A DNA stretch of 64,000 nt. Origin: Cystobacter ferrugineus (GTDB lineage Bacteria > Myxococcota > Myxococcia > Myxococcales > Myxococcaceae). Shown piece after piece: positions 1 through 64,000 of this stretch. The stretch covers positions 372,001 to 436,000 of the forward strand of contig NZ_MPIN01000009.1 in assembly GCF_001887355.1 (NCBI RefSeq), in the 5' to 3' direction. Every line of letters starts with the position of its first letter. Positions within the stretch are counted from its first letter, which is position 1. Both the position numbers and the translations under genes were made by a program. The notes beneath the pieces were generated by a model. That model searched no databases and was not told the DNA's origin. It saw only the letters and a program-made list of their open reading frames with translations.

Positions 1-1
1 C

Positions 2-220
2 GGGATCGAGCTGATGCGGAGCTTTGGTGCCAATCCGGGAGACGAGCTGGAAATCGGAGCGCTCGATGGAGCGCGCGGTCTCGGGCTGATGAGGGAGTAC
101 CTGGTGGCCTTCTTCGACAAGCACCTGTCGGGCGTGCCGAGCCCACTGCTCGAGGGCGGCTCGGTGGATCGCGGCGACGTGAGACTCACCGTCCACGCAC
201 GCCCACGACGTCGCGGATGA
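2..220 (+). CDS. C-terminal part of an alpha/beta hydrolase (PAF-acetylhydrolase / dienelactone-hydrolase type), cut by window edge
   Basis: The frame is open from the first bases and ends at TGA 218-220, so the gene begins outside the window. The visible 72 residues include a GALDGARGLGLMREYL-AFFDKHL segment, which resembles the last helices of platelet-activating-factor acetylhydrolase-like and dienelactone-hydrolase-like enzymes, where such a helix follows the catalytic histidine and is followed by a 'PLLxG' strand. No catalytic residue can be checked here. The last 15 residues are Arg-rich and overlap an antisense gene fragment (186-305), so the true C-terminus may have been altered by the same rearrangement. 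The substrate cannot be inferred. Confidence 0.5.
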   Translation, partial: GIELMRSFGANPGDELEIGALDGARGLGLMREYLVAFFDKHLSGVPSPLLEGGSVDRGDVRLTVHARPRRRG

Positions 221-305
221 CCTGGGCCCGCGGGAGCGGCTCACCGTTGGGGCCGAGAGTGACATCCCCGAAGGTGTCCAATCCGAGTCCCAGAGGTCTT
301 GCCAT
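186..305 (-). pseudogene. N-terminal fragment of an LLM-class flavin-dependent monooxygenase
   Basis: A minus-strand frame starting at ATG 305 encodes MARPLGLGLDTFGDVTL followed by a GEPLPRAQVIRDVV segment. This matches, from memory, the start of luciferase-like (LLM) oxidoreductases, which normally continue with an 'EAVLADxVGxDFFGVGEHH' stretch and run to about 330-350 residues. Here similarity stops after IRDVV, and five residues later there is a TGA at 186-188. The remaining 90% of the gene is absent, because the opposite strand of the next bases encodes the hydrolase tail. This looks like the stump left by a deletion whose junction lies near 190-205. It is also possible that the short frame is still translated, but it could not form a TIM barrel. 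Confidence 0.5.
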
Positions 306-311
306 GCGAAG

Positions 312-1346
312 TCAGGCCAAGGGCAGCGAGGAGGCCTGCTGCTCCTTGTTCAGCTTGCTGGCGATGTCCTTGAAGGACTGGTGGCCCACGGACATCAGCA
401 GGAGACCGAAGCCCACCTGCTGCAGCGTCTGGCACAGCCACAGCACGTTCGCATACGCCAGCCCGCTGCTGTTGACCACCGAGGCGGGGAGGAACAGCGA
501 CAGGCCCACCTTGATGGCGGCCTGGAAGGTGCCGAGCATGCCGGGCGCGGCGGGAATCATCACCCCCACCACCAGCACGCAGTTGAGCACGTAGGCCTGG
601 AAGAGCGACAGGCTCATGGAGCCGAACGCGCGCGACAGCACGGCCATGCCCGCGCCGTTGAGCGCCCAATACAGGAGCGTGTAGAGGAAGAAGCCCGCCA
701 TCTGGCGCCGGTTGGGCAACTGCCGCATGGCGCCCACGAACGAGTCCACCACGTCCGCCATCTTGTCCGCGAGGCCCGGCACCACCCGGCCCACCGTCTC
801 GCGGACCAGCCGCACCGCGCGCTCCTGGTGCCACAGCGCGAACAGAAGGAAGACGAGCAAGCCCCCGAACCCCGCGAACATCAGGTTGGCACCCAGCTTC
901 ACGTAGCGCATCCCGGGCACGTTCGTCGGCACGAAGAAGAGCAGCAGGCGCATCATCACGGCCACGAACATGCCATCCGTGATGCGCTCGAGCACCACCG
1001 AGGTCATCGCCGCGCTGCGCCGGATGGAGCTGCGCTGGGCGATGAGCAGGGGCCGGGCGAACTCACCCAGCCGGAAGGGCAGCACCAGCAGCATCATGAA
1101 GCCAATGCCCGAGGCCTCGTTCAACTTGCCGAAGGGCACCCGCTCCATCCCCGACAACAGGCAGCCCCAGCGCAGGGTGCGCGCCAGGTGGATGAGCGTC
1201 AGGATGCCGAAGTACGGCACCACCCATGCGTAGTTGGCCGACTTCAGGCTGGACAGCTGTGACTCCCAGTTCGTCTCCCGAAAGGCCCACCAGGAGAAGA
1301 GCAGGGTCACGACCAGACTGGCGACGAGTTTCACGGCACGTTTCAC
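312..1346 (-). CDS. Flippase-like integral membrane protein (lysylphosphatidylglycerol synthase TM region / UPF0104 family)
   Basis: This 344-residue protein has several hydrophobic helices and the hallmarks of the LPG_synthase_TM family: a first helix after a Lys/Arg start (MKRAVKLVASLVVTLLFSWW), an HLARTLRWG segment, an LLVLPFRLGEFARP loop and a VVLERITDG motif. The family includes the membrane half of MprF and stand-alone proteins thought to move or transfer lipid-linked groups. There is no fused aminoacyltransferase domain, so it is probably a stand-alone member whose substrate is unknown. It lies 113 bp downstream of yacG on the same strand. The ATG at 1346 is the natural start, since the first membrane helix begins within ten residues of it. 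Confidence 0.8.
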   Translation of the reverse strand: MKRAVKLVASLVVTLLFSWWAFRETNWESQLSSLKSANYAWVVPYFGILTLIHLARTLRWGCLLSGMERVPFGKLNEASGIGFMMLLVLPFRLGEFARPLLIAQRSSIRRSAAMTSVVLERITDGMFVAVMMRLLLFFVPTNVPGMRYVKLGANLMFAGFGGLLVFLLFALWHQERAVRLVRETVGRVVPGLADKMADVVDSFVGAMRQLPNRRQMAGFFLYTLLYWALNGAGMAVLSRAFGSMSLSLFQAYVLNCVLVVGVMIPAAPGMLGTFQAAIKVGLSLFLPASVVNSSGLAYANVLWLCQTLQQVGFGLLLMSVGHQSFKDIASKLNKEQQASSLPLA

Positions 1347-1459
1347 GTCCGCCCGTATACCGCCCCCCTCGCCCGGACTCCAGGGGTTCCCTGTCTATTG
1401 CGCTTCCAGGAGACCAGGGCCGTGGCGGCGGGGCCCCCCAACGGTCAACCGACCACGCC

Positions 1460-1669
1460 TCAAGCGTCTCCCGGGGTCCGGTCCGGATGCTGATCCGACG
1501 GCAGCTCGTCCTCCTGCTCGTCCACCTGCCGGTCCGGGACCCGGTACTCCTCGCCGAGCCAGCGCCCCAGGTCCACCATGCGGCAGCGCTTGGAGCAGAA
1601 CGGAAACGCCGGGTTCTCGGCACGCGGAGCGACCGGCTTCCGGCAGATGGAACACTCTCGAACATTCAT
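1460..1669 (-). CDS. yacG: DNA gyrase inhibitor YacG-type zinc-finger protein
   Basis: This is a 69-residue protein with the YacG zinc finger: CSIC near the N-terminus, then PFCSKRC, followed by the family's RMVDLGRWLGEEYRVP segment. YacG proteins bind zinc through these four cysteines and in E. coli bind GyrB and inhibit gyrase. The C-terminal 25 residues are acidic and low-complexity (EQEDELPSDQHPD), as in many family members. I chose ATG 1669 because it places the first cysteine pair at the usual distance from the start; the frame extends much further upstream, but that part looks like an antisense artefact of the MgtE-like gene. It is divergent from that gene with a 61-bp spacer. Confidence 0.85.
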   Translation of the reverse strand: MNVRECSICRKPVAPRAENPAFPFCSKRCRMVDLGRWLGEEYRVPDRQVDEQEDELPSDQHPDRTPGDA

Positions 1670-1730
1670 GGCCACGGCGTACTCATAAGCCTTGATCCCG
1701 CCCACGGCCAGCGCGTTTAGAGTCCCGCGC

Positions 1731-2717
1731 GTGGACGCTCCCGGTGAAGCGCACTTCCTCCTGCAAGGTGACCGGCTCTCCCGCGACTTCGTCTCGGTGG
1801 GCGTCGAGGACACCGTCGCCCAGGCGCTGGAGAAGATGCGCGCGGCGCCCGGCAGCAACGAGATCTTCTACTGCTACGCGTGCGATCCACAGGGCCGCCT
1901 GGTGGGCGTGGTGCCCATCCGCAAGCTCATCCGCGCGGCGCCCGACGAGCACATCGCCTCGCTCATGTTCACCCGTGTGGTGAAGCTGCCGGTGGACGCG
2001 CCGGACTCGCTCGTGGAGGACTTCTTCGTCACCTACCGCTTCCTGGCCTTCCCCGTGGTGGACGCCGAGGGCCGCATCGTCGGCGTGGTGGAGGTGGGCA
2101 ACTTCGTCGACGCCTTCTCCGACACCCTCTTCGACGAGGTGGAGGGCCGCGTGCGCGACGAGGTGTTCCGCTTCGTCGGTCTGCCCGAGAACGAGATGAA
2201 GCAGACGCGCCCGGTGCGGATGGCCCTGCGGCGCTTTCCCTGGCTGCTCGTCAACATCGGCGGCGGATTCCTCGCGGCCACCGTGACCCGGCTCTTCGAG
2301 CAGACGGTGGAGCGGCTCGTCGTGGTGGCCGCCTTCATCCCCATGGTGCTCGTGCTCTCCGAGAGCCTGGGCGTGCAGACCACCGCCGTGTCCGCGGCGA
2401 TGATCGCCAACCAGAAGGTGGACGCGCACCAGGTGCGCCGCGAGGTGCTCGGCACGAGCCTCGCCGGGATGATGGCCGCCGGGGTGGTGGCCCTGCTGGG
2501 CAGCATCTACTCTCCCCACCTCGCCTTCCCCTTCGTGCTCTTCATCGCCATCACCCTCTCCACCTCGCTCGCCGCGGGGCTGGGTGCCCTGCTGCCCTTC
2601 GCCTTCCAGCGCTTCCGGGTGGATCCGCACCTGGCCTCGGCCCCGCTGGTGCTCGCCATCTCCGACAACATCACCCTGTTGACGTACTTCACCCTCGTCA
2701 CGCGCCTGCTCGGCTAG
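1731..2717 (+). CDS. mgtE: MgtE-family magnesium/divalent cation channel lacking the N-terminal MgtE_N domain
   Basis: The product is about 328 residues. Residues 10-125 form two CBS domains (DRLSRDFVSVGVEDTV, then a GRIVGVVEVGNFVDAF segment). Residues 170-328 form the MgtE transmembrane region, with five hydrophobic helices and the family's FIPMV--LSESLGVQT, TSLAAGLGALLPF and SDNITLLTYF segments. Canonical MgtE is about 450 residues, with an N-terminal helical domain that senses Mg2+; that domain is missing, so gating may depend on the CBS pair alone. I prefer GTG 1731; a TTG at 1692 would add 13 residues without similarity, and neither has a convincing Shine-Dalgarno sequence. The transported ion is inferred from family membership. 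Confidence 0.85.
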   Translation: MDAPGEAHFLLQGDRLSRDFVSVGVEDTVAQALEKMRAAPGSNEIFYCYACDPQGRLVGVVPIRKLIRAAPDEHIASLMFTRVVKLPVDAPDSLVEDFFVTYRFLAFPVVDAEGRIVGVVEVGNFVDAFSDTLFDEVEGRVRDEVFRFVGLPENEMKQTRPVRMALRRFPWLLVNIGGGFLAATVTRLFEQTVERLVVVAAFIPMVLVLSESLGVQTTAVSAAMIANQKVDAHQVRREVLGTSLAGMMAAGVVALLGSIYSPHLAFPFVLFIAITLSTSLAAGLGALLPFAFQRFRVDPHLASAPLVLAISDNITLLTYFTLVTRLLG

Positions 2718-2742
2718 AGGCGCTCTCCAGGAGAGCCATTCC

Positions 2743-3732
2743 ATGCAGGTCCTTCGCATCACCCGTCCTGGCGGCCCCGAGGTGCTCGAGCTCGAGGAGC
2801 GCCCCGCCCCCACCCCCATCGGAGCGGAGCTGCTCGTGCGCGTGCACGCCACCGCGCTCAACCGCGCCGATCTGCTGCAGCTCCACGGCAGGTACGCCGC
2901 GCCGCCGGGAGTCCCCGCGGACGTGGCGGGCCTGGAGTACGCGGGCGAGGTGCTGGCCGTGGGCCCGCAGGTGCGCCGCTTCAAGGTGGGGGACCGGGTG
3001 ATGGGGCTGGTGGGCGGCGGGGCCTTCTCCGAGCAGCTCGTCACCCACGAGCGCGAGGCCATGCACGTGCCCACCCCGCTCGACTTCACCCAGGCCGCGG
3101 CGCTACCCGAGGCGTACCTCACCGCCTTCGATGCGCTCGTGCTCCAGGGCGGCCTGCGCATGGGCGAGTCCGTGCTCATCCACGCCGTGGCCAGTGGCGT
3201 GGGCTCGGCGGCGGCGCAGATCTGCCGCGCCATGGGGGCACGGACGATCGGCACGGGGCGCAATGCCCAGAAGCTCGCGCGAGCCGCCGAGTGGGGCGTG
3301 GAGAAGACGGTGCTGTGTGATACCCAGCCCCCGCGCTTCGCGGAGGCCGTGAAGGAGGCCACGGGCGGGCGCGGCGTGGACCTGGCGTTGGATCTCGTGG
3401 GCGGGGACTACCTGCCGGAGACGCTGCGCGCCATGGCCCCCCAGGGCCGGGTGCTGCTGGTGGGACTCGTGGCGGGCCGGCGTGCGGAAGTGGACCTGGA
3501 GGTGGTCCTCACCCGCCGGCTGCACCTCACCGGCACGGTGCTGCGCAGCCGCCCGCCCGAGGAGAAGATGGCGCTCGTCCAGGCCGCCGAGCGCAGCCTG
3601 CTGCCCCTGTTCCACTCGAAGGCGCTCACCCCCGTGGTGGACGCCATCCATCCCATGAAACAGGCGCGCGAGGCCTTCACCCGCATGGCGAACAACGAAA
3701 CAGTGGGCAAGCTCGTGCTCCAGTGGGAGTGA
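2743..3732 (+). CDS. NAD(P)H-quinone oxidoreductase, zinc-free MDR family (PIG3-like)
   Basis: This 329-residue medium-chain dehydrogenase/reductase has the PIG3/QOR-type start (MQVLRITRPGGPEVLEL), the NRADLLQLHGRY segment, a GLEYAGEV motif and the nucleotide-binding SGVGSAAAQICRAMGA loop. The catalytic and structural zinc ligands of alcohol dehydrogenases are absent, as expected for quinone reductases. Family members use NADPH to reduce quinones and reactive carbonyls. It starts 25 bp after the MgtE-like gene, with a purine-rich ribosome-binding site (CCAGGAGAG) about 9 bp before ATG 2743, so the two are likely co-transcribed. Length is normal for the family. Confidence 0.88.
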   Translation: MQVLRITRPGGPEVLELEERPAPTPIGAELLVRVHATALNRADLLQLHGRYAAPPGVPADVAGLEYAGEVLAVGPQVRRFKVGDRVMGLVGGGAFSEQLVTHEREAMHVPTPLDFTQAAALPEAYLTAFDALVLQGGLRMGESVLIHAVASGVGSAAAQICRAMGARTIGTGRNAQKLARAAEWGVEKTVLCDTQPPRFAEAVKEATGGRGVDLALDLVGGDYLPETLRAMAPQGRVLLVGLVAGRRAEVDLEVVLTRRLHLTGTVLRSRPPEEKMALVQAAERSLLPLFHSKALTPVVDAIHPMKQAREAFTRMANNETVGKLVLQWE

Positions 3733-3818
3733 ACAGGCGCGCCCGTCCACCTTTGACCCCTCCCGGAGCGTGACATACCGTCCACGATCCCCCCGCCCCC
3801 CCAGCGGAGAGCCACGCC

Positions 3819-4883
3819 ATGATCGCAGCGAAACTGGCCCTCACGACCCCCACCGAGGGACATGTGAACAGACCCCGCCGCCTCGTGGTCGAGGCACTGG
3901 GCTGTGGACTGCTGGTGGTGGCGCTGGAGGGAGCCCACCATGGCGCCGAGCACCTGGGCGTGAGCGTCACGGACGGGAGGCTCTTCATGTCACTGGCGGC
4001 GGGCGCCGTGCTCGCGTGCCTCACGCTGGTGCTGCGGCCCTTCTCGGGCGCCCACTTCAACCCCGCCCTCACCTTCGCCGACGCGCTGGAGGATGGCACG
4101 CCCTGGAAGGACGTCCCCCTCTACGTGCTCGCCCAGTTCTCGGGAGGACTGGCGGGCCGGCTGATCGCCCACCTCATGTGTGGCGAGCCCCTGCTCCTCA
4201 CCGCCCCCGTGCCCACCGCCACCTCGGCGCACTTCCTCACGGAGCTCGTCTCCACCTTCGGGCTGCTCGTCGTGGTGCGCGGGTGTGCGCGCAACCGCCC
4301 CTCCGCCACGCCCTTCGCGGTGGCCGCCTACGTGGCCGCCACCGTGTGGTTCACCGACTCGCGCTCCCTGGCCAACCCCGCCCTCGTCCTCGCGCGCGCG
4401 GCGAGCAGCCAGACCCGCTTCGTGCACCCGCTCGACGTGGAGACCCTCGTCGTCTCGCAACTGCTGGGCGCGGCGCTCGCGGTCTGCCTCTTCCGCTGGT
4501 TCCAGCGGCCCGCCCGCGCCTCGCCGCCCGGACCGTGGACGATCATCTGCCTGTCTCCCCAGGAGGGCGTCGCCGAGCTCGCGGCCTCCCTGCTCAACGG
4601 GCTCGCGGCCCCGGCGCGCGTGCAGGCCATCGCCTCGTCCACCCATGAAGAAGCCCTGGGGGCCTACGCCTCCGCGCTCCAGGCGACGACGCTCGTGCTG
4701 CGGCTCGTTCCAGCGGGGGCCTCGCCGGACGCGGCCCTCCTCGGAGAAGTCTGGCAACTGCCCCCGCTCGAGCTACGCGCGGTGCTGCGCGGACGGCTCC
4801 AGCGCTTCCTGCGCGAGCGCGGCTGGTTGCGCCTGTACGCCGTCGGAGACCCCTTCGCTCCGAGGCCCGGGGACAGCCGCTGA
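3819..4883 (+). CDS. Aquaporin (MIP family) fused to a degenerate low-molecular-weight phosphatase/ArsC-like C-terminal domain
   Basis: Residues 20-228 form a six-helix MIP channel with both NPA boxes intact: [12 protein letters not shown] (Asn81-Ala83) and [11 protein letters not shown] (Asn186-Ala188). From about residue 238 a soluble region begins with a beta strand leading into CLSPQEG, then [10 protein letters not shown] and, near the end, [19 protein letters not shown]. This order resembles the arsenate-reductase/LMW-phosphatase fold, whose loop is C-x5-R-S followed by an 'MAEAFLR' helix and an 'RDEIRxRV' tail. Cys244 is kept, but the loop Arg and Ser are not, so catalysis is unlikely. 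Aquaporin-ArsC fusions exist in some actinobacteria, and a role in metalloid efflux or sensing is inferred by analogy. Its 3' end overlaps the dusA 3' end by 111 bp. Confidence 0.75.
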
Positions 4884-5906
4884 CGGGGACGGTGTGGCGG
4901 GCGCGTCCAGCACGTGGGCCGGCACCTGCGCGAGCGCATCCCGCAGCACCTCCAGGCCCGCCCCGGGTCTGGTGCCACGCTCGCTCAACACCCGCCGCCA
5001 GCCCCGCGCCCCCGGCAACCCCGCGAACAGCCCCAGGATGTGGCGCGTGACACGCGACAGGTACTCGCCCCGCGCGAGCAGCTCCTCCACATAGGGCTGG
5101 AGCGCCTCGACCACCTGGCGCCGCGTGGGCGCGGGAGCCGTCTCGCCGAAGATGAGCGAGTCCGCCAGGGCGAGCATGTAGGGGTTCTGGTACGCCTCGC
5201 GGCCGATCATCACCCCGTCGGCCCACTCCAGGTGCGCCCGGGCCTCCTCCAGGGACTTCACGCCCCCGTTGAGGGAGATCGTCAGGTGGGGGAAGTCCGT
5301 CTTGAGCTGGCGCACCCACTCGTAGCGCAGCGGGGGAATCTCCCGGTTCTCCTTGGGGCTGAGACCCTGGAGGAAGGCCTTGCGCGCGTGCACGATGAAG
5401 GTGTCGCACCCCGCCCCGCTCACCGTGCGTACGAATCGGGTCAACAGCTCGTACGAGTCGAGGTCATCGATGCCCAGGCGGTGCTTGACGGTGACGGGCA
5501 GGCGGGTCGCGCCGCGCATGGCCTCGACACAGCGGGCCACGAGGTCCGGCTTCGCCATGAGGCACGCGCCGAACATCCCGTTCTGCACCCGATCCGAGGG
5601 GCAGCCGACGTTGAGGTTCACCTCGTCATAGCCCCACTGCTCGGCGATGCGCACACACTCGGCGAGCTGGGCCGGGTCGCTGCCGCCGAGCTGCAAGGCC
5701 AGCGGGTGCTCCTCCTGGGAGAAGTCCAGGTGCCGGGGCTTGTCGCCGTACAGGATGGCGCCCGTGGTGACCATCTCGGTGTACAGCCGCGTGCGCTTGG
5801 AGACGAGGCGCAGGAAGTAGCGGTCATGCCGGTCGGTCCAATCCATCATCGGCGCGACGGAGAGCCGGTGGCTCGGCACGGTGGACGGGGGCGGGCGGGC
5901 GGTCAT
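4773..5906 (-). CDS. dusA: tRNA-dihydrouridine(20/20a) synthase DusA
   Basis: This FMN-dependent enzyme reduces uridines in the tRNA D-loop. The sequence shows the DusA signature [16 protein letters not shown] near the start, a TEMVTTGA segment, the catalytic loop [19 protein letters not shown] with the active-site cysteine, a VKHRLGIDD motif and the GGV and [11 protein letters not shown] phosphate-binding strands. The recognisable enzyme covers about 335 residues; the last 40 are Pro/Ala/Ser-rich and run into the 3' end of the aquaporin gene on the other strand. I chose ATG 5906 (377 residues) because the core motif then begins about 17 residues in; ATG 5918 is also possible. It is divergent from the agmatinase gene, with a 130-bp spacer. 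Confidence 0.9.
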
Positions 5907-6036
5907 CCCACCATCCATGCCGGGCTTCGGGCGTCCATGCAAGGCCGCACGAGGCCTGGCGGCCCCTCCAGCGGGCGAAGAGCCCCCCACGGGACCGTTG
6001 CGCTGGCCACCCAGGCCCTTATCCTCCGCCGCCATC

Positions 6037-7074
6037 ATGCCCGCCGCCTTCGATCCCAGCGCCGCCGCTCCCCAGGACTCCGGCATCTTCGGCCTCCCCC
6101 ACTCCCCCGAGGAGGCCCACGTCGTCCTCATCCCCGTGCCTTTCGAGGCCACCACCAGCTATGGCGGAGGCACCTCGGAAGGTCCCTCGGCCGTGCTCCA
6201 GGCCAGCCGGCAGGTGGACCTCTTCGACGTGGAGACCGGCCGTCCCTACGAGCGGGGCATCGCCCTGTTGCCCGAGCCCGAGCAGTGGCGCACCTGGAAC
6301 ACCCGCGCCAAGGAGCGCGCCGTCCCCATCATCGAGGCGGGAGGCCTCGATGCGTCCCAGCCCGAGCTCATGGCCGCCTCCAAGGAGGTCAACGGCCTGT
6401 GTGAGCAGCTTCACGAGGCGGTCTACCAGACGGCGAAGGAGTGGCTCGGCAAGGGCAAGCGGGTGGGAGCCGTGGGCGGAGACCACTCCATCTCCTACGG
6501 CATCATCCGGGCGCACGCGGAGAAGTACCCCGGCATGGGCGTGCTCCACCTGGACGCGCACGCGGACCTGCGTGACGCCTACGAGGGCTTCGCCTGGTCG
6601 CACGCCTCCATCATGCACAACGTGGCCGAGCGCATTCCCGGGGTGAAGAGCCTGGTGCAGGTGGCCATCCGCGACATGAGCGAGGACGAGCACCGCTACA
6701 TCGAGTCCTCGGGCGGCCGCGTGAAGGCGTTCTTCGACACGGATCTCCAGCGCAAGCGCTTCGACGGCCTCCCGTGGAACCGCCAGGTGGATGAGATCGT
6801 CCAGCAGCTCCCCCAGCAGGTGTACCTGTCCTTCGACATCGACGGCCTGGATCCCACGCTGTGCCCACACACGGGGACGCCGGTGCCGGGCGGACTGTCC
6901 TTCCCCGAGGCCGTGGCGCTCGTCGCCGGAGTGGTGCGCTCGGGCCGGACCATCGTCGGGTTCGACCTCACCGAGGTCGCCCCGGATCCCGAGGGCGGAG
7001 AGTGGGACGGCAACGTGGGCGCCCGGCTGCTCTACAAGATGATCGGCTGGATGCTGAAGTCCGAGCGGCCGTAG
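6037..7074 (+). CDS. speB: Agmatinase / ureohydrolase family protein
   Basis: This 345-residue enzyme has the binuclear manganese centre of the arginase/agmatinase family: [22 protein letters not shown] and [20 protein letters not shown]. Agmatinases hydrolyse agmatine to putrescine and urea in polyamine synthesis. The overall pattern, including ETTSYGGGT-like N-terminal motifs and a GGLSFPEA loop, suits agmatinase better than arginase, but substrate choice in this family is not secure from sequence. ATG 6037 is chosen because it directly precedes the conserved region; the open frame further upstream is antisense to dusA. No partner polyamine gene is adjacent. Confidence 0.85.
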
Positions 7075-7085
7075 CGCACTCCATC

Positions 7086-8426
7086 TCAGGAGCGATGTCG
7101 TTCGGCCACTCGGTAGAGCTGGGTGAGGGAAAAGTCCAACAGCGCCTGTCGCGAGCGCATGTAGTGGTGGGCTCTCACGAAGGGCAACCAGACCCGGTTG
7201 CCCACGAGGACCTGAGCCTCCATGAGATTGCTGCGCGGTATCCACTGGCCGCCCAGGTGGCGCACCAGCACCTGGCCCAGGTACGCACCAATGGCGGGGA
7301 CCGCGCGCTCCTCGATGACTTCCCGAAGACGGCTGGTGGGGAACTCCTCGCGCCAGAAATAGAAGTCGGCGTCCGTGAGCGACTCGGGCGTCGCCTCGAA
7401 GACGGAGGGCACTTCGGTGTGCAGCAGTGCCACCAGGAGTTCGGCGAGGGAGTTGTAGCGTTCGAGCGTCCGCTCCGGCTCCTCCACGTCCGGAGGCAGG
7501 ACTGAATCCGTGGAGCGCCACTCCTCGGGCTCGGGTGGCTGCCAGGCGTTGAGCTCGGCGATCCTGCGCTGGCGCTCGTGGCTGACGACGTGCTCCACCA
7601 CGCGAGAGAGGAGCGGCACCACGTCCGGATGGAAGCAGGGCTCCACGGGAGCAAGCGTGGCACTGCGCGCGCGGAGGGTGCGCAGCACGGTGTCGTAGTC
7701 CAGGTCCGGCCGGAGGTGGACGTGGGCACGAGCCTGCGCCTCGCGCGCCTCATCGCTGGCGAAGCCCGCGGCCGTGGGCCACGTCACCAGGAGGACGGAG
7801 CCATTGGGCAACTCCTCCACGAGGTGGGCCGGTGTGGAGAGCATGCGCTCGCGGCCGACGGTGGCCACCAGCTTCGGGCCGAAGACATTGAGCCAGAATA
7901 CCTCGTGGATTTTGTCGAAACCATCTCTGTTTCGGGCCTCATCGTCCAGACCAAGACTGGGAGAATAAGTCAGCTCCTTGTCATCGCCACTGTGGGCAGC
8001 CGCATGGGAGACCGGGTAGCGCGAGGCCCATGCGCGCACCATGTCCACGATCTGGCGACAGCGATTCTCCTCCGTGAAGAAAGAGAGCGGTCGCACGTTG
8101 ACCGTGATCTGCAGTTCGGGAGGCCGAGGGGGCAGCCAGAGCCAAAGCATCATGTCCAGAGCGGGCCATGTCGTGCGATAGAACCCCAGGGCCGTGCTGT
8201 TCCCGTCACGCCGCTCCTCCAAGGACCGCCAACAGGAGGGACGGGAATATTTCCGCTGCCGCTTGCCATTGACGACATCGGGCATCCACCCGTCGGCATG
8301 GTCTTCGAGTGCCTGCAGAAAGGGCTCCAACTCCTGTTCCAATGCCGCTTGCTGGTCGAAAGCACCGTCGAAAGTGAGTCGAAGGTGGTCCTCCTCCCTC
8401 AAGTCATGAAACCTCAACACCTTCAT
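7086..8426 (-). CDS. Candidate immunity protein paired with the upstream lipoprotein toxin candidate; family not recognised
   Basis: This 446-residue soluble protein starts with ATG 8426, which overlaps the stop of the upstream gene by four bases (ATGA), so the two are translationally coupled. It has no signal peptide or membrane segment. It appears bipartite. Residues 1-280 contain segments such as VFWLNVFGPKLV and NGSVLLVTWPTA, which I have seen in proteins following toxin lipoproteins in myxobacteria. Residues 320-446 (YNSLAELLVALL through WIPRSNLMEAQVLVGNRVWLPF) may be a separate domain or a fused second gene. Length is about twice that of common immunity proteins. The immunity role is inferred mainly from position. 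Confidence 0.5.
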   Translation of the reverse strand: MKVLRFHDLREEDHLRLTFDGAFDQQAALEQELEPFLQALEDHADGWMPDVVNGKRQRKYSRPSCWRSLEERRDGNSTALGFYRTTWPALDMMLWLWLPPRPPELQITVNVRPLSFFTEENRCRQIVDMVRAWASRYPVSHAAAHSGDDKELTYSPSLGLDDEARNRDGFDKIHEVFWLNVFGPKLVATVGRERMLSTPAHLVEELPNGSVLLVTWPTAAGFASDEAREAQARAHVHLRPDLDYDTVLRTLRARSATLAPVEPCFHPDVVPLLSRVVEHVVSHERQRRIAELNAWQPPEPEEWRSTDSVLPPDVEEPERTLERYNSLAELLVALLHTEVPSVFEATPESLTDADFYFWREEFPTSRLREVIEERAVPAIGAYLGQVLVRHLGGQWIPRSNLMEAQVLVGNRVWLPFVRAHHYMRSRQALLDFSLTQLYRVAERHRS

Positions 8427-10561
8427 TGGAACAACACCTCCACTCCCGGAGCCTTTTCCTGGGCTGTTCTCACTGCTCTCTTCAACATGTCTATGCGCTT
8501 GGGTTTGAGTCCGCCGTCCTCGTAGATGAGGCGGACCCTCGGAACCAGCACCTGACTTCCCTCGGGGAGAAGGGACTTGAGGGAGACCCGGCGGATGTCC
8601 AATGTCTCTCCATAGTATCCCAGGGCCTCTCTCGCATCCGCGGTCATCTGCGCGGTCAAAGCATCCTCCTCCAGCAGTGCGAGATTCCGGCTCTTGAAGC
8701 TGAACGTCTCGACGCGAGGTGGTCGTCCGGCGAACTCGCTCTCCTCGATGACGAGCACATCCACGAAGCGCAGCCCGGGGCCTGGCTTCCTCACGCCCAC
8801 ATACTTCTCGATCCGAGGCGTGTCGAAGTCCGCGAGAAAGCGGCGCTGTGCCCGAGGCAACTCCGCGTCAGCGTACAACAGCTTCAACATGGCTCGCTCG
8901 AAGGCCAGCCCTCGGGCGAAACCGCTCCACATCTTCTCATAGGGTGCCCAGCGCAGAGGCCCTTCGACCGCCGTGCCCTGCTTGATTTCCCCAAGACGCT
9001 TCTCGTAATAGGCGACGTACTCAGGCCAACGCGGATTGTCCCGAGCATCGAACGGTGGCGATTCGAGAGAGGGGCGGTGCTTCTCCAGCACCGCCACGTC
9101 CTTGGGTAGACGTGGGCCCGAGGCTTCGGACTCCACCCACGCCAGTTTGGCCTCCACCACCTCCGCGGTAAGGCCCGCGTGCTCGTCCACCAGGGAGGCA
9201 AGGCTTCCCGGGCGCGCCGCGACATGAGCGTCCTTCGAGGTGAGGCGTTCCCCAGGGCTCTTCGCCGCACCGCCCCTGGCCGCGGGGGGGCCCGAGTGCT
9301 CGGACCTGGCTTCGGACAACCAAGCTTGTGCCCTGGCCACATCACCTCGGGCCTCTCGCAAAGCCAGGGCGGCGTCCACGCCCCCCACGGCCACGAAGCG
9401 GCCCGCCTCCCGGCTGGCCCGGATGTCCCGTGACAGCTCACGCAGACCCTCCACCCCCAGCAGCACCTCCAACTGCCGCGCACTCTCCTTGAAGCCCCTC
9501 CACCGCGGCTCCAATGCCTGGAGACCGTTCAAAACAGGAACTCCGGCGCCCGTCGCACCTCGGGCGGAGAGAACACGTGCGCCCTTGCCTCCCGCGTAGA
9601 GCGTCACCAGCAGAACCGCGGGCGCCAACTCACGCGTCGCCCGCTCGTATTGGCCCCGCGTCAACGAGTACGCCCCATGGCCCGTCCCGGTCACCAGGCC
9701 ATGGAAGCCCAGCGGCACGCCGAAGGTCAGATGGTCGAAAACACCCAGCATCACGTTGCCCGGGGCGTAGTGCTGCTCCATCCACTTCTTCTCCGCCGTG
9801 TCGATGGCCTCCTGGTAGGGCGGTGGCAGTTGGTCTCGAATAACGGCGAAGTTGAGTCCCGCCCCGCCATCACTCACCTGGGTACTGGAGAGCGCGTCCC
9901 TGCCCGCTCGGGCAAGGCCTCGACCCAGATCACTCCATTCAAAGTCTCGATCCGGACGGGCGGTGGGCTTCAGGCCTCGTACCTCCAGCGCCGTACGGAA
10001 CGCGGGCAGCAACTCGAGCGTCTCCTCGAGGCGCTTGTCCCGAGCCAACACGAAGAGAATTTCCCGCAGATCATCGTCATGAGCCGAGTCGACGATGAAG
10101 AGGGCGAGCCCCTCGGCTCTGAGGGCCCCATAGGCCTCGATGGCCTTCAGGAGGAAGGACGTGCGCTTGCGGTTGAGGATGTGGGCGACATCTTCGCGTG
10201 GTGTTCCCAGTGACCCGAGCCGCACGGCGCCCCAATCATCCAGCCGCTCCACCAACCGGGGCATGTCCACCCTGTCCTGCAACGCGAGGAACTCCGCGGG
10301 CGAGGCACACGTCAGAAAAGGAGCGAGGAGCGCCTCTCCATCATCGGAAGAGAAGTTGGGCCAACCAGGAGGCACGTGCTGGCTTCCGCAACTGGGAAGG
10401 CCGTGAGGGGCGGTTTCCCCGCAGGCCAACGCGCGCGGAGCGGCCTCGTCCGAACCCGCCCTGGCGACGTCCGGACTCGGAGCCAGCGAGGCACAACCCG
10501 TGGCGAGCAGTGCTGCCAGCAGCAGCGCCGCCCACCCATGAGCCAGAATCTCCGCGCGCAT
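8423..10561 (-). CDS. Lipoprotein with C-terminal nuclease-like toxin candidate domain
   Basis: The 712-residue protein begins with a lipoprotein signal peptide ending in LLATGCAS (lipid on Cys23). The middle region (residues 60-430) has a HILNRKRTSF segment and a short hydrophobic glycine-rich stretch (VLLVTLYAGGKGARVL) of the kind seen in myxobacterial polymorphic-toxin lipoproteins. Residues 430-450 look like a linker. The terminal 180 residues contain GLAFERAMLKLL, then RFVDVLVIEESEF and VETFSFKSRN. The Glu...Asp...Glu-x4-Lys order could be a PD-(D/E)XK-type nuclease fold, but this is not proven. It lies 13 bp downstream of the GH92 gene, and the next gene overlaps its stop, as toxin/immunity pairs do. 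It is probably delivered to kin or competitors, by inference. Confidence 0.6.
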   Translation of the reverse strand: MRAEILAHGWAALLLAALLATGCASLAPSPDVARAGSDEAAPRALACGETAPHGLPSCGSQHVPPGWPNFSSDDGEALLAPFLTCASPAEFLALQDRVDMPRLVERLDDWGAVRLGSLGTPREDVAHILNRKRTSFLLKAIEAYGALRAEGLALFIVDSAHDDDLREILFVLARDKRLEETLELLPAFRTALEVRGLKPTARPDRDFEWSDLGRGLARAGRDALSSTQVSDGGAGLNFAVIRDQLPPPYQEAIDTAEKKWMEQHYAPGNVMLGVFDHLTFGVPLGFHGLVTGTGHGAYSLTRGQYERATRELAPAVLLVTLYAGGKGARVLSARGATGAGVPVLNGLQALEPRWRGFKESARQLEVLLGVEGLRELSRDIRASREAGRFVAVGGVDAALALREARGDVARAQAWLSEARSEHSGPPAARGGAAKSPGERLTSKDAHVAARPGSLASLVDEHAGLTAEVVEAKLAWVESEASGPRLPKDVAVLEKHRPSLESPPFDARDNPRWPEYVAYYEKRLGEIKQGTAVEGPLRWAPYEKMWSGFARGLAFERAMLKLLYADAELPRAQRRFLADFDTPRIEKYVGVRKPGPGLRFVDVLVIEESEFAGRPPRVETFSFKSRNLALLEEDALTAQMTADAREALGYYGETLDIRRVSLKSLLPEGSQVLVPRVRLIYEDGGLKPKRIDMLKRAVRTAQEKAPGVEVLFQ

Positions 10562-10574
10562 GGTCCCTACCCAC

Positions 10575-12893
10575 TCAGGGCGCCCTGCTCATCGACCTCG
10601 CCTGGGGTTTGGTCGCCCAGGAGGTGTTGGGCTTCGCCTGCATGACGAAGTGCAGGCTTCCTCCCGCCAGGAGTTCCTCGTGCCGGAGGAAGCCGCGCTC
10701 CAGCGGGCGGCCGTTCAACGACACCTTGCCCACATAGAGATTGGCATCCGACAGGCCCTCGGTCGTCACGGTGAAGCGCTTGCCATTGGGCAGGTTCAGC
10801 GCCGCGCGCTCCACGAAGGGACGGCCAAGGACATACTCATTCGAGCCGGGCGTGACGGGATAGAATCCGAGCGCGGTGAAGACCAACCAGGAGGACATCT
10901 GGCCCAGGTCATCGTTGCCCGACAGCCCGTCCGGCGTGGGCTTGTACTGACTGTCGACGATCTGCTTGAGCCGAGCCTGTGTGCGCCACGGCGCGCCCGC
11001 GAAAGAATACATATACGCGACATGGTGGCTGGGCTCGTTGCCATGGATGTACTGGCCGATCAGCCCGGCGATGTCCTCGGCGTGCGAGTAGTCCAGCTTC
11101 GAGATGTCGTACTCGAACATGGCGTCGAGCTTCTTGACGACCGCCGCGTCGCCTCCCATGGCCTTGATCAAACCGCTCAGATCCTGAGGCACGAACCAGG
11201 AATACTGCCAGGCGTTACCCTCGGTGTAATCACTGCCATAGTTGATGGCGGTGGGATCGAAGGGCGTGCGGAAGGCCCCGTCCGCCCGGCGAGCGCGGAT
11301 GAAGCCACTCTTGGCATCGAAGGTATTGCGCCAGTTGCCCGCGCGGGCCTCGAAGGTCCGGGCGATGTCCTCCTTGCCCAGGGCACGGGCCATGCGGGCG
11401 ATGGTCCAGTCGTCATAGGCATACTCGACGGTCTTGGACGCGGCCTCCGGCTCCCTGTCGATGGGGACGTAGCCCAGGGACATGTAGTCCCCGAGCCCGC
11501 CATAGGGAGCGTAGGTCGCGCTCTTGACCATGGCGTCCAGCGCGGCGTTCGCGTCGAAGCCCCGGATGCCCTTGAGCCAGGCATCGGCGATCACCGGCAC
11601 GGCGTGATAGCCAATCATCGTCCAGGTCTCGAGCCCGTGGAACTGCCACACGGGCAGGATGCCGTAGGGGCTGTGCCGCTGGGAGGCGAGCAGCGAGTTC
11701 ACGATGTCGCTGTTGCGCTTCTCCGGCTGGACCAGGAGCAGCAGCGGGTGCTCGGCCCGGAAGGTGTCCCACAGGGAGAAGGTCGAGTGGAAGGTGAAGC
11801 CCTCGGCCTTGTGCACCTGATCATCCGGGCCGCGGTAACGGCCGTCGGCGTCGGTGAACACGCTGGGGGCGATCAGGCTGTGGTAGAGGGCGGTATAGAC
11901 GCTGGTGCGCATCGGCGCGGGCGCGTCGAGCTCCACCACCCCCAGCGCCTGCTCCCAGGCCGCGCGGGTGGAACCGCGCAGGGCGCCGAAGTCGAAGCCG
12001 GTCTGCTCGCTGTCCAGGTTGAGCAGAGCGTTGTCCTCGCTGACCGCGGAGATGGCGACCTTGACGATGAGCGGGCCATCCAACTCGCCGAACTCGAAGA
12101 CACCCTCCAGCGCGCGGCCCTCGAGCTGCGCCTTGTCCGCGGGGCTCCTCCCCGGCTGGCGGAAGCCCTTGTACACAATGGCCTCGTCGCGATCGTGCAG
12201 GGCGTGGGAGACGAGCGGCTTGTTGAAGCGAATGGCGAAGAAGAGCTTGCGCCCGGGAGCCCAGCCGCGCGTTTCGCGGTAGCCAGTCACCGTTCCATCG
12301 TTCGCCACGCGCACGCGCGACCACAGCACCTTGCCCGGGTAGTTGTAGATGGACGAGCGCAGATCCAGCAGCACGCCCGCTGGCGCCTTCCCCTCGAAGG
12401 TGTAGCGGTGCATCCCGGTGCGCAGCCCCGCCGTCAGCTCGGCGCGCACGCGCGAGTCCGACAGGGTGACGGCGTAGTAGCCCGGCCGGGCGACCTCCCC
12501 GTCGTGGCTGAAGCGCGAGCGGTAGCCCGAGCCCGGCTTGTCCGCCTCGCCCGGATCCAGCTTCACCGCGCCCGAGAACGGGGTGAGCAACACGTCGCCC
12601 AGGTCCGAGTGGCCCGCGCCGGAGAAGTGGGTGTGCGAGAAGCCCAGGATCGTCGGATCATCGTGACGGTACCCCGCGGCCCAGTCGTAGCTCTGCTTGA
12701 ACGGACGCACGTCGGTGTCGGGGCTGAGCTGCACCATGCCGAAGGGCGCGACCGCGCCGGGAAAGGTGTGGCCCTTGCCGCCCGTTCCAATGAACGGATC
12801 GACCGCGTCATAGGCGGACGGGGCCGCCGCTCTCGCCTCACCGCTCATCGCCCCCAGCAGGGCACCCACCGCGCAGAACATCCCGAGCCGCAT
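10575..12893 (-). CDS. Secreted GH92-family glycosidase (alpha-mannosidase-like)
   Basis: This 772-residue protein opens with a signal peptide (MRLGMFCAVGALLGAMSG then ARA) and continues with the GH92 start DPFIGTGGKGHTFPGA. Further family signatures are FSHTHFSGAGHSDLGD, TFSLWDTFRAEHPL, the HHVAYMYSFAG segment and the GNDDLGQMSSW stretch with acidic residues expected to bind calcium and assist catalysis. GH92 enzymes are calcium-dependent exo-alpha-mannosidases acting on fungal or host N-glycans and mannans, fitting a predatory, polymer-degrading bacterium. I chose ATG 12893 because it gives a clean signal peptide; the frame remains open for 53 more codons without one. Two same-strand genes follow directly, so the three may share a transcript. 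Confidence 0.92.
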   Translation of the reverse strand: MRLGMFCAVGALLGAMSGEARAAAPSAYDAVDPFIGTGGKGHTFPGAVAPFGMVQLSPDTDVRPFKQSYDWAAGYRHDDPTILGFSHTHFSGAGHSDLGDVLLTPFSGAVKLDPGEADKPGSGYRSRFSHDGEVARPGYYAVTLSDSRVRAELTAGLRTGMHRYTFEGKAPAGVLLDLRSSIYNYPGKVLWSRVRVANDGTVTGYRETRGWAPGRKLFFAIRFNKPLVSHALHDRDEAIVYKGFRQPGRSPADKAQLEGRALEGVFEFGELDGPLIVKVAISAVSEDNALLNLDSEQTGFDFGALRGSTRAAWEQALGVVELDAPAPMRTSVYTALYHSLIAPSVFTDADGRYRGPDDQVHKAEGFTFHSTFSLWDTFRAEHPLLLLVQPEKRNSDIVNSLLASQRHSPYGILPVWQFHGLETWTMIGYHAVPVIADAWLKGIRGFDANAALDAMVKSATYAPYGGLGDYMSLGYVPIDREPEAASKTVEYAYDDWTIARMARALGKEDIARTFEARAGNWRNTFDAKSGFIRARRADGAFRTPFDPTAINYGSDYTEGNAWQYSWFVPQDLSGLIKAMGGDAAVVKKLDAMFEYDISKLDYSHAEDIAGLIGQYIHGNEPSHHVAYMYSFAGAPWRTQARLKQIVDSQYKPTPDGLSGNDDLGQMSSWLVFTALGFYPVTPGSNEYVLGRPFVERAALNLPNGKRFTVTTEGLSDANLYVGKVSLNGRPLERGFLRHEELLAGGSLHFVMQAKPNTSWATKPQARSMSRAP

Positions 12894-13325
12894 CCGTTCA
12901 CCCCTCGTCGAAGAACCTCGCCGCGGATGACTAGCACGGCCGCCCCCTTCCCCGGGACAAGGAGCGACGTGAGGGCCTTCACGCGTGGAGGCCTCCTGGA
13001 AATGTGCTGCCAAGGCGGAGTCCCCACGTGCCCGCACCGACTCCTTATTCAAGACAGGCCAGGTTCAACCGCGAAGACCAACGACTTCGCCGCCAATGGC
13101 ATGCAGTTGGTCCGGTGCCAGGTGTCAGTGGTCGTGCTTGCGTGCGCCGTGACCCGTCCCCTCCAAGGGACGCCCCGACAGGCCCTCGCGAGCAACGGAG
13201 GAGAGGTCCGCTCCTTCCCCTCCCTCGTCGCTCGGGAACAACCCACCAACCCGGGCCACTCCCCCTCGGCGGCCCTGCCCTGACCACATGGGTGGGGAAA
13301 AGCCAGATTGTCTCCTAATGGGTGT
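12894..13325. other. Intergenic region upstream of the lanthipeptide locus, with a possible lipoprotein 3'-end remnant
   Basis: No intact gene is seen here. On the minus strand, 13125-13151 encodes GHGARKHDH and a stop. That nearly repeats the last residues (GKGARKHDH) of the small lipoprotein encoded at 16446-16643, in the same orientation. At the DNA level 13124-13148 and 16445-16469 differ at two of 25 positions. The rest of that lipoprotein is not recognisable upstream of the tail, so this could be the end of a decayed paralogue. The promoter of the GH92 gene presumably lies near 12,900-12,960, but no clear -10/-35 pair is visible. Confidence 0.35.
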
Positions 13326-13340
13326 TTTCCGGCCCGGAAA
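13326..13340. promoter_or_regulatory. Perfect 15-bp palindrome upstream of the lanthipeptide promoter candidate (possible operator)
   Basis: TTTCCGG and CCGGAAA arms flank a single central C. The palindrome ends 10 bp before a candidate -35 element and 82 bp before the precursor ATG. A dimeric regulator bound here could activate or repress the locus. No regulator gene is adjacent. Function is inferred from position and symmetry only. Confidence 0.4.
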
Positions 13341-13350
13341 GTCCCGGCTG

Positions 13351-13379
13351 TTGAATCCGTATTTCCTCATCAATACGCT
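13351..13379 (+). promoter_or_regulatory. Candidate sigma-70-type promoter of the lanthipeptide precursor
   Basis: TTGAAT (13351-13356) and TACGCT (13374-13379) are 17 bp apart, in an unusually AT-rich patch for this genome. Transcription would begin about 35 bp before the precursor start codon. The -10 match is weak (three of six consensus bases), so this is tentative. Confidence 0.35.
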
Positions 13380-13421
13380 TAGTATGACTCGCCGTGGTGG
13401 CGAGTTGAAAGGGGGTTGGTC

Positions 13422-13574
13422 ATGAACAACGTACTCGCATTGCAGAAGCTCTCCGCGGATACGGGCGAGGAGGCAGTCGGAGACAACTCAACGGATGGAG
13501 GGCAGGAGCAAGCTCCCTCCAACCTCAGCTTGATTGGTGAGTGTAGCTCGGGCTTGAGTCTCCTGTTGTGTTAG
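13422..13574 (+). CDS. lanA: Class III lanthipeptide precursor peptide (labyrinthopeptin-like core)
   Basis: This 50-residue peptide starts at ATG 13422 after a GGGGG ribosome-binding site and ends 90 bp before the LanKC synthetase gene. The leader contains VLALQKL near its N-terminus, which matches the L-x-L-Q type recognition motif of class III leaders, and is acidic thereafter (TGEEAVGDNSTDGGQEQ). The core, SNLSLIGECSSGLSLLLC, contains two copies of the class III ring motif Ser-x2-Ser-x(n)-Cys (n = 4 and 3), the pattern that yields labionin or lanthionine rings. Spacing and composition recall labyrinthopeptins and SapB. The cleavage point is probably near Pro32-Ser33, but no GG or GA site is present. 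The leader-core split and product structure are inferences. Confidence 0.88.
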   Translation: MNNVLALQKLSADTGEEAVGDNSTDGGQEQAPSNLSLIGECSSGLSLLLC

Positions 13575-13623
13575 CAGACAGGCTCCAGTCGAGGGGGAGC
13601 ACCGCCTGTCGACAGAGAATCCA

Positions 13624-13649
13624 CCCCCGAGGGCATCTGCCTTCGGGGG
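13624..13649 (+). terminator. Hairpin between precursor and synthetase genes (possible attenuator)
   Basis: An 11-bp stem (CCCCCGAGGGC with GCCTTCGGGGG, one G-T wobble) closes a four-base ATCT loop. It is not followed by a T run, and it is only 15 bp before the lanKC start codon. Such hairpins between lanthipeptide precursor and enzyme genes usually reduce read-through or protect the 3' end of the precursor message, so that much more peptide than enzyme is made. Confidence 0.5.
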
Positions 13650-13664
13650 ACCGGGGGAGGAAGC

Positions 13665-16316
13665 ATGCGCGGCATTGAGCGGCGGGCACGGGAGAACATC
13701 CGTCTCTTCACGCTTCTGCATCCGGAGCGCTATGGGAGCCTGGATGGCTATCAATCGAAGAGCGCCGGGTTCCGGGAACTCCTGGTTCGCCTGCTGCCAG
13801 CCTCCTGGACGATCGGGAGGAGTTCGGGAATCTGGTGCGAGGCCCACCCTCTCGAGCCCTCCATCCCAGACACCGGCTTCAAGATCCATGTGTCCACGGC
13901 GCACGATCGCGCCCGGGAACTCCTGGCGGCGGTCGTCCCCCTGCTCGTCTCCGAGCGAGTGGCCTTCAAGGTGCTCGTCGACGAGTTCGTGCTCGACTTG
14001 AGCAATTCCCACATGTGGGCACGGGGCGCGAGCGGGAAGTTCATCACCATCTATCCTGCGGATGTCGTTCAGATGAAGCGGCTCATGGAGCAACTGCACG
14101 GCGTCACGAAGGACTTCGTGGGCCCCTACATCCTGTCGGACAAGCGGTACAAAGGCAGCCACGTCCTCTTCTATCGTTATGGTGCGTTCCGCGGCCTGGG
14201 GCGCCTCAACGCCTACGGAGAGCAGGTGCCCCACCTGCGGACGACGGATGGCCGCCTGCTTCCGGATCCACGCCCCCCGTTCTTCACCCTGCCCCCAGGA
14301 GTGGACGATCCCTTCCCGGATGACGATCAGGGGGCCGCCGGTGAGCCCATCCTCCATGGCCGCTACAAGGCGCTCTCGGCCATGAGTTCTTCCTCCAAGG
14401 GAGGAGTCTATCGGTGCCTCGATCTGACGTCCCGGGTGGAGGTGGTGCTCAAGGAGGCTCGGCCCCTGGTGAACCGGGGGCGCAAGAACCCCTGCGACGC
14501 CGTCGATTGTCTCGAGAACGAGTACCGGATCCTCAAGCGGCTGGAGGCAACGGGACTGGCTCCCCGCGCGCTCGACTTCTTCCAGGACTGGGAGCACAGC
14601 TTCCTCGTCATGGAGCTCGTGCGAGGCAGCAAGCTCAGTGCCCACATGGCCTCCGGGCAACTATCCCTCATCGCGTCGCCCACGCCGGGTGCCGACGAGG
14701 TGCGGCGCTTCTGTGAGACCTTCCTCGCGGTGTCCAGGAAGCTCATCACCGCGCTCCGCACCATCCACTCGCGGGGCGTGGTCATCCAGGACATCTCCCC
14801 GAAGAACATCCTGTTCGACCTGGAGCACGATCAACTCACGTTCATCGACTTCGAGGCCGCGCTCGATCTCCAGAACCCGGAGCAGGGCCCGGTCATCCGG
14901 CTGTTCACTCCAGGCTTCGGAGTGGAAAGGCCCGCGGGCCCGGTTCCCACCTTCCGGGAGGATCACCAGGCCTTGAGCCGGGTTCTCGGTGATTTCCTCT
15001 ACCCGCCCACACCCTTCTTCATGCTCGCCCCCCATCAGCGCGAGCCCATGCTCACGCACTTCGCCCAGGAGAAGGGCATCCCAGAAGCCTTCGTGCGGCT
15101 CATCTTCGGAATCGAGCAGGACTTCGCGCGGGCGGATGAACTGCTGGCCGAGGCGGAGCGAAGCCTGGGGAGCATCCACTCGTCGCAGCCGCTCCCTCTC
15201 CGTCGGGAAGAGGACGCGTTGCGCGAGTCCCTCGATGGGATCATCCGCTACATCACCGACCAGATCCACTCGGGGGAGGATCCCCTGGATCTCCCCACGG
15301 ATTACCGCCGCTTCACCACCAATCGCTTGAGTGCCGCCTATGGAGCGTCTGGCATCGCGCTCTTCCTCCAACGCGTGGGCAAGCCGCCTCCCGAGGTCTT
15401 TCTCGAGGCCCTGCTTCGCGAGTCCTCCCAGGTCGACAACCAACGCTACGCACCCGGTCTCTACATCGGCAGTGCCGGAATCGCGTGGACGCTGCTGGAA
15501 TTGGGGTGGAGGAAAGAGGCCGAGGCGCTCCTGGAAGTCGCGGCGCACTCTCCCCTGCTCTTCGAGAATGCCGACCTCTTCTACGGAGGCGGCGGATTCG
15601 GGCTCACGAATCTGTTCTTCTTCGACCGGCTCGGGGACGAGAAGTATCTCCAGCGGGCGATCCAGGTTTTCGACACGCTGAAGCCGGGCATCCAGTCATC
15701 CGAGCAAGGGTATTTCTTCGAGAACAACGGGGATGTCTACCATGGCCTGGCGCATGGCGCCTCCGGGCTCGCCTATTTCTGCCTGAAGCTCCACCAGGCG
15801 ACCGGGCGGCAGGAGCACCTCGATGCCGCGCTCCGGCTCCTGGACTTCGACCTGTCGAGTGCTGATCGGAGGAAGGGTCATCCACGGTTCCACCGTTCCC
15901 GGCGGGAATCGGTGTTCTATCCGTACTGGCACATTGGGAGCGCGGGCATTGGCTGTGTCGCGCTGCGCTTCTACGACGTGCTCCGGGACGAGCGGTACGC
16001 CCAGGAGTCTCGGAGCATCGCGGCATCGCTCGCGGGCAACTACTCCGTGTTTCCCACGAACTTCACGGGTATGGCGGGCCTGGGAGGATTCTTCGTGGAC
16101 CTCTATCGGTACACCGGCGAGGAGGTCTGGCGGACGGAGGCCCGGCGGTTCCTGGATCGGGTGATGCTGTTCGCGCTCGAGCGGCCGACCGGCCTCGTCT
16201 TTCCTGGCGAGGATCTCCTCCGCGTCTCCACGGATTACGGCACGGGTTCCGCGGGGACCGGCTCGTTCATCCACCGGCTCCTCACGGGCAGCGGCATTCC
16301 CTACCTGGACTTCTAA
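13665..16316 (+). CDS. lanKC: Class III lanthipeptide synthetase LanKC (lyase-kinase-cyclase)
   Basis: This 883-residue protein has the three expected parts. Residues about 40-215 form the phospho-Ser/Thr lyase (FKIHVSTAHDRA, GASGKFITIYPAD, GPYILSDKRYKGS). Residues about 225-500 form the kinase (VVLKEAR, GVVIQDISPKNILFD with the catalytic Asp, FIDFEAAL). Residues about 520-880 form a LanC-like cyclase (GGGGFGLTNL, GLAHGASGLAYF, YWHIGSAGIG, STDYGTGSAGTG). The three zinc ligands of class I cyclases are missing: WHIGSAG and FTGMAGLG stand where Cys and Cys-His would be. That places it in class III rather than IV. It would phosphorylate, eliminate and cyclise the Ser residues of the precursor upstream. 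The start has a GGGGGAGGAAGC ribosome-binding site. No protease or ABC exporter gene is adjacent. Confidence 0.93.
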   Translation: MRGIERRARENIRLFTLLHPERYGSLDGYQSKSAGFRELLVRLLPASWTIGRSSGIWCEAHPLEPSIPDTGFKIHVSTAHDRARELLAAVVPLLVSERVAFKVLVDEFVLDLSNSHMWARGASGKFITIYPADVVQMKRLMEQLHGVTKDFVGPYILSDKRYKGSHVLFYRYGAFRGLGRLNAYGEQVPHLRTTDGRLLPDPRPPFFTLPPGVDDPFPDDDQGAAGEPILHGRYKALSAMSSSSKGGVYRCLDLTSRVEVVLKEARPLVNRGRKNPCDAVDCLENEYRILKRLEATGLAPRALDFFQDWEHSFLVMELVRGSKLSAHMASGQLSLIASPTPGADEVRRFCETFLAVSRKLITALRTIHSRGVVIQDISPKNILFDLEHDQLTFIDFEAALDLQNPEQGPVIRLFTPGFGVERPAGPVPTFREDHQALSRVLGDFLYPPTPFFMLAPHQREPMLTHFAQEKGIPEAFVRLIFGIEQDFARADELLAEAERSLGSIHSSQPLPLRREEDALRESLDGIIRYITDQIHSGEDPLDLPTDYRRFTTNRLSAAYGASGIALFLQRVGKPPPEVFLEALLRESSQVDNQRYAPGLYIGSAGIAWTLLELGWRKEAEALLEVAAHSPLLFENADLFYGGGGFGLTNLFFFDRLGDEKYLQRAIQVFDTLKPGIQSSEQGYFFENNGDVYHGLAHGASGLAYFCLKLHQATGRQEHLDAALRLLDFDLSSADRRKGHPRFHRSRRESVFYPYWHIGSAGIGCVALRFYDVLRDERYAQESRSIAASLAGNYSVFPTNFTGMAGLGGFFVDLYRYTGEEVWRTEARRFLDRVMLFALERPTGLVFPGEDLLRVSTDYGTGSAGTGSFIHRLLTGSGIPYLDF

Positions 16317-16356
16317 ATCCAGGGTGCCCAGCTCCCCAGTGGGTGAGGCGGGACAA

Positions 16357-16434
16357 GGGCACCTTCTCGTACGTCCACCCCGGCACGACGACACCGTCAC
16401 GGAGCGTACCATCCCCCTCCCGGAGAAGGTGCCC
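16357..16434. repeat. Perfect 12-bp inverted repeat between convergent genes
   Basis: GGGCACCTTCTC (16357-16368) and GAGAAGGTGCCC (16423-16434) are exact reverse complements separated by 54 bp. They lie between the lanKC stop and the convergent lipoprotein stop. This could fold into a long-loop hairpin acting as a bidirectional transcript end, or be a scar or protein-binding site. There is no T run. Confidence 0.5.
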
Positions 16435-16445
16435 GGGCCCCAGCG

Positions 16446-16643
16446 TCAGTGATCGTGCTTGCGCGCGCCTTTACCCTTGCCCTTGTGCCGGCACTGATAC
16501 CCATCCCAGTACTCGCTGGGGTGACAGTCCCGGGACTGGGCCCGGACTCCTTTCCTGGAGGAGGAATGGGTGGTGTCGCGGACGTAGATGCAGCCCGGCA
16601 GCACGAGCATGAGCGCGGGGATGAGGCAGAAGATGGGTTTCAT
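16446..16643 (-). CDS. Small lipoprotein, histidine/lysine-rich C-terminus
   Basis: This 65-residue protein begins MKPIFCLIPALMLVLPGC, a short lipoprotein signal with the lipobox VLPGC. The mature part has a conserved-looking CHPSEYWDGYQCRHKG segment with two cysteines and ends in a basic GKGKGARKHDH tail. A GTG at 16655 would add four residues. I do not know a function; a small Cys-paired envelope lipoprotein is all that can be said. A 25-bp DNA match to its 3' end occurs at 13124-13148, on the far side of the lanthipeptide genes. Confidence 0.65.
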   Translation of the reverse strand: MKPIFCLIPALMLVLPGCIYVRDTTHSSSRKGVRAQSRDCHPSEYWDGYQCRHKGKGKGARKHDH

Positions 16644-16655
16644 GGGACCCGGCAC

Positions 16656-17036
16656 CCTAGCAGGCCCTCCGTGCCGCGATGAAGAGGGTCTCTGCCTGGT
16701 GCCCCGCGGTACAAGAGCCGTGTCCGCTTCTTGAAGTCAGACATCCCTCCCTTGATTTCCGGCTGGCCGCCAGCTCCTGGGCAAGAGCCGGAATGGGCGA
16801 AGCCGGCTCTCCGGACACCAGACAGGCGCGAGGGATGTGACGAGCGTACTCGCTGTCCTCGCACCTCTCACCAGGGGTGACGGCCATTCAAAACCATAAG
16901 CGGAAAATGGCTGTCTGCTCGCGTCATCCGGTGATCCGTCCTTTACAGAACACGTCTCGGCAGCGCACCATCATGGTCATTCTTTTGCCTCGCTGTATCC
17001 GCGAACGGGGGGATTCGCACTCGGCGTGGAGGTGGC
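16656..17036. other. Intergenic region, no convincing gene
   Basis: A minus-strand frame covers 16657-16887 (76 codons), but its product resembles nothing I know and its arginine/serine-rich composition looks non-coding. The plus-strand part from about 16890 is AT-richer (AAAACCATAAGCGGAAAATGG) and probably contains the promoter of the following cytochrome gene; no strong -35/-10 pair stands out. Confidence 0.4.
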
Positions 17037-19832
17037 ATGAAAGCCAGAGACATGGCGTTGCAGTGTGATGTGTGGAAATCGGTCCTGACCGCGATGATCC
17101 TCGTGGGATGCCTGGTGGGACAAGAGGTGTCCGCGTCGTCCTTTACCGTCTTCGAAAGCGGTCAGGTCCGGCCACTCGCCCTCTCTCCCTCTGGCACCCG
17201 CCTCTTCGCCGTCAACACCCCAGACAACCGGCTCGAGGTCTTCCAGGTCCTGCCCACGGGCCTGCTCCACATCTCCTCGGTGCCCGTCGGTCTGGAGCCC
17301 GTCGCGGTGGCGGCGCGCAGTGACACCGAGGTCTGGGTCGTCAATCACTTGTCCGACAGCGTGAGCGTCGTGGATCTCTCACCCAACGGGCATGGGGGCT
17401 CCGTGGTGCGCACCCTGCTCGTGGGCGACGAGCCTCGCGACATCGTCTTCGCCGGGACGGGCAAGGACCGCGCCTTCATCACCGCGGCCCACCGCGGCCA
17501 GAACGTGCCCTTCAATCCCCAGTTCTCCACGCCGGGCATCGGCCGGGCCGATGTCTGGGTCTTCGATGCCAACAACCTGGGCACCTCGCTCGCGGGCAAC
17601 CCGTTGTCGATCGTCACCCTCTTCAGTGATACCCCGCGTGCGCTCGCCGCGACGCCCGATGGCTCGCGCGTCTACGCCGCCGCGTTCCACTCGGGCAACC
17701 GCACCAGCATCGTCCACGAGCTCCTCGTGCCCAATGGCGGCGAGGCGGCCGGCGGCGTTCCCGGCCCCAACGTCAACTTCGAGGGAAAGCCGGCTCCGGA
17801 GACCGGCGTCCTCGTCAAGTTCAACGGCACGGACTGGCTCGACTCGCTGGGCCGCTCCTGGACCGACAAGGTGCGCTTCTCCCTGCCGGACAAGGACGTG
17901 TTCGTCATCGACGCCACCGCCAATCCCCCGGCACAGCTCGCGGGTCCGTCTGGCTTCTACTCCGGTGTGGGCACCATCCTGTTCAACATGGCCGTCAACC
18001 CCGTCAGCGGCAAGGTGTACGTGAGCAACACCGAGGCCCGTAATGATCTGCGCTTCGAGGGGCCGGGCTCCTTCGCCGGCAGCAGCCTGCGCGGCCACCT
18101 TCACGAGAGCCGCATCACGGTGCTCGGCTCCTCGGGCGTCGAGCCCAGGCACCTCAACAAGCACATCAACTATGGCGTCTGCTGCGCCGCCCTTCCCAAC
18201 GCCGAGAACGACAAGAGCCTCGCCCAGCCGCTCGGCATGGTGGTGACCGCCAACGGCGCCACCCTGTACGTGGCCGCGTTCGGCTCCTCGAAGCTCGGCG
18301 TCTACTCCACCGCCGCGCTCGAGGCCGACACCTTCGTGCCTGGCACCGCCAACCAGATTCCCCTGAGCGGCGGCGGCCCCACCGGCATGGTGTTGGATGA
18401 AACCAACGGGCGCATGTACGTGCTGACGCGCTTCGACAACGCCATCTCCGTGGTCAACACCACCACGAAGCAGGAGGTGGCTCACGTGCCCCTGTACAAC
18501 CCCGAGCCGCCGAGCGTGGTGGCCGGCCGCCCCTACCTCTATGACGCGCGCAAGAGCTCGAGCCATGGCGACTCGTCCTGCGCGAGCTGCCACATCTTCG
18601 GTGACTTCGACAGCCTGGACTGGAACCTGGGCAACCCGGATGCGGCCTACAAGCTCAACAAGAACCCCATCGCCACGACGCCGCCCGAGTTCGGCACCGA
18701 TCCCACCTTTGGCCAGGATCCCAACTTCCACCCGGTGAAGGGTCCGCTGGCGACCCAGAGCCTGCGCGGCATGGCCAACCACGGTCCGATGCATTGGCGG
18801 GGGGACCGCTCCGGCGCGGATACGGCGGCGAACGCCCAGCCAGACAGCGGCGCGTTCAACGAGACCGAGGCGTTCAAGCAGTTCAACCCGGCGTTCATGG
18901 ATCTGCTCGGACGCTCCGCCCAGCTCACCCCGGCGGAGATGCAGCGGTTCTCGGAGTTCATCCTCCAGGTCGTCTACCCGCCCAACCCCGTGCGCAACCT
19001 GGACAACTCGCTCACGCCGGCGCAACAGGCGGGCAGGGACTTCTTCTTCAACACCACGAGCTTCTTCCATGGCCCGTGCCAGTCCTGCCACCGGTTGGAT
19101 CCCAACGCCAACCCCGGCGCGGGTCCCTTCAAGGGCTTCTACGGCACGGATGGCAAGTCGGCGTTCGTCGCGACGGCCATCTTCCCCAAGACCCCGCACC
19201 TGCGGAACCTGTACCAGAAGATCGGCATGTTCGGCGTGGCCTACCCCTTCGGCTTCCTCCCTCCGGATTCCTTCATGGGCGATCAGATCCGTGGCTTCGG
19301 CTTCAACAGCGACGGCTCGATCGACACGATGATGCGCTTCAACAGCGGGTTCGACTACGACCCCATCTTCAACTCGGTCGGCATTCCGAACACGCCCGCG
19401 GGCCACCAGGCCAAGCTGGACATGGCGGAGTTCCTCCTGGCCTTCGACACCAACCTGGCGCCCATCGTCGGGCAGCAGGTGACGCTCTCCCCCACCAATG
19501 CGAGCGTGGCCGGCCCCCGCGTCAACCTCCTGGTGGCGCGCGCGAACGCTGGGGAGTGCGACCTGGTGGTCAAGGGCCGCAACGCCCAGAACGAGGTGGG
19601 CTTCGCCTACGTGGGCAACGGGCAGTTCAAGAGCGACCGGCAATCCCAGCCCCTCCTGACCGACGCGGCCCTCCGCCAGCAGGTGACCACGGAACTGGGG
19701 GCACTGACCTACACCTGCACGCCTCCGGGCTCGGGCCAGCGCATCGGCATCGATCGCGACCTCGACGGGCACCTGGACGGCGATGAGCGGACCTCGGGGA
19801 CCGATCCCGCCAACCCCCTCAGCCATCCCTGA
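17037..19832 (+). CDS. Exported beta-propeller protein with two c-type haem sites
   Basis: The 931-residue protein has a signal-like N-terminus (KSVLTAMILVGCLVGQEVSA). Residues 40-500 form a YVTN-type beta-propeller (LALSPSGTRLFAVNTPDNRL, LEPVAVAARSDTEVWVVNHL and similar blades). A di-haem cytochrome c region related to the MauG/CcpA peroxidases follows, with CASCH (515-519) and CQSCH (681-685). The C-terminus has DRDLDGHLDGDE, a calcium-binding type-3 thrombospondin-like motif. Propeller-cytochrome fusions act in the periplasm or at the surface as oxidoreductases, but the electron donor and substrate are unknown. It stands alone, in a single-gene unit. Confidence 0.8.
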   Translation: MKARDMALQCDVWKSVLTAMILVGCLVGQEVSASSFTVFESGQVRPLALSPSGTRLFAVNTPDNRLEVFQVLPTGLLHISSVPVGLEPVAVAARSDTEVWVVNHLSDSVSVVDLSPNGHGGSVVRTLLVGDEPRDIVFAGTGKDRAFITAAHRGQNVPFNPQFSTPGIGRADVWVFDANNLGTSLAGNPLSIVTLFSDTPRALAATPDGSRVYAAAFHSGNRTSIVHELLVPNGGEAAGGVPGPNVNFEGKPAPETGVLVKFNGTDWLDSLGRSWTDKVRFSLPDKDVFVIDATANPPAQLAGPSGFYSGVGTILFNMAVNPVSGKVYVSNTEARNDLRFEGPGSFAGSSLRGHLHESRITVLGSSGVEPRHLNKHINYGVCCAALPNAENDKSLAQPLGMVVTANGATLYVAAFGSSKLGVYSTAALEADTFVPGTANQIPLSGGGPTGMVLDETNGRMYVLTRFDNAISVVNTTTKQEVAHVPLYNPEPPSVVAGRPYLYDARKSSSHGDSSCASCHIFGDFDSLDWNLGNPDAAYKLNKNPIATTPPEFGTDPTFGQDPNFHPVKGPLATQSLRGMANHGPMHWRGDRSGADTAANAQPDSGAFNETEAFKQFNPAFMDLLGRSAQLTPAEMQRFSEFILQVVYPPNPVRNLDNSLTPAQQAGRDFFFNTTSFFHGPCQSCHRLDPNANPGAGPFKGFYGTDGKSAFVATAIFPKTPHLRNLYQKIGMFGVAYPFGFLPPDSFMGDQIRGFGFNSDGSIDTMMRFNSGFDYDPIFNSVGIPNTPAGHQAKLDMAEFLLAFDTNLAPIVGQQVTLSPTNASVAGPRVNLLVARANAGECDLVVKGRNAQNEVGFAYVGNGQFKSDRQSQPLLTDAALRQQVTTELGALTYTCTPPGSGQRIGIDRDLDGHLDGDERTSGTDPANPLSHP

Positions 19833-19920
19833 GCGTCGGCGGAAAAAAAATCCGGGGTTGAATCCAAGGGACTGGGACCGGGAGTCCTCCCGTCGATAAA
19901 ACCGACGAGAGGAGTCCCAC

Positions 19921-20607
19921 ATGAAGTCCCACCTGCTCACGATGTGCCTCCTGGCCACGCTCCCGGCGGGGGCCTGGGCCCAGTCCGAAGCCCAGGCGCC
20001 CGCCGACCCTGCCGCCGCCGTGCCGATGCCCCCGCGGCTCGCGGCCCAGCGCCAGCAGTTGGAGGAGCGCCGGAATGCCCTCGAGACCCAGCGCCAGGAA
20101 CTGGAGGCGGACATCCAACGGTTGGAGTCCGAGGCCCAGCGGATCGATCCCGAGGGCCGGCTCGATTCCAACCAGCTCTTCGAGCTCCTCAAGGAACGCG
20201 AGCGGCGGATGTCGAACGAGGTCGATTCCGACGTCGCCCCCGCCCTCATCAGCATCTCCTTCTTCGGCTGCCTGCTGACGGGTTTCCTCGCGTGGCTGGT
20301 GGCCAACAACCGCAAGAACCACCAGCTCCACCAGACCGTGCGCATGATGGTGGAGAAGGGGGCGGAGATTCCCCATGGGTTGCTCGCGCCTCCGCCCAAG
20401 AAGCCCTCGGATCTGCGGCGGGGCCTCATCCTGTCCACGACGGGAGTGGGGCTGACGATCTTCCTGGCCGCGCTTCCCGATGCGGAGGGCGCCTGGGGCG
20501 TGGGGTTGACGCTCTTCTTCCTCGGCCTGGGACACCTGCTCGTCTGGCGCCTGCAGCAAGGCCGGAGCCCGCTCGCGTCGCACCTCTCGCCCGAGTCCTC
20601 GCTGTAG
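19921..20607 (+). CDS. Membrane protein of the DUF6249 type, first gene of a sigma-factor operon
   Basis: This 228-residue protein has a signal peptide (LLATLPAGAWA) and then a 60-residue coiled-coil region rich in Gln, Glu and Arg (RQQLEERRNALETQRQEL). A membrane helix (ISISFFGCLLTGFLAWLV) is followed by NNRKNHQLHQTVRMMVEKG and LRRGLILSTTGVGLTIFLAA, the layout I associate with DUF6249. Two more hydrophobic stretches follow. The sigma-factor gene starts 13 bp downstream. It probably belongs to an envelope-stress or regulatory unit with that sigma factor; direct sensing is only inferred from linkage. Confidence 0.7.
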   Translation: MKSHLLTMCLLATLPAGAWAQSEAQAPADPAAAVPMPPRLAAQRQQLEERRNALETQRQELEADIQRLESEAQRIDPEGRLDSNQLFELLKERERRMSNEVDSDVAPALISISFFGCLLTGFLAWLVANNRKNHQLHQTVRMMVEKGAEIPHGLLAPPPKKPSDLRRGLILSTTGVGLTIFLAALPDAEGAWGVGLTLFFLGLGHLLVWRLQQGRSPLASHLSPESSL

Positions 20608-20619
20608 CCGCCGAGCGCC

Positions 20620-21171
20620 ATGTCCGCCCCTCCTGAAATCCCTTCGGACGCCGAGCTCGTCACGCGCGTGCTCGTGCGGGATGACCGGAGCGCCTTTGGC
20701 GAGCTGGTGGCACGGCACCAGTCCGCGGTGCGCGCCCTGCTGCGGCGGCTGACCGGGGGAGACGTGGCGCAGGCGGACGATCTGGCGCAGGAGACCTTCC
20801 TGCGGGCCTACCGGGGGCTGCGCGGCTACCGGGGCGGAGCGAAGTTCTCCTCCTGGCTCTACCGCATCGCCTGCAACGCGTACTTCAGCCATGATCGGAG
20901 CAGCCGGAACGAGCCCCTGGCGCTGCCCACGATGGAGGAGGAGCTCCCCGCCGCGGTCCACCTGCCGGACGTGCTCCTGGAACGCTACGATCTGGAGCGG
21001 GCACTCTCCACGCTCAAGCCACGCGAGCGGGCCGCGCTCGTGCTCACCTACGCCAACGAGCTGACCCACGAGGAGGCGGCGGTCGTCCTCGACTGCCCGC
21101 TGGGCACGCTCAAGACCCACGTCGCGCGCGCGAAGGAGAAGCTGCGCCGGCGATTCGAGGAGGTTCCATGA
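20620..21171 (+). CDS. ECF-type RNA polymerase sigma factor
   Basis: This 183-residue protein carries sigma region 2 (FGELVARHQSAVRALLRRL, DDLAQETFLRAYRGL and the FSSWLYRIACNAY segment) and region 4 (LKPRERAALVLTYANELTHE, CPLGTLKTHVARAKEKLRRR helix-turn-helix). There is no region 1 or 3, as usual for group 4 (ECF) factors. It lies between a DUF6249-type membrane protein and a small membrane protein whose start codon overlaps its stop, so the three form one operon. The small protein may be its anti-sigma factor. Confidence 0.92.
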   Translation: MSAPPEIPSDAELVTRVLVRDDRSAFGELVARHQSAVRALLRRLTGGDVAQADDLAQETFLRAYRGLRGYRGGAKFSSWLYRIACNAYFSHDRSSRNEPLALPTMEEELPAAVHLPDVLLERYDLERALSTLKPRERAALVLTYANELTHEEAAVVLDCPLGTLKTHVARAKEKLRRRFEEVP

Positions 21172-21455
21172 ACGGCCATGATGACGAGGCCTGGCTCCAA
21201 TCGATGCTCCAGCGGCGGCCGCCCTCCGAGCTCTCGGACGGCGGTTTCCAGCACCGGGTGCTCCAGCGCCTGCCCCGGCGTGAGCGGCCCGCGATGCGTC
21301 TGCTCGCCCTGGGCACCACCTGGGGGGTGACGGCCGCGTTCTCGCTGCTGTCCTGGGACGCGGGGGTGTTCTCCTCCTCGGGAATGGTGCCCCCCGTCGT
21401 CCCCTTCAGCTTCGGGACCGCCCTGCTCTGGTATCTCGTCGATGCGCTGACGTGA
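21168..21455 (+). CDS. Small membrane protein, possible anti-sigma factor
   Basis: This 95-residue protein is translationally coupled to the sigma factor (ATGA overlap at 21168-21171). Residues 1-45 are soluble and charged (DDEAWLQSMLQRRPPSELSD); two hydrophobic helices follow (LLALGTTWGVTAAFSLLSW and VVPFSFGTALLWYLVDAL). Position and a short cytosolic domain followed by membrane helices fit a small anti-sigma factor, but no zinc-binding HxxxCxxC motif is present. Function is inferred from context only. Confidence 0.65.
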   Translation: MNGHDDEAWLQSMLQRRPPSELSDGGFQHRVLQRLPRRERPAMRLLALGTTWGVTAAFSLLSWDAGVFSSSGMVPPVVPFSFGTALLWYLVDALT

Positions 21456-21467
21456 GCCCGGGCACGG

Positions 21468-22052
21468 CTAACGCAGGAAGCGCATGGGTTCCGCGCGAAT
21501 CACCCGCGCCGTGGGCTCTCCCGCGTCCTCCACGTAGGCCACGCGAGCCTCGGTACCCTCGCTCAGGGCCTCGGGCGGCAGCGCCTTGCCCGCCTGCACC
21601 GTGCAGGTGACGTCATCCGTGCGCAGCTTCACGGGCCCCTTGCCCGGCACGTCGATCACCACCAGCCCGCTGGAGCGGTAGTTGATGATGCCGGAGACCA
21701 CCGTGACCTGCTCGGGGGAGTTCAACGCGTTGGCGCACACGTGCTTCTCCTCCTCCGAGACGCCCGCGCCGCCCGCGCCCTCGTCCAGACGCTTGGGACT
21801 CTCGCGCTTGAAATTCAGCTCCCGGGCCACCTGCTCGTAGAGTTCGTGCTTCGCCCCCGCGGGCTCCGCCACCGTGTCCTCCGAGGGGAACTGTCCCGTG
21901 TCCACGGTCGCCCCGCCACCGCCGCCAACGCTCACCGCGACGGGGGCCTCCTCGTCCGCGCTCGTGGGCGCCGGTGACCGGGCCAACTGGTTCGCACACG
22001 CCATCGCGCTCGCGCTCAACACCATGCAGCCCACCCGCATCCAGTGCCTCAT
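21468..22052 (-). CDS. Lipoprotein of unknown function
   Basis: This 194-residue protein starts with a lipoprotein signal (MVLSASAMACANQ). Residues 25-60 are a Gly/Pro/acidic linker (SVGGGGGATVDTGQFPSED). The C-terminal 110 residues look folded (HVCANALNSPEQVTVVSG then GPVKLRTDDVTCTV) with paired cysteines, and may form a small beta domain. I do not recognise the family. It is convergent with the sigma operon, whose end is 12 bp away. Confidence 0.7.
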   Translation of the reverse strand: MRHWMRVGCMVLSASAMACANQLARSPAPTSADEEAPVAVSVGGGGGATVDTGQFPSEDTVAEPAGAKHELYEQVARELNFKRESPKRLDEGAGGAGVSEEEKHVCANALNSPEQVTVVSGIINYRSSGLVVIDVPGKGPVKLRTDDVTCTVQAGKALPPEALSEGTEARVAYVEDAGEPTARVIRAEPMRFLR

Positions 22053-22189
22053 CGGTCCCTCCCCGTGTGGAATGCGAAGACCTCCAGGAGCAGTCCTGGT
22101 GAACTAGGCATTCCCCCGCCGGGGAGCCACCGCGCCCCACATCCCGGGCCTTCACCCGAGGCACCGCTCGCTCGTCCGCCCGCCATCCC

Positions 22190-23083
22190 TCAGCCGGACC
22201 GCTCCGCCCGGAGCGCCTCGACGAGCAACCGGGCCTGGACGGACAGGGCCGTGTGGTCGCGCACACACAGGATGAGCCGGCGTGTGGCCCAGGTGTCGCT
22301 CAACGCCACCCGGCGGATCGCCATCGAGCGCTGGCAGCGCCGGGCCGCGGCCTCCGGAATCACCCCCACGCCCACGCCACGCTCCACCATGCGGCAGATC
22401 GCATCGAAGCTGCGCAGGCGCACCCGGTAGCGCGGCCGCCGTCCGAGACGCGCCGCATGCCACGCCAGGTGCTCCTGGAGCGCGCTGCCCTCGCCCAGGC
22501 CCACGAAGGGCGCGTCGAGCACCTCGGCGAAGGCGAGTGTCCGGCGCGCCGCGAGCGGGTGTCCTCGCGCCATCACCACCACCAGCCGATCCTCCTGGAA
22601 CGCGAACGTCTCCAGCGCTCCGAGCTCCACCGTGTCCGCCACGAGGCCCACCTCGGCCCGCCCCTCGGCCACCGCCTGGACGATCTCGTGACTGAGCCGC
22701 TCCTCCAGCTCGACATCCACCTCGGGATGCGCGGTGAGGAAGGCCCTGAGCGCCTCGGGGAGGAACTCGGTGAGCGCCGCGGTGTTGGACAACAGGCGCA
22801 CCTGGCCACGCACCCCACCCGCATAGCCACCGAGCTCGCCGCGCAGGTGCTCCACCTGCCGCAGCACGGCGCGGGCATGTTGGGCCAGCGCCCGGCCCGC
22901 CGGCGTGGGCCGCACCCCGCGCCGCTCACGCTCCAGCAGCGCCACGCCCAGCTCGTCCTCCAGGCCGCGGATGCGCGCACTGGCCGAGGCAAGCGCGAGG
23001 TGGGCTCGCTCCGCCCCGTGGGTGATGCTGCCCGCCTCCACCACGAGGAGGAACAGCCGAAGATCCGTCAGGTCCAAGCCCAT
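22190..23083 (-). CDS. LysR-family transcriptional regulator
   Basis: The 297-residue product has the LysR winged helix-turn-helix (LTDLRLFLLVVEAGSITHGA, LALASASARIRGLEDELGVA, LLERERRGVRPTPAG) and the two-lobed effector domain (residues about 90-295). It reads away from the TauE/SafE gene, with 108 bp between the starts, the classic arrangement in which a LysR protein controls its divergent neighbour. I chose ATG 23083, 266 codons inside a longer open frame, because the HTH begins there and a GAGGAGCG ribosome-binding site precedes it. The inducer cannot be predicted. Confidence 0.9.
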   Translation of the reverse strand: MGLDLTDLRLFLLVVEAGSITHGAERAHLALASASARIRGLEDELGVALLERERRGVRPTPAGRALAQHARAVLRQVEHLRGELGGYAGGVRGQVRLLSNTAALTEFLPEALRAFLTAHPEVDVELEERLSHEIVQAVAEGRAEVGLVADTVELGALETFAFQEDRLVVVMARGHPLAARRTLAFAEVLDAPFVGLGEGSALQEHLAWHAARLGRRPRYRVRLRSFDAICRMVERGVGVGVIPEAAARRCQRSMAIRRVALSDTWATRRLILCVRDHTALSVQARLLVEALRAERSG

Positions 23084-23191
23084 CGCTCCTCCTCGCCAGG
23101 GCAGATGACCCCTCCTGCCTTCGCCAGAAGCGAAGGCTGCCCGCGCTTCTTCCACATTGTCCGGAGGGGGAGACATCCGCAAGCTCACGCC

Positions 23192-23947
23192 ATGAACCTG
23201 CTTTCCACGATCCCCTGGCTCCTCGGGGCGGGCCTGCTCGCGGGGGCCATGAACGCCGTGGCGGGAGGTGGCACGTTCGTCACCCTCCCCGCCCTCGTCC
23301 TGGCCGGTGTGCCTTCGGTTGTCGCGAATGCCTCCAGCACCGTCGCCCTCTTCCCGGGAGGGCTCGCCAGCACCTGGGCCTATCGCGCCGACCTCTCGGC
23401 GCCGCGAGGCGTGTCGCTCCACACCCTGGTGGCGGTGAGTCTGGCCGGGGGCCTCGTGGGCGCGCTGCTGCTGGTGCTCACCCCTCGAGCCGCCTTCGAC
23501 CAGTTCCTGCCCTGGCTGCTCCTGCTGGCCAGTGGCGTGTTCGCGCTCGGGGCCCGCCCGAGCCTCATGCTCGGCCCGCGTGTCCGCGCCTCCCCCGCCG
23601 TGCTGCTCTCGCTCCAGTTCCTGCTCGCCGTCTATGGCGGCTACTTCGGGGGCGCGGTCGGCATCATGATGATGGCGGTCTGGAGCCTGCTGGGCCGCTC
23701 GGACTTGAAGGTCCTCAACCCCCTCAAGGCGCTGCTGGTGACCGCCACGAACACCATCGCCGTGCTCTGCTTCGTGGTGCTGGGCGCGGTGTCCTGGCCC
23801 GAGACCCTGCTCGTGCTGGGCGCCGCGGTGGTGGGGGGCTACGCGGGCGCGCGGCTCGCCCGGCGGATGGACTCCCGGCACCTGCGGCTCGGCGTCACCG
23901 GGTTGTCCCTCCTGCTGACGGTCGCGTACTTCCTCCGGGCCGGATAG
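23192..23947 (+). CDS. TauE/SafE-family membrane exporter
   Basis: This 251-residue protein has about eight membrane helices and the TauE/SafE signatures AGAMNAVAGGGTFVTLPALV and YGGYFGGAVGIMMM with LNPLKALLVTATNT in the second half. Members export sulfite, sulfoacetate or other organic anions. The divergent LysR gene probably regulates it. ATG 23192 is preceded by purine-rich GGAGGGGGAGA at longer than usual distance. The real substrate is unknown. Confidence 0.88.
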   Translation: MNLLSTIPWLLGAGLLAGAMNAVAGGGTFVTLPALVLAGVPSVVANASSTVALFPGGLASTWAYRADLSAPRGVSLHTLVAVSLAGGLVGALLLVLTPRAAFDQFLPWLLLLASGVFALGARPSLMLGPRVRASPAVLLSLQFLLAVYGGYFGGAVGIMMMAVWSLLGRSDLKVLNPLKALLVTATNTIAVLCFVVLGAVSWPETLLVLGAAVVGGYAGARLARRMDSRHLRLGVTGLSLLLTVAYFLRAG

Positions 23948-24046
23948 CGGTACCGCGCCTGGGAGAAGTTGCTCGGGCGGCCGAGCGCAGCGGCTCCGCC
24001 CGCCTCTGGCTCATGCGCTCGAACGGCTCCCCGAACTGAAAAGCAA

Positions 24047-24077
24047 AACGCCGGAGCGCGTGGAGCGCCCCGGCGTT
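24047..24077 (-). terminator. Rho-independent terminator of the M43 metalloprotease gene
   Basis: A 13-bp stem with one mismatch (AACGCCGGAGCGC with GCGCCCCGGCGTT) closes a five-base loop. On the minus strand it is followed by TTTTGCTTTT. It lies 26 bp beyond the protease stop codon, in the right orientation. The T-rich run at both sides of the stem makes this the clearest intrinsic terminator in the window. Confidence 0.8.
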
Positions 24078-24102
24078 GGACCTTCGGAGATTCAGGTTCG
24101 AA

Positions 24103-24984
24103 TCACAGACCGCGGTACTGCGCCACCAGCGAGTCCATGCGGTCGGACTGACCGGCGGAGAAGGTGTTCATGCACGAGTCGTCGGTGTAGTCCATGAAGT
24201 TGGTGATGGGATCCACGCCCGCGGTGGTGCAGGTGTCGCGGCCGCTCGGGCAGCCGTAGGCAGGGGAGGACTCGGCCGCGGTGTCGCTCACGTAGTCACC
24301 CGTGGTGGTGCAGCCGCCCTGGAACGTGTGGTACAGGCCCAGCCAGTGGCCAACCTCGTGCGTGCCCGTGTCGCCCTCGTTGTAGGGCGCCGCGCTGCCG
24401 CCGGGCAGCGAGCTGTAGAGGATGACCACGCCGTCCAGGCTCGGCTGCGAGGCGTAGCTGGAGGGGAAGGTCGCCCAGCCCAGCAGGCCCTGGCCCATGT
24501 TGTTGGAGTAGACGTTGAGGTCGCCCGCGCCGCCCTTGCGCAGCGCCGCCTTCATCTTCTTCTCACAGGCGCCGCCGCTGCACGTGTACCAGGAGGAGTT
24601 GGTGGTGCGGTCCGTGCTCGCCAGGGTGAACGTGAAGGGCGTCTTCGAATAGGCGGCGTTGAGCACGGAGATCTGGCTGGCGATCTGCGCGTCGGTGATG
24701 TTGCCCTGCGAGGTGCTGGTGCCGTTGTTGATGACGTGCCAGTAGACCTTGATGTTCACCGAGCCCGCGGCGCGCGCCTGAGCACGCACACGGCCGGCCA
24801 GGGCCTGCTCCACGCTCTGCTTCTCCTCGGCGCTCAACTCCTGGGTGGCGCAGCCGCGCACCACTTCCTGCGGCGTCACCTCCTCCGCGGGCGCCTGCTC
24901 CACCTCGGTGCACCCACCGAGCGCCAGCATCGAACCCAGAACCACCGCGAACTTTCCACTCATCGAGACAACGCCACGGAACAT
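24103..24984 (-). CDS. Secreted zinc metalloprotease, M43 (pappalysin/cytophagalysin) family, lipoprotein
   Basis: This 293-residue protein has a lipoprotein signal ([10 protein letters not shown]), a short pro-region (residues 30-70) and a metalloprotease domain. The zinc site [13 protein letters not shown] gives the HExxHxxGxxH motif with a downstream Met-turn ([10 protein letters not shown]), which defines metzincin-type M43 enzymes. Many cysteines ([22 protein letters not shown]) suggest disulfides. It is likely a surface-attached or released protease used in feeding. The ATG at 24984 has a GAGGAGCTGGA ribosome-binding site. It is a single-gene unit with its own promoter candidate and terminator. 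Confidence 0.9.
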
Positions 24985-25012
24985 TCCAGCTCCTCGGGAA
25001 AAGTTGGATTCT

Positions 25013-25041
25013 TCTATATCTCAAGAAATGAGTCTCAGCAA
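25013..25041 (-). promoter_or_regulatory. Candidate sigma-70-type promoter of the metalloprotease gene
   Basis: On the minus strand, TTGCTG (25036-25041) and TATAGA (25013-25018) are separated by exactly 17 bp, and the start codon follows 28 bp after the -10. The match is four of six at the -35 and four of six at the -10, in an AT-rich patch. This is the best consensus-like promoter I found in the window. Confidence 0.55.
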
Positions 25042-25050
25042 TGGAGACTC
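25030..25050. promoter_or_regulatory. Inverted repeat overlapping the metalloprotease -35 (possible operator)
   Basis: GAGTCTC (25030-25036) and GAGACTC (25044-25050) are a perfect 7-bp inverted repeat with a seven-base spacer. It covers the -35 region of the candidate promoter, a position typical for repressor binding. No regulator is identified. Confidence 0.45.
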
Positions 25051-25133
25051 TGTTCTTATTGAAAAAATCCTCCATCACGGAGAGAGGAGGAACAAAAGCT
25101 GACAGTGAAAAACCAGGAACCGGGGTGTATGGA

Positions 25134-25472
25134 CTACCCAGGCACACAGGGGACGACCTGACGCTGGTTGGGATTGCCATCCGGGAAGGTGACGCCCAAC
25201 GCCGCGGCGACGGAGCCCTCCCCACCCGAGAGGGCGGCGGCCGCGAGCGCCGCCTCGGAAGGGGCATCCAACGGGGCACCAGCCTCGCGCATGTGTTGCA
25301 CGAAGTCACCCAACCGAGGGCGCTCGAGTTCCAGTTGGAAGCTCATGTAGAGCCCGGAGAAGGCGCGCGCCTCCACCAGCCACCCGCAGCGGGAGATGGC
25401 CGTCTCGATGCGGGAGATCGCCGCGGTGCGCTCGCCTCGCGCGATGGCCGAGAGCGTCAAGGACTTGCTCAT
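25134..25472 (-). CDS. Conserved-looking small protein of unknown function
   Basis: This 112-residue soluble protein begins MSKSLTLSAIARGERTAA and has an alternating strand-helix pattern (ISRIETAISRCGWLVEARAF, YMSFQLELERPRLGDFVQHM) that suggests an ACT-like or ferredoxin-like fold. I recall similar proteins encoded beside tRNA-guanine-transglycosylase-like genes in other myxobacteria. Here the gene just upstream (25506-25679) looks like the stump of such a gene, which fits. It has no signal peptide. Function is unknown. Confidence 0.6.
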   Translation of the reverse strand: MSKSLTLSAIARGERTAAISRIETAISRCGWLVEARAFSGLYMSFQLELERPRLGDFVQHMREAGAPLDAPSEAALAAAALSGGEGSVAAALGVTFPDGNPNQRQVVPCVPG

Positions 25473-25505
25473 CCCTGCTCCTGGGTGGATCCAGACTCCT
25501 GCTCG

Positions 25506-25679
25506 TCACCAGCCACCCTGTATCTGCTCACCCCCGAGGCCATTCGCTTCCTCTGGGACCGCCCCCGGCGCCCCGGGGCGCGCTACGTCTTCCAACCGAG
25601 TGATGATCTGTATGCCCTCGCGCTCGAAGTCGAAGGTGGGATCGACGAGATCCTGGCTGTCCGGAAGGAAGAATTTCAT
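25506..25679 (-). pseudogene. N-terminal stump of a tRNA-guanine transglycosylase-like (DpdA-type) gene
   Basis: The frame starts at ATG 25679 and encodes MKFFLPDSQDLVDPTFDFER, which matches, from memory, the start of a TGT-like family related to DpdA, the enzyme that inserts 7-deazaguanine into DNA. Such proteins usually run to several hundred residues. Here similarity ends after about 22 codons, near 25612. The following bases have a different coding bias, with better third-position GC on the opposite strand, and the frame stops at 25506. The simplest reading is a deletion that removed most of the gene. It is 51 bp downstream of the helicase fusion gene on the same strand. The family assignment rests on one short motif. 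Confidence 0.4.
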
Positions 25680-25730
25680 GGTTGTCTATCCCATAGAGCT
25701 TGAAGCACATGGATTCAGCCCACCCCCGTC

Positions 25731-28700
25731 CTAACGAACGTCGAAAGTAGTACCGAGCGCCTTCCATGTATCGGGGTCGACAGGCTCAGGCAGCATCCAG
25801 TCCCCCTCACTCTCATTCCAGCGTGCAACGCCGGCGTACCTCCAGGGGTGACCAGGCTCCGTGCGTGTCAGCACGAAGGCAGTCTCCGCGGGGTTCCGAC
25901 CGGAGATGATCGGTTCGAGGCGATCAGGTGTTCTGAGTCCACCCGGCTGGTCAACGCAGAGGAACAAGTGGCCCTGGTAACGCCCCGTTTTCGGAGCGGA
26001 GGAGAGCCCAAACGCGCGCATGGCACCTTCGTCGTCGAGGAGCACACCAGCAAAGGGGCCCACACGCTCTGGCGGAATGACCTCCACGAGCTGCGCAATA
26101 GGCTTCACTTCCTCCGTGAGTTCGAAAGAAGGATGCTCCGGGTTATCAGAGCGAAGGAGCCAGTGCGCACCGTGTCGGACAATACGTTTGACCTGATAGG
26201 CATGGCCCGAGGTGTCCGGTACCTGGACGAGCACGACATGTCCGCTCAGCGCACCAACACCCATGCCCCGGACGAACCGCATCACCAACCAGTCTCCGTC
26301 CCGGAAGGGCCGCTCTCCGCCGTTCATGGAATCACCCGATGCACGTACGGCGAAGAGGTCATCCGCGCTCGACGTCAGCGGTAGTTGAACGCGCCCCTCC
26401 TCCGGTGCGCCCGCCAGCGAGTCTCTGGCTGCTCCCGCGGCGGCTCTCAAGCTGGGGAATGCAACGATCGATCTCCTGGGGAGTAGCGGAATGACCGAGG
26501 CCCCGAGGGGCTCCAGATGCCAGCCGTTCGTGTCCTCCCTGAACCGCACCTGGAAGGACGTTCCCGAGACACCTGCCTTGGGACCAAACCAGTGGCGAAG
26601 CAGCTCTGGCAGACGATTCGTCCTCTTGGCCGCACCTGCCGGCCAGGCCTTGTTGACGGCGATCTCCACGAAAGGGAACTTCCATTGGCTGCCATCAGGC
26701 AGTGTGACGATGACTGGTCCCTGCTTCCTGCTGTCGGGGATGCTCGGCCTTCCCTTTCGAGAAGGCAGTATCAGGATGGGCGTATCGCTGGAGTTATGGC
26801 TGACCTTGGCATCAAAGCCCTCTTGCAGAGAGTTCGCTTGCCGTTTGTCCACGTACCTCGTCAGCCGGTAATCCACCAGCTCCTGGGTCATGGAATAGAA
26901 GGCGGCACGCGTTTCTTCCCTGATGGGGAGGAGGGGAACAAGACGCTCCCCATCGACACGGAACCAGACCCCGTCATTGCTCCACGCGTCGATCGGGTTC
27001 GTCTTCCAATAGGCGAGGAACGCTCGCTCTTCTGGTGCGCTCGCCTCTTCAAGGGCCTTGACCCCTTCCATGTCCTTGCCAAGCTCGGGTCGCTGTCGGA
27101 GCAGGCTCAAGCTGCGTGAAGCCAGCTCCAGAAGTGGCATACCCGTTTCGAGGGCGTGGGCATCCAGAAGGACCTGGAGGACCACCATCTCGAAGCTCTT
27201 GCTCATCGGAGTCTTTCCGAGAGCCTTGAACCAGTCCTTGCCTCGATGCTCCAAGGCTTTTGCTTCTGCGCTCGTTAGATCTCCCTGGCTCCGGACGAAA
27301 TGGAACCAGCCCTCCTTCAGGGTCGATGGCAGATAACCCAGGCGGTACAGCTCTCCCATCGTGGGTCTTCTTCCCCAGGCGCGCCGAAGTTCGCCATACC
27401 TCCGTGCGACCTCGGTGCTCCCCTTGGGAATCAGCTTCGCCAGCAACCTCTTGGCCTCCAGTTCCACCTCCACGGAGCAGCCTGGCGGAAGGGTTGGCTC
27501 CTTGCCATGAACAAGATAATCCTGAAGCGATGGGACCGAGTGGCCTGCACCATGGGAGAGCAAGGTCTGGACACGGTCCAGGAACATCCGGTGGTTGCCC
27601 ACGAAGTCGATGATCGTGACGGATGTCTTTCCTTCGGCCTTGCGCAGCCCTCGTCCGAGCTGCTGCATGAAGATCACAGAGGACTCGGTGGGACGCAGCA
27701 TCACCACCCGGTCCACGGATGGAAGATCGATTCCCTCGTTGAAGATATCCACGGCGCAGATCGCGTCGAGGTCGCCGTTGGCCAGCCTTGGCAAAGCTTC
27801 CGCGCGGTCATCCGATTCCGCTCCTGAATGGATCGCCACGGCTCGTACGCCCTTCTGTTGCAACCAGTCACGGACATACTTGGCGTGGGGCACGGAAGCG
27901 CAAAAAACCAAGGTCCGGGTCGCCGGGTATTTCTCCCAGGCCTCCCACATCTTCCGCATTCGAGCTTCTGTTTGTACCGCCGCCGCCAGCTTTGCTGGAT
28001 CGAATCGCCGGTTGCGCCACGGAATGTTCTCGTAGGCAACGTTGTCCTTCAATCCATGATAGGCGAAAGGCACCAACAGCTCGCGTGAAATGCCTTCCGC
28101 GATATCAGCTCGGTAGACAACGTTGTCCTCGAACAGCCCGAAGACGTCCCCTGCGTCCGTCCGCTCGGGAGTCGCGGTCAACCCGAGCAGGAAGGTGGTC
28201 CGCAAACACGCCAGGATGCCACGATAGCTTGGCGCCGAGGCATGGTGAACCTCGTCGATGACGACATAATCGAAAGGCGGAGCCTCGCTCAGCCACGCGA
28301 GGTTTTCAGGGCGCGAGAGCTTCTGCACCGAGGCGAAGATCACATCGGCTTCCAGCTCTCCCCGGGAGCCGACGAACCAACCAAACTCCGAGCGCGGAAG
28401 ATAGGAGCGGAGCGTCGCCGCTGCTTGCACCAGCAATTCGGAGCGATGCACGAGGAACAGGACACGAGCGCGCCTTCCCAGCGCGGCCTCGACCTTCGAG
28501 ATGTCGATTGCCGCGAGGAGGGTCTTGCCCAGGCCCGTCGCCATGATGACAAGCGCTCGCTGCCTCCCGCGCTGACGGCTGCTCTCGAGCAGGGCAAGCG
28601 CTTCTCGTTGAATCTCGTGGGGTTCACGTGAGGGCAGAGGTGCCGGCTCATCCCCAAGACCTTCGGCCTCGGGCGACGAGGCCCGGCGCAGTGGTGGTGA

Positions 28701-29633
28701 CGAAATCGCTTCCCGCTCGTATCGGGAGATCCACGCTGCATCGAAGCGTCTGGCTCGCGACCACCACTCATCGAAGGCCTCCACCGCTTTCTGGTAGGCC
28801 CTTGGGTTCTGGTCTCGCTCGACGGCAAGGTTCCATTCGATGCCTGTCTTCAGCGCCGAGTGGGAGACGTTGCTCGACCCCACGAACGCGATCGCCAGCT
28901 CGGGTCCCTCGAAGCACCAGGACTTCGGATGGAATGCGCACCCGATGTCCTTCGCCTCCACTATCCGCGCTTCGAAAGCTCCCGCGCCCTCTTCTCGCTG
29001 TGCCTGGTTCGCGTTCATCCAGTCCAGGAGTTGGCGAAGAGCGGATGCCCCGGTGATGGACATGTAGTCCCCGGTCAGCAGCCGCACCCGCGCACCTCGC
29101 GCCAAGGCGTCCTGGACCAACGCGTACAGCACCGCGAGCCCGCTGTCCTGCACGAAAGCCGCCAATACCGAGATGTCCGTGGCCTGGGCGAAGAGCGGCG
29201 CCACGTGCCAGAGGAAGGGATCCTTCACGCCTCCCGTGGCCAGTAGCTTCGCCGGAGGCCTGAGGTAGTTCCCCTTGCTCGGAATCACATGACGCACCCC
29301 ACCCCGTGGGTCCGCCATGTCCCCCTGGTAGCGCGGAATCACATGCACATGCAGGTGAGATACCGTCTGCCCCGCCGCATCACCCACGTTGATGCCCAGG
29401 TTGTACCCGTCCGGCTTCGGGTCATTTCCCTCCAACCCGCGCTTCACCACGTCGACCAGCTCGAAGAGGGCTCGCTGTTCCTCGGGCGTGGCCTCGAACC
29501 AGGAGGCCACGAGCCGGCGCGGAATCACCAGCGTGTGCCCCGAACTCACCGGGTATTTGTCCCGGATGGCGAAGGACAGGGCATTGGACGCCACCCAACT
29601 GGACTCGGGTACTTCGAGGAAGGGGGAACTCAC
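25731..29633 (-). CDS. Giant fusion: HIT hydrolase + PLD-like nuclease + superfamily 2 helicase + unknown domain + LexA/S24-like peptidase
   Basis: The 1300-residue protein reads through five regions. Residues 1-125 form a HIT domain with GQTVSHLHVHVIPR (HxHxH, His93-His97). Residues 128-300 form a phospholipase-D-like nuclease with HPK (235-237) and VGSSNVSHSALK (251-262). Residues 335-700 form a DEAD/DEAH helicase: ATGLGKT (365-371), DEVH (460-463), GLTATPERTD, and QLGRGLRK (659-666). Residues 740-1050 are uncharacterised, with FPFVEIAVNKAW and NRLPELLRHWFGP. Residues 1075-1190 resemble the S24/LexA peptidase, with GDSM (Ser1102) and Lys1149 as a possible dyad. A further 110 residues close the chain. 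PLD-helicase fusions occur in phage-defence and restriction-like systems. Adding a HIT domain and a LexA-like peptidase suggests self-controlled activation, which is inference. Confidence 0.85.
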   Translation of the reverse strand: MSSPFLEVPESSWVASNALSFAIRDKYPVSSGHTLVIPRRLVASWFEATPEEQRALFELVDVVKRGLEGNDPKPDGYNLGINVGDAAGQTVSHLHVHVIPRYQGDMADPRGGVRHVIPSKGNYLRPPAKLLATGGVKDPFLWHVAPLFAQATDISVLAAFVQDSGLAVLYALVQDALARGARVRLLTGDYMSITGASALRQLLDWMNANQAQREEGAGAFEARIVEAKDIGCAFHPKSWCFEGPELAIAFVGSSNVSHSALKTGIEWNLAVERDQNPRAYQKAVEAFDEWWSRARRFDAAWISRYEREAISSPPLRRASSPEAEGLGDEPAPLPSREPHEIQREALALLESSRQRGRQRALVIMATGLGKTLLAAIDISKVEAALGRRARVLFLVHRSELLVQAAATLRSYLPRSEFGWFVGSRGELEADVIFASVQKLSRPENLAWLSEAPPFDYVVIDEVHHASAPSYRGILACLRTTFLLGLTATPERTDAGDVFGLFEDNVVYRADIAEGISRELLVPFAYHGLKDNVAYENIPWRNRRFDPAKLAAAVQTEARMRKMWEAWEKYPATRTLVFCASVPHAKYVRDWLQQKGVRAVAIHSGAESDDRAEALPRLANGDLDAICAVDIFNEGIDLPSVDRVVMLRPTESSVIFMQQLGRGLRKAEGKTSVTIIDFVGNHRMFLDRVQTLLSHGAGHSVPSLQDYLVHGKEPTLPPGCSVEVELEAKRLLAKLIPKGSTEVARRYGELRRAWGRRPTMGELYRLGYLPSTLKEGWFHFVRSQGDLTSAEAKALEHRGKDWFKALGKTPMSKSFEMVVLQVLLDAHALETGMPLLELASRSLSLLRQRPELGKDMEGVKALEEASAPEERAFLAYWKTNPIDAWSNDGVWFRVDGERLVPLLPIREETRAAFYSMTQELVDYRLTRYVDKRQANSLQEGFDAKVSHNSSDTPILILPSRKGRPSIPDSRKQGPVIVTLPDGSQWKFPFVEIAVNKAWPAGAAKRTNRLPELLRHWFGPKAGVSGTSFQVRFREDTNGWHLEPLGASVIPLLPRRSIVAFPSLRAAAGAARDSLAGAPEEGRVQLPLTSSADDLFAVRASGDSMNGGERPFRDGDWLVMRFVRGMGVGALSGHVVLVQVPDTSGHAYQVKRIVRHGAHWLLRSDNPEHPSFELTEEVKPIAQLVEVIPPERVGPFAGVLLDDEGAMRAFGLSSAPKTGRYQGHLFLCVDQPGGLRTPDRLEPIISGRNPAETAFVLTRTEPGHPWRYAGVARWNESEGDWMLPEPVDPDTWKALGTTFDVR

Positions 29634-29816
29634 GCATGCACCCTACTCCACGCGGTCCGTTCCTTAGAACCACCGCACCAGCTCTCTTCGCGATGCGGCG
29701 AGGGTGTCGAAGTAGGGTCGAACGGACGTATTCGCGGAAATGAGGCCGTAGCCCGCAAGGAAGCAAGCCAACCCCTCGCGGCGGTGTCGCGGCGGCCGCG
29801 CTCGGCAGAGTGTCCC

Positions 29817-31718
29817 TCAAGGCGGAAGGGAAGCGAGCGGCGCGCCAGTCACGAGCGCCGCGCCCCTGAAGACACAGCGCTCGGCCACGCGTCCGGAGCG
29901 CACCCGCAGGGACACCTGACTCAGGGGCTGTTCTCCCGAGGTCAGGCGCAGCCACCACACCCCCGCCACTCCCTCCAACCGCGCCTCGAGCGCACCGGGA
30001 GCCTCCACCTCGATTCCCTCCGGCGGCGTCTCGGCCCCCATCACCAGCATCCCACGCTGGAGGGGCGGGTCGAAGTGGACGGTGAGCGACGCGCCGGTCT
30101 CACACGGCTTGAAACCTCGCGAGGGCTCGAGCCGCACGGGCCGGGTGTCGTCCCGCACTCCGCGATACCGCGCGATCCGGAAGGGAACGCGCTCGAGCCA
30201 GCGTGACTCCGCGAGTTGCAAGGGCGCGCCATACTGGAAGAGCCACGGAGGGGGCTCCGGGACGGTTTCGGGCCGGGGAGACTGGCCCAGGGACACCAGC
30301 ACCTCCTCCGCCTCCCGCACCCGCGACACCCAGAAGGGAGTGCGCAGGGTATCCCCCTCCAGCACGACCGTGGGCAGGCGGCGCGCGGGATCCAGGGCGC
30401 CCAGGACATAGCTGTCCCAATAGCCACCGATCAGCACCGTGCCGGCGGCGCGGGCCACCAGCGTGTCCGTCACCGCCTGGGCCGTCGCCAGGTGTGGATT
30501 CTCGAGGCGCGGCTTCACGAGCAGGTGGCCACCCGCCACCAGACTCCCGGCGAACACCGCGCAGAGCACCCCCATCCGCGCACGCAACACGGGCACCTGC
30601 CCCAACAGGAACAGGGCGCCCGAGGCCGCCGCCAACACTCCCAGCACGAAGGTGGGCACGAGATAGCGGATGCTGTAGCCGTTCTCGCGCACGTGCTGCA
30701 CCACCAGGCACAGCAGCATGTTGCCGAGCGCCGCTCCGGCGAGCGCCAGCGTCAGGGCGGCCAGCTCGACCGGAGCGGAGTGGGCCCCCAACGTGCGCCG
30801 GCGCAGGTGATGCAGCAGGAAGCCCAGCGCGATCAGCCCCAGGATCCACCCGAAGACGACGAGCGGCGCGAGCGCTTCCGCGAAGAACGTCGCGAACAGC
30901 CCCCGCACGTTCTCCGGGAGGTGCTCGAAGTCCAGCCGCAGGTTCGTGCGGTAGGCTTCCCCGAACTGCTTTCGGGCGAAGCGGTGGAAGAGGGCTCGCG
31001 CCCGACCCTCGAAGACGATGCCCACCACCAGCGGCAGCACCGACAGCCACGGGCGCCAGCGGGCGCGTCCCGGTGGGCTCAGCGCGCTGACACGGCTTCC
31101 CTGCACCCCCAGGCACACCAGGAGCAACGGGCCCGAAATGGGAGACGTCCAGCAAGCCATTGCGGACAGGAGCGTGGCCAGGCCAGCCCATGCCCAGGAG
31201 ACCCGGCCCGGAGCTGGCCGGGCGAGTGCCTCGACGAAGCGGGTCAAGGCCCACCACGCGAGAAACAACGCCGTGAGCTGCCACCCGTAGGGCTGCCCCA
31301 GATCGAACAGATGCGCGTGGCAGAGCGGTGACAGGAGCACCAGGGCCGCGAAGCACGCCGCGAGCACCCAGCCCACCTGCCGATGGAGGCCCCGTAGCGC
31401 GAACCAGGCTCCACACGCCCAGGTGGCATGCCAGAGGAACAAACGGTGGGGCGTCCAGTCGAAACTGGTGAGCGCGCGCCACGCCTGGGCAAGGAGCCAG
31501 GGCCAGGCGCCGAGACGATCCTGGCCATAGTAGTACAGGCGGAAACCGTCGAAGACAGGGTCATTGGACTGGAGCACCGGAATGGCCGCGTCCGAGGTCC
31601 ACCCCACCAACGCCTGACTGCCCGGATCGAAGTGGGTGAAGACCCGCGCCAGGACTCCGAGCCACATGCACAGGCCGACCGCTTCCAGGCCATACGTCTT
31701 GAGCGAGGCAGGTTTCAT
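29817..31718 (-). CDS. Large polytopic membrane protein, possible GT-C-type glycosyltransferase
   Basis: The 633-residue protein has about ten hydrophobic helices over residues 10-430 and a soluble C-terminal region of about 200 residues. The first loop contains ARVFTHFDPGS and later LQSNDPVFDGFRLYYYGQDR, an acidic loop between helix 1 and 2 as in GT-C glycosyltransferases, but no DxD-type catalytic signature is certain. I chose ATG 31718, giving a helix right after the start; the frame is open 92 codons further upstream, antisense to the permease. It lies 20 bp downstream of the permease gene on the same strand and may be co-transcribed. Confidence 0.7.
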   Translation of the reverse strand: MKPASLKTYGLEAVGLCMWLGVLARVFTHFDPGSQALVGWTSDAAIPVLQSNDPVFDGFRLYYYGQDRLGAWPWLLAQAWRALTSFDWTPHRLFLWHATWACGAWFALRGLHRQVGWVLAACFAALVLLSPLCHAHLFDLGQPYGWQLTALFLAWWALTRFVEALARPAPGRVSWAWAGLATLLSAMACWTSPISGPLLLVCLGVQGSRVSALSPPGRARWRPWLSVLPLVVGIVFEGRARALFHRFARKQFGEAYRTNLRLDFEHLPENVRGLFATFFAEALAPLVVFGWILGLIALGFLLHHLRRRTLGAHSAPVELAALTLALAGAALGNMLLCLVVQHVRENGYSIRYLVPTFVLGVLAAASGALFLLGQVPVLRARMGVLCAVFAGSLVAGGHLLVKPRLENPHLATAQAVTDTLVARAAGTVLIGGYWDSYVLGALDPARRLPTVVLEGDTLRTPFWVSRVREAEEVLVSLGQSPRPETVPEPPPWLFQYGAPLQLAESRWLERVPFRIARYRGVRDDTRPVRLEPSRGFKPCETGASLTVHFDPPLQRGMLVMGAETPPEGIEVEAPGALEARLEGVAGVWWLRLTSGEQPLSQVSLRVRSGRVAERCVFRGAALVTGAPLASLPP

Positions 31719-31738
31719 GGGACTCGGGAAGACATTGC

Positions 31739-33220
31739 TCAGCGCGTCCCGCCGGGGCCGGCCGGCGCGGGCGCCTGGTGGCCGACGCGCGAGTGCTTGT
31801 GGCCATACCCGAAGTAGACGGCGAGGCCGAGCCCCATCCACACCACGAGCCGCAGCCAGGTCGGCACGCCCAGGCCCAGCATGAGGCTGCCACAGGTGAG
31901 GATGCCGAGCACGGGCACCAGTGGCACGAAGGGTGTGCGGAAGGGCCGGTGCAGCTCCGGCCGCCGGTAGCGCAGCACGAGCACGCCCGAGCACACGACG
32001 ATGAAGGCGAACAAGGTGCCGATGGAGACCAGCTCTCCCAGCAGGCCGATGGGGAACAACCCCGCCACCGCCATGGCCACGCCACCCGTGATGAGGGAGG
32101 CGACATGGGGCGTCTGGAAGCGCGGGTGCACGTGGCCGAAGAAAGGAGGCAGCAGGCCATCACGCGACATCGCGTAGAAGACGCGCGCCTGGCCCATCAG
32201 CATGACGAGCACCACCGAGGCCAGTCCGGCGATGGCGCCCAGGCTCACGATGGGCCCCAGCCATCCCAGCGAGGGCCCCGCCTTGGAGATGGCCACGTAC
32301 ACCGGCTCGGGGACGTTGAGGGTGTTGTAGGGCGCCAGCCCCGTCATCACCAGCGACATGAGCATGTACAGCAGCGTGCAGACACCGAGCGCTCCCAGGA
32401 TGCCCACGGGCAGATCCTTCTGGGGATTGCGCGTCTCCTGCGCGGCCGTGGAGACGGCGTCGAAGCCGATATAGGCGAAGAAGATGACGCCCGCTCCCGC
32501 GAACACCCCGCTCCAGCCGAACTGACCGAAGGTGCCCGTGTTCTCCGGGATGAAGGGCGTCCAGTTGGCGGGCTCCACGTGGGGCGCGCCAAAGCCGATG
32601 ACGAGCAGCACCACCGCCAGCTTCAAGAAGACGATGATGTTGTTGGCACGGGCCGACTCGCGGATGCCCGTGATGAGCAGCAGGGTCATCACCCCCACCA
32701 GCACCACGGCCGGCAGGTTGATGAAGGCCCCCGTGGCATGGGGAATGTGCCCTCCTGGAGCCACGTCGAACGGAGCGTTCACCAGCTCCTTCGGCAGATG
32801 GATGTGCAGGTGGTCACGCAGGAAGGCGGTGAAATACCCGGACCAGCCCACCGCCACCGCCGACGAGGCGAAGAGGTACTCGAGCATGAGATCCCACCCG
32901 ATGAGCCACGCGACCAGCTCGCCCATGGTGGCGTACCCGTAGGTGTACGCACTCCCGGCGACCGGAATCATCGCCGCGAACTCGGCGTAGCACAGCCCGG
33001 CGAACAGGCAGCCCACCCCCGCCAGCACGAAGGACAAGACGATGGCGGGCCCCGCGTGCTGGGCCGCCGCCGTGCCCGTCACCACGAAGATGCCCGCGCC
33101 AATGATCGCGCCCACTCCCAGCATCACCAGGTTGAGGCCACTCAATGTGCGACGCAGCCCGTGTTCGTGACCATCCTCTTGCTGCAATTGCGCGATGCTC
33201 TTCTTCGACCAGATGCCCAT
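31739..33220 (-). CDS. APC-family amino acid permease (cationic amino acid transporter type)
   Basis: This 493-residue, roughly 12-helix transporter has the APC start LRRTLSGLNLVMLGVGAIIG, with the unwound substrate-binding segment GAIIGAGIFVVTG in helix 1, then AGPAIVLSFVLAGVGC and the FAYIGFDAVSTAAQE motif of helix 6. The pattern fits the CAT/YfnA-like subgroup. It imports amino acids with protons; the particular amino acid cannot be told. A C-terminal tail is Ala/Pro-rich. Its upstream neighbour, the GH43 gene, is divergent. Confidence 0.9.
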   Translation of the reverse strand: MGIWSKKSIAQLQQEDGHEHGLRRTLSGLNLVMLGVGAIIGAGIFVVTGTAAAQHAGPAIVLSFVLAGVGCLFAGLCYAEFAAMIPVAGSAYTYGYATMGELVAWLIGWDLMLEYLFASSAVAVGWSGYFTAFLRDHLHIHLPKELVNAPFDVAPGGHIPHATGAFINLPAVVLVGVMTLLLITGIRESARANNIIVFLKLAVVLLVIGFGAPHVEPANWTPFIPENTGTFGQFGWSGVFAGAGVIFFAYIGFDAVSTAAQETRNPQKDLPVGILGALGVCTLLYMLMSLVMTGLAPYNTLNVPEPVYVAISKAGPSLGWLGPIVSLGAIAGLASVVLVMLMGQARVFYAMSRDGLLPPFFGHVHPRFQTPHVASLITGGVAMAVAGLFPIGLLGELVSIGTLFAFIVVCSGVLVLRYRRPELHRPFRTPFVPLVPVLGILTCGSLMLGLGVPTWLRLVVWMGLGLAVYFGYGHKHSRVGHQAPAPAGPGGTR

Positions 33221-33365
33221 GGGCGGCAGTCAACGCGACCCTCCTCGCTTCAGCAAGAACGGTCCACGGAGCGCTCTTCTATTATCCGCTGGCGAGCGGA
33301 TGCCGCCCCGCGTCGAGTGAATCCCCTCGTGGCGGGCGGAGCCTTCACGTTGTAGTCATCGCCTC

Positions 33366-34319
33366 ATGCCCATTCGCTACCGCAACCCGGTGTACGACGC
33401 CTACTTCGCGGACCCCTTCGTCCTGCGGGTCGCAGAGGGCTATGTCGCCTACGGCACCGGCCGGGTGGTCGACGGGCGTGCCTTCGAGGTGCTCACCTCC
33501 TCTGATCTCGTCACCTGGCGCAGCGTGGGAGGCGCCCTCGAGCTGCTGCCCCCGGAGCTGGGACTGGGCGGCGACTACTGGGCGCCCGAGGTCGCCGAGG
33601 CGGATGGCCGCTGGTGGATGTACTACTCCGTGGGCCATGGGGACGTCGGCCACCACCTGCGGGTCGCCGTCGCCGAGCACCCGACGGGCCCGTTCGTCGA
33701 CCAGGGCGTCAACCTCACCCCGGACGAGCGCTTCGCCATCGATGCGAGCCCCTTCCGGGACGAGGACGGCACCTGGTACCTCTTCCACGCCCGGGACGTG
33801 CTCGAGGGAGACCGGGTGGGCACCATGCTCGCCGTGAACGTGCTCGACGGCATGACCCGGCTGCGCGGGCAGTCCCGTACCATCCTGCGGCCCAGTGACG
33901 ACTGGCAGGTGTTCCTGCGCCAGCGGAAGATGTACGGGCAGCTCTACGACTGGCACACGCTGGAAGGCCCGTTCGTCCGCCGGTATGGGGGCCGCTATTA
34001 TTGTTTCTACTCCGGCGGCTCCTGGCTGGAGCCCACGTATGGCGTCGCCTACGCCGTGGCCGATCACCCGCTCGGGCCCTGGGTCGAGCCGTCCGGCGTC
34101 CCGCCGCTGCTGCGGACCGTGACGGACCGGGTGATCGGCCCGGGGCACAACTGCGTGATCACCGGCCCCGACGGCCAGGACGTCATCGTCTACCATGCGT
34201 GGAATCCGGAGCGGACGGCTCGCCGGATGTGCATCGATCCCATCCTGTGGAGCCCGGACGGCCCCCGCGTGCTCGGGCCATCCTTCTCGCCCACCCACTT
34301 CCCCCGTGCAGCCGAGTGA
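33366..34319 (+). CDS. GH43-family glycoside hydrolase (arabinanase/xylosidase type)
   Basis: The 317-residue protein starts with RYRNPVYDAYFADPFVLR, whose Asp in ADPF is the catalytic base of five-bladed GH43 enzymes, continues with YWAPEVAEADGRWWMYYS, and has AIDASPFRDEDGTWYLF (pKa-modulating Asp) and an EGPFVRRYGG segment with the catalytic acid Glu. The family removes arabinose or xylose from plant polysaccharides. No signal peptide is visible, so it may act in the cytoplasm on imported oligosaccharides. The start is ATG 33366. Confidence 0.9.
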   Translation: MPIRYRNPVYDAYFADPFVLRVAEGYVAYGTGRVVDGRAFEVLTSSDLVTWRSVGGALELLPPELGLGGDYWAPEVAEADGRWWMYYSVGHGDVGHHLRVAVAEHPTGPFVDQGVNLTPDERFAIDASPFRDEDGTWYLFHARDVLEGDRVGTMLAVNVLDGMTRLRGQSRTILRPSDDWQVFLRQRKMYGQLYDWHTLEGPFVRRYGGRYYCFYSGGSWLEPTYGVAYAVADHPLGPWVEPSGVPPLLRTVTDRVIGPGHNCVITGPDGQDVIVYHAWNPERTARRMCIDPILWSPDGPRVLGPSFSPTHFPRAAE

Positions 34320-34542
34320 GCGGAGTTCACTGCCAGACCAGCCCCATGGCGTCACGGGCCGCGCCATTCCGCCCTCCCGATAGCAAGGAGGGCACTCGAA
34401 GGAGCGAGTGACGCGGCCCCGCCAGGGGACCGTGCCGAATGTCTTCGCACGAACACGCCTCCCGCACGACCCCGTGGTTTACAGAGTGGAGGATGTGCAC
34501 CCTGGCGGGTACTTGACGTCAACGAAGTCAGATTCCAGCCGA

Positions 34543-37500
34543 ATGAGCCAGAACTCCCCAGAAACCCAGGCGCCCGCCACCGCCGCGGAAGTGTTCGCGG
34601 GGGGCGGGCAGATGGGCGCGCTCATGCGTGCCATCGACTGGTCTCGAACGGAACTCGGACCCGTGGACACCTGGCCCGCCGCCCTACGCACCATGGTGGG
34701 TGTGGTGCTGGGCAGCCGCTTCCCCATGTTGATGTGGTGGGGAGAGCATCTCGTCCAAGTCTACAACGATGGTTACCGGCCCATCCTGGGGGATAAGCAC
34801 CCCGCGTCCATGGGCGCGCCGGGGGCGGAAGTCTGGAAGGAGATCTGGTCCACGATCGGTCCCATGGCCGAGGGCGTCCTCCGGGGCGCCCCCGCCACCT
34901 GGTCCGAGCACCTGCTGCTGCTCATGAACCGCAAGGGCTTCTTCGAGGAGGCCTACTTCACCTTCTCGTACAGCCCCATTCCCGACGATGCCGGAGGGCG
35001 GGGCGGCGTGCTCGTCACCGTCCAGGAGACGAGCAGTCAGGTCCTGGGAGAGCGGCGGCTGTACACCCTGCAGCGAATGGCGGCGGACTCGTTCCAGGCC
35101 CGGAGCGTGGAGCAGGCCGCACGGCTGGCGATGCAGGCGCTCGACAGCAACCCGAATGACCTGCCCTTCGCGCTGCTGTACCTGTGCGACACGGAGGGCA
35201 GACACGCGTCCCGGGTGGCGGCCCGAGGGTTCCGGGAGGAGGTCCTCTCCACGCTCCCGCCCGTGTTGGACCTGGCCACGCCCCAGGATGACTGGCCGTT
35301 GTACGAGGTCCTCGCCACCCACCGGCCCGTCCAGGTGACGCCGCTGCCCCAGGGCCTGCTCCCGGCGCTCGCGGGCGAGGAACTCCCGATGCCCACCCGA
35401 GCCCTCGTCCTGCCGGTGGAGGGTGAGACCGGCCAGTCCCCGGCGGGCTTTCTCGTGGTGGGCCTGAGCCCCCGGCTCGAATTCGACGACAAGTACCAGG
35501 GCTTCCTGCTGCTCGTGGCGAGCCACCTGTCCACCGCCCTCGCCCACGCACGCGCCTACGAGGAGCAGAAGCAGCGTGCCGAGGCCCTCGCCGAGCTGGA
35601 CCGGGCCAAGACGGCCTTCTTCAGCAACGTGAGCCACGAGTTCCGCACGCCCCTGACGCTGATGCTCGGCCCGCTGGAGGATCTGCTGGCCTCGGGCCGG
35701 CTGCCGGACGAGGTGCGCCAGCCACTCGAACTCATCCACCGCAATGGCCTGCGTCTGTTCAAGCTCGTCAACACGCTCCTGGACTTCAGCCGACTCGAGG
35801 CGGGCCGCGTCCAGGCCAGCTACCAGCCCACGGATCTCGCCGCCCTGACCGCGGGGCTCACCAGCGCTTTCGACTCGGCCATGGAGAAGGCGGGGCTGCG
35901 CCTCCGGGTGGAGTGCGAGCCCCTGCCGGAGCCCATCTGGGTGGACCGGGAGATGTGGGAGAAGGTTGTCCTCAACCTGATCTCCAATGCGTTCAAGTTC
36001 ACCTTCGACGGGGAGATCGCCGTGCGCCTGCGGTGGCGGGGCCAGCACGTGGAGCTGTCCGTGAGCGACACCGGCACGGGCATTCCCCCCGAGGAGCAGT
36101 CACGCATCTTCGAGCGCTTCCACCAGGTGCGGGGCGCGCGAGGCCGCAGCCACGAGGGCAGTGGCATCGGCCTGTCGCTGGTGCGCGAGCTCGTCAAGCT
36201 GCACGGCGGCGACATGCGCGTGGACAGCACTCCGGGCCAGGGCAGCACCTTCACCGTGTGCATTCCCACCGGCTTCGCCCACCTGCCGCGCGAGCGGCTC
36301 GAGGCGCCACTCACCCAGGAGTCGACCGGGCTCGGCGCGGCGCCCTTCCTCGACGAGGCCTCGAGCTGGCTCGCCACTCCTCCCCCGGCCCCCATGCAGG
36401 CCCCCACCGCGCCGGAAGCGCCCTCCGCGCGAGGCCTGGTTCCGGGCGGCCACATCCTGCTCGCCGACGACAACGTGGACATGCGCGACTACGTGCGCCG
36501 CCTCCTGGAGACGCGCTTCACGGTCGTGGCGGTGGCGGATGGGCAGGCGGCGCTCGCGGCGGCCCGGACGCACGTTCCGGACCTCGTGCTCTCGGACGTG
36601 ATGATGCCGGGGCTGGATGGACTGGGCCTGCTGCGGGAGCTCCGGGCGGACCCCAGGACAGCGGCCATTCCCATCATCCTCCTGTCCGCGCGCGCCGGCG
36701 AGGAGGCCACGGTGGAAGGCCTCCAGTCCGGAGCGGATGACTACCTCGTGAAGCCCTTCAGCGCCCGCGAGCTGCTGGCGCGCGTGGAAGGAGCCCTGCG
36801 TCTGGCACGCGAGCGGGCCGAGCGCGAGCGGCTGGCCGTGGAGCGCGCCGAGTTCGAGCAGTACCTCATCGGCATCGTCAGCCATGACCTGCGCAACCCC
36901 CTGGCCGCCATCACCCTGACGGCCACGACGCTGCTGCGCGGCACGGAACTCGGGGAGCGGCAGCGCAAGTCGATCGGGCGCATCTTCGCGTCGGCGGAGC
37001 GCGCCAACCGGATGATCCGGGATCTGCTCGACTTCACCAAGGCCCGCCTGGGTGGGGGCCTGCCCATCCACCCCGCACGCCTCGACTTCCATGCCCTCGG
37101 CCGGCAGGTGGTGGACGAGCTGCAGGTCGCCCACCCCGAGCGCGTCATCCTGCTCGAGCAGCGCGGCGATGGTCAGGCCCACTGGGATGGGGACCGGATG
37201 GCACAGGTGCTCACCAACCTCATCGGCAACGCCCTGCACTACAGCTCCACCGGGACCTCCGTCCAGGTGAAGGCCCTCGGGGAAGCGGAGACAGCCGTGT
37301 TCGAGGTGCACAACGAGGGAGTCCCCATCCCGGAGGGGCAGCTGCCCCGGCTCTTCCAGCCCATGCAACGCGGGGAGAAGACGACGGACAACGCGGGCCG
37401 CAACGTGGGGCTGGGGCTCTACATCGTGGAGCACATCGTGCGGGCGCACGGCGGCACCATCGAGGTCCGCTCACGAGAGGGAGAGGGGACCACCTTCCGG

Positions 37501-37557
37501 GTGCGCCTGCCCCGCACGGCCCCCGCGTCCGCCGCCCAGGAAGGCGCACGACCGTGA
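34543..37557 (+). CDS. Hybrid sensor histidine kinase: PAS-GAF-HK-receiver-HK
   Basis: The 1004-residue soluble protein begins with a PAS-like domain (GGGQMGALMRAIDWSRTELG). A GAF-like domain follows (residues about 190-350), then HisKA with [12 protein letters not shown] (phospho-acceptor His365) and HATPase (NLISNAFKF, DTGTGIPPE). A receiver follows, with ADDNVDMR, LSDVMMPG (Asp685) and [11 protein letters not shown] second HisKA (SHDLRNPLAA, His781) and HATPase (NLIGNALHYS, GLGLYIVEHIVRAHGG) complete it. With two kinase cores around one receiver, the protein can pass phosphate internally. There is no membrane segment and no output DNA-binding domain. I use ATG 34543, since a GTG at 34408 adds 45 residues without similarity. 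Confidence 0.9.
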   Translation: MSQNSPETQAPATAAEVFAGGGQMGALMRAIDWSRTELGPVDTWPAALRTMVGVVLGSRFPMLMWWGEHLVQVYNDGYRPILGDKHPASMGAPGAEVWKEIWSTIGPMAEGVLRGAPATWSEHLLLLMNRKGFFEEAYFTFSYSPIPDDAGGRGGVLVTVQETSSQVLGERRLYTLQRMAADSFQARSVEQAARLAMQALDSNPNDLPFALLYLCDTEGRHASRVAARGFREEVLSTLPPVLDLATPQDDWPLYEVLATHRPVQVTPLPQGLLPALAGEELPMPTRALVLPVEGETGQSPAGFLVVGLSPRLEFDDKYQGFLLLVASHLSTALAHARAYEEQKQRAEALAELDRAKTAFFSNVSHEFRTPLTLMLGPLEDLLASGRLPDEVRQPLELIHRNGLRLFKLVNTLLDFSRLEAGRVQASYQPTDLAALTAGLTSAFDSAMEKAGLRLRVECEPLPEPIWVDREMWEKVVLNLISNAFKFTFDGEIAVRLRWRGQHVELSVSDTGTGIPPEEQSRIFERFHQVRGARGRSHEGSGIGLSLVRELVKLHGGDMRVDSTPGQGSTFTVCIPTGFAHLPRERLEAPLTQESTGLGAAPFLDEASSWLATPPPAPMQAPTAPEAPSARGLVPGGHILLADDNVDMRDYVRRLLETRFTVVAVADGQAALAAARTHVPDLVLSDVMMPGLDGLGLLRELRADPRTAAIPIILLSARAGEEATVEGLQSGADDYLVKPFSARELLARVEGALRLARERAERERLAVERAEFEQYLIGIVSHDLRNPLAAITLTATTLLRGTELGERQRKSIGRIFASAERANRMIRDLLDFTKARLGGGLPIHPARLDFHALGRQVVDELQVAHPERVILLEQRGDGQAHWDGDRMAQVLTNLIGNALHYSSTGTSVQVKALGEAETAVFEVHNEGVPIPEGQLPRLFQPMQRGEKTTDNAGRNVGLGLYIVEHIVRAHGGTIEVRSREGEGTTFRVRLPRTAPASAAQEGARP

Positions 37558-40508
37558 GCGACACGGACACGGTGCTCGCGGGCGGAGGCGAGCTGGGCGC
37601 GCTCCTGCGCTCCCTGGACTGGAGCCGCACGCCGCTGGGTCCCGTCGAGGACTGGCCCCCCTCCCTGCGCACCTCGGTCAGCACGATGCTCGGCTCGCCC
37701 TACCCCATCGCGCTGTACTGGGGGCCCGAGTACGTCCTGATGTACAACGACGCCTTCCGTCCCATCCTCGGAAGCAAGCACCCCGGCTCCGTCGGCGTGC
37801 CCGCGCGGCAGGCGCTCGCCGAGGTGTGGAACGTCCTGGAACCCATGCTCGAGGGCGTGAGGACCACCTGGATCCCGTCGTACGTGCAGGACCTGTGCGT
37901 CTTCCTGGAGCGCCGGGGCTTCGCGGAGGAGTGCTTCTTCACCTGGTCCTACATTCCGACCCGCGACGAGGAGAGCCGCTTCGCGGGCGTCTTCACCATC
38001 GCGAGCGAGACGACACGCCAGGTGCTCAGCGACCGGCGCTTCAAGACGATCCGCGAGCTGTCCATCCGCACCGCGCTCGACAAGAACGTGGAGGGCGTCC
38101 TGCGCTCCATGGAGCAGGTGCTCGCCCAGGCCGGCGCGGACGTGCCCTTCGCACTGCTCTATGGGGTGGAAACCGGCGAGGCGCGGCTCGTCGCCGGCAC
38201 GGGCCTGGAGCGCGGCGGGACGGCCGCTCCGCCGCAACTGGCGCTCGCGGAGGACTCCCCCTGGCCCGTGGCCGAGGTCCTGCGCTCGGGCCGCGAGGTG
38301 CTCGTCGAGGACCTGGGCTCGCGCTTCGGAGTGCTGCCCGGCGGTCCCTGGCCCGAGCCGGCGACCCGCGCGCTGCTGCTCCCCATGTCCCTGGGCTCGA
38401 GCACAGAAGCCAACGCGGTGCTCGTGGCGGGGTTGAGCCCCCGGCTGCCCCTGGATGAGGGCTACCGCGACTTCCTGCGACTGCTCGCGCGTCAGGTGGC
38501 GGCGGACACGGCCCGCGCCCGGGCCTACGAGGAGGAGAGGCGGCGCGCCGAGCAGCTCGCGGAGCTGGACCGGGCGAAGACGGCCTTCTTCAGCAACGTC
38601 AGCCACGAGTTCCGCACGCCCCTGACGCTGATGCTCGGCCCTCTCGAGGACGCGCTCACCGACACGGAGGAGCCCCTGGCCTCCCATCAGCGCGAGCGCC
38701 TGTCACTCGTGTACCGCAACGGGATGCGCCTCTCCAAGCTCGTCAACAGCCTGCTGGACTTCTCCCGGCTGGAGGCGGGCCGGGCGAAGGTGGCCTTCCA
38801 GCCCACGGATCTCCCGGCCTTCACCGCCGAGCTCGTGAGCCACTTCGAGTCGGCCGCCCGGCGCGCGGGGCTCCTGCTCACCGTGGATCTCCAGGCGAAC
38901 TCCGAGCCCGTCTGGGTGGATCGCGAGGCCTGGGAGAAGGTCGTCTTCAACCTGCTGTCCAATGCGCTCAAGTACACCTTCGAGGGAGGCATCACGGTGA
39001 CATTGCGCGCGCAGGGGGGTGAGGCCGTCCTGCGGGTGCGCGACACCGGCACCGGCATTCCCGAGCAGGCCCTGCCCCACGTCTTCGAGCGCTTCCATCG
39101 GGTGGAGGGGGCGCGCGCGCGCAGCCATGAGGGCAGCGGCATCGGGCTCGCCCTGGTGCAGGAGCTCGTCAAGCTGCACGGCGGAAGCATCCACGTGCGG
39201 AGCGTCGTCGGCGAGGGCAGCACCTTCTCCGTGCATCTGCCGTTGGGCACCGCCCATCTTCCCAGCGGGCGCGTGCTCGCGCGGGAAGAGGCCCGAGCAA
39301 CACAAACACGCGCCGAGCCCTACGTCGCCGAGACGCTGGGCTGGATGGACTCGGAAGCGGGCCTCCGGCGAGGGCCCCCTGCCCCCTCACCCGCCCCCAC
39401 CAGCCCCCGGGCCCGCGTGCTCGTCGTGGACGACAACGCGGACATGCGCGCCTACGTCACGGGGCTGCTGCGCCCCGCCTTCGAGGTGGAGGCCGTGGGG
39501 GACGGTGTCCGGGCCCTGGAGTTGATGCGGGCCCACCCGCCGGACCTCATCCTCTCGGACGTGATGATGCCCCGGCTGGGCGGCTTCGGCCTGCTGCGCG
39601 AGATACGGGCAACGGAGTCCCTCAAGACCGTGCCCTTCATCCTGCTGTCGGCCCGCGCCGGCGAGGAGGCCTCCGTCGAGGGGCTCGAGGCCGGAGCGGA
39701 CGACTACCTGGTGAAGCCCTTCAGCGCGCGGGAGTTGCTGGCCCGGGTGCAGTCCCACCTGGAGCTGGCGCGCATGCGCCGGGAAGCCGCGGCGCACGAG
39801 GCCCGAGAGGTGAGCCTGCGAGAAGCCGTCCATGCGCGTGATGACTTCCTGTCGGTGGCGAGCCACGAGCTCAAGACGCCCCTGGCCGCCTTGCGCCTTC
39901 AACTCGAGACCCTGGAGCGGACGCTGCCCGGCGAGGTGCGGGCGCTCGTGAGCGAGCGGCTCTCCGCGGCGCGCCGGCAGATCCAACGGCTCGCGGGCCT
40001 CATCGAGACGATGCTGGACGTGTCCCTGTTGGCCGCGGGCCGGTTGCGCCTGAAACTGGAGCCGGTGGACCTGGCCGTGCTCGTCACGGACGGCGTCGCG
40101 CAGATGCGCGAGGAACTGGCCCGGCAGCAGTGCGCCCTCACGCTCGAGTCGGAGGCGAGCCTGCGCGGCGAGTTCGATGCCACGCGCCTGGGGCAGCTCT
40201 TGCGCAATCTCCTGTCGAACGCGGCCCGGTACGGCGCGGGCAAGCCAGTGGAGGTACGGCTGCGCCGGGAGGGACGCCACGCCCGCCTGGAGGTGGTGGA
40301 CCACGGCATGGGCGTGAAGCCCGAGCACCAGGCGCGCATCTTCCACCGCTTCGAGCGCGCCGTCTCCGCGCGGCACTTCGGGGGCCTGGGCCTGGGATTG
40401 TGGGTGTCGCGCCAGGTGGTCGAGGCGCACGGGGGTTCCATCTCCCTCACGGACACTCCCGGAGGCGGAGCGACCTTCACCGTGGAACTGCCGCTCCAGG
40501 GAAGCTGA
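37554..40508 (+). CDS. Hybrid sensor histidine kinase, tandem paralogue: PAS-GAF-HK-receiver-HK
   Basis: The GTG start overlaps the previous stop by four bases. The 984-residue product has the same layout as its neighbour: PAS-like region ([20 protein letters not shown]), GAF-like region, first HisKA ([12 protein letters not shown], His351), HATPase, receiver (VDDNADMR, Asp669, [10 protein letters not shown]), then a second HisKA ([12 protein letters not shown], His771) and HATPase. The first kinase halves are very similar between the two genes, while the second kinases are clearly different (SHDLRNP versus SHELKTP), suggesting duplication followed by exchange or divergence of the second module. 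The two proteins are probably made together and may work as one relay. Confidence 0.9.
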
Positions 40509-40513
40509 CGCGA

Positions 40514-40705
40514 ATGGCGAAATACACGGTCAAGCTCTCCAAGCCTCCGCGAGGTCATGAGGTTCCGCCGCTGCTCGCGGACGTCGGCGACTGGATGGGC
40601 CAACAGATCCACGGAACGCTGGGCTGGTTCGATGCGCTCGCGGCCGAGGCCATTCCGGCGGCGCCGCTCCTCGACGAGCGCTTCGCGGCGTGGATTGCGA
40701 AATAG
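40514..40705 (+). pseudogene. Truncated gene: N-terminal 63 residues of an uncharacterised myxobacterial family
   Basis: Starting 5 bp after the second kinase, the frame encodes [20 protein letters not shown], then [20 protein letters not shown], and stops at TAG 40703-40705. I recall longer (about 200-residue) myxobacterial proteins with this start; if so, about two-thirds of the gene has been lost. The missing part is not found downstream, where the scar-rich region begins. A complete 63-residue protein is possible but less likely. Confidence 0.45.
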
Positions 40706-40768
40706 AAGCGCCCCTCCGGTGTGAGGCAAGGCCTCGCTCCTGCGCTGAGGCCGCTGGGTTTTTGACTT

Positions 40769-40797
40769 TGGAAGCGGCGGGAAGCGAACCTGCCGCC
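40769..40797 (-). other. Degenerate tRNA 3'-end-like sequence (possible attachment-site remnant)
   Basis: On the minus strand, the sequence GCAGGTTCGCTTCCCGC followed by CGCTTCCA resembles a tRNA T-arm and acceptor 3' strand. It deviates from a functional T-arm by C for the invariant A58 and by an A-C mismatch in the stem, and no tRNA body precedes it. Integrases often use tRNA 3' ends, so this may mark an old integration. Chance resemblance is possible. Confidence 0.25.
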
Positions 40798-41030
40798 TGG
40801 CACTCCCAGAGCGGGCCTGACGGAGTTTCGTGGGAGCCTGGCGGTAGCGTGTGCCCTGGCGAGGTGTGGCCGGGGAGAGGCAGGTGGGGGAGAGCGGGTG
40901 GAAGTACCGGCGGAGACGGCCCTTGCCGCGCCCCTCATGGGAGGGAGGCCTGGACAGGCATGACCTAGGTTGCTGCGTGGCCTCTCCACCGGCCCGGCGC
41001 ACAGCTCGGCCGGCACCCGTCAGCGACCCT

Positions 41031-41066
41031 CCTCTGCCCCTCTGCACCAGCCATTCCCCTCAACAC
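41031..41066. repeat. Left copy of a 36-bp direct repeat flanking the AAA-HNH operon
   Basis: The 36 bp match 43717-43752 with two substitutions (at the 23rd and 25th positions). The first 22 bp (CCTCTGCCCCTCTGCACCAG plus CC) and the last 11 (CCCCTCAACAC) are identical. The copies are in the same orientation, 2686 bp apart start to start, and enclose the AAA and HNH genes together with two gene fragments. Confidence 0.75.
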
Positions 41067-41091
41067 TGCCTCTATCCTGCCTATACGCCGG

Positions 41092-41161
41092 CAAGCTCAC
41101 CCTGGAGAGCGAGGGACCGGGCCACGGCGCCACCACCACCCTGGAGCTGCCGCTGGGGTGA
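41092..41161 (+). pseudogene. C-terminal fragment of a histidine kinase related to the 44.8-50.1 kb gene
   Basis: The plus-strand frame encodes KLTLESEGPGHGATTTLELP-LG and a TGA at 41159-41161. This closely matches the C-terminus of the large kinase ending at 50127 (RLTLESDGPGRGVTATLELP-LG). Everything upstream of Lys, which should be the rest of an HATPase domain, is missing, and unrelated sequence and the direct repeat lie there instead. It is therefore the tail of a paralogue, cut off by a rearrangement at about 41092. Confidence 0.7.
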
Positions 41162-41273
41162 GTCCGCAGGTGGACCCGGCAAGCGAACGCGGAGGTGCGA
41201 GGAGGCGGCGGACGGGGTATGGAAGAAGTCCGCCTCCAACGGACCGAGGCGGGTGGGAGCAGGGTCGGACGCC

Positions 41274-42650
41274 ATGTACATCAGCAGGATCGAGTTGGAG
41301 AACATTCGAGGGTTCCGCTCTGGAGACCTGCGCGTCGACCTCGACCTGCGGCGGCCCGATGGGCGCTACGCGGGGTGGACGGTGCTCGCGGGGCGCAATG
41401 GCTCGGGGAAGTCCACGCTCTTGAAGGCCGTGGCGTTGGCGGTTGTGGGCCCCTTCGTCGCCAGGGGATTGCAGCAGAGCTTCGCCGGATGGATTCGTGA
41501 AAAAGAGAAGAAGGCCGTTGTTCGTACTGAGCTGGATTTCGACGGGATGGTGGATGGGTTCGACGAGCTGAGTGGTAATCTCGCAGAGCCTTTGGCCGCA
41601 TGGATCGAGTGGCTTTCCCTGGAGTCCAAGCCAGAACCTGCTTTAGATTTTCCAAGATTGCCGAGCAAGGTCGGACTGGAATCAGGGCAAATGGCTTACT
41701 TCCGCAATGTGGATGGACCCTTGTTCCACGGTCCTTGGGGTGATAATCCAGTGGGCTGGTTCATCGCGGGGTACGGTCCTTCCAGGCGGTTGAGCAACCA
41801 TCCTCTCGATGCTCATCGACAGGCAGAAGGCCCCCTTCAAGCGTCTCGCTTGGCCAGCCTTTTCCGAGAAGACGTTTCGCTCGCGGAAGGTGTCCAGTGG
41901 CTCAGGGAGTTGCACCTGCGCCGCCTGGAAGAAAAACCGGGAGCGGAACTTCTCCTCAATGGTGTCCTGAAACTGCTCAACGACAACCTTTTGCCTGATT
42001 CCACGAGAGTGGAAAAGGTTGATTCCGAGGGATTGTGGGTGACTCAGCGGGGTGTGGCCCTCCCACTGCGGGAAATGAGCGATGGCTATCGCACTGTCAT
42101 CGCGCTCGTAATGGATCTCGCCCGCCAACTGCATGCAACCTACGACGAGTTTCATCCAGTTCAGCAGGACGGCACATGGCGTGTTCTCCTCCCTGGGGTC
42201 GTGCTGATCGATGAGATCGAACTGCACCTGCACCTCGCGTGGCAGCGACGCATCGGATTCTGGTTCAAGGCCCACTTCCCGAACATCCAGTTTATCGTGA
42301 CCACGCATAGTCCTTTTGTCTGCCAGGCGGCGGACCCCAAGGGACTCATCCGGTTGCCTGCCCCCGGCGAGAACCGGACCGCGGAGCATGTCTCCGACGA
42401 GCTATTCAAGACCGTGGTCAACGGCACCGTGGATGAGGCCGCCCTGACCGAGCTGTTCGGCCTCGAGCACGTGCACTCCGACAGTTCCGAGCAACTGCGC
42501 GAGCGGGTCGCGCAATTGGAGGCGCGCATCCTCGAAGGAGAGGCCACTGCCGAGGATCGCGAGGAGCTGGGTCGGCTCGCCGCGCAGCTTCCGGATACCG
42601 GGAGCGCGCTCGTGGACCGCGCCGTGAGGAAGTTCGGGCTCGACACATGA
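41274..42650 (+). CDS. AAA-family ATPase, PtuA-like (Septu-type defence candidate)
   Basis: The 458-residue protein begins MYISRIELENIRGFRSGDLR, typical of SMC/OLD-like AAA_15/AAA_21 ATPases, with Walker A GRNGSGKST (40-48), Walker B VVLIDEIE (Asp313-Glu314) and the TTHSPF segment that follows the D-loop in this family. The C-terminal 70 residues form a coiled-coil-like region (LRERVAQLEARIL). The stop overlaps the HNH gene start (ATGA), as for ptuA-ptuB. PtuA assembles with the nuclease PtuB and controls its activity after phage infection. GC is visibly lower here (about 41,480-42,160) than in the neighbouring genes. Assignment to Septu is by layout and motifs; retron-associated AAA proteins are related alternatives. 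Confidence 0.85.
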   Translation: MYISRIELENIRGFRSGDLRVDLDLRRPDGRYAGWTVLAGRNGSGKSTLLKAVALAVVGPFVARGLQQSFAGWIREKEKKAVVRTELDFDGMVDGFDELSGNLAEPLAAWIEWLSLESKPEPALDFPRLPSKVGLESGQMAYFRNVDGPLFHGPWGDNPVGWFIAGYGPSRRLSNHPLDAHRQAEGPLQASRLASLFREDVSLAEGVQWLRELHLRRLEEKPGAELLLNGVLKLLNDNLLPDSTRVEKVDSEGLWVTQRGVALPLREMSDGYRTVIALVMDLARQLHATYDEFHPVQQDGTWRVLLPGVVLIDEIELHLHLAWQRRIGFWFKAHFPNIQFIVTTHSPFVCQAADPKGLIRLPAPGENRTAEHVSDELFKTVVNGTVDEAALTELFGLEHVHSDSSEQLRERVAQLEARILEGEATAEDREELGRLAAQLPDTGSALVDRAVRKFGLDT

Positions 42651-43390
42651 AGAAGCTGAACCGTGAGCCGCTGAGCGCGTCAACGATGGAGTTGCTCGCG
42701 GAACGTTCGCGGCAGGTGCTTGCCGCCGAGGATTCAAAGAGTGAGGCGCAGCGGCTGTGGACGCAGCAGGGCAACCGTGCGTTCGAGGAGATCCGTGCGA
42801 CGCTGAAGTCCATGACGACGGGCCGTGAGCGCTGCATGTACTGCGAGGACAGCGCCGCCACGGACATCGAGCATTTCTGGCCCAAGTCGCAGTACCCCAA
42901 GAGGGCCTTCTCCTGGGACAACTACCTGCTGGCGTGCAGTGGCTGCAACAGCAACCACAAGCGCGAGAAGTTTCCCCTGGATGAGGCTGGGACGCCGTTG
43001 TTGATCAATCCCACCGTGGATGATCCCCGCGATCACTTGTTCCTCTCGGTCAAGACAGGCAAATTCCGTCCCCGGAAACAGGGAGGCCAGGAGAACCGCA
43101 AGGGAGTGGAGAGCATCGAGGTTTTCGGATTGGACCGTGACATTCTGGAGAAGGGACGCCTGGATGCGTGGGAAACCATTCCGGCTTTACTCCTGCGCTA
43201 CGCGGACGCTTGCTCACGCGAGAAGTGGCGGCTTGCGCTCAACGTGCAGCGAACCCTCTGCCGATTTCCCTTCGCCAGCGTCTTGGCCTGGTTCATGGAC
43301 ATCGCATCCAGGCCCGACGCGGCGCTATTCATTGATGAGCGTTGTCTCCCCGTGCTCGAACGTTACCCAGACATCAAGCACTGGATTTGA
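42647..43390 (+). CDS. HNH endonuclease, PtuB-like (Septu-type defence candidate)
   Basis: The 247-residue protein contains a zinc-ribbon HNH motif: RCMYCEDS (Cys63, Cys66), ATDIEHFWPKSQYP (with His76 as the catalytic candidate), SWDNYLLACSGCNSNHKREK (Cys97, Cys100 and the Asn/His finish). This is the TIGR02646-like pattern found in PtuB. A C-terminal helical region follows. The gene overlaps the AAA gene by four bases and is likely made in the same complex, cutting DNA or RNA of an invader when released. The residues of the motif appear intact, so the system may be active. Confidence 0.85.
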   Translation: MKKLNREPLSASTMELLAERSRQVLAAEDSKSEAQRLWTQQGNRAFEEIRATLKSMTTGRERCMYCEDSAATDIEHFWPKSQYPKRAFSWDNYLLACSGCNSNHKREKFPLDEAGTPLLINPTVDDPRDHLFLSVKTGKFRPRKQGGQENRKGVESIEVFGLDRDILEKGRLDAWETIPALLLRYADACSREKWRLALNVQRTLCRFPFASVLAWFMDIASRPDAALFIDERCLPVLERYPDIKHWI

Positions 43391-43417
43391 ACACCCGGAA
43401 CAACCCCTCCCGGGCGC

Positions 43418-43663
43418 TCAGCCCTCCTCGTGGTGGATCCAGATGTTGCGCGTGGCCACGTCGGGCCGGTTGGACAGCGCCGCGATGCGCTGGCCCACGG
43501 GGAAGGGACGGTTGAACGGGTAGCCCCACTCGCGCGTCTCCCCGGACTCCTCGGCCTCGCCGATCACGGTCACCTGGAAGCGGAAGAGCATGCCCTCGCG
43601 CCGGCCCCGGGGCAAGAGCAGGTGCGCGGGCCAGCCCCACTCGTGCGCCGCGGACGCGCGCTC
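43418..43663 (-). pseudogene. C-terminal fragment resembling a hemocyanin/phenoloxidase C-terminal domain
   Basis: A minus-strand frame ending at 43418 encodes HEWGWPAHLLLPRGRREGML followed by FRFQVTVIGEAEE, a YPFNRPFPVG segment and NIWIHHEEG. GWP-H-LLPRG-xEGM is characteristic of the Ig-like C-terminal domain of hemocyanin-type oxidases, as found in some bacterial tyrosinase-family proteins. Only about 80 residues remain; the copper-binding part is gone, and upstream codons run into the right direct repeat. The 3' end is 28 bp from the HNH stop, convergent with it. The family call is from memory. Confidence 0.45.
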
Positions 43664-43716
43664 CCCCAAGCAGGTACGGAGGAGAGGAGCGTGACGCGCC
43701 CCCAGGTAGGAGCAGA

Positions 43717-43752
43717 CCTCTGCCCCTCTGCACCAGCCCTCCCCCTCAACAC
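43717..43752. repeat. Right copy of the 36-bp direct repeat flanking the AAA-HNH operon
   Basis: This copy matches 41031-41066 with two substitutions. It sits between the hemocyanin-like fragment and the PPC-like fragment, and the stop codon of the latter (43746-43748) lies inside it. Confidence 0.75.
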
Positions 43753-43949
43753 CCATCCCCGGAGCCGCTGGTCGTGGTGAACTTGAGGTTGGTGGCCCCC
43801 GACGGAACATTCAGGGTGTAGGTGCAGGACCACTCGCTCGCCGAGGCGCCGATATTCGTCACCGAGGTGCCGCTGACGAGGGTGTTCGGTCCCGTACAAC
43901 TCGAGGCAAGTGTCTGCACCCACTCTGGGAGAGGCGGGCCCTTCTCCAC
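43746..43949 (-). pseudogene. Fragment of a pre-peptidase C-terminal (PPC) domain of a secreted protease
   Basis: The 67-codon frame encodes SVTNIGASASEWSCTYTLNV and NLKFTTTSGSGDGC before its stop. PPC domains have exactly this 'W-x-Y-x-V-P-x-G-x-x-L-x-F-x-T-x-x-G-x-G-D-A-D-L-Y-V' order. Here the sequence ends at GSGDGC, just where the direct repeat starts, so the last strands are lost. There is no protease domain upstream: the frame begins with WVQTLASSC after a short leader. It was probably the tail of a protease gene, cut on both sides. Confidence 0.55.
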
Positions 43950-43981
43950 CAGGGGCTCCGCCTCCGGGTTTTGCCGGGAGG

Positions 43982-44413
43982 TCAGGCCGCCTGCACGGCG
44001 GGGGGAATCGCGCCGAGCTGCTGCAGCAAGGACATCATGTCGAGCTGATCCCAGATCTCGACGACCTTGCCGTTGTGCAGCCGGAAGTGGGGATGGTCGG
44101 TGATCTCCACGCGCCGCCCGGTGGGAGCGATGCCCATGAAGCTGCCGGTGTGCACCCCCGTCACGGCGAGGCGCACGGCCACCAAGCCTTGATCATACAG
44201 GAAGGAATGGATGGTGAATCGAATGTCCGAGAAGGACTCCAGCCACACGCGCGCCATGAGCTTCAATCCCGGCACGCCCTCCGGAAGGCCGGCTGGCAGG
44301 GGTTGCGCCACGACATCGGGAGCGAAGAAGTCGGTCATGCTCTCGACATCGCGCTGGACGTAGAGGCGAGTCAGGTACCGCTCGTAGAGTTCCCGGGCCT
44401 GCTGAGCGTTCAT
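43982..44413 (-). CDS. SnoaL-like / NTF2-fold protein (ester cyclase type)
   Basis: This 143-residue protein has the SnoaL-like pattern: YERYLTRLYVQRDVESMTDF, FAPDVVAQP, a GVPGLKLMARVWLESFSD helix and the strands VAVRLAVTGVHTGSFMGIAPTG, with HFRLHNGKVVEIWDQLD at the end. The fold forms a small hydrophobic cone used by cyclases, isomerases and hydrolases, and many members have unknown substrates. A Thr/Asp-bearing ITDHPHFR stretch stands where SnoaL has its catalytic Asp region. The gene is intact and may mark the end of the damaged region on this side. Confidence 0.8.
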   Translation of the reverse strand: MNAQQARELYERYLTRLYVQRDVESMTDFFAPDVVAQPLPAGLPEGVPGLKLMARVWLESFSDIRFTIHSFLYDQGLVAVRLAVTGVHTGSFMGIAPTGRRVEITDHPHFRLHNGKVVEIWDQLDMMSLLQQLGAIPPAVQAA

Positions 44414-44510
44414 GAGGTGTCCTTCCGCGTGAGACGGGGGACCGTCATGGTGCTGTGCCGCGCGAGAATCACAATCACCCGGGCGAGAAGGCGTGCAGTA
44501 GCGCGCATGT

Positions 44511-44530
44511 CATGGCCCTGGAGGGCCATG
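44511..44530. promoter_or_regulatory. Perfect inverted repeat between divergent genes
   Basis: CATGGCCC (44511-44518) and GGGCCATG (44523-44530) are exact reverse complements around TGGA. The repeat lies in the 377-bp gap between the SnoaL-like gene and the giant kinase gene, which otherwise contains nothing I recognise. It may be an operator or a short hairpin. Confidence 0.4.
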
Positions 44531-44790
44531 CAGTGACCTCTGCCCAACGGCCCGTTCGTGTCTTCGTCAACGGTTGGCCGTTCGCGATGGAAGGTGGGTA
44601 CCTCCCTGCACGCCTTCGGCGACACGGAGCCCCGGGCCCTCGCGGCTGAATCGTCCGGGGATTCGCCCACCCCCGGCCGGGTGGAGCCGCATGCGGGCAC
44701 ACGCGGAGTGAGGTGTGCCGAGGCCACGCCCTGGTGCGGTATGGTTCGCCTTCACGCCCGCCTCCTCGGGGAAGGGCAGAGCCCCCGCCA

Positions 44791-47700
44791 ATGATCGCCA
44801 GCGATTCCCCCACCTCCCTCGCTCCGCTCGTCATCCCGGGCTACACGCTCCTGGGCGCCTTGCAGGAAACGGGAACCAACATCCTCTACCGCGCGGTGCG
44901 CGAGGCCGATGGACTCCCGGTGATCGTCAAGACGCCGCGCGCCCGGCACCCCGGCCCGCGCGAGCGCGCCCGCTACCAGCGCGAGTACGACATCCTGCAG
45001 CGCCTGCGAGGCACCCCCGGAGTGCTCGCCGCCTACGCGCACCGTGAACTCCAGGAGCGCCCCGTCCTGCTGCTGGAGGACGTGGGGGGCACGGCCCTGT
45101 CGGCACGGACTTCCACTCCCCTCGAACCTTCCCGGTTCCTCGAGCTGGCCCTCTCCCTGGCAACCACCCTGGCGGAGGTCCATCGGCGCGGCGTCATCCA
45201 CAAGGACATCAAACCCGCCAACATCCTCGTGTCGCCCTCGGGCGGGGCCTGGCTCATCGACTTCGGCATCGCCACCCCGCGGCGGGTGGAGCACGTGGAG
45301 GCGATCCTCCAGCACCAGCTCGTCGAAGGCACTCCGGCCTACATGTCCCCGGAGCAGTCGGGGCGGATGAACCGCGCGGTGGACTACCGCACGGACTTCT
45401 ACTCGCTGGGAGTCACCTTCTACGAAGTGCTCACGGGCAAGCTGCCCTTCCGGGGACAGGACGTGCTGGAGTGGTTCCACGCCCATCTGGCCCAATCACC
45501 CCCCCCTCCGCACCAACTGGTGCCCTCCCTTCCCCCCGCGCTCTCGGCGGTGGTGATGAAGCTGCTGGCCAAGGTGGCCGAGGAGCGCTACCAGAGCGCC
45601 GAGGGCCTGCGGGCGGATCTGGAGCGCTGCCAGGAGGCGTTGCGCGACGGAGCCCTGGAGCCCTTCGCCCTGGGCAGCCGGGATCTCCCCGCCCGCTTCC
45701 TGCTCCCCCAGCGGCTGTACGGTCGCGAGGCGGATGTGGACGCCCTGCTGACGGCCTTCGAGCGGGTGGCCTGCACGCGCCGGACCGAGTGGGTGCTCGT
45801 CCATGGCTACTCCGGCATCGGAAAGACGTCCGTCGTGCGCGAGCTGCACCGCCCCGTGCTGCGGCGGCGCGGCTTCTTCCTCAGCGGCAAGTTCGATCAG
45901 CTCCAGCGCGACGTGCCCTATGCCACCCTGGCGCAGGCCATCCGGGAGCTGGTGCGGCAGCTCCTGGCCGGAAGTGACCAGGAGGTCGCGGACTGGCGTC
46001 GGCGGCTGCTGGAGGCGTGGGAGGGCAACGGACGGGCACTGGTGGACCTGGTGCCCCAGCTCGAGCAGCTCGCCGGCGCGCAGCCCGCGCTCGCCGACAT
46101 GCCCCCGGCGGAGACGCGCAACCGCTTCAACCGCGTCTTCCAGCGCTTCCTCGGCGTCTTCGCCAGCGCGGAGCGCCCCCTGGTGCTCTTCCTGGACGAC
46201 CTGCAGTGGGCGGACGTCGCCAGCCTCGAGCTGCTGCGCTACCTCGCCACGCACCCGGATACGCCGCCCGTGCTGTTGCTCGGCGCCTACCGGGACAACG
46301 AGGTGAGCCCTTCCCACCCGCTGGCGAGGACCCTGGCCGAGGCGCGCACGGAGGGGGCGGCCCTGGCGGACATCCACCTGGGGCCCCTGTCGCTGGAGCA
46401 GACGCGGCAACTGGTGGCGGATGCCTTCCCCGGAGCCGGCGACGAGCTGGTGCTACCCCTGTCGTCCCTCGTCCAGGACAAGACGTGCGGCAACCCCTTC
46501 TTCCTCCTCCAGTTGTTGCAGACGCTCCATCAGGATGGGTTGGTGGAGCGTGTCCCCGAGGGCGGCTGGCGCTGTGACGCCGAGGGCGTCCGGGCCAAGG
46601 GGTACTCGGACAACGTCATCGACTTCATGGCGGGCCGCCTGCTGCTGTTGCCAGAGCCGACCCAGCGGTTGCTCCGCCTGGCCGCGTGCGTGGGCAACGT
46701 CTTCCCCGCGCGGATGCTCGCCCTGCTCTCCCACCAGGAAGAGTCCCAGGTGGAGCAGGGCCTGGAGCCCGCGCTCCAGGAAGAGCTGCTGGCGCGGGTG
46801 GAGGCCTCACGCTACCGCTTCTCGCACGATCGGATCCAACAGGCCGTCCATGCCCTCATCCCCGAAGAGGAGCGCAAGGCCGTCCACCTGCGCATCGGAC
46901 GTCAGTTGATGGAGAACCTCTCGCCGGAGGAGCGGTGCGAGCGCCTCTTCGATGTGGTGGGTCACCTCAACGCCGGCATGGAGTTGATGAAGGACGACGC
47001 GGAGCGCCGCCGTCTGGCGTGCCTGAACGCCGAGGCGGGTTGGAAGGCCAAGGCCGCCTGCGCCCACCACTCGGCCGTGGCCCACTTCGCCACCGCCTTC
47101 GCCCTGCTGCCCGGCGATCCCTGGGAAACCGAGCGGGAGCTGGCCTTCACGCTGCGCCTGGGTCAGGCCACCAGCGAGGTGATGAACGGCCAGGTCGCCG
47201 AGGCGCGCCGGTTGATGGAAGAACTGCTGCCGCGGGCCCGCACGCGCGCGGAGATGGAGGCCGCCTATCGCCTCAAGAGCGATCTCTTCCTGCAAGCCAG
47301 TGATCCCCAAGGCGCCATCGACTGCCTGCTGGAGTGTCTGGAGAAGTTCGGCATGCCCCTGCCGCCGAACCCCTCCTGGGAGGAGGTGGTGGCCGCCTAC
47401 GAGGAGGTGTGGTCCCTGCTGGGGGAGCGTCCCATCCAGAGCCTCCTCGAGCTTCCCCCCATGAGGGACCCGGACCTGAAGGCCGTCATGAGCGTCCTGT
47501 CGGCCCTGTTCGCCCCCGCGTTCTTCTGCCGCAGGAGCCTGCATGCCTTCCACATCTGCCGGATGGTGACGCTCTGCCTCCAGCACGGGAACGCGGAGGC
47601 CTCCGCGCATGCGTATGCATGGTTCGGCTTCCTGAGCAGCAACGTCTTCAAACGGTATCGGCAGGGTCTGGCGTTCAGCGACTTCGCCTGCCGGCTCGCC

Positions 47701-50127
47701 GATCTCCAGGGCAACGCCGCCTACCAGGGCGAGGCGCTCCACGCCCGGGCGATGAATGGGGTGTGGGTGAGTCCATTCACCGCCACGCGGGAGTTCATCC
47801 TGCGGAGCATCCAGCAGTCCGTCCTGGCCGGTGAGTTCCGCAATGCCTGCCTCTGCTACAACCACAGCACCCTGATTCCCCTGGTCGTGGGACGAGAGCT
47901 GGCGGAGGTGCAACGCGAGGCCCTCGCGGGCTACGACTTCGCGTCCAAGGTGGGCTTCTGGGATGTCGCCCAGACGATGGTGGTCTGGCAACGCTTCGTG
48001 GCGCAGCTCCAAGGCCGCTCCGACTCCCTCGCCACCCTCAACGGAGATGGGTTCGAGGAGAGGGCCTTCGAGGCGCGGCTCCTCGAGGGCGCGGTCGTTC
48101 CACTGCGCTCCAGCTATCTCATCGTGAAGGCGATGGCGCGCTTCATCTGTGGCGCACAGGAGGAAGCACACCAGGCACTCGAGAGCGCCTCGGAGCTGAT
48201 CTGGTCCAACACCGGACAGCTCTTCTCCTACCTCTACCAGCTCTTCCGGGCGCTGACCCTGGCGGCGCGCTGCCGGGACGCCCCGCCATCGCGGCGGCGC
48301 GAATACCTGGAGCGAATCGAGCAACACCACCGGCAACTGGCCGAGTGGGCCGGGAACTGCCCGGAGAACTTCCGCGCGGCCGAGAGACTGGTGTACGCCG
48401 AGTGGGCGCGCCTGAACGAGCAGCCCGACCAGGCCAGCCTCGCGTACGAGGAGGCCATTCGCTCCGCCCGCGAGCAGGGCTCGCTGCTGAACGTGGCCCT
48501 GGCGAGTGAACTGACCGCGCGCTTCTGGAAGGAGCGAGGGCTGTTCACCACCGCCGTCCTCTTCGCGAGGGAGGCCCGGGAGAACTGGTGGCTCTGGGGG
48601 GCCGACGGCAAGGCACGGCAGATGGAGGAGAAGTGGCCCGCCCTGGGCTCGCCCTCCGCGAAAGTACCGGGCGCCAGCACGAGCTGCGACACCCAGACCA
48701 GTCACCTGGATGCGCTCTCCATCGTCAAGGCCCAGCAGGCCATCTCCAGCGAAATCGTCCTGGAGCGGCTGGTGAATACCCTCATGCGGGTGGCGCTGGA
48801 GAACGCCGGCGCCCAGCGCGGCGCGCTCCTGGTGCCGCGCCAGGACACGCTGGAGGTGGCGGCCCTCGTGGACACCTTCTCGACCCAGGCCTTGCTGGAG
48901 GGAGAGCACGCCCGGCCCCTGCCCTGGACGCTGCTGACGTACGTGCGGCGCTCGGGCGAGCACGTCCTCATCAACGACACCGCCCAGCCCCACCCCTTCT
49001 CCGCCGATGCGTACCTCTCCAGCGGTCCGGCGCGCAGCGTGCTGTGTCTCCCCCTCGGACGCCCCGAGGAGCTCAGCGGGCTGTTGTACCTGGAGAACGA
49101 CCTGGCGACCGAGGCCTTCTCCCCGGGCCGCATCGTGCTGCTCCGGCACCTCGCCTCCCAGGCCGCCATCTCCATGGAGAACGCGAGCCTGTACGCGGAG
49201 GTGCGGCGGGCCGAGGCGGCCCTGCGCCAGTCCAATGACGAGCTGGAGCAGCGCGTGGAGGCACGCACTCGCGAGCTGAAGCAGGCCCAGTCACACCTGG
49301 TGGAGACGGCGCGCGTGGCGGGCATGGCGGAGATCGCCTCCAACATCCTCCACGAGGCCGGCAATGCCCTCACCAGCGTGGTGGTGGACACGGATCTGAT
49401 CCGAGACTCGGTGGATGCCTCGCGCGTGGGCCGGGTGAAGCAGGTCGCGGATCTGCTCGTGGCGAGCCAGGATCACCTGGTGGACTTCCTCACCGGGGAT
49501 CCACGCGGCAGCCTCCTGCCGGGCTACCTGTCCACGCTCGCGGGCGAGTTGCTGCGCGAGCAGGAGTCGTTGAAGAGCAGCCTCGAGTCCCTGCACGGGC
49601 ACGTGAGCCGGGTGGGAACCATCATCCAGACCCAGCGCACCTACGCGACGTCCACGGTGCTCACGGACGAGTGTGACCTGACCGGGCTGGTGGAGGAAGC
49701 CCTGCACATGCTGGCCGCGCGGCAATTCCCCATGTCGGTGACGAAGGAACTCACCGCGCTGCCCAAGGCGCGGGTGGACAGGCATCGCGTGTTGCAGATC
49801 CTCATGAACCTGCTCAACAACGCCCGCGCGGCGCTGGAGTCCGTGCCCGAGGAAGCGCGGCACCTGACGGTGCGGCTGACGGCGGAGGGCGGCTGGGCCC
49901 ACCTCCAGGTGGTGGACAATGGCGAGGGCCTGACCGAGGAAGTCCGCGAGCGGCTCTTCACGCAAGGCTTCAGCACCCGCAAGGACACCTACGGCACCGG
50001 CCTGCACTCCAGCGCCCTGGCGGCCCGGCTGCTGGGCGGACGGCTCACACTGGAGAGCGACGGACCGGGCCGGGGCGTCACCGCCACCCTCGAGCTGCCC
50101 CTTGGGGGCACCCGCCGCGAAGCCTGA
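44791..50127 (+). CDS. Trifunctional Ser/Thr kinase / AAA ATPase / sensor histidine kinase
   Basis: The 1778-residue protein has four parts. Residues 10-285 are a Ser/Thr protein kinase (VIHKDIKPANILV, Asp139; LIDFGIAT; GTPAYMSPEQSGR). Residues 310-600 are an AAA/NTPase module with GYSGIGKTS (339-347) and VLFLDDLQWAD. Residues 650-1280 are helical repeats. Residues about 1300-1480 are a GAF domain, then a coiled coil (QRVEARTRELKQAQSHL) leading to a histidine-kinase region with NILHEAGNALTS (His1521) and an HATPase (LMNLLNNARAAL, VVDNGEGL, TYGTGLHSSALAA). This architecture is typical of large myxobacterial and cyanobacterial signalling proteins. Activity of each part appears possible. I chose ATG 44791, matching the usual kinase domain start. 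The 41.1-kb fragment shows that a second, related gene once existed nearby. Confidence 0.92.
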   Translation: MIASDSPTSLAPLVIPGYTLLGALQETGTNILYRAVREADGLPVIVKTPRARHPGPRERARYQREYDILQRLRGTPGVLAAYAHRELQERPVLLLEDVGGTALSARTSTPLEPSRFLELALSLATTLAEVHRRGVIHKDIKPANILVSPSGGAWLIDFGIATPRRVEHVEAILQHQLVEGTPAYMSPEQSGRMNRAVDYRTDFYSLGVTFYEVLTGKLPFRGQDVLEWFHAHLAQSPPPPHQLVPSLPPALSAVVMKLLAKVAEERYQSAEGLRADLERCQEALRDGALEPFALGSRDLPARFLLPQRLYGREADVDALLTAFERVACTRRTEWVLVHGYSGIGKTSVVRELHRPVLRRRGFFLSGKFDQLQRDVPYATLAQAIRELVRQLLAGSDQEVADWRRRLLEAWEGNGRALVDLVPQLEQLAGAQPALADMPPAETRNRFNRVFQRFLGVFASAERPLVLFLDDLQWADVASLELLRYLATHPDTPPVLLLGAYRDNEVSPSHPLARTLAEARTEGAALADIHLGPLSLEQTRQLVADAFPGAGDELVLPLSSLVQDKTCGNPFFLLQLLQTLHQDGLVERVPEGGWRCDAEGVRAKGYSDNVIDFMAGRLLLLPEPTQRLLRLAACVGNVFPARMLALLSHQEESQVEQGLEPALQEELLARVEASRYRFSHDRIQQAVHALIPEEERKAVHLRIGRQLMENLSPEERCERLFDVVGHLNAGMELMKDDAERRRLACLNAEAGWKAKAACAHHSAVAHFATAFALLPGDPWETERELAFTLRLGQATSEVMNGQVAEARRLMEELLPRARTRAEMEAAYRLKSDLFLQASDPQGAIDCLLECLEKFGMPLPPNPSWEEVVAAYEEVWSLLGERPIQSLLELPPMRDPDLKAVMSVLSALFAPAFFCRRSLHAFHICRMVTLCLQHGNAEASAHAYAWFGFLSSNVFKRYRQGLAFSDFACRLADLQGNAAYQGEALHARAMNGVWVSPFTATREFILRSIQQSVLAGEFRNACLCYNHSTLIPLVVGRELAEVQREALAGYDFASKVGFWDVAQTMVVWQRFVAQLQGRSDSLATLNGDGFEERAFEARLLEGAVVPLRSSYLIVKAMARFICGAQEEAHQALESASELIWSNTGQLFSYLYQLFRALTLAARCRDAPPSRRREYLERIEQHHRQLAEWAGNCPENFRAAERLVYAEWARLNEQPDQASLAYEEAIRSAREQGSLLNVALASELTARFWKERGLFTTAVLFAREARENWWLWGADGKARQMEEKWPALGSPSAKVPGASTSCDTQTSHLDALSIVKAQQAISSEIVLERLVNTLMRVALENAGAQRGALLVPRQDTLEVAALVDTFSTQALLEGEHARPLPWTLLTYVRRSGEHVLINDTAQPHPFSADAYLSSGPARSVLCLPLGRPEELSGLLYLENDLATEAFSPGRIVLLRHLASQAAISMENASLYAEVRRAEAALRQSNDELEQRVEARTRELKQAQSHLVETARVAGMAEIASNILHEAGNALTSVVVDTDLIRDSVDASRVGRVKQVADLLVASQDHLVDFLTGDPRGSLLPGYLSTLAGELLREQESLKSSLESLHGHVSRVGTIIQTQRTYATSTVLTDECDLTGLVEEALHMLAARQFPMSVTKELTALPKARVDRHRVLQILMNLLNNARAALESVPEEARHLTVRLTAEGGWAHLQVVDNGEGLTEEVRERLFTQGFSTRKDTYGTGLHSSALAARLLGGRLTLESDGPGRGVTATLELPLGGTRREA

Positions 50128-50233
50128 GGTTCACCCCGCGCGTGGGTGGGGGGCTCATGGGCTCCGGGGCTGGCGCCCCGCGGTCTTCTTGAGGAGGCTG
50201 CGGGACACGTCGTGCTCGTTCCTGGAGGAATCC

Positions 50234-50938
50234 GTGTTCCCTCGTGCTCTCGGCGGCGGCCTGGCCGCCAGTCTCGCCCTTCTCCCGCTCGCCGCCTGGA
50301 GCCAACAGACAGACACCACGCCACCGAGTCCGGGGACCGTCTGGGATGGAATCGGCATCGATCGGGACGAGCTGGACTACGCCGGCATCCTTCAGGCCGA
50401 CTGGGGCCAGTCGCCTCGCTTCTCCGATCCCGAGTCGGACATCATTGCCTATTCGATAGGCGTCGGTACCCGGCCGTGTAGCACCGAGGTGCACGCGTAC
50501 AAATCCGTCGGGCTGATCTTGTCGTACACCCTGTTCGACCTCAACCTCATCCCCGGGCAGCGCTACTACGTCACCATCCGCGCGACCAACGGCGCGGGAT
50601 TGGCCACCCATGTGTCCTCGGATGGTGTCCTCATCCTGCCCAAGGACGGAAACACGGACGGAGCACCCGCCCCGCTTCCCGGCGGGGAGTGCACCCCGGG
50701 GGGCCCCATCCCCACCCCCGACGCGGGGTCCGATGGCGGTGCTCCGGACACTCCGCCGGACGCGGGAAGCCCTCCCGACGCGGGAATCTCCCCCGACGCG
50801 GGCACACCCGATGACGGCGGCACGTTGGAGGCGCCCCTGGGCTGGGGCTGCACCACGGGCGGCCCCGGGGGACTCGCGATGATGGCCCTGTCGGTGCTCG
50901 GGCTCGTCATCCGCCTCCGGCGTGTCCGGCCACGGTGA
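50234..50938 (+). CDS. Exported protein with a MYXO-CTERM-like C-terminal sorting tail
   Basis: The 234-residue product has a signal peptide (ALGGGLAASLALLPLAAWSQ), a fibronectin-like region (SDIIAYSIGVGTRPC, LIPGQRYYVTIRATNGAG) and a Pro/Asp/Gly-rich linker with repeated PDAG units (residues about 165-205). It ends with GWGCTTGG, a hydrophobic helix and RLRRVRPR. Cys followed by a helix and Arg cluster is the layout of MYXO-CTERM tails, which are processed at the envelope and direct surface display. The start is a GTG at 50234 after GGAGGAATCC. The linker resembles that of surface adhesins. Ligand and role are unknown. Confidence 0.75.
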   Translation: MFPRALGGGLAASLALLPLAAWSQQTDTTPPSPGTVWDGIGIDRDELDYAGILQADWGQSPRFSDPESDIIAYSIGVGTRPCSTEVHAYKSVGLILSYTLFDLNLIPGQRYYVTIRATNGAGLATHVSSDGVLILPKDGNTDGAPAPLPGGECTPGGPIPTPDAGSDGGAPDTPPDAGSPPDAGISPDAGTPDDGGTLEAPLGWGCTTGGPGGLAMMALSVLGLVIRLRRVRPR

Positions 50939-51032
50939 CCGCCCTTCCCCCTCCAGAGGGCGGCCAACCAGGGCAGCAGCCACCACTCACCGGGGGTGGG
51001 ACACGTGTGGGCCGAAACGGTACAGAGGGGCC

Positions 51033-52028
51033 ATGACGACTCCTCCCCGATTCAAGGCCGCGGCCGTGCAGGCCGCTCCCGCGTTCCTCGATCTCGACGC
51101 CGGTGTGGACAAGGCCGAGCGCCTCATCGCCGAGGCCGCCAGCCAGGGGGCCGCGCTCATCGCCTTCCCGGAGACGTGGCTGCCCGGCTATCCGTTCTGG
51201 ATCTGGCTCGGCGCGCCCGCGTGGGGCATGCGCTTCGTGCAGCGCTACTTCGACCAATCGCTCATGGTGGACGGTCCGCACATGGCGCGGCTGCGCGAGG
51301 CGGCCCGGCGCCACGGCATCCACGTGGTGATGGGCTACAGCGAGCGCTCCGGGTCCAGCCTCTACATGGGCCAGGCCCTCATCGGCCCGGAGGGCGGACT
51401 CATCGCCGCGCGGCGCAAGCTCAAGCCCACGCACGCCGAGCGCACGGTGTTCGGCGAGGGTGATGGTGGAGACCTGAAGGTGCACACCACGGCGCTCGGC
51501 CGGTTGGGCGCGCTCAACTGCTGGGAGCACGTCCAGCCGCTGGTGAAGCAGGCGATGTTCACCCAGGGCGAGCAGCTCCACGTGGGCTCCTGGCCCAGCT
51601 TCTCGCTGTACCGCGACATGGCGTACGCGCTCGGCCCCGAGGTGAACCTCGCCGCCAGCCGCATGTACGCGGTGGAGGGCAGTTGCTTCGTCATCGGCGC
51701 GTGCGCCACGGTCTCCGAGGAGATGACGGCGCTGCTGTGCGATGCACCGGACCGGGCGAAGATGCTGCTGCCCGGAGGTGGCTTCTCGATGATCTTCGGC
51801 CCGGATGGCCGGCCCCTGGCGCAGCCGCTGGACGAGCGCGCCGAGGGGCTCGTGTACGCGGACATCGACCTGGGGCTCATCCCGCTCGCCAAGGCCGTGG
51901 CCGACCCCGTGGGGCACTACTCGCGTCCGGACGTGCTCCGACTGATGTTCAACGCCACCCCCCATCAACTCACGGAGCGCTTCGACGGGCGCTTCGACAC
52001 GGAACCGAACCAGGCCGGCAAGCCCTGA
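51033..52028 (+). CDS. Nitrilase-family carbon-nitrogen hydrolase
   Basis: The 331-residue enzyme has the Glu-Lys-Cys triad: FPETWLPGYPFWIW (Glu47), RRKLKPTHAERTVFGEG (Lys131) and GALNCWEHVQPL (Cys163). The 'CWEH' form and the 'KPTHAER' loop are those of aliphatic nitrilases, which hydrolyse nitriles to acids and ammonia; the exact substrate is unknown. Length is typical. I chose ATG 51033, right before the first strand; the frame upstream is open but antisense-like. It follows the MYXO-CTERM-like gene by 94 bp. Confidence 0.88.
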   Translation: MTTPPRFKAAAVQAAPAFLDLDAGVDKAERLIAEAASQGAALIAFPETWLPGYPFWIWLGAPAWGMRFVQRYFDQSLMVDGPHMARLREAARRHGIHVVMGYSERSGSSLYMGQALIGPEGGLIAARRKLKPTHAERTVFGEGDGGDLKVHTTALGRLGALNCWEHVQPLVKQAMFTQGEQLHVGSWPSFSLYRDMAYALGPEVNLAASRMYAVEGSCFVIGACATVSEEMTALLCDAPDRAKMLLPGGGFSMIFGPDGRPLAQPLDERAEGLVYADIDLGLIPLAKAVADPVGHYSRPDVLRLMFNATPHQLTERFDGRFDTEPNQAGKP

Positions 52029-52135
52029 CCTCGACGAGGCAGCGACCTGGTGTCCCTGGCTCACGAATGCCCTGCCCTGCTGGACCTCTGGCCGATTCCT
52101 GTTCCTGGGGCGAGCTTCCGGCGGGGGTTCATTCA

Positions 52136-53419
52136 ATGATTGTCGTCGTTCTGGCACTCGTCATGGCGCAGACACCAACGCCCTGTCTGGAGCGCTATCG
52201 CGCCCTGCAGCCTGGTTGTCCCGGATTGGCGAGCTGCCCTTCGACCGAGCCGGAGGCCTGTGCTCGCCTGAGCAGCACCTTCGCGGTGGATGAATCGCGC
52301 CTCGGACTTCGCATCCAGGAGGACGAGGCCGTCGAGGTCGTTCATCGCGAGGCGATCCAACCGATCCTCGGTGCGGGACTCGCCGGCACGCCCGGCCAGA
52401 TCGATGCCCCGGCCCAGGTCCAGACGGTAGGGCTCATAGGGGCCTCGCTGGGCATCGTCGCCACCCCTACCAACCGCGTCGGGCTCTTGTCCCTCTCGGT
52501 CAACCCGCTCGCCATCTCGAGCAAGGGTCGAGGCTCCTCCGTGCGGCTGTCGCGCCTCTTCGATGTCAGCGTCGCACTGTCCGCGTCCCTGATGGAGCCG
52601 TTCCTCCCCGAGCTCATCGGCTTGAGGGCCAACCTCGACTTCGTCGGTGCCGCGGTGGCCCACCGCGAGTTCAATACCCTGTCGACCACGCTGCTCCAGG
52701 CCACGCGACGGGTGTTCACCACGGAGGGCTGGTTTCGCGAGGACTTGAGGCGCGCGCTCGACACGCTCACTCCCGAGCAGCGCGCACGGTGTCTCGATGC
52801 CCTCTTCGCGGTTCCCGTCACGCTCGACGGGCTCGCCTCCTGCTCCCCGGAGCTTCCCGCGCGCCTCCTGGCCGCGGCGTCCGCGAGCGCCCCGTACCAG
52901 AAGGCCCTCGACGACTTCCAGGATGCACTCGACTCCTCTCATGGAGGGCTCAACGTGCAGCTAGATGTTCCCGCGACCCCGTCCAGCACCGTGCCCTTTC
53001 GAGCGGCGCTCCTGGGCGCCGGAACGTTCGGCCTCGTCGGGGACGCACGCGCCCCGTGGCGGCTCGACGCCATGGCCTCGCTCGGACCGGACTGCCTGCT
53101 TCTACCTGGCGACAGTGCCCTGGGCGTGAGCCTGGCCGCCGCGCTGGCCGTGAAGGCACGGCTCGCACGAGGCCTGCCAAGACTGCATTCGAGCATCGGG
53201 TTGAGGGGTCATGTCGGCCAGGCCGCGCAGGTGCGTGTCCTCAGCCTCGCGAGCCGGCCTGGCAATTACCTACAAGCCCAGTGGGGTGCCAGCCTTCCTC
53301 TCTGGAGGAGCGGGTTGACCATGTCCGGTGGCCTGAACTGGACCCTCGTGGGGAGGGAGTCCGGGCAAATGGCGTTCGCCCTGAACCTCCTCTACTCGCT
53401 GCCGGGTGGGGAGCGATGA
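52136..53419 (+). CDS. Exported protein of unknown function, upstream of the caspase-like gene
   Basis: The 427-residue protein starts MIVVVLALVMAQTP, a short signal peptide. Its N-terminal part has four cysteines (CLERY, GCPG, SCPST, CARL). Residues 300-427 have alternating hydrophobic residues and end with SGGLNWTLVGRESGQMAFAL then LLYSLPGGER, as in outer-membrane beta-barrels or lectin-like sandwiches. I do not recognise the family. It lies 27 bp before the caspase-like gene on the same strand, so the two may be co-expressed. Any shared role is inferred. Confidence 0.65.
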   Translation: MIVVVLALVMAQTPTPCLERYRALQPGCPGLASCPSTEPEACARLSSTFAVDESRLGLRIQEDEAVEVVHREAIQPILGAGLAGTPGQIDAPAQVQTVGLIGASLGIVATPTNRVGLLSLSVNPLAISSKGRGSSVRLSRLFDVSVALSASLMEPFLPELIGLRANLDFVGAAVAHREFNTLSTTLLQATRRVFTTEGWFREDLRRALDTLTPEQRARCLDALFAVPVTLDGLASCSPELPARLLAAASASAPYQKALDDFQDALDSSHGGLNVQLDVPATPSSTVPFRAALLGAGTFGLVGDARAPWRLDAMASLGPDCLLLPGDSALGVSLAAALAVKARLARGLPRLHSSIGLRGHVGQAAQVRVLSLASRPGNYLQAQWGASLPLWRSGLTMSGGLNWTLVGRESGQMAFALNLLYSLPGGER

Positions 53420-53446
53420 CACTCCATCACAGTAAAGAGGAGCGTC

Positions 53447-54931
53447 ATGGGCACGCAGCAACGAACACCCCCGTCGGAACCACTCCGGGAAACACTCGAG
53501 CTGCTGCTCGCCAGGGCCGATGATCATCAGCCCAGCCTGCCCTCCGGGCTCGATCCGGAGTCCGTCCAGGGCGCCCCCCGGCCCGAGCGGTTGCCGCGCC
53601 GGGCGGAAGTTCCCCTGCTCGACAGACCCGACGCGGACCCCAATGCCTTACCCGAGCAGCGCTGGGGCGTGATCGCGCCCGAAGGGAGTGAGGGGGACGC
53701 ACTGCTGCGAGCCATTGCCCCGCTGGTGGAGCACCGGGCGCGGCAACAGGACGCGGAGGTGAAGATCTACCGGGTGCGCCCGGACATGGACGCGGCCCAG
53801 GCGGTCACCTGGAGGGAACGGGTGTATCGGGACGAGCGCGTCCCCGCCGAGGAGCGGCCCAGGTACCTGCTGGTGCTCGGAAGTCCGGAGCAGGTCTCCT
53901 TCGAGCTCCAGCACGTGTTGGCCCAGGGCGCCTTCGTGGGACGATTGCACTTCGCGACGCCGGAAGGCACTCCGGACCTCGCAGGCCTCGGGGCCTATGT
54001 GGACAAGGTGCTGGCCCATGAGCACTCCACCGAGCAGGCCGAGGCCGCCGACGTCCTGCTCTACACGGCCTCGGATGAGTCGAAGGCCACCGTCCAGGGC
54101 CACCAGCTCCTGATGGAGCCCTGCCGGAAGATGGTGGAGACGAGATGGCTCCCCAAGCAGTTGGCGAGGCGGCTCCAGGTCCTCCGCGGTGAGGAGTCGG
54201 AGGCGCTGCCACGCGTGGCTGGCGCGGCGCGCTCTGGGGTGTTGCTCTCGGTGTCACATGGGCTGGGGGCACCGAAGGGAGGATGGGCCTCCGCCGAGAA
54301 ACAGCGGGCGAGGCAGGGAGCCCTCTGTCTGACGCCCGAGTTGGAGCTCACCGCGGACACGGTCCGGCAGCTCCCGTTCCTCCCCGGGGGCATGTGGTTC
54401 TGCGTGGCGTGCTTCGGGGCGGCGACTCCGCGCAAGAGCGCCTTCCATGCCTGGCTGTCGATGTTGGCGAAGCAGAAGCTCTTTCCTGGCCGCCCGGAAG
54501 CCGTGCTCGGCAACCTGCCCCAGCCCGGGGAGCCCTCCTTCCTCGCCGCGCTTCCCCAGGCCCTGTTGGCCAATCCGCTCGGTCCCCTGGCCTTCGTGGG
54601 GCACAGTGATCTGGCCTGGAACTTCGGCTTCGCCCACCTGGACAACCTCTCCGAGAGCCGCGCGTCTCGCATCCTCTCGGCGCTCGAGGTCCTGGCGAAG
54701 GGCAGCCGGGTGGGGGTCGCGCTCGATGCGCTGATGCGCTCCTTCCGGGACGTGAATGACAGCCTGATGTCCGCCTACCAGGAGCGGCAGGAGGCGCTCG
54801 AGGAGGAGCGGCCCGACCCCACGGATCCCAAACGGCTCGGCTACCTCTGGATGCTCCGCAATGACTTGAGAGGCTATCTGCTGCTGGGAGATCCGGCGGT
54901 CCGGCTCCAGTTCCGGCGAGCCACGAGATAG
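53447..54931 (+). CDS. Caspase/CHAT-clan cysteine protease candidate
   Basis: The 494-residue protein has a Pro/Arg-rich N-terminal part (1-70) and a two-part protease-like region. The strand-loop GVLLSVSHGLGAPKGG ends with His271-Gly, and the next strand FLPGGMWFCVACFGAATP carries Cys322. His-Gly followed by a Cys after a hydrophobic strand, some 50 residues apart, is the caspase/gingipain/CHAT (clan CD) dyad. The 'FVGHSDLAWNFGFAH' segment further on is the third strand. No signal peptide or membrane helix is present, so it is probably cytosolic. It reads toward the STAND-WD40 and CHAT operon, ending 20 bp from it, suggesting a shared functional locus. Substrate is unknown. Confidence 0.65.
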   Translation: MGTQQRTPPSEPLRETLELLLARADDHQPSLPSGLDPESVQGAPRPERLPRRAEVPLLDRPDADPNALPEQRWGVIAPEGSEGDALLRAIAPLVEHRARQQDAEVKIYRVRPDMDAAQAVTWRERVYRDERVPAEERPRYLLVLGSPEQVSFELQHVLAQGAFVGRLHFATPEGTPDLAGLGAYVDKVLAHEHSTEQAEAADVLLYTASDESKATVQGHQLLMEPCRKMVETRWLPKQLARRLQVLRGEESEALPRVAGAARSGVLLSVSHGLGAPKGGWASAEKQRARQGALCLTPELELTADTVRQLPFLPGGMWFCVACFGAATPRKSAFHAWLSMLAKQKLFPGRPEAVLGNLPQPGEPSFLAALPQALLANPLGPLAFVGHSDLAWNFGFAHLDNLSESRASRILSALEVLAKGSRVGVALDALMRSFRDVNDSLMSAYQERQEALEEERPDPTDPKRLGYLWMLRNDLRGYLLLGDPAVRLQFRRATR

Positions 54932-54951
54932 GCAGAAGGCTTTCGACGCGT

Positions 54952-57900
54952 TCAGGAGGAAACACGGCCCTGGGAGCGCTCGCAGTCGGCGTAACGCCTC
55001 TGGGCTCGCGCTTCGCGCTCATTGAGATAGGTCTCGCGCAGGTCCGGCGTCAGGCAGTCCTTGTTGTCCTGACGCAGATGTCGCTGAAGTTCAGGGATCG
55101 ACAGGAGGGTCCAGATCTTCGCTGTCCTGTCACTGCCGGCGGTCACGAGGTGCCGGCCATCCGGGCTGAAGGCAACGGATTGGACCGGCCCGGTGTGTCC
55201 TTGCAGGAGGAGGGGTTCGCCCTTTCCGTCCGCCCGCCACACCCGAGCCGTCCCATCATCTCCCGAGGTGGCGATGCTCTGGCCGTCCGGGCTGAAGGCG
55301 GCGAACCGGATCGCCCCCTGGTGTCCTCGAAGCACGAGAGGCTCGCCCGTTCCATCCGCTCGCCACACGCGCGCCGTCCCGTCATCTCCCGAGGTGACGA
55401 CTCGCTGGCCCTCCGGACTGAAGACAGCGTGCGTCACCACGCCCGCATGCCCTCGCAGAACGAGGGGCTCGCCCGTCCCATCCGCCCGCCACACGCGCGC
55501 CGTCCCATCCAACGAGGCGGTGACGACACGCTGGCCGTCCGGGCTGAAGGCGGCGGAGATGACACCTCCCTTATGTACCGCGAGCACCACGGGCTCGCCC
55601 ATCCCATCCGCCCACCACACGCGCGCAGTCCCATCCATCGAGGCAGTGACGACACGCTGGCCGTCCGGGCTGAAGGCGGCGGAGATGACCTGTCCCGCGT
55701 GTCCCCGCAGGACAAGGGGATCACCCGTTCCATCCGCCCGCCACACGCGCGCCGTCCCATCCAACGAGGCGGTGACGATGCGCTGGCCGTCTGGGCTGAA
55801 GGCGGCGGATTGCACCTGCGCCGCGTGCCCTCGCAGCACCAGGGGCTCGCCCGTGCCATCCGCCCGCCATACGCGCGCCGTGCCATCCCACGAGGCGGTA
55901 ACGATGCGCTGGCCGTCCGGGCTGAAGACGGCGGACACGACCGCCTCCGCGTGCCGCCGGAGCACCCTGGGCTCCGTCGGGCCTCCGGCCCGCCACACGC
56001 ACGCCGTGCCGTCCCACGAAGCGGTGACGATACGCTGCCCATCCGGGCTGAAGACGGCGGACATGACCAACCCCTTGTGTCCCTTCAACTCCACGGGCTG
56101 TCCCGTTCCATTGGCTTGCCACACGCGCGCCGTCCCATCCCAGGAAGCGGTGGCGATGGACCGGCCATCCGGGCTGAAGACGGCGGACTGCACTTGCGCC
56201 GTGTGCCCCTTGAGCACCACGGGTTCGCCCGTTCCATCCGCCCGCCACACGCGCGCCGTGCCATCCCACGAGGCGGTGACGACGCGCTGCCCCTCCGGGC
56301 TGAAGGCGGCGGACATGACTGCTCTCAGGTGCCCCCTGAGCACCACGGGCTCGCCCGTTCCATCCGTCCGCCACACGCGCGCCGTCCTATCCTCACTGGC
56401 GGTGACGACGTGTCGCCCATCTGGGCTGAAAGCGGCGAACATGACGGCTCCCCTGTGCCCCACGAGCACCACGGGCGCACCCGTTCCATCCGCCCGCCAC
56501 ACACGCGCCGTCTCGTCCGCGCTGGCGGTGACGACGCGCTGCCCATCCGGGCTGAAGGTGGCGGAGTGCACCTGCGCCACATGCTTCAGCACCACGGGCT
56601 CACCCGATCCATCCGCCCGCCATACGCGCGCCGTCCCGTCGAAGGACGCGGTGACCACGAACCGCCCATCCGGGCTGAAGGCGGCGGACGCGATCGGTCC
56701 GGTGTGTCCCTTCAGCTCCACGGGCGGGCCCGTCCCGTCCACCCGCCACACCAGAGCCAGGCCGTCCCACGAGGCGGTGACGACGAACTGACCATCCGGA
56801 GAGAAGGCCGCGGAGGAGAGAAACCCCTTTTGTCCCTTCAACTCCACGGGCGGGTCCGTGCCATCCGTCCGCCACACCTGGGCTGTTCCATTCACACTGG
56901 CGGTGACGACGTGCTGGCCATCCGGGCTGAAGCGGGCCGCGTAGAGCGCTCCCGGGGCGCGGAACGTCACCTCTGGAGCGCTCCTCGCCAGGGCTCCGTG
57001 CGCGAGGGTCGCCCACCCCCGGATCCGCTCTGGCCGACGGATTTCGAGCAGCAGCTTCATCGCCATCGCGGACTGGCCGCGCTCGAGCAACTCCCGCGAC
57101 CCCGACATCAAGGACTGGTTGCGAGCCCGCTCCGCCTGCGCCCGCGCCCACAGGAACAGGCCCCCCATCACCATGGCCACCGCCAGTGCCACCACGGAGA
57201 TGGCCCGCAGCCGCCGCCAGCGGGCCCGCTCCCGTTCGAGTTGCCGCCGTGACGCCTCCTCCCTCAGCCGCTCCCGCCGGAGCTCGAAGACCTTCCTCGC
57301 CAGCCAGTCGTGGCCGAGCTCGAAGTAGCGGCTGCCGTGGTGCTCTCCAGCCAGCAGCACCGCGGTGCCCTCCAGGGTGGTCAGCACCCGCTCGGCCTGC
57401 CCCGGGGGGAGCGCGGCCTGCGCCTGCCGTTCCGTCAGCAACGCCCGGCTGCCGTCGCTGGCCACCAGGTGCTCCTCCAGCAGCCGCCGGGCATCCCCCG
57501 CCAGGGGCCCCAGCCCTTCCAACGTCGCATCCAGGTAGCGGTGCAGGATGGGCTCGGCCTCCACCGGCCCCAGCACCACGTTCCCGGCGGCGCGCTCCTC
57601 CCAGAGGGCGCGGCAGACGATCTGCGCGAAGGCGGCCTGCACCTCCGCCTCCTCCGTGGTGTCCTGTCCCGGCATCCGGACCTGGAGCATCAACTCCCGC
57701 AGCTCGTGCGGGGGCCAGTGCTGCGCGGGGGTGCCGGAGGCCGCCAGTCTACGAGCCACCTCCGCCATTTCGCGCACCATCAGCGGTCCGAGCCGGCAGC
57801 CGTGCTCCAGCAACTCCGCCGCACCGCGCAACCGCTCCCGGAATCGTCCCAGGTAGTCCTCGCGCAGCAGCAGCACGAGCTGCAGTCCCCGGACGGGGCC

Positions 57901-58374
57901 GCGGGCCAGGTGCACCAGTCCCTCGATCAATGCATCCGTCTGCTCCGGGTCGCACCCGGGAAGGAGGAGTTGCTCGAGCTGATCCAGGTAGAGCAACACC
58001 GGCCGGTCCGAGCGCCGCTCCGCCAGCCGCACCGCTTCCTCGAGCGCCTCGTCCGGGCGCATCCCCGCGGGCGGCGCGCCGAGCCGCAGATCCGCGAACA
58101 TCGCATGGACGAGCCACTCGAGAGGCGCGTGGCGGTCCAGCCACCCTTCGACGCGGACCACGCGGAACTCATGCTTCTCCTCCAGCAGGGGAATCACTCC
58201 GGCCCGCATCAACGAGGACTTGCCCGCGCCCGAGGGTCCGAAGAGCAGGAAGCAGGGCCAGGCGAGGATGCCTTGCACCACCCTGCGCGTGGACTCCTCC
58301 CGGCCGAAGAAGCGGTTTCGTTCGCTCGCTCGGTAGGGCTGGGGTCCCAGGAAGGGATTGGCGGAGCCGCTCAT
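54952..58374 (-). CDS. STAND-type NTPase with transmembrane helix and 15 WD40 repeats
   Basis: The 1140-residue protein begins with a [20 protein letters not shown] motif typical of this nSTAND subgroup, then Walker [10 protein letters not shown] (46-54), a Walker B-like [14 protein letters not shown] and a winged-helix region (residues 1-395). A hydrophobic helix ([19 protein letters not shown]) around residue 405 would anchor it in the inner membrane. Residues 470-1090 are 15 WD40 units, most of them [22 protein letters not shown]. The last 50 residues are charged. The protein probably senses a ligand through its propeller, then oligomerises and activates a partner, as Apaf-1- and NLR-like proteins do. 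The CHAT protease gene directly upstream, with overlapping codons (ATGA, 58371-58374), is the likely partner. Confidence 0.88.
55105..56945 (-). repeat. Tandem array of about 126-bp WD40-coding repeats
   Basis: The WD40 part of the STAND gene is a tandem repeat array of about 15 units of 42 codons. Many neighbouring units differ at only a few codons, e.g. the units encoding '[21 protein letters not shown]' variants at 55,740-56,060. Such nucleotide-level identity goes beyond what the WD40 fold needs and points to recent unit duplication or gene conversion. Confidence 0.8.
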
Positions 58375-60383
58375 CCCCTCCCCTCGGCCGCCAGCGCCTC
58401 GAGCCAGTCCTCCAGCGCCTCATCCGTCGATTCACACGCCCTCACCCCGGTCTTTCCAGGCAGTCCCCTGCCCTCCTCCCACAACTCCTGCTCGCGACCG
58501 CTGGGATCGAGGACGGCCATGCTGCCGCGCATCAGCGTGCGCTTGCCGAAGAGCTGGTAGAGCAGCATCCGGTGGCTCCAGTCCAACATGGACATCCCGA
58601 CGAGCAGGAGCGGATGCAGGCTCAGGGCGCTCTGGATGGGCTCGACGAGCTCGAAGGGCAGCAGGCTCGACAGGCCGCGGACGCCCAGCAGGTAATCGTC
58701 CTCGGTGAGCAGCGGCCGGCTGAAGAGGTGGGCCGGCAGGTAGCCGGAGCAGAGCCGGAGCACCACCACGTCCCGCTCGGGCTCCAATCCGCTCGGGACC
58801 TGGCGCAACCGCTCCCAGCGAACGGCGCCCGCCTCGCGCCGCATCATCACGGCGTGTCCGTCCGCGTTCGACGAAGGCTGGATGACGTAGAGCGTGAGCC
58901 GCGGATGCTGCTCGGCGATGGCCTGTTCCAGCACGGGCAGGCGCAGCAGGGTGATGTGCACCCCGGGCCCGAGCCGGCGTGCCAACAGACGCACCAGGGG
59001 CGGCATGAAGTGCGCCTGGCCGAACACCTCCTGGAACTCGTAGTCCAGCTCCTCCTGCCCGATGCGCAGCGCGAAGTGCTGCGCCAGGGTGCTCAGTGGC
59101 AGCTCGTATGGCACGGGGAGCTCCTTCTGGGTGAGCTCGCCCTGGAGCCGCTCGCGCAGGCCTCGGAAGTCGGGCGCCTCTTCCTCCCAGCGATTTCCCA
59201 ACAGCAACGTGAAGGGTTGCTCCAGCAGCCGCCCCAGGGCGGCGGGCGGTGGGGACACCTCCGTCCGGGTGGTAGCCGCCAGGGGCGGGGGCGAGACCTT
59301 GCGCGCCTTGAAATCGAACAGCACCGGATCGCGGCCACGCAGGTACAGCACGGGGGAGAACGCCTCGGCACTCCCCTCCAGCTCCGCCAGGACGCTGCGC
59401 CGGGCCTCGTTGAGGCTGAGCGCCACGTCGCCCTCTTCCCGGGCCGCACGCGTGAGCGCGCGGTAGAACGCACGCGAGCAGCGAAGGGCCACGTCCATCC
59501 GCACCGGCCAGAGGTAGGCGACCACCGCATCCGCCGCGGTGCGCGCCAGCAGCTCCGCCGCGCTCGCCAGGGCGCCAGGGCTCGCTCCCTCACAGGCCTC
59601 CAGGACGATGAGCCGCAAGGGACCCTGGCCCCATGCCCCATGGAGCTGCTGCGCCAGCAACTCCACCGAGACCCAGCTCTCCTCGTCCTCCTCGTCCGCC
59701 AGCCGCAGGACGGGTCTTCCCTCGTGCAGGCCCCCGTGTCCGATGAAGTGGAGGATGTGAGGCTCGGGCTGGCGCCTCAGGCGCTCGAAGAGCGCGGCCT
59801 TGCGGGACCTGGGTCCCGTGAGGGGCTCGAGCCACTCGATCTCGCCCGAGGCGAGACTCTCGTGAAGCGTCCCCTGCAACCGGGAGAGGGAGTGGGGGTG
59901 CAGCGGCGCGATGGCGAGCAGCCGCACCGCGCCCCGCACCTCGCGCGGTTGCCAGGGCTCGGGCGAGCGCACGCCTCGCACCGGCAACAGGCTCGCCGAG
60001 TTCCCCAGGAACTCGAAGTCCCTTCCGGGCTCACAGAGGGCCTCCCAGGGGAAGCCTTGGAGGTCCGCATCCTGGAGCATGAACCGCAGCAGGACGGGCC
60101 CTCCATCCGAGGCCTCGCGCAGCCGTTCGAGCACCGCCTGGAGATCCCCCTGGATGAGGGCCCGGTGGAGCGCCTGGACCTGGCGTGCGAGCTCGGGCTC
60201 GAGCGGCATGCCTCCCTCGGCCGCCGTCTTCAGGCGCCGGGCGAGCGCATGCAGCGCGTCCGCATCGAAGCCGGGGCCGAGCAGGTGCACCCCGGGCTGC
60301 TCCTGACGGGAGCCCAGACCCCGGGCCCGCAGCTCGGCACCACTCCGCTCGACGTCGATTTCCAGCCAGTTCCTGGCAGAAAT
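58371..60383 (-). CDS. CHAT-domain protease, first gene of the STAND-WD40 operon, possible ATT start
   Basis: From the first standard start codon (GTG 60290) the protein is 639 residues, with a CHAT (caspase-like) domain: HILHFIGHGGLHEGRPVL (His185) and LRLIVLEACEGASPG (Cys233). The remaining 350 residues have a mixed composition and may bind the STAND partner. However, protein-like sequence continues in frame upstream (ARNWLEIDVERSGAELRARG), with no ATG, GTG or TTG before an upstream stop. An ATT at 60383 is preceded by GGGAGGA, an excellent ribosome-binding site, 4 bp away, so I annotate the start there (670 residues). Rare ATT starts are known, for example in infC. The gene overlaps the STAND gene by four bases. 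Confidence 0.8.
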   Translation of the reverse strand: MSARNWLEIDVERSGAELRARGLGSRQEQPGVHLLGPGFDADALHALARRLKTAAEGGMPLEPELARQVQALHRALIQGDLQAVLERLREASDGGPVLLRFMLQDADLQGFPWEALCEPGRDFEFLGNSASLLPVRGVRSPEPWQPREVRGAVRLLAIAPLHPHSLSRLQGTLHESLASGEIEWLEPLTGPRSRKAALFERLRRQPEPHILHFIGHGGLHEGRPVLRLADEEDEESWVSVELLAQQLHGAWGQGPLRLIVLEACEGASPGALASAAELLARTAADAVVAYLWPVRMDVALRCSRAFYRALTRAAREEGDVALSLNEARRSVLAELEGSAEAFSPVLYLRGRDPVLFDFKARKVSPPPLAATTRTEVSPPPAALGRLLEQPFTLLLGNRWEEEAPDFRGLRERLQGELTQKELPVPYELPLSTLAQHFALRIGQEELDYEFQEVFGQAHFMPPLVRLLARRLGPGVHITLLRLPVLEQAIAEQHPRLTLYVIQPSSNADGHAVMMRREAGAVRWERLRQVPSGLEPERDVVVLRLCSGYLPAHLFSRPLLTEDDYLLGVRGLSSLLPFELVEPIQSALSLHPLLLVGMSMLDWSHRMLLYQLFGKRTLMRGSMAVLDPSGREQELWEEGRGLPGKTGVRACESTDEALEDWLEALAAEGRG

Positions 60384-60595
60384 GGAATCCTCCCGCGTGC
60401 GCTCCCTCAGGGAGAGACCACACGGGGAACTTGTGCAGCCCTCGGAGCCGGTGGAACGGTGTCCGAGGACTCGCCCGACCGAAGAGCAGCCGGTGGATCG
60501 AGGCGTGGCCCGTGTTCACCGGGGCACGCCTCCCCGCGGCGGGTGCTGGGAGGAGTCCCGCACCTGCCTCGGCCAGGCGTTGGCGGTAGCGCCGA

Positions 60596-61111
60596 TCAGC
60601 CCTTGATGTCCGCCGCGATCTTCATGGAGACGATCTTGTCGGGATCCACGACGGGCTCGCCGCGCTTGATCTTGTCGACGTTCTCCATGCCCTCGGTCAC
60701 CTGTCCCCAGACGGTGTACTGACGGTCCAGGAAGGACGCGTCGTCGAAGACGATGAAGAACTGCGAGTTGGCGGAGTCGGGGCTCTGCGCGCGCGCCATG
60801 GAGCACGCACCGCGGCTGTGCTTGGCGGCGCTGAACTCCGCCTTCAGGTTCGGCTTGGAGGAGCCGCCCATGCCAGCGCGGCCCGGGTTGAACTCGGGGC
60901 CCGTGGACTTGCCGAACTTGACGTCACCGGTCTGCGCCATGAAGCCGGAGATCACGCGGTGGAAGACGACGCCGTCATAGGCACCCTCCCGCGTCAGCTC
61001 CTTGATGCGGGCCACATGGTTCGGAGCGAGATCGGGGCGGAGCTCGATGACGACCTGGCCCTTGGTCGTCTCCATGATGATGGTGTTTTCCGGATCCTTG
61101 ATGTTCGCCAT
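60596..61111 (-). CDS. Cyclophilin-type peptidyl-prolyl cis-trans isomerase
   Basis: The 171-residue protein has the bacterial cyclophilin core: ETTKGQVVIELRPDLAPNHV, YDGVVFHRVISGFMAQTGD (with the catalytic Arg), the SMARAQSPDSANSQFFIVF loop and LDRQYTVWGQVTEGMENVD. It accelerates proline isomerisation in protein folding. There is no signal peptide, so it is cytosolic. The start codon is preceded by AGGAAGGAACA. It is a single-gene unit. Confidence 0.93.
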   Translation of the reverse strand: MANIKDPENTIIMETTKGQVVIELRPDLAPNHVARIKELTREGAYDGVVFHRVISGFMAQTGDVKFGKSTGPEFNPGRAGMGGSSKPNLKAEFSAAKHSRGACSMARAQSPDSANSQFFIVFDDASFLDRQYTVWGQVTEGMENVDKIKRGEPVVDPDKIVSMKIAADIKG

Positions 61112-61599
61112 TGTTCCTTCCTTCTTTCACGGGGTGGTCATCGGTCGCGGTGCGCACGTGGATCGTGGGCGCCGAGTCGGCGACCGTCGCACTTTGTCGA
61201 TCACCCTCGACTTTGTCGACCCGTTCCGTTCCGTTCGACGCGAGGTGTCAGGAGGCGTACCTCGCGCCGCGCGTGGCCGTGCCCGTCCCCCTTCCCTCCG
61301 GGTAGCATCCGTGCTCCCCCCGGGAGGGCCCGCCAGCACGTCCGGGGACGCCCTCGCCGCGGCCCTGGGCGAGGAGCGGGTGACGCTGGCCTCCAGCGTC
61401 CGCATCGAGGGCATCGACCAGGAGCGCGCGTGAGTGTGCGCGGGCGAGGTGATGGCCTGTCCGCTCGGCTCGGGGGGGTGCCCGAACCGGGCACGGTCTC
61501 CCGGTGGGTCTGGCCCATCGCCGGAGGCGGTGCCGAGTTGCACCCGGGCTCGAGACTCCAGTGGCGGGCGCCGCCGGTGGCCGGCAGGTACCCCGTGCG
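61112..61599. other. Intergenic region, possible small gene remnants
   Basis: No gene is convincing in this 488-bp gap. A plus-strand frame ends at 61433 with PASTSGDALAAALGEERVTL and EGIDQERA, and an overlapping frame from about 61430 runs 57 codons to 61603 with VSRWVWPIAGGGAELHP. Both have protein-like stretches and could be the two ends of a decayed gene, but neither has a start signal or a recognised family. Confidence 0.35.
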
Positions 61600-61953
61600 C
61601 TAATCAACATCCAACTTCCAAGTGCCCTCATCCCAATACTTCAACGCCTGGGACGCCTCAAAAGGAATCAGACCTTCACCCTTGGCGGCCTCCCTAAGAA
61701 CGGGCAAGGCTTGTTCCGGCCTATCGCTAAGCAAGAAAGTCACCGCGTAGACTCGCACATCCATGCGCGAGTGCGTCAACAGGCGTGCGAGTGCATCCCG
61801 TCCAGCCTCGCCATGGTCGCGTAGCTTCTTATAGGCGGCTACGTATCGCTTCGCTTCCTTGTCCCCTCCCTTACCGCGGTCGCCGCGCATGATTGCATCA
61901 GTTTGTGCAGCCACGTTTCGGGCGAACTCTCCTGCGATATCCTCTAGATTCAT
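61600..61953 (-). CDS. DUF2019-like helical protein, candidate immunity protein
   Basis: The 117-residue protein begins MNLEDIAGEFARNVAAQTDA and is all-helical, with HEAT-like pairs (RDALARLLTHSRMDVRVYAV, ALPVLREAAKGEGLIPFEAS). It matches DUF2019 in my memory, a family found beside toxin-like lipoproteins in myxobacteria. Its ATG overlaps the stop of the lipoprotein gene by four bases, so both are translated together. An immunity role against the upstream nuclease domain is inferred from this position. The frame is open further upstream, but MNLED is the family-typical start. Confidence 0.75.
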   Translation of the reverse strand: MNLEDIAGEFARNVAAQTDAIMRGDRGKGGDKEAKRYVAAYKKLRDHGEAGRDALARLLTHSRMDVRVYAVTFLLSDRPEQALPVLREAAKGEGLIPFEASQALKYWDEGTWKLDVD

Positions 61954-62747
61954 CTCCAAATTCCCTTCCTGATGTTCTCCATTGCAAGCAAGCCGAACTC
62001 TCTCTGCGCCTCGTAGGATTGAGTGCCAAGCCATTGCCTGACCGTCAGCCTTGTTGATCTGGTAATGATGGGGCGAATCCTCGAGTAAAAGGCGCTCACC
62101 TTGTCGTGCAGCGCCTTATCCAGCGCGATGACGTTTTCAGTGTTGTGCAAGGCTTTTCCGCCAAATCGCTTCGCGTTGCCCGGCGTCTGCTCCACGATGT
62201 GATGCCATTCCTTCAGGGCGAGCGCAAGGTTTCGTTTGTCGTCATCCTGGAAGCGGGGCCCGTCTTCGAACAGCGTCAAGCAATCTCCTGGAGTTCTGCA
62301 CCGCTCGCAAAATTGTCCATAGGACCGGGCCAGGTCTGATTGCCACGTTTCGCCACTCAGGGGCGCGGAAGCCAACGCCAGCCTACGGCCGACATACAAC
62401 GGAGGCCGAGACACGGCCACTCGAAGCGGCATGTTGAGCCAAAGCGTTGTCATGGCTTCCAAAAACGCAGCGTCGCTCACCTGCACAGGCGCGAAGTCCG
62501 TGGGCAGCTCGGCAAAGAAAGCCTCTCCCTGGCTCCAGTCCTCGGCTTCTGACTTCTGCGCCCAGGGCTCGGGCGAGTCGCGCGGCACGGGCGGATGGTA
62601 ACGGAAAGCCAAAGCCGTCAACCCTCCACTCATGGGGGTCCCCGTGGCGCACGCTGTCACCAGCATCAGCGCCGCCAGGGCCAGCGCCCCCGCGCGCAGG
62701 GGCCTTCGCGTGTCCACGGAACGCGAATTGTCGGAATGTTTCAACAT
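61950..62747 (-). CDS. Lipoprotein with C-terminal HNH-like (HHIVEQ) nuclease toxin domain
   Basis: The 265-residue protein starts with a lipoprotein signal (LALAALMLVTACAT), followed by a Pro-rich segment and a region with three paired cysteines (CERCRTPGDC). The last 100 residues begin EWHHIVEQTPGNAKRFGGKA and continue with LHNTENVIALDKALHDKVSA and TVRQWLGTQSYEAQREFG. 'WHHIVEQ...NTxNVIxLD' is the core of HNH-type toxins of the AHH/Tox-HNH group, and the layout fits the TIGR02269-like myxobacterial lipoproteins. Nuclease activity is expected, though target and delivery are unknown. The DUF2019 gene downstream would be its immunity partner. Confidence 0.78.
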   Translation of the reverse strand: MLKHSDNSRSVDTRRPLRAGALALAALMLVTACATGTPMSGGLTALAFRYHPPVPRDSPEPWAQKSEAEDWSQGEAFFAELPTDFAPVQVSDAAFLEAMTTLWLNMPLRVAVSRPPLYVGRRLALASAPLSGETWQSDLARSYGQFCERCRTPGDCLTLFEDGPRFQDDDKRNLALALKEWHHIVEQTPGNAKRFGGKALHNTENVIALDKALHDKVSAFYSRIRPIITRSTRLTVRQWLGTQSYEAQREFGLLAMENIRKGIWR

Positions 62748-62985
62748 CGCCGCACCTCGCCGGGCGGGCCACCCGAGTTGGAAGCCCAAACCCGAAGATT
62801 ACAGAGGGCGACTGACGGCAAGGTCAAGCCACCGGGCCTGGTGAGGTGCTGAAAACCACCACTTTCAAGGTCGTGTGGAGGGTGTCACCATCGCGGTCGC
62901 GGTCATCGGCGGCGCGCTCTTTCTTGTTCCCATCTAAACCAAGCGTTTCCTCCAAAAACAGAAACGCGAAAGGCTCGGCGTCACC

Positions 62986-63381
62986 ATGCCCTACATTCCG
63001 GATTTCGACACAGACACAATCCTCAGCGCTCTCAACGCCATCAGCCAGAAGCATCCGGAGGGATCCCCGGAGCGGGATATCATCGAGCTCGCGCAGATCG
63101 CATTGGTCTACCCCCGCCACATCCGAAAAGAGGATGACTTCCGCAGGTTCTACAAAGAGTTCTTCGATCCCTCATTCAAGCTCAAAGTCTCACAGGAGTT
63201 CGCCACACGGGAAGAGGCAGACAAATGGCTGGCCAGCGGGAAGGCTGAGGACGCAGAGCGCGTCAGAATCGCCGGCAAGGGTTTCATGGTCGTTCGACTG
63301 CCTGGGAGGTTTACGTTCATGAGCGCACCTCTCGAGGGGGAAGAGGTGGAGGAAGACGAATCGGGAGAAGCTTCCGAGTAG
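62986..63381 (+). CDS. Small protein of unknown function
   Basis: The 131-residue protein (MPYIPDFDTDTILSALNAIS) is mainly helical, with a central EDDFRRFYKEFFDPSFKLKV segment, and ends in an acidic tail (EGEEVEEDESGEASE). No signal peptide or known motif is seen. It lies between the toxin/immunity pair and the kinase and reads opposite to both, with no visible ribosome-binding site. It might be accessory to the toxin locus, but nothing shows this. Confidence 0.6.
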   Translation: MPYIPDFDTDTILSALNAISQKHPEGSPERDIIELAQIALVYPRHIRKEDDFRRFYKEFFDPSFKLKVSQEFATREEADKWLASGKAEDAERVRIAGKGFMVVRLPGRFTFMSAPLEGEEVEEDESGEASE

Positions 63382-63407
63382 GCAATTCAGCTCGCGGGAA
63401 GGTCCCA

Positions 63408-64000
63408 TCACATCGCATGCCTCGGCAGGCGCACGGTGAAGGTGGTGCCCTCCTCCGGCGTCGAGCGCACGTGGATGTCCCCGCCATGGGCGAGGACGAT
63501 CTGCCGGGTGATGAAGAGCCCCAGCCCGAGGCTGCCCTGACCCGACCTGGCTTCGGGCCCCCGCCGGTAGGGCTCGAAGAGGTTCGACAACACCTCGGGA
63601 GGAATGGCGCTCCCCTTGTTCTCGTTGTGCACCTCGAACAGGACGCTCGAGCCCTCGCTCCGGGTACACACCCGCACAGGAGAGCCGGGCGGACTGTGTT
63701 GGAGCGCATTGCCCACCAGATTGGTCACCACCTGGGCCAACCGGTCCCCATCCCACTCACCCCGCCCCTCGCCGCTGGCGTGGAACGCGATGTGCCTGTC
63801 CGGATGGGCGAGCCGCACCTCCTTCACCACCCGCAGGACATGGGCGTGGAAGTCCAGGGGCTCGCGATGGACGGGGACGCCCTTCATCCGTGCCTGGTTG
63901 AAGTCGAGCAGGTCGTGAATCATCCGGGTGGCCCGGTCCGCCGCCGCGCGGATGCGGCTGACCGCCGTGAGGGTGCGCTTGTCCATGTCCTCGCGCTTGA
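63408..64000 (-). CDS. C-terminal part of a sensor histidine kinase, cut by window edge
   Basis: The frame is open to the right edge of the window. It covers the end of the HisKA dimerisation helices (RATRMIHDLLDFNQARMKGV) and a full HATPase domain: VVTNLVGNALQHSPPG (N-box), FEVHNENKGSAIPPEVLSNL (G1-like) and GLGLFITRQIVLAHGGDI (G2). The order and spacing match the second kinase core of the 34.5-37.6 kb hybrid kinase (RMIRDLLDFTKARLGGG). The phospho-acceptor His lies outside the window. The membrane or sensor part is not visible. Confidence 0.88.
   Translation of the reverse strand, partial: KREDMDKRTLTAVSRIRAAADRATRMIHDLLDFNQARMKGVPVHREPLDFHAHVLRVVKEVRLAHPDRHIAFHASGEGRGEWDGDRLAQVVTNLVGNALQHSPPGSPVRVCTRSEGSSVLFEVHNENKGSAIPPEVLSNLFEPYRRGPEARSGQGSLGLGLFITRQIVLAHGGDIHVRSTPEEGTTFTVRLPRHAM

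Follow-up and report, generated by a model that had tools for sequence, protein, structure and literature searches.

A gingipain-fold protease, a CHAT/pseudo-SIR2 protein and a putative membrane nSTAND1-WD40 receptor form a three-gene module, a candidate conflict system, in Cystobacter ferrugineus

Three neighboring genes of Cystobacter ferrugineus form one module: gene A, a C25-like protease; gene B, an nSTAND1-WD40 protein; and gene C, in which a CHAT protease is joined to a SIR2-fold half. On balance, we favor the reading that B is a conflict receptor that switches on the CHAT protein C, with A serving as a second protease; such a module would be a kind of alarm that probably shuts down or kills the cell on contact with an invader or a stranger. 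The window analyzed here is a stretch of 64,000 nucleotides (NZ_MPIN01000009.1, positions 372,001 to 436,000), and all coordinates count from its first letter. A preliminary description had singled out this caspase-like/CHAT/STAND-WD40 neighborhood as a candidate cell-death or defense module; both co-conservation and intact catalytic dyads indicate that the module is real, with A better termed “gingipain-like.”

The comparison of conserved neighborhoods that the preliminary description had suggested found A within 10 kb of C at 25 of 32 loci (6 had no A and 1, at a contig end, was undecidable), so that A is indeed co-conserved with C. Distances were strongly correlated between A and C (r 0.916, 28 loci), A and B (0.93, 26 loci) and B and C (0.948, 26 loci; 0/2000 permutations each). 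The A gene is convergent and often overlaps the 3' end of B, while the orders C-B-A and A-C-B, or A divergent from C, also occur. The C. ferrugineus genome (12.05 Mb) carries nine CHAT matches and three A-family matches; since each of the three A genes has a CHAT match 0.4-4.5 kb away, their proximity exceeds chance.

The exported neighbor of A (52136-53419; no strong Pfam match) had been grouped with A as a possible target, executioner or regulator; in six-frame searches of 191 loci it was present only in its own locus and those of two congeners, and we rejected it as a component because of this restriction to the genus. The two flanking genes scanned (a cyclophilin and a nitrilase) are ordinary and show no sign of a defense island, Pfam found no cyclase among six window proteins, and no effector-associated domain was seen in A, B or C among the Pfam matches listed (25 of 57 for B).

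The features of gene A are as follows.

53447..54931, + strand: gene A, clan CD cysteine protease of gingipain fold (C25-like), 494 aa; core at about residues 64-490, preceded by some 60 N-terminal residues
54257..54259, + strand: His271 codon, catalytic dyad; invariant in the A1 alignment (29 rows) and in 39/39 module-clade tips
54410..54412, + strand: Cys322 codon, catalytic dyad; invariant in the same 29 rows and 39/39 tips

In structure comparisons, A matched the gingipains RgpB (4ief_B; Z 26.4, 3.1 Å, 299 residues) and Kgp (6i9a; Z 24.8, 3.5 Å, 324 residues) across the whole catalytic fold, with Z ranging from 24.7 to 26.4. Thus the earlier label “caspase-like” was right about a clan CD His-Cys protease and wrong about the fold, which is that of a gingipain (C25) and not of a caspase proper. 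Pfam C25 scores 18.3 bits on A, below the curated cut-off of 23, and we therefore call A C25-like and not a gingipain; at E 0.1 or better, C25 matches 68 of 72 A-family members (best 9.4e-12). Gingipains are secreted. A shares their catalytic fold and His-Cys dyad but has no signal peptide visible by eye and is paired with CHAT. Its N-terminal segment is present at similar length in distant relatives, where sequence matches start at residue 64. Sequence searches of the PDB with A and the A1 profile gave no match; PADLOC has no family for A, and NCBIfam has none for A or C.

Gene C, on the opposite strand, is organized as follows.

58371..60383, - strand: gene C, a CHAT protease whose C-terminal half has the SIR2 fold; translation probably starts at the ATT of 60383
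60389..60393, - strand: GGAGG ribosome-binding site of C, 5 bases before the ATT
59382..60179, - strand: CHAT domain, residues 38-303; Pfam 74.7 bits, cut-off 24
59736..59738, - strand: His185 codon; invariant in the A3 alignment (19 rows)
59592..59594, - strand: Cys233 codon; invariant in A3 (19 rows) and present in 25/26 rows of another alignment
58374..59267, - strand: SIR2-fold domain (pseudo-SIR2), residues 342-639, without NADase motifs
58371..58374, - strand: ATGA overlap of the B start and the C stop (translational coupling)

The longest frame of C opening with ATG, GTG or TTG begins at GTG 60290 (639 aa), and His185 and Cys233 follow that numbering. The ATT at 60383 is the likely start because it is kept in both congeners (L063 and L064), is replaced by GTG in the homolog L103 (the same place as L066) and is followed by a shared WLEI segment. 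As had been noted earlier, the CHAT stop and the STAND start share the ATGA; B and C are presumably co-transcribed. The two clan CD dyads put forward in that description, His271/Cys322 in A and His185/Cys233 in C, were confirmed and are both conserved. The CHAT domain was recognized by Pfam at E 0.1 or better in all 19 C homologs; PADLOC found similarity to SAVED_CHAT and BovA in this part of C, and no match to C was found in phages or plasmids or by sequence search of the PDB.

The SIR2-fold half adds to the preliminary description, which named only CHAT. Residues 342-639 match the structures of DSR2 (Z 12.4) and Avs5 (Z 12.3) with rmsd 6.3, from a model of moderate quality (pLDDT 75), and Pfam SIR2_2 matches 8 of 19 C homologs. 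Pattern searches in the 19 homologs found neither GAG.S nor [TS][TF]N[YF]D (0/19 each), and the three matches to H[LIV]HG fall within TEDDHIHG, outside the expected catalytic site as aligned by eye. Alignment by hhalign with two SIR2_2 proteins encoded in the same genome, both with motifs intact by eye, gave probabilities of 1-5% and left the catalytic sites unaligned, so the loss of the motifs rests on the pattern search and on reading by eye; to judge from these, the SIR2 half is probably a pseudo-SIR2 and not an NADase. A PDB search with this half (A4) gave only short, weak matches to KaiB and Myb (E 0.05 or worse).

Several known systems resemble C in part. The SIR2 domains of Avs5 and DSR2 are active NADases, and Avs5 also has a STAND ATPase; in the module, by contrast, the SIR2 fold lies on a separate chain from STAND and lacks the NADase motifs. 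The nearest CHAT fold is that of the SAVED-CHAT filament (8tl0; Z 17.9) of CBASS and type III CRISPR, in which CHAT likewise precedes a C-terminal sensor-like module and whose pathway includes a second clan CD protease (PCaspase, mentioned in PMC11229360). C, however, has no Pfam match to SAVED and carries the pseudo-SIR2 half in its place, while the module has a STAND receptor where those systems use a cyclase or Cas10. In Craspase (type III-E), the TPR-CHAT protein Csx29 is also a CHAT protease activated by a sensor, as described in the accessible text of PMC10028731, but there the sensor is RNA-guided, TPR precedes CHAT and the substrate is Csx30.

Gene B, the putative receptor, has the following parts.

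54952..58374, - strand: gene B, nSTAND1 ATPase, membrane segment and WD40 propeller, 1140 aa
57211..58356, - strand: nSTAND1 domain, residues 7-388; Pfam 108.3 bits, cut-off 27.1
58216-58239, - strand: Walker A, GPSGAGKS
57148..57204, - strand: predicted single transmembrane segment, residues 391-409 (386-404 counted from the NPFLGP motif), from hydropathy and flank charges
55045..56931, - strand: 15 WD40 units of 41-42 residues each

B agrees with the earlier view of a membrane-anchored STAND ATPase with a long WD40 sensor. G51, K52, S53, D131, Q132, E134 and Q135, the last four within a DQLEQ motif of the nSTAND1 domain, are conserved in 24/24 aligned rows. B has no effector domain N-terminal to STAND (the Avs plan), its nSTAND1 domain beginning at residue 7; PADLOC found WD40-type similarity and a weak ATPase similarity. 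The WD40 units are hypervariable at offset 13 (the residue before the conserved Asp) and also at 35, 37 and others, and the offset-13 residue differs between congeners in 13 of 15 repeats. We do not claim positive selection: omega at offset 13, estimated from few sites, ranges from 0.47 to 1.95, and dS is raised in the WD40 part as well. Much of the variability may therefore be due to repeat exchange and relaxed constraint. Nor is repeat similarity alone special, since prokaryotes commonly have highly repetitive WD40 proteins (about 20%, PMC5587647).

The pairing of A with CHAT extends beyond this module. Seven of nine full-length SAVED-CHAT genes (identity at least 46%) are accompanied by an A-family gene at a distance of about 4 kb, and the three such loci examined (L096, L159 and L175) all carry a SMODS cyclase upstream; the plasmid relatives of A in Sinorhizobium, Planktothrix and Nostoc (3/3) lie within 7 kb of a CHAT-annotated gene. 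The two proteases also occur joined in single CHAT-nSTAND1-C25 chains. Not every A-family gene pairs with CHAT, as 33 of 123 A-family matches, some of them beside unrelated enzymes, have no CHAT within 6 kb (a six-frame count with our own HMM over partly redundant loci). A conflict or cell-death role would fit both the hypervariable sensor and the relatives of A in CBASS-type operons.

In the mechanism that we propose, the WD40 propeller of B, probably periplasmic, would bind a changing ligand, upon which the nSTAND1 ATPase would oligomerize; the assembly would engage C, encoded by the overlapping gene, and switch on its CHAT protease, with the pseudo-SIR2 half perhaps acting as a docking or ligand-binding module. 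The active CHAT protease would then work with the cytosolic A, whose N-terminal segment it would most likely cut; A, probably the second, executioner protease, would degrade cell proteins, so that the infected or challenged cell stops growing or dies. A more ambitious version is possible but doubtful: an apoptosome-like device with a self/non-self receptor, in which the propeller's binding face on a membrane STAND protein is rewritten between close relatives by repeat exchange and recognition triggers a two-step clan CD cascade (CHAT, held by the pseudo-SIR2, activating a cytosolic gingipain), the same pair recurring in CBASS, with ECF sigma factors and in single-chain receptors, which would make it a protease cassette used generally in bacterial immunity.

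The changing propeller might instead recognize a partner molecule from other strains, in the way that HET-D/HET-E do in Podospora, and serve allorecognition (kin discrimination) rather than phage defense. HET-D and HET-E have no transmembrane segment, and their effector is a HET domain. They resemble B in that their WD40 units are numerous and near-identical, with variability at positions of the interaction face (PMC1805685). They differ from it in carrying NACHT and not nSTAND1. This fungal precedent, the high repeat similarity with variability between congeners at set positions, and the occurrence in some genomes of several divergent copies all speak for such a role; nevertheless, the relatives of A in CBASS-type operons argue for phage, and we consider it unlikely as the sole explanation, although both uses may coexist.

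Somewhat less probable still is stress signaling, in which CHAT and A would cut a regulator (e.g., an anti-sigma factor) and alter transcription without death. Paralogs of A adjoin an ECF sigma factor and a zf-HC2-TPR-CHAT protein, the transmembrane anti-sigma factor DdvA is among the fold matches, and Csx29 of type III-E cuts Csx30, a cleavage believed to release a sigma factor (PMC10028731). However, no sigma or anti-sigma gene was recognized in the two flanking genes scanned, and a hypervariable sensor would be unusual for a housekeeping stress signal.

We also think it improbable that A is a regulator or decoy (an inhibitor or substrate) of the CHAT protein instead of an executioner. The C25 part can be a non-catalytic partner, since two single-chain CHAT-nSTAND1-C25 fusions have both lost the C25 dyad while CHAT keeps its His and Cys. 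These fusions are, however, the only 2 exceptions among the 72 tips outside the module clade (70/72 intact), and, as every tip of that clade also keeps the dyad, catalysis by stand-alone A is selected for. That A is a chance neighbor of the C-B operon is hardly credible: the convergent orientation in the window, the unrelated exported gene upstream of A and the 6/32 C loci without A are outweighed by co-conservation in changed gene orders, the plasmid loci, the distance correlations and the dyads.

The receptor-protease module that we favor seems to be a variation on a known plan. Bacterial STAND conflict systems linked to proteases, TIR or caspases, like the metacaspase-NACHT-WD40 proteins, share the general plan of a STAND-type ATPase, sensor repeats and a protease (PMC7159879, PMC8195603, PMC10907252 and PMC3501461), but this module has two clan CD proteases and a pseudo-SIR2. 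No description of the triad or of a C25-CHAT pairing was found in the accessible text of the open-access literature (most subscription papers lay outside the search).

Cytosolic gingipain-fold proteases thus gain CHAT as a frequent partner in Myxococcota; further examples come from Cyanobacteriota and Pseudomonadota, and the proteases are tied to CBASS-type operons. The module, of which some genomes carry several divergent copies, may be a bacterial counterpart of the fungal HET-E receptors in which the specificity of the propeller and the output of the two proteases could be tested in culture.

The protease gene and the CHAT/STAND-WD40 operon on which it converges had been put forward in the preliminary description as a candidate cell-death or defence module, and the neighborhoods of their homologues bear out that the three genes belong together: A recurs near C, gene orders vary and the distances among the three are correlated. 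The genes are:

53447-54931, plus strand: gene A, 494-residue product, predicted gingipain-fold (C25-like) protease
54952-58374, minus strand: gene B, 1140-residue product, nSTAND1-WD40 ATPase with a predicted transmembrane segment
58371-60290, minus strand: gene C, 639 residues as the longest ATG/GTG/TTG frame, predicted CHAT plus pseudo-SIR2 protein

As also described earlier, the stop codon of C overlaps the ATG of B (ATGA). C itself probably starts at ATT 60383, 31 codons upstream of the longest-frame start, since GGAGG precedes this ATT, both congeners (loci L063 and L064) keep it in place, the homologue in L103/L066 has an in-frame GTG there, and a WLEI segment common to homologues follows just after.

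Of the 195 genomes in the phylum set, at least 21 have C and at least 41 have A (cut-offs 1e-60 and 1e-30, respectively); both counts are lower bounds because scoring was limited to the top 6 or 8 first-look candidates per genome. By a count combined by hand from two tables (A loci, C loci), A lies within 10 kb of C at 25 of 32 C loci; six have no A nearby and one is on a short contig ending inside B. A tree built from 111 A sequences, with duplicates and short and weak matches left out, places the window's A in a clade of 39 tips (support 1.0), of which 34 have C within 9 kb; the other five are two contig ends with a WD40 fragment, one tip with B only and two with neither B nor C (one of these, locus L125, with just 4.7 kb on one side). 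Outside the clade C is nearby for 4/72, every one in a stretch that also carries a clade A. The usual order is C-B with A convergent, the 3' ends overlapping by up to 58 bases; C-B-A, A-C-B and A divergent from C also occur. Between A, B, and C, distances are correlated at 0.92-0.95 (A-C over 28 loci, the pairs that include B over 26), a figure partly inflated by shared host ancestry; despite this, A copies inside one genome (G043, G082, G120) are only 55-61% alike, which suggests that A-B-C sets travel as units.

By Pfam, B matches nSTAND1 (E 8.9e-31) with 15 WD40 stretches and C matches CHAT (E 1.1e-20); matches of A to C25 (E 0.0015) and of C to SIR2_2 (E 0.24) are weak and under the cut-off. 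With alignments, C25 was matched in 68/72 A-family proteins (best 9.4e-12) and SIR2_2 in 8/19 C homologues (best 6.4e-5). A was modelled with AlphaFold2 (pLDDT 93.4, pTM 0.93). The model matches gingipains best (RgpB and Kgp, Z 24.7-26.4), well ahead of CHAT/separase (up to about 15.7), metacaspases (no more than 10.6) and caspases (~9), so that for the fold of A the earlier label “caspase-like” gives way to gingipain-like. In the weaker model of C (pLDDT 75, pTM 0.51), the SAVED-CHAT filament is matched by residues 117-333 (Z 17.9), and the SIR2 of DSR2, Avs5, and KomBC by residues 342-639 (Z ~12, rmsd ~6); a pattern search found NADase motifs in none of 19 C homologues. These structure matches and missing motifs point to A as a gingipain-fold protease, apparently cytosolic, and to C as CHAT plus pseudo-SIR2.

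A hydrophobic segment follows the ATPase in all 20 B proteins examined (the window's included). Of its two 15-residue flanks, the preceding one is the more positive in 19, with a close balance in L079 (+3 vs. +2), and the two are equal in L075; by the positive-inside rule, from hydropathy alone, the WD40 part would be periplasmic. One of the 20, in L068 (9084-10379), has no WD40 part and stops soon after the transmembrane segment, still placed between A and C. Residue differences between the B proteins of the window and L064 are 7% in the ATPase and 20% in the WD40 part. Within the 41-42-residue repeat units, offset 13 (the residue preceding the conserved Asp) changes in 13/15, 11/15, 10/14, and 10/13 repeats in four comparisons, three inside one trio, counts reached by 0, 3, 0, and 2 of 5000 shuffles. 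It is among the six most variable positions in 15 of 17 module-B pairs, which are not independent (the exceptions are L108-L109 and L081-L082), and in 0/3 pairs of single-chain CHAT-nSTAND1-WD40 proteins, a small comparison with 7-8 WD40 units each. At offset 13 of the module B repeats dN is 0.56-0.98 vs. 0.06-0.09 outside seven variable offsets, and omega is 0.47-1.95 on 13-15 codons. WD40-part dS is 1.7-2.3 times ATPase dS, which argues that repeat exchange contributes to the variability; positive selection is not proven. In Podospora HET-D/E, codons under selection lie beside conserved sites on the face with which the propeller interacts (PMC1805685); B similarly pairs repeat likeness with variability at set positions, and we infer that offset 13 would be equivalent to the HET-D/E variable sites.

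Elsewhere in the window, 44713-50127 (plus strand) encodes an 1804-residue protein that, judged by eye, combines Ser/Thr kinase, ATPase, GAF, and histidine kinase parts. It holds one of 16 weak nSTAND1 matches in ~1760-2200-residue open frames of this genome and may belong to a large paralogous set.

All three A-family genes of the window's own genome adjoin a CHAT gene, one lying ~4 kb from a SAVED-CHAT gene. Of 123 A matches in L063-L178, a set with some duplicated loci and stretches chosen for holding A or C, 90 have CHAT within 6 kb, 5 have it at a greater distance and 28 lack it throughout the stretch. Members without CHAT have mixed neighbors (e.g., calcineurin-like phosphoesterases), so A and CHAT are paired often but not always. 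CHAT-side partners include ECF sigma with zf-HC2-TPR-CHAT, CHAT-nSTAND1-WD40 proteins and SAVED-CHAT; seven of nine full-length SAVED-CHAT genes at >=46% identity have A about 4 kb off, and two (G095, G111) have none nearby. At all three SAVED-CHAT plus A loci examined (L096, L159, L175) a SMODS cyclase lies directly upstream, which marks them as CBASS-type operons. Their content is SMODS cyclase, SAVED-CHAT, ECF sigma, TPR-CHAT (in L096 joined to zf-HC2), a small gene called in L096 and L175 (152-161 aa) but not in L159, and A-family protease, possibly giving cyclic-nucleotide control of a sigma factor via proteases. On Sinorhizobium, Planktothrix, and Nostoc plasmids, each of the A relatives (25-28% identity, recorded as C25 family cysteine peptidase) lies within 7 kb of a CHAT-annotated gene; in Sinorhizobium, C25 converges on a CHAT plus ATPase gene row in a window-like layout, the ATPase weakly matching AAA families only. 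L178 (Caldilineales, outside Myxococcota) has an A relative at 30% identity, a CHAT match in the stretch and a nearby ORF of 2128 residues that shows weak similarity to WD40 and NTPase sequences. L089, L118, and L119 carry tandem A-family proteases with no CHAT match in the stretch; a P450 adjoins the L089 pair, and B- or C-like remnants occur at L118 and L119.

We propose that B would be the receptor, C (CHAT) the initiator and A a second protease, with CHAT acting first and then A. This order draws on analogy with the SAVED-CHAT cascade, where CHAT reportedly stands upstream of a second protease, and on a ~60-residue segment preceding the protease core of A, similar in length in distant relatives. 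The SAVED-CHAT literature mentions a cascade of proteolytic activity (PMC11229360). Alternatively, A may regulate CHAT rather than execute; the best argument is the dead C25 of two single-chain CHAT-nSTAND1-C25 proteins (L098:5599-9264 and L161:7385-11500), whose CHAT retains both His and Cys. These fusions are the only two of 111 A sequences without the C25 His and Cys, the dyad proposed for A being kept in all others.

STAND-protease conflict systems, CHAT cascades and WD40 NLR-like receptors are already known kinds, and an earlier paper describes metacaspase-NACHT-WD40 proteins (PMC3501461). Three points, for which searches of an open library gave no earlier description, appear to be new: the predicted CHAT-pseudo-SIR2 protein, the partnership of gingipain-fold proteases with CHAT in more than one phylum and system type, and a hypervariable WD40 receptor of bacteria that is coupled to that pair. 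The module may serve in antiphage defence or equally in allorecognition.
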